From a bacterium (GTDB lineage: Bacteria; RBG-13-66-14), in assembly GCA_035528375.1 (NCBI GenBank), contig DATKYS010000057.1, forward strand, positions 1-10,702: DNA of 10,702 nt, in the 5' to 3' direction. The notes below the pieces were generated by a model. It made no database searches and was not told where the DNA came from. It saw only the letters and a program-made list of their open reading frames with translations. Every line of letters begins with the position of its first letter. Position 1 is the stretch's first letter. The position numbers and the translations under genes were made by a program. This document shows positions 1 through 10,702 of the stretch, one piece after another.

Positions 1-1
1 C

Positions 2-238
2 GGCGAGACGACGATCAACTTCTCGCTGCCGTCGGACTCGCACGTCCGTCTGGCGGTTTACGACCTGTCGGGCCGTCTGATCACGACGCTGGTTGACGAC
101 ACACTGACGGCCGGCCGTCACACGCTCGGCTGGGACGGCACTGCCTCCCGCGGGACGAGCGTGCAGAGCGGCGTTTACTTCTACAAACTCGATACCGAAA
201 CCGACAGCGCAACCCGGCGACTGGTCCTCGTTCGCTAA
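2..238 (+). CDS. C-terminal end of a secreted protein with a FlgD-like Ig domain (partial)
   Basis: The reading frame is open from the left edge (78 codons) to TAA at 236-238, so the start and most of the protein lie outside the window. The visible part reads as one complete C-terminal FlgD-type Ig-like domain. It has a beta-strand 'TTINFSLP' opening, then 'VRLAVYDLSGRLITTL', a turn with 'AGRHTLGWDG', then 'SGVYFYKL', ending in 'RRLVLVR'. In the FCB group and related phyla this domain sits at the extreme C-terminus of large secreted or surface proteins, where it resembles type IX secretion sorting tails. Which protein it ends cannot be said, because the catalytic or binding part is missing. 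The next gene begins 19 nt downstream with its own good ribosome-binding site, so the two are probably co-transcribed. The domain call is fairly secure; a role in secretion is inference. Confidence 0.82.
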   Translation, partial: GETTINFSLPSDSHVRLAVYDLSGRLITTLVDDTLTAGRHTLGWDGTASRGTSVQSGVYFYKLDTETDSATRRLVLVR

Positions 239-257
239 GCACAAGGAGGAAAACCCC

Positions 258-1073
258 GTGAAGGACAAAACCCTAGTAGTCGGGCTCGTGGTCGTCGGAC
301 TGGCGCTTATGGTTGCCGGCTGCACCGAGGTCACGGTACCCATTCCCTCGAACCCCGAGCAGCTCTGCGACGAAGGCTGGAGAGCCCTCCTCGCCGGTGA
401 CGACACCAGCGCCCAGTACAACTTCGAGCAAGCCCTGGAGATTGATCAGGCATACACCAACGCCTGGAACGGCCTCGGCTGGGTGGCGCTCACCAGGGAC
501 GACTACGATGCCGCCTTCCAGAGCTTCTCTTACGCCAAGCAGACGATCGGCAACCCGCTCGATCAGGAAACGACGGAGAGGCAGAACCTCTACTTCAAGT
601 TCTACATGGACGCCTACTACGGCTCCGGCCTCACCTTCTACCTGGCCGGCAATGCAGACACGGAATACTACGACCGGGCGATTGATGAGTTCGAAATCGC
701 CTGCAAGGCCGACTCCGAGGCGACCAACGGCGACAACCCCCTCGATGATTATTCGGCCGACGGAGACTCAGACTGGAAGTTCGACTGGAACTACGGCAAC
801 TGGTACTTCAGGGACTTGAAGGACAACTCCTACGCCCTGTCCACCTGGCACATTCAACTCTACGCCGCGATGGCCTACATGCTGGCCGACGGCAATATGG
901 CCAAGGCCGTCGCCCACATCAACCTCTGCCGTGAGCGTATCGAGGAGACACCCGACTTCGTCGCCAGCGACTGGCAGGACGTCAACGAAGAGGTGGACCG
1001 CCTCCTGGAGATGAACCCCGATCCCGACCTGCTGACCTACCCCTACGGTTACCCATACAACCCGAACCCCTAG
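258..1073 (+). CDS. TPR-repeat lipoprotein
   Basis: This is a 271-residue lipoprotein of unknown role. The GTG start is supported by AAGGAGGA at 243-250, seven nt upstream. Residues 1-21 form a lipoprotein signal peptide (two Lys, a Val/Leu/Gly core) ending in the lipobox VAGC, with Cys22 as the lipidated residue. Thr at +2, rather than Asp, is compatible with outer-membrane sorting. Residues about 34-105 hold two TPR units (for example 'AWNGLGWVALTRDDYDAAF'). A third, more divergent unit lies around 118-155, and another helical pair follows near 195-230. Between them is an acidic, Trp/Tyr-rich stretch (about 158-190) that is not TPR-like. The C-terminus is a short Tyr/Pro/Asn tail. TPR lipoproteins usually act as scaffolds for envelope complexes; no partner can be named. 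Two terminators follow, so the gene ends its operon. Confidence 0.85.
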   Translation: MKDKTLVVGLVVVGLALMVAGCTEVTVPIPSNPEQLCDEGWRALLAGDDTSAQYNFEQALEIDQAYTNAWNGLGWVALTRDDYDAAFQSFSYAKQTIGNPLDQETTERQNLYFKFYMDAYYGSGLTFYLAGNADTEYYDRAIDEFEIACKADSEATNGDNPLDDYSADGDSDWKFDWNYGNWYFRDLKDNSYALSTWHIQLYAAMAYMLADGNMAKAVAHINLCRERIEETPDFVASDWQDVNEEVDRLLEMNPDPDLLTYPYGYPYNPNP

Positions 1074-1088
1074 CGTCATGAGGGATGG

Positions 1089-1114
1089 AAGGGGGCCTAT
1101 TTGGCCCCCTTTTT
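1089..1114 (+). terminator. Intrinsic terminator, first of a tandem pair
   Basis: A GGGGGCC stem arm at 1091-1097, a TATTT loop and the GGCCCCC arm at 1103-1109 are followed directly by five T (1110-1114). AA at 1089-1090 can pair with the first two T. It lies 15 nt after the stop of the TPR lipoprotein and is a classical Rho-independent terminator. Confidence 0.93.
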
Positions 1115-1160
1115 ATGTTACGGTCACGCTCAGTGTCGGACACTTCTTTCAGTTTGAAGT

Positions 1161-1186
1161 AGGGGGCCTTTCGGGCCCCCTTTTTT
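1161..1186 (+). terminator. Intrinsic terminator, second of a tandem pair
   Basis: The same 7-bp stem as the terminator 70 nt upstream (GGGGGCC 1162-1168, GGCCCCC 1174-1180) is present with a different loop (TTTCG) and a run of six T (1181-1186). It insulates the DUF2723 gene's promoter, which begins about 35 nt downstream. The shared stem suggests local duplication or selection for a preferred terminator sequence. Confidence 0.92.
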
Positions 1187-1219
1187 ACGTCCCGGTTGAA
1201 CCTAGCCCAATGACCGTTA

Positions 1220-1228
1220 TGGTATATT
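1220..1228 (+). promoter_or_regulatory. Predicted extended -10 promoter for the DUF2723 gene
   Basis: TGG-TATATT fits the extended -10 pattern TGnTATAAT with five of six hexamer matches. A TTGAAC at 1196-1201 is 21 nt away, too far for a normal -35 spacing, so the extended -10 would carry recognition. The site lies just after the second terminator and about 24 nt before the TTG start, a sensible leader length. Prediction from sequence only. Confidence 0.55.
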
Positions 1229-1251
1229 GACCACTGCACCCGGGGGGTTCG

Positions 1252-3105
1252 TTGACGGAGGCCATCAAATCCAAGGGGAGCGACTTCTGGCCGGTCCTGG
1301 CGCTTGGCGGGCTCGTCCTCGTCGCGTACCTGGCGGTCTCGCCCGCCGGGTTCTCCCTGGGCGACGGACCCGAGCTGGCCGCCTCCGCTGTCCTTCTCGG
1401 GATTCCCCACCCGCCCGGGTATCCCCTCTTCATCAACCTGGGCCACCTGTTCACCGCGCTCGCGGGCGACGGGCTCTTGGGTCTGCGCCTTTTGAACGTC
1501 CTCGCCGTTTCCGCCGCGGCGGGTTTCGTCTTCGGTGCCCTGGGCGCGCTCGGGCTCAGGCGGACGTCGGCCTTTCTCGCGACCCTTTTATTCTCCGCCT
1601 CCGCCATCGCCGTCCGGGGGGCGGTCTTCGTCGAGGTTTACGGCTTCACCCTGCTAGGCCTCGCTGTGGTTCTATGGGCGATTATCCGCAGCCGGGGCGA
1701 CAAGGCGACGACCCGGGACCTCCTCGCGCTGGCCCTCTGTTACGGTCTGGCCCTGGCCCACCACATCACCCAAATTTTCCTGGCGCCGGCCGTCCTCTAC
1801 GTTTTAATCAGGTACGCGCGGGAAAAGAAACCGCCGGCGGCCTTCTACGCCCTGTTTACGACGGCGGGGCTCCTCGGCCTCTCGGCCTACCTCTACCTCC
1901 CGGTCCGGACAGCCGCGGGCCCGGCCGTCGCCTGGTTCTCACCGGACAGCCTGGAGAGGCTGGGCTTCGTCCTCGGGGGCGCCAGCTACGGCGAGTACTG
2001 GGGCGTGAGCGGCGGTTACTTCTGGAGCAACGCGGGGCTGCTGGGCGGGTACCTCTTGGGTCAGCTCCCGGTGTACCTCGTCGGGGCGTCCCTGGCCGGG
2101 TTCGCGCTCTTGGTCCGGCGGCGGCCGGTGCTGACGGTTGCCCTGGCCGCGGGGGCGCTGGCCGACCTCTACTGGGCGGCGCGGTACGCCGTCATCGGGC
2201 TCGAGGTCTTCTTCCTCCTGGGGTGCTTCCTCTTCGTCTTCGCGGCGGTGTACGCGCTCGGATACGCGCTGGACCGCCTGTTCACCTTCGTCGAGGAGCG
2301 GAGGGTGGGGCTGCTATGCGCGGTCCGGGGAGCGGGCTCGGCCGCCGTAGCCGTCCTGGCCGTGGCCGGCTTCCTGAACGCCTCGGTGCCGGAGGATCTG
2401 GCGGTGCGGCCCCACGGTGCGAACCTCTTGCGCTGCCCGCCGCCGGATGCCGCGGTCCTCTTCACGGGGGACCTCAGCTTCCCCCTCCTCTACCGTCACT
2501 ACGCCCGCGACGGGCGGCCGGATGTCGTCGTGGCGGACGAGGCCGGGATGATAACCTCCCCCCGGGTTCAGGCGCTGGTCCGGCGGCGAATTTCCGACGG
2601 CGCCGAGGCGTTCTACTCCGACCCCCCCCAGAGCGCGAACCGGTTCCCCGCGGCCCGCTGGGGCTACGGTTACCTCTTCCCCCCCGTGGCGGCGACGACG
2701 TCGGCCCGGCCCACGGCGTACCTCGAGGCGGTCGGGCCCGGCGGGATTTACGCCGACGAGACGGCCGCTCGCTACCTCCTGGCCCGCTTCGAAACCCCGG
2801 GCGGCGCCCCGCTGTGGGAGGTCGCCGGAGAACGAGCCTCGGAGTACGCCGGGGTTTCGCCCCACGCCCACCTCGCCCTGGGCCGGTGGCTGTTGGAGAG
2901 AAATCCCGGCGCCGCGGCGGAGGAGTTCCGTCGGGCCGCGGAGCTGAATCCCTGGATGCCCAGCGCCCGTTACAGCCTTGCCCTGGCTCTTCTGGCCGCG
3001 GGAGACGCACCCGGGGCCCGGGACGAGCTCGAGGCGGCCCTCGCCGGTTTCGCCGAGCCCGAGGTCAAGATTCTCGCGGAGCGCCTCTTGTCCGATCTGC
3101 GCTAG
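1252..3105 (+). CDS. DUF2723 / GT117-type polytopic glycosyltransferase with C-terminal TPR tail
   Basis: This 617-residue membrane protein has the hallmark N-terminal motif of the DUF2723 family: GDGPE at 37-41 followed by 'LGIPHPPGYPLF' near 49-60. Family members, including human TMEM260, are GT-C-fold protein O-mannosyltransferases or relatives. Asp38 and Glu41 sit where GT-C enzymes place the acidic catalytic residues of the first external loop. About ten hydrophobic segments run to roughly residue 370. A soluble domain follows with the family's 'LFTGDLSFPLLYRHYARDG' and 'PDVVVAD' signatures, then two TPR-like units in the last 80 or so residues. The enzyme probably transfers a sugar from a polyprenyl donor on the outer face of the inner membrane; the acceptor is unknown. 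The start is TTG, with GGGGGG at 1242-1247 four nt upstream, and the in-frame TGA at 1228 rules out a longer N-terminus with an ordinary start. The gene appears monocistronic, with a new promoter before glmS. Confidence 0.85.
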   Translation: MTEAIKSKGSDFWPVLALGGLVLVAYLAVSPAGFSLGDGPELAASAVLLGIPHPPGYPLFINLGHLFTALAGDGLLGLRLLNVLAVSAAAGFVFGALGALGLRRTSAFLATLLFSASAIAVRGAVFVEVYGFTLLGLAVVLWAIIRSRGDKATTRDLLALALCYGLALAHHITQIFLAPAVLYVLIRYAREKKPPAAFYALFTTAGLLGLSAYLYLPVRTAAGPAVAWFSPDSLERLGFVLGGASYGEYWGVSGGYFWSNAGLLGGYLLGQLPVYLVGASLAGFALLVRRRPVLTVALAAGALADLYWAARYAVIGLEVFFLLGCFLFVFAAVYALGYALDRLFTFVEERRVGLLCAVRGAGSAAVAVLAVAGFLNASVPEDLAVRPHGANLLRCPPPDAAVLFTGDLSFPLLYRHYARDGRPDVVVADEAGMITSPRVQALVRRRISDGAEAFYSDPPQSANRFPAARWGYGYLFPPVAATTSARPTAYLEAVGPGGIYADETAARYLLARFETPGGAPLWEVAGERASEYAGVSPHAHLALGRWLLERNPGAAAEEFRRAAELNPWMPSARYSLALALLAAGDAPGARDELEAALAGFAEPEVKILAERLLSDLR

Positions 3106-3123
3106 CGGCCCGGCCTGCGAGCC

Positions 3124-3132
3124 TGCTATAAT
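3124..3132 (+). promoter_or_regulatory. Predicted extended -10 promoter for glmS
   Basis: TGC-TATAAT is a perfect extended -10 element. No -35 hexamer is visible 16-18 nt upstream, where the sequence is GC-rich. It begins 19 nt after the DUF2723 stop codon. Transcription would start near 3139, giving a leader of about 58 nt that contains the palindrome at 3152-3171. Confidence 0.72.
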
Positions 3133-3151
3133 CATCGAACGTAGAAGGAGA

Positions 3152-3171
3152 CAAGGGGTTTAAACCCCTTG
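3152..3171. repeat. 20-bp perfect palindrome in the glmS leader
   Basis: CAAGGGGTTT at 3152-3161 is followed immediately by its exact reverse complement at 3162-3171. It lies about 13 nt downstream of the predicted transcription start and 15 nt upstream of the glmS Shine-Dalgarno. As DNA it could be a dimeric-regulator operator; as RNA a hairpin with a small loop. There is no following T run, so it is not an ordinary terminator. Confidence 0.85.
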
Positions 3172-3196
3172 CCCCCAGACGTCGCCGGAGGTTTTC

Positions 3197-5029
<1,833 letters not shown>

Positions 5030-5086
5030 TTTTCCCCGACCGCGACGCGGTGCGATGACGGGCCACCTCCGACGGGCGGCAGGACC

Positions 5087-5827
5087 ATGCTTCTGGCCGA
5101 CAGACCACGCTGGGTGAAGCTCCTCGTCACCCTCGGGGCGGCGGGGGCCGCCCTTCTCTTCGCCCCTCTGGCGACCCGGCTGCACGGCGTCGAGGCCTAC
5201 ACCGGTCTGGCGACGGCGGTGGCCGCCGTCTCGGCGGGTTTTCTCCCGCCCCTGTGGGCCCTGGCCGGAGCCGCCCTGCCCCTCCTGCTCGGCGCAATCG
5301 GGCTGCCGGTCCTCCCGGGGGGTAACGCGGGGCTCGGATTCTTCGCCTCGGGGGCCGGCGGTTACGCCCTGGCCCCGCTCTTTTTCGCCGGCCTCGGCGG
5401 GCTCTTTCTCTGGCTGAGCTGGAACGAGCCGCGGCCCGGCACCTTCGCCCTGGGGCTGTTCGTGGCCCTCGTGGCTTCCAACCTGACCGGGACGCTCTGG
5501 CTCGTCGGCCCGGGCGGGTATTCCTGGATCGAGACCTTCCGGCTCGGTACGCTCTGGATGGCCGTGGGCGACTTTTTCCGCTCAGGTATAGCCTTCAGCG
5601 TCTTCTTCTTCTACCGGCGGGAGACGAGGCGGCGGGATGTCGTCCGGCGGCAAAGGTCGGAGCGCCGTCGGCGGAAGGAGGAGCGTTACGCGCTCCTGGA
5701 AGCCCTGGACCGGGAGGAGAAAAAACCGCCCGAGGGCGGCGATGTGGACGGGGAGGAGGTGGAGCGGGCCCGGCGGGAGCTGAAGGCGCGCGAGGAGGAG
5801 GACCTGCCGCCCTACTTCAGGCTCTAG
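5087..5827 (+). CDS. Divergent BioY-like membrane protein with charged C-terminal tail
   Basis: This 246-residue protein has about six hydrophobic segments in residues 10-176 and then a very charged, Arg/Glu-rich tail of about 70 residues. The membrane part resembles BioY, the substrate-binding S component of ECF biotin transporters. 'LLLGAIGLPVLPGGNAGLGF' at 67-86 followed by 'GAGGYALAPLFFAG' matches the BioY core (GLPVFAGG, GPTGGY). 'TLWMAVGDFFRSG' at 155-167 sits where BioY has PFxPGDxxK, keeping the Asp (162) but with Arg for Lys and no PF-P. The N-terminal PVPLTLQ-type motif is not recognisable. No EcfA or EcfT genes are nearby; solitary BioY proteins are known. Biotin uptake is plausible, but the substrate may have changed. 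The tail (residues 177-246, likely partly coiled coil) is unusual for the family. The ATG has AGGA at 5081-5084, a short two-nt spacing. The stop codon overlaps that of the convergent VanZ-like gene. Confidence 0.7.
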   Translation: MLLADRPRWVKLLVTLGAAGAALLFAPLATRLHGVEAYTGLATAVAAVSAGFLPPLWALAGAALPLLLGAIGLPVLPGGNAGLGFFASGAGGYALAPLFFAGLGGLFLWLSWNEPRPGTFALGLFVALVASNLTGTLWLVGPGGYSWIETFRLGTLWMAVGDFFRSGIAFSVFFFYRRETRRRDVVRRQRSERRRRKEERYALLEALDREEKKPPEGGDVDGEEVERARRELKAREEEDLPPYFRL

Positions 5828-6288
5828 GCCGTTCCGGGTCCCGGCGGTCGTTTCGATTTTTGGATTACGCCGCGTCGGCGCAAGGCCCGCCGGAAGAGCT
5901 TCCAGCAAAAAGTCACCGCCAGGATGGCCCCGCCCATGTCGGCGAGGCCGTCGTAGAAGGAGGGGTTCCGCCCCGGTACACGGGCCTGGTGCAGCTCATC
6001 GAAGACGGCGTAGAGCGTTACGATGACGACGGCCAGGAGTATCGGCCGAAAATCCGGCTTTCCTCCGCGGTGGCGCACGCCCAGCGCCAGGTAGGCCAGG
6101 ACCCCCAGGATGCCGAAGGCTGCTGCGTGCTCCAGCTTGTCCAGACCGGGGAAAATTAAAGGCGGCTGCGGCAGCTCGCTCGCTTCCGACAGGAAGAAGA
6201 TACCGACCATCCCCGCCAGAAGCCCGACGGAGGCCAGTATGCGCCCGATTCTTCCGGGCCAGACGCGCGGCTCACCCTCGCCTGACAA
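5824..6288 (-). CDS. VanZ-like family membrane protein
   Basis: This is a 154-residue protein with four predicted transmembrane helices (about 16-34, 53-70, 81-98, 113-130) and a basic C-terminal tail. It carries both VanZ-family signatures. The first is DKLEH with a following helix at 50-70. The second is 'DELHQARVPGRNPSFYDGLA' near 97-116, matching the DExHQ...PGR...xDxxAD pattern. VanZ itself gives low-level teicoplanin resistance in enterococci, but most members of this small family have no assigned role, so resistance should not be assumed. The start is TTG (minus strand, 6288-6286) with a GGGGGGA tract only two nt upstream. No better in-frame ATG lies near the N-terminus. A terminator for the upstream lipoprotein gene lies just before it, so it depends on read-through or a weak local promoter; an AATAAT at 6371-6366 is the only candidate I see. 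The TAG stop shares CTAG with the opposing gene. Confidence 0.85.
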   Translation of the reverse strand: MSGEGEPRVWPGRIGRILASVGLLAGMVGIFFLSEASELPQPPLIFPGLDKLEHAAAFGILGVLAYLALGVRHRGGKPDFRPILLAVVIVTLYAVFDELHQARVPGRNPSFYDGLADMGGAILAVTFCWKLFRRALRRRGVIQKSKRPPGPGTA

Positions 6289-6299
6289 ATCCCCCCTGT

Positions 6300-6335
6300 A
6301 AAAAAAACCTCAGCCCGCCCCGAGGCGGGCCTTTT
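6300..6335 (-). terminator. Intrinsic terminator after the TPR/periplasmic-binding lipoprotein gene (possibly bidirectional)
   Basis: The inverted repeat GCCCGCC (6313-6319) and GGCGGGC (6324-6330) has a four-nt loop. On the minus strand the hairpin is followed by TGAGG and then eight T (6307-6300), which would end transcription from the lipoprotein gene 90 nt upstream. On the plus strand it is followed by CTTTT (6331-6335), so weak bidirectional action is possible. The minus-strand T tract ends 11 nt before the VanZ start codon, so a transcript for VanZ must pass it or begin very close by. Confidence 0.75.
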
Positions 6336-6426
6336 GCGACCTTCTACGCCACCGGAAAAATCCGTATTATTCCGTTCGTCGAGTGCTTTTCTTTATCACC
6401 TTTATCAACTGGCCCCACTCGTCCAC

Positions 6427-8187
6427 TTAAAAATCGCCCAGGCCGGTCCCGAACTCCACTATCTCATTCTCCTGGATGGTCAGGATGGTCAGCGGCTTAT
6501 GGGCCTCGCCGTCGGCGTCGAAGCTGGTCTTGCCGACGATGCCGGGGTAGTCGCGGACCGCGAGGAGGCGGTCGGCCAGTTCCGAGCGGGAGACGGCCCC
6601 CGAGTCCAGGGTCGCGGCGATGATGCCGAAGGTGTCGTAGGCGTGGGCGGCGAGGTAGGAGGGTTCGTCCCCCGCCCGCCCCCGGAAGCCGACGATGAAG
6701 GACTGGACCTCGGGCCGCCGGCTCCGGGAGAAGATGGCGTCGCAGAAGATGGCCCCCTCCACGTACCGCAGGCCCATCCGCGTCACCGACTCGGCGTTCC
6801 AACCGTTCCCCCCCACCAGCTCGGCCACGATGCCGTAGTACACGAGCTGCGCCGCCAGCTCGGTGAGGGTCGGCTGGTGCCCCGGGATGAAGATGGCGTC
6901 CAGACCCAGCTTGCGGAAGACCTGGCACTCCTCGGTGTAGGACTTGTCCTCCAGCGGGTAGCCCTGCTCGGTCACCACGGAGATGCCGAATCCCGGCGCG
7001 ATGCGCTTGAAAGCGTCGCGCATCCCCTCGCCGTAAGCCGTCTCCTCGAAGAGGATGCCGAAGCGGTCGAGGTGGAGGCGCTCGGAGCAGAACTTGGCCA
7101 GGGTTTCGCACTGGGCCTCGTAAGTCAGCGCGTTGCGGAAGGCGAAGGGCGAGAGCGCGGCGAGGCCCTTCTCCGTGGCCGCGGGGGTGACCAGGGGCAT
7201 CCGGTACTCGTCGGCCCACGGGATGCAGGCGCGGAAGGCGGTGGAGGATAGCGGTCCGATGACCGCGATGGCTTGGGATTCCTCCGCCAGGCTCCGCAGG
7301 CCCCTGACGGCGCCCTCGTCGGTGTCCCCGCTGTCGGCGACCACCACCTCTAGCTTGCGGCTGTGGGAGGCGTTGTACTCCGAGGCGGCCACCTCGACGG
7401 CGTAGCGCACCTCGCGCCCGTAGGGGGCCATGTCCCCCGTGAGCGGCACCAGGCAGCCGATGACCTTGGGCTTGAGGGCCATGCCCGCGGTTATTTCCTC
7501 CAGGAGCGCGGGGGCCTTGTCGCGGAATTCGGTGGCCAGGGGGTGCTCGGTGAGCCGGCGGAGGTAGAGGGCGGCCGACTCCATGTCGCCCCGCCCGTAA
7601 GCCTCCGTGCCCAGCGTGTAGAGGAGGTACGCCCCGAGGTAGGTGTTCTCGAACTCCTCGAGGAGCTGCCGCTGGTGCTCCCGGTCCAGCACTTCGTAGT
7701 GCTGGGTGAAGCCCTCGAGGGCCGTTTCGGCCAGCCGGTTGTCGGGGTCGGCGGCGATTTTGGCCAGGGCGTAGGCCGCCTCGAAGTACTCCCCCTGCTC
7801 GCTCAACGCCCGGGCGTAGAGAACCTGGGCGTCCTCGGCCAGCTCGTGGCGGGGGAACTCCTTCAAGAAGTCGGCGAAATCGCTTTCCGCCTCGGCGAAC
7901 CGGCCGACCCGCAGCTTCGAGTAGGCCAGGCGGTAGAGGGCGATGGGGTAGAGCCGCGTGTAGGAGTAAACGTCCACGACGGCCTGGAACCCCTGGATGG
8001 CGCCGGCGTAGTCCTTCGCCTCGTAGGCCGCGTTCGCCCGCTCGAAGTGTTCCCGGGCGCGGTCGGGTATCTCGCCGTTCTCGGGCTGGCAGGCGCCGAT
8101 GACGAGCGCGAGGACGACCAACGAGAGCGGTCCCGGCAGGGGGATTTGCCTCCGGGCGCAGACATGCCTTCGGCCGCGGATACTCAA
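6427..8187 (-). CDS. TPR / type-1 periplasmic-binding-protein lipoprotein (LpoA-like architecture)
   Basis: With the chosen start the protein has 586 residues. Residues 1-32 form a lipoprotein signal peptide with several Arg, a hydrophobic core and the lipobox VIGAC (Cys33). Residues about 42-235 contain TPR-like helical repeats (for example 'ERANAAYEAKDYAGAIQGF'). From about 240 to the C-terminus is a Leu/Ile/Val-binding-type fold: 'VIGCLVPLTGDMAPYG', then 'VIGPLSSTAF', 'PLVTPAAT', 'YGEGMRDAF', and 'AHAYDTFGII' late in the domain. TPR plus this fold on a lipoprotein is the architecture of LpoA, the activator of PBP1A, so a cell-wall role is possible. Retained TPAAT and GPLSST motifs, which line the amino-acid pocket in LIV-binding proteins, argue that it may still bind a ligand. 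No ABC permease is adjacent. The TTG at 8187 is preferred over the in-frame GTG at 8226 because GGAGGG lies five nt upstream and the promoter at 8241-8270 leaves no leader for the longer form. Confidence 0.85.
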   Translation of the reverse strand: MSIRGRRHVCARRQIPLPGPLSLVVLALVIGACQPENGEIPDRAREHFERANAAYEAKDYAGAIQGFQAVVDVYSYTRLYPIALYRLAYSKLRVGRFAEAESDFADFLKEFPRHELAEDAQVLYARALSEQGEYFEAAYALAKIAADPDNRLAETALEGFTQHYEVLDREHQRQLLEEFENTYLGAYLLYTLGTEAYGRGDMESAALYLRRLTEHPLATEFRDKAPALLEEITAGMALKPKVIGCLVPLTGDMAPYGREVRYAVEVAASEYNASHSRKLEVVVADSGDTDEGAVRGLRSLAEESQAIAVIGPLSSTAFRACIPWADEYRMPLVTPAATEKGLAALSPFAFRNALTYEAQCETLAKFCSERLHLDRFGILFEETAYGEGMRDAFKRIAPGFGISVVTEQGYPLEDKSYTEECQVFRKLGLDAIFIPGHQPTLTELAAQLVYYGIVAELVGGNGWNAESVTRMGLRYVEGAIFCDAIFSRSRRPEVQSFIVGFRGRAGDEPSYLAAHAYDTFGIIAATLDSGAVSRSELADRLLAVRDYPGIVGKTSFDADGEAHKPLTILTIQENEIVEFGTGLGDF

Positions 8188-8240
8188 GCCGACCCTCCAC
8201 GGGGGCGTTAAAGACGGGAGACGCACGGTCCCGAGAGGGA

Positions 8241-8270
8241 ATTATACCCCGGCGGCCCCGGGATGGTCAA
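8241..8270 (-). promoter_or_regulatory. Predicted sigma70-type promoter for the TPR/periplasmic-binding lipoprotein
   Basis: On the minus strand, TTGACC (8270-8265) and a perfect TATAAT (8246-8241) are separated by 18 nt. This is the best two-box promoter in the window. Transcription would begin near 8234, giving a leader of about 47 nt to the TTG start with its GGAGGG. Confidence 0.75.
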
Positions 8271-8337
8271 AGGCCGCGGAAGTTCGCGCCGTCTCCGTAA
8301 GCGGGCGGGTCGGTACTCCATAAAAGAGCCTTTACGG

Positions 8338-8385
8338 CTGCGCCGTCGCAGTTACGCCGGGGCTTTACTACGTTGCGCCGGGGGC
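8338..8385. repeat. Short inverted and direct repeats in the divergent intergenic region
   Basis: CTGCG-CCGT-CGCAG (8338-8351) is a perfect 5-bp-arm inverted repeat. It is followed by two near-identical direct repeats 21 bp apart: GTTACGCCGGGG (8351-8362) and GTTGCGCCGGGG (8372-8383), differing at one base. They lie just upstream of the predicted promoter of the PilB/GspE-like gene. Two-helical-turn spacing would suit binding of an activator or repressor on one DNA face. In GC-rich DNA, chance is a serious alternative. Confidence 0.4.
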
Positions 8386-8393
8386 GTTACGTT

Positions 8394-8422
8394 TTGCGCT
8401 GCGGTGTCACTTCTGGTAGACT
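8394..8422 (+). promoter_or_regulatory. Predicted promoter for the PilB/GspE-like gene
   Basis: TTGCGC (8394-8399), a 17-nt spacer and TAGACT (8417-8422) preceded by TGG form a moderate -35/extended -10 promoter. Transcription would start around 8429, about 20 nt before the GTG start. That is consistent with GTG at 8449 and excludes starts further upstream. Confidence 0.5.
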
Positions 8423-8448
8423 ATTCCCCGGTATTTCTAGGAGGGTCG

Positions 8449-10119
8449 GTGCCCAAGAAGCGCCTCGGAGAGCTGATGGTGGAGCGGGGGTTCGCCACCC
8501 GGGAGCAGGTCCAGCGCCTCCTGGATCGGCAGCGGTCCGTGGGCGGGCTCCTGGGCACCCTGGCCGTCAACGAGGGCGTCGTCAGCGAGCAGCAGCTCAA
8601 GCGTCTCCTGGCGGAACAGGCCGGGGTGGATCCCGTTCCCGACGATTTCCGGTTCACCCCGGAGCTGGCCGCGCTCCTGCCGGTCCGCGAGGCGAAGAAG
8701 TACGGGGTCGTGCCGTTGAAACAGGATCGGCGCCGCCTGGCCATCGGCACCGCCGAGCCCCAGAACGTCCTCGTCCTCGATGAGCTGGCCTTCGTGACCG
8801 GCAAGGAGGTCGTTCCCTACCTGATGCTGGAGATGGAGCTGGCCGACGCCCTGGACGCGGTTTACACCGACGCCGTCCGGGAACGTCCCGCACCGGACCT
8901 CCCCCCGCCGCCCCCGGGCCGGCCGACGGTCGAGCCGCGGCCTGCGGTCGAGCCGGTGTTCCGCGGTTACACGCCGGGCGCCGACAGCCCGGTGGCGCGG
9001 CTGGTCGGGGCGGCCCTGGACGCGGGGGGCGAGTTCGTCCACCTCCAGGAGACGGACGGCGGCCTCTACGTCCGCCTACGGCGCGCCGGGGTCCTGGAAC
9101 CCGCCCCCTTCCAACTGGCCGCGAGCAGCCGGACCCTCCTCAATCAGCTCAAGGTCCTGGCGGGACTCCCCACCTCGGAGCGCACCCAGCAGCAGAAGGG
9201 CCACTTCCGTCTGAACCTGGGCGGCAACATCGTGTCGGTCTCGGCCATCTTCATCCCCACCGCCCGGGGCGAGCGCGCCGTGCTGCGCCTGGACACAAAC
9301 CGCTCCGGGGTGCCCACCTTCGAGGAACTGGCGGTGCCCGAGAGACTGGCCGTTCTCCTTCGGGAGTCCGGCGAGGGCCGCCACGGCCTGATCGTCCTCT
9401 CCGGTCCGCCCTTCTCGCGCAAGAAAGACCTGGCCTACGCCCTGCTGGCCGAAATGGACGGGAGGAGCCGGGCGATTCTGACCGTGGAGGAGCACACCAC
9501 CTTCAGCCTGGAGGAGGTGGACACCCTGCGGCCCCACCCCGAGGACGGCCTCACCTACGCCGACGCCGTGGATGCCGTCCTGGAGCAGGACCCCGACGTG
9601 CTCTTCGTGGACGAGCTCTCCTCCGCCGAGGTGGCCAACACCCTCATCGGCGCCAGCTACGCCCGCATCCTGGTCATCCTCCGGCTGGCGAGCTCGGGCA
9701 TCCTGTCCGCGGTGCTGGCCCTGAAGGAGGTCGGCAAGGAGCCGTTCCTCCTCGCCAGCTCCCTGGTGCTGGTCACGAGCCAGCGGGAGCTCCGCCGTCT
9801 CTGCCCCCGCTGCAAGCGGCCCTACAAGGCCACGAAGGCGGTTCTCGACAGCCTGCACATCGCCGCCACGCGCCCCTTCACGTTCTACGAGGCGCCGGGC
9901 TGCGAGGAGTGCCACCACACCGGCTCCTCGGGCACGGTCCTCATCTACGAGCACCTGACGCCCAACGCCCAGATCAGGCAGCTCCTGGCCGGGGACCTCT
10001 CCATCGAGGAGCTCAGCCGGGCGGCCCGCCGGGCGGGGCTCCGGAGTGCCCGTGAGATCGGGCTCGAGCTGGCCCTCTCCGGCGACATCTCCGTGGCCGA
10101 GCTCCTGCGCCTGACGTAA
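8449..10119 (+). CDS. PilB/GspE-family protein with MshEN domain and degenerate ATPase site
   Basis: This 556-residue protein resembles the assembly ATPases of type IV pili and type II secretion. Residues 1-140 are an MshEN/T2SSE_N domain with two tandem motifs (RLGELM...LLDRQ at 5-28; LLGTLA...LLAEQ at 34-57), the kind that binds cyclic di-GMP in MshE. A Pro-rich linker (about 145-169) leads to the ATPase-like half. 'PVARLVGAAL' and 'GERAVLRL' are recognisable, but the active site is eroded. Walker A is GPPFSRKK (319-326) instead of GPTGSGKT, the Asp box is VEEH (347-350) instead of VEDP, and EIRD has become ELSS (389-392). The His box (402-411) has no His. Walker B keeps D381-D383 and D388-E389. 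Four zinc-site cysteines remain (452, 455, 485, 488). The GTG start has AGGAGGG at 8439-8445. It is probably a catalytically inactive paralogue with a sensory or structural role. Confidence 0.85.
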   Translation: MPKKRLGELMVERGFATREQVQRLLDRQRSVGGLLGTLAVNEGVVSEQQLKRLLAEQAGVDPVPDDFRFTPELAALLPVREAKKYGVVPLKQDRRRLAIGTAEPQNVLVLDELAFVTGKEVVPYLMLEMELADALDAVYTDAVRERPAPDLPPPPPGRPTVEPRPAVEPVFRGYTPGADSPVARLVGAALDAGGEFVHLQETDGGLYVRLRRAGVLEPAPFQLAASSRTLLNQLKVLAGLPTSERTQQQKGHFRLNLGGNIVSVSAIFIPTARGERAVLRLDTNRSGVPTFEELAVPERLAVLLRESGEGRHGLIVLSGPPFSRKKDLAYALLAEMDGRSRAILTVEEHTTFSLEEVDTLRPHPEDGLTYADAVDAVLEQDPDVLFVDELSSAEVANTLIGASYARILVILRLASSGILSAVLALKEVGKEPFLLASSLVLVTSQRELRRLCPRCKRPYKATKAVLDSLHIAATRPFTFYEAPGCEECHHTGSSGTVLIYEHLTPNAQIRQLLAGDLSIEELSRAARRAGLRSAREIGLELALSGDISVAELLRLT

Positions 10120-10211
10120 TTAAGGCCCGCGACGCCGCGCGAGAAACCGCAATTTGCCAGAGGCATAGCTCGCTAAAGCTCGGTTCGCCCCGAGGGGCGG
10201 TTAAAAACGCC

Positions 10212-10702
10212 ATGCCCGAGAAAGAACCGCCGGGGGACGTATCGAAGAGGGAGGAGCGCACGCTCGTAGAGCGCTACCTCGAGGAGTTCCGCCAGGGCTT
10301 TCTGTACGAGGTCCTGCGCTGGGGCAACGACCGGCTGCTCCACGGCGGGAGTTTCATGCGGCTGGTGGAGAGGGCCTGCGCCGAGTTCGCCCGCGGGGGC
10401 CACACGGGGTCGGACGCCGCCAGCCTCATCTTCGAGGAGATATTCCGGAGCGAGAAGCTGGACCGCCTCCTGGGTTGGCCGACCGGTGAGCAGGTGATAA
10501 CGGTGGACCCGGCGCGGGTCCTGGTGGCTTTCGAGGAGGCGCTGGAGCGGAGCACGTCGGCCGACCGCCACTTCTTCACCCGCTGGCGGGTGAGCCGGTT
10601 GACGGTGGAGTTCCTGCGCACCCTGGAGCGGGTGCTCAACGAGGACGGCTACCTGGCCGAGCGGTTCCGCTTCGAGTACGGCCTGTTCCTGGAGTCGCTG
10701 GG
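10212..10702 (+). CDS. Unrecognised gene, 5' part (cut by window edge)
   Basis: An ATG at 10212 opens a frame that runs to the window end: 163 codons without a stop. I do not recognise the protein. It is highly charged and helical in appearance, soluble, without a signal peptide or membrane segment. It begins 'MPEKEPPGDVSKREER' and continues with Arg/Glu-rich amphipathic stretches such as 'YLEEFRQGFLYEVLRWGNDR' and later 'LTVEFLRTLERVLNED'. Codon use is GC-rich like its neighbours, which supports real coding. No strong Shine-Dalgarno is present: the nearest purine tract, GAGGGG at 10192-10197, is 14 nt from the ATG, so the true start is uncertain. It lies 92 nt after the pseudo-ATPase gene with no terminator between, so co-transcription and a linked function are plausible. 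Directly repeated AGCTCG (10167-10172 and 10177-10182) and a short hairpin (10186-10199) lie in the gap. Confidence 0.65.
   Translation, partial: MPEKEPPGDVSKREERTLVERYLEEFRQGFLYEVLRWGNDRLLHGGSFMRLVERACAEFARGGHTGSDAASLIFEEIFRSEKLDRLLGWPTGEQVITVDPARVLVAFEEALERSTSADRHFFTRWRVSRLTVEFLRTLERVLNEDGYLAERFRFEYGLFLESL

Follow-up and report, generated by a model that had tools for sequence, protein, structure and literature searches.

MshE binds cyclic di-GMP (c-di-GMP) through a motif of 53 residues, mutation of its Gly11 abrogates this binding, and XpsE has lost the motif (PMC5013675). A second type of control acts in trans: a separate c-di-GMP receptor acts on the pilus extension ATPase PilB in the FimX-PilZ-PilB system of Xanthomonas and Pseudomonas (PMC5595344, PMC8389850). 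Furthermore, Walker-dead PilT still supports PilU (PMC6821130), and ATPase-deficient PilB of M. xanthus still signals for exopolysaccharide (EPS) (PMC5544727). A natural pseudo-ATPase of the PilB/GspE family was not found described in the open-access papers searched.

Here we describe a protein from a member of Candidatus Coatesbacteria, encoded in a stretch of 10,702 nucleotides (the window), that has the architecture and the predicted fold of PilB but a ruined ATPase site, and that we call pseudo-PilB. The original prediction saw in it a PilB/GspE-type protein with a destroyed ATPase site and intact MshEN motifs, retained for nucleotide sensing or for binding a pilus or secretion platform, perhaps as a modulator of an active paralogue.

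Gene and predicted fold

The reading frame of pseudo-PilB runs from a GTG at 8449 to the stop codon at 10117-10119 and is open throughout its 556 codons (Table 1). A longer version beginning at an ATG at 8263 is unsupported, the orthologous frames in two relatives (G002 and G003) being open for only three codons before the GTG position. The product matches the Pfam profile T2SSE of the type II/IV secretion ATPase superfamily (168.1 bits, cut-off 24.9) as well as the MshEN profile (54.0 bits with the protein, 57.7 bits in the genome search, cut-off 23.1). It stays far below the cut-offs of the equivalog models for PilB (TIGR02538, 214.6 bits, cut-off 675.65) and GspE (TIGR02533, 238.8 bits, cut-off 630.25); the intact PilB paralogue, at 623.9 bits, is likewise below that of TIGR02538.

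An AF2 model built from 40 sequences has a mean pLDDT of 85.5 and is poor only in the linker at residues 144-177. The closest solved folds are those of PilB/GspE, among them PilB 5tsh and PilF 5oiu (TM by target up to 0.85). Since the model matches GspE and PilB structures, the predicted fold is intact, though the active site is not.

Table 1. Features of the pseudo-PilB locus (positions in the window)
Feature	Position	Strand	Remarks
TMEM260-like O-mannosyltransferase-type membrane protein	1252-3105	+	C-terminal TPR
Divergent TPR and periplasmic-binding-protein-like protein	6427-8226	-	Peripla_BP_6, BamD-like TPRs
Shine-Dalgarno-like AGGAGG	8437-8446	+	directly 5' of the pseudo-PilB GTG; from sequence
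Pseudo-PilB, PilB/GspE-like pseudo-ATPase	8449-10119	+	556 aa, GTG start; six orthologues, AF2 model
Tandem c-di-GMP-binding motif (by sequence)	8461-8619	+	residues 5-57: RLGELMVERGFATREQVQRLLDRQ - RSVGG - LLGTLAVNEGVVSEQQLKRLLAEQ
MshEN domain, Pfam PF05157	8641-8874	+	residues 65-142
Degenerate Walker A GPPFSRKK	9403-9426	+	residues 319-326; 7 of 8 positions invariant in the family
Degenerate ASP box EEHTT	9487-9501	+	residues 347-351; Thr351 in place of the Glu that coordinates Mg2+
Altered Walker B region, D388 E389 L S S392	9610-9624	+	EIRD Arg and Asp lost
Degenerate HIS box ILVILRLA	9667-9690	+	residues 407-414; H413 to Ile407, H420 to Ala414
Tetra-cysteine zinc site, intact	9802-9912	+	C452, C455, C485, C488
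Downstream gene, about 175 aa	10212-10702	+	cut by contig end; all-helical model, no known family

Degeneration of the ATPase site

Residues were mapped onto PilB of Geobacter metallireducens through a PDB alignment, and their roles were taken from PMC5424180. In Walker A, Lys325 is retained, the preceding Gly has become Arg and the following Thr Lys. The ASP box reads VEEHTTF in place of VEDPVEY, which puts Thr351 at the position of the Mg2+ ligand E357 (G. metallireducens PilB numbering), and the Arg and Asp of EIRD are Ser391 and Ser392. The original prediction had placed and read Walker A exactly, and the mapping bears out its altered Asp box (VEEH), lost EIRD Arg and His box without His, as well as the open frame and the intact zinc cysteines. 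Its word "destroyed" holds for the motifs; the site is not wholly erased, as Lys325, the catalytic Glu389, Arg280 (R286 equivalent) and Arg449 (R455 equivalent) remain.

Besides the window copy there are six orthologues with open frames, 59-95% identical, in four genera of a single Coatesbacteria family, the named relatives among these being metagenome-assembled genomes. All seven copies have lost the second Walker A Gly, the Walker A Thr, the ASP-box Glu (E357 to T, S or A), the arginine finger R271 (to S, A or G), H413, H420 and the EIRD Arg and Asp. The Gly that precedes the Walker A Lys is missing from six and survives in G004. Walker A reads GPPFS[RGK]KK throughout; an orthologue with an intact GxxxxGK[ST] was to have pointed to a sequencing error in the window, and none has one. 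All seven keep the Walker A Lys, together with the four zinc cysteines and the equivalent of the inter-chain R455, the features by which the PilB/GspE clade is recognized. The catalytic Glu is found in six (it is Asp in G004), as is the arginine finger R286, and the closed-interface contacts T411 and T327 are changed.

None of the six intact PilBs of the family has lost any of the catalytic residues listed. In other lineages, the inspected PilB/GspE-type reading frames that span the ATPase core all carry an intact GxxxxGK[ST]; the sole frame without it (L077) is a short match to MshEN only. The losses are thus not due to chance, as they are common to all seven orthologues and absent from the PilB/GspE frames of other lineages that cover the site.

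The dead P-loop is under strong constraint, with seven of eight positions invariant as compared to 40% of columns overall, and all seven copies have Asp where PilT-like ATPases carry their atypical Walker B Gly (9610-9615 in the window). Taken together, this hints that the loop may have acquired a new role. It might be re-wired rather than dead, such that GPPFS[RGK]KK would bind an anion or a nucleotide without the usual Mg2+ arrangement while Asp388 and Glu389 take over the metal; the invariant loop, the universal Lys325 and the acidic pair (with Asp for Glu389 in G004) would fit such a site. However, the copies lack the Gly before the Lys (except in G004) and the Thr after it, as well as the ASP-box Glu, both His and one arginine finger, and the ATPase core is the part that is less conserved than in PilB, which makes this reading improbable in our eyes.

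Distribution and selection

Pseudo-PilB is present in seven of the 14 genomes analysed from the phylum, namely the seven of one family (G000-G006), and absent from the other seven. No further orthologue was found outside the family in 386 genomes, the lowest-scoring orthologue having 978 bits and the next match 313. The seven genomes of the phylum without pseudo-PilB gave no match above cut-off for T2SSE, T2SSF or a secretin, such that the gene is found in 7/7 genomes of the family with type IV pilus (T4P) genes and in 0/7 without them. This co-occurrence counts as one evolutionary event, because a single family is set against the rest of the phylum. An intact PilB accompanies pseudo-PilB in six of the seven genomes; none was found in G002, whose genome is 75% complete.

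Pairwise dN/dS values (Nei-Gojobori, which ignores codon bias in these high-GC genomes) are 0.18-0.25 within and 0.28-0.47 between genera for pseudo-PilB, and 0.16 and 0.20-0.40, respectively, for intact PilB. Pseudo-PilB is maintained as a protein under purifying selection. A sequencing error, an assembly fault or a decaying pseudogene has nothing to recommend it but the degenerate motifs themselves, whereas the losses are common to seven separate assemblies with open frames and dN/dS lies at 0.18-0.47; we give this reading practically no weight and regard it as ruled out by the orthologues and the dN/dS values. That a pseudo-ATPase has been retained by selection, as originally proposed, is well supported by the shared losses, the open frames, dN/dS and conservation.

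The c-di-GMP motif and its loss from the intact PilB

NF053729, a curated NCBI model that comprises two 24-residue motifs and a 5-residue spacer (cut-off 38 bits), scores 58.3 bits on residues 1-60 of the window protein, which places the motif there. Compared to the consensus taken from PMC5013675 and PMC11731258, both motifs fit closely and the spacer has exactly five residues. The claim of intact MshEN motifs therefore stands, with the amendment that motif II begins with Leu instead of Arg; the extended consensus allows R, K or L at this position (PMC11731258).

The six pseudo-ATPases that could be scored (the G001 copy ends at a contig end and was left out) reach 58.3, 54.4, 49.5, 43.9, 41.4 and 61.1 bits, all above the cut-off. 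The six intact PilBs of Coatesbacteria, with 21.0, 22.1, 23.5, 16.1, 20.9 and 19.4 bits, all fall below it; three PilBs from other phyla score 76.0, 72.6 and 77.1 bits. At the position of MshE Gly11 in motif I, all six scored pseudo-ATPases have Gly, whereas all six intact PilBs have Glu or Ala. The counterpart in motif II is Gly in the former and Ile or Val in the latter. In G004 and G006, motif I of the pseudo-ATPase carries two changes (R to P, Q to A) that may weaken c-di-GMP binding, though the GSPII-C of Thermus PilF has Pro at the first position of a motif and yet binds c-di-GMP (PMC11731258). Retention for nucleotide sensing, as the original prediction had it, thus finds its support at the sequence level, with NF053729 passed in 6/6 scored orthologues.

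The two paralogues differ in where they are conserved. Mean identity across the same four genomes is higher in pseudo-PilB than in PilB for MshEN_N (0.63 vs 0.51), MshEN_C (0.71 vs 0.61) and the zinc/C-terminal module (0.74 vs 0.66), but lower for N2D (0.53 vs 0.77) and the ATPase core (0.59 vs 0.82). In 10,000 permutations, no region-by-paralogue interaction came out as large as in this mirrored pattern. Loss of the motif from PilB alone is not unusual, as XpsE illustrates elsewhere; the pairing with a motif-bearing pseudo-ATPase is the unusual part. Since the intact PilBs are without the c-di-GMP motif, the complementary degeneration has the look of a division of labour, more than of a spare copy. 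In the phylum, MshEN domains occur in no proteins other than PilB and pseudo-PilB. GGDEF domains are encoded in the pseudo-PilB family, and also in the relatives that lack T4P.

One could also imagine that inactive pseudo-PilB subunits are built into PilB hexamers and thereby tune the motor. The common fold, the R455 equivalent in all seven copies and the second arginine finger in six would permit such a heteromeric ring. But PilT and PilU, a related pair, each assemble into a homohexamer of their own (PMC6821130). In addition, pseudo-PilB has changes at the closed-interface contacts T411 and T327, and its N2D and core are far less conserved than those of PilB, so that we consider mixed rings very improbable.

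The pilus machine and the neighbouring genes

An intact PilB elsewhere in the genome, which the original prediction had said to look for, is found on contig C72 of the window genome (G000). PilB, PilT, PilC and the secretin are each encoded once in this genome, and pseudo-PilB would therefore have a single T4P machine to serve. The genes are scattered (pilB, pilT, pilC and the secretin gene on contigs C72, C110, C47 and C132), with prepilin-like reading frames next to pilC on C47. An operon link of pseudo-PilB to pil genes was not found, those for PilB, PilT, PilC and the secretin lying on other contigs.

The intact pilB gene has an unusual 5' end. Its apparent start codon is ATC in G000, G001, G004 and G006 and ATT in G003, with a Shine-Dalgarno-like GGGGGT, GGAGGG or AGGAG directly upstream; the homologous codon in G005 is GTG. 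In G000 (locus L097, near 2060-2075 of C72, minus strand) an in-frame stop lies two codons before the ATC, and there is no in-frame ATG, GTG or TTG nearby. AUU starts are rare and known from infC and pcnB. A non-standard start could limit or regulate synthesis of the motor, and it would make gene callers truncate PilB.

Downstream of pseudo-PilB lies a gene that occurs in all seven genomes, adjoining pseudo-PilB in six and on a separate contig in G005, and that was found only in the T4P-bearing Coatesbacteria family. Its product has no Pfam match above cut-off and no fold match in the PDB, and its AF2 model is only moderate (pLDDT 71). We consider this helical protein a candidate partner of pseudo-PilB. 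The protein encoded at 6427-8226 is conserved 5' of pseudo-PilB in G002 and G003 (83-93% identical).

These surroundings bear on the question of output. Pseudo-PilB might be a c-di-GMP receptor with an output other than the pilus, e.g., exopolysaccharide or surface signalling, for which the nucleotide-free PilB shape would be the signalling form, perhaps acting via the downstream helical protein. This resonates with M. xanthus, where ATPase-deficient PilB supports EPS and a nucleotide-free form was proposed to signal (PMC5544727), and with a conserved neighbour, present in 7/7 genomes, that is not a pil gene. However, pseudo-PilB and this neighbour are both limited to T4P-bearing genomes, and conservation of the zinc/C-terminal module points to retained contacts of the PilB type. 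We thus regard a non-pilus output as rather unlikely, if the most serious of the alternatives.

Discussion

We propose, with a probability of roughly 0.55, that pseudo-PilB derives from PilB and, as a pseudo-ATPase, provides the single T4P machine of this lineage with its c-di-GMP-sensing subunit. The evidence for a sensor consists of the motifs lost and retained, the inverse pattern of losses in PilB, purifying selection and the occurrence, within the phylum, only together with T4P. Against it counts that pseudo-PilB does not lie beside pil genes and that its neighbour is a helical protein of no known family. We infer that pseudo-PilB binds c-di-GMP and that T4P are its target, and likewise who its partner is and what the output would be; the machine regulated is probably the only T4P present. 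Pseudo-PilB may modulate the active paralogue or bind a platform, as first suggested.

On this proposal, a duplication older than the family would have given rise to two copies of PilB. One would have continued to hydrolyse ATP while its c-di-GMP site was lost; in the other, hydrolysis would have been lost and the c-di-GMP site preserved, along with the zinc/C-terminal module and the PilB fold. High c-di-GMP would then cause a conformational change in the MshEN domain of pseudo-PilB, and its PilB-shaped body, which might form a ring of its own or dock onto PilB, onto the platform PilC or onto a signalling partner, would permit or block pilus extension. In the tree, pseudo-PilB forms a monophyletic clade (100/100) whose branch is very long (2.53). 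The free tree does not place it beside the PilB of its own lineage, and a constraint joining both is not rejected (p-AU 0.54). On such a tree, what we call a duplication of the lineage's own PilB might instead have been an acquisition.

The simplest account would be that an MshE-type function has been split into a motor and a sensor. Whether this was a clean subfunctionalization, in which the motor and the c-di-GMP receptor, which MshE-type ATPases unite in one chain, have come to reside in two PilB paralogues acting in trans on one machine, we consider not quite an even bet. If true, it would represent a new architecture for the control of type IV pili by a second messenger, with a natural pseudo-ATPase as the sensor. 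With the sensing motif and the ATPase on separate paralogues, the two functions could be deleted, bound and imaged separately.

As to known systems, pseudo-PilB shares with the type IVa pilus extension ATPase PilB/PilF (TIGR02538) the MshEN and N2D domains, the ATPase core, the tetra-cysteine zinc site and the fold, but lacks Walker A, the ASP box, the HIS box and one arginine finger. The architecture is also that of MshE, XpsE and GspE, the ATPases of T2SS type (TIGR02533). However, MshE carries sensor and motor in one chain, whereas Coatesbacteria have two paralogues. PilT and PilU, M. xanthus PilB and FimX may, by analogy, serve as precedents for a dead or nucleotide-free member being useful or for action in trans. 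PilT and PilU are two paralogous rings on one machine, as PilB and pseudo-PilB may be, but the dead PilT is an engineered mutant, and natural PilT and PilU are both ATPases. In M. xanthus, one PilB does both jobs, whereas Coatesbacteria would use two genes. Finally, FimX is a degenerate GGDEF-EAL protein, whereas the separate receptor in Coatesbacteria would be a degenerate PilB itself.
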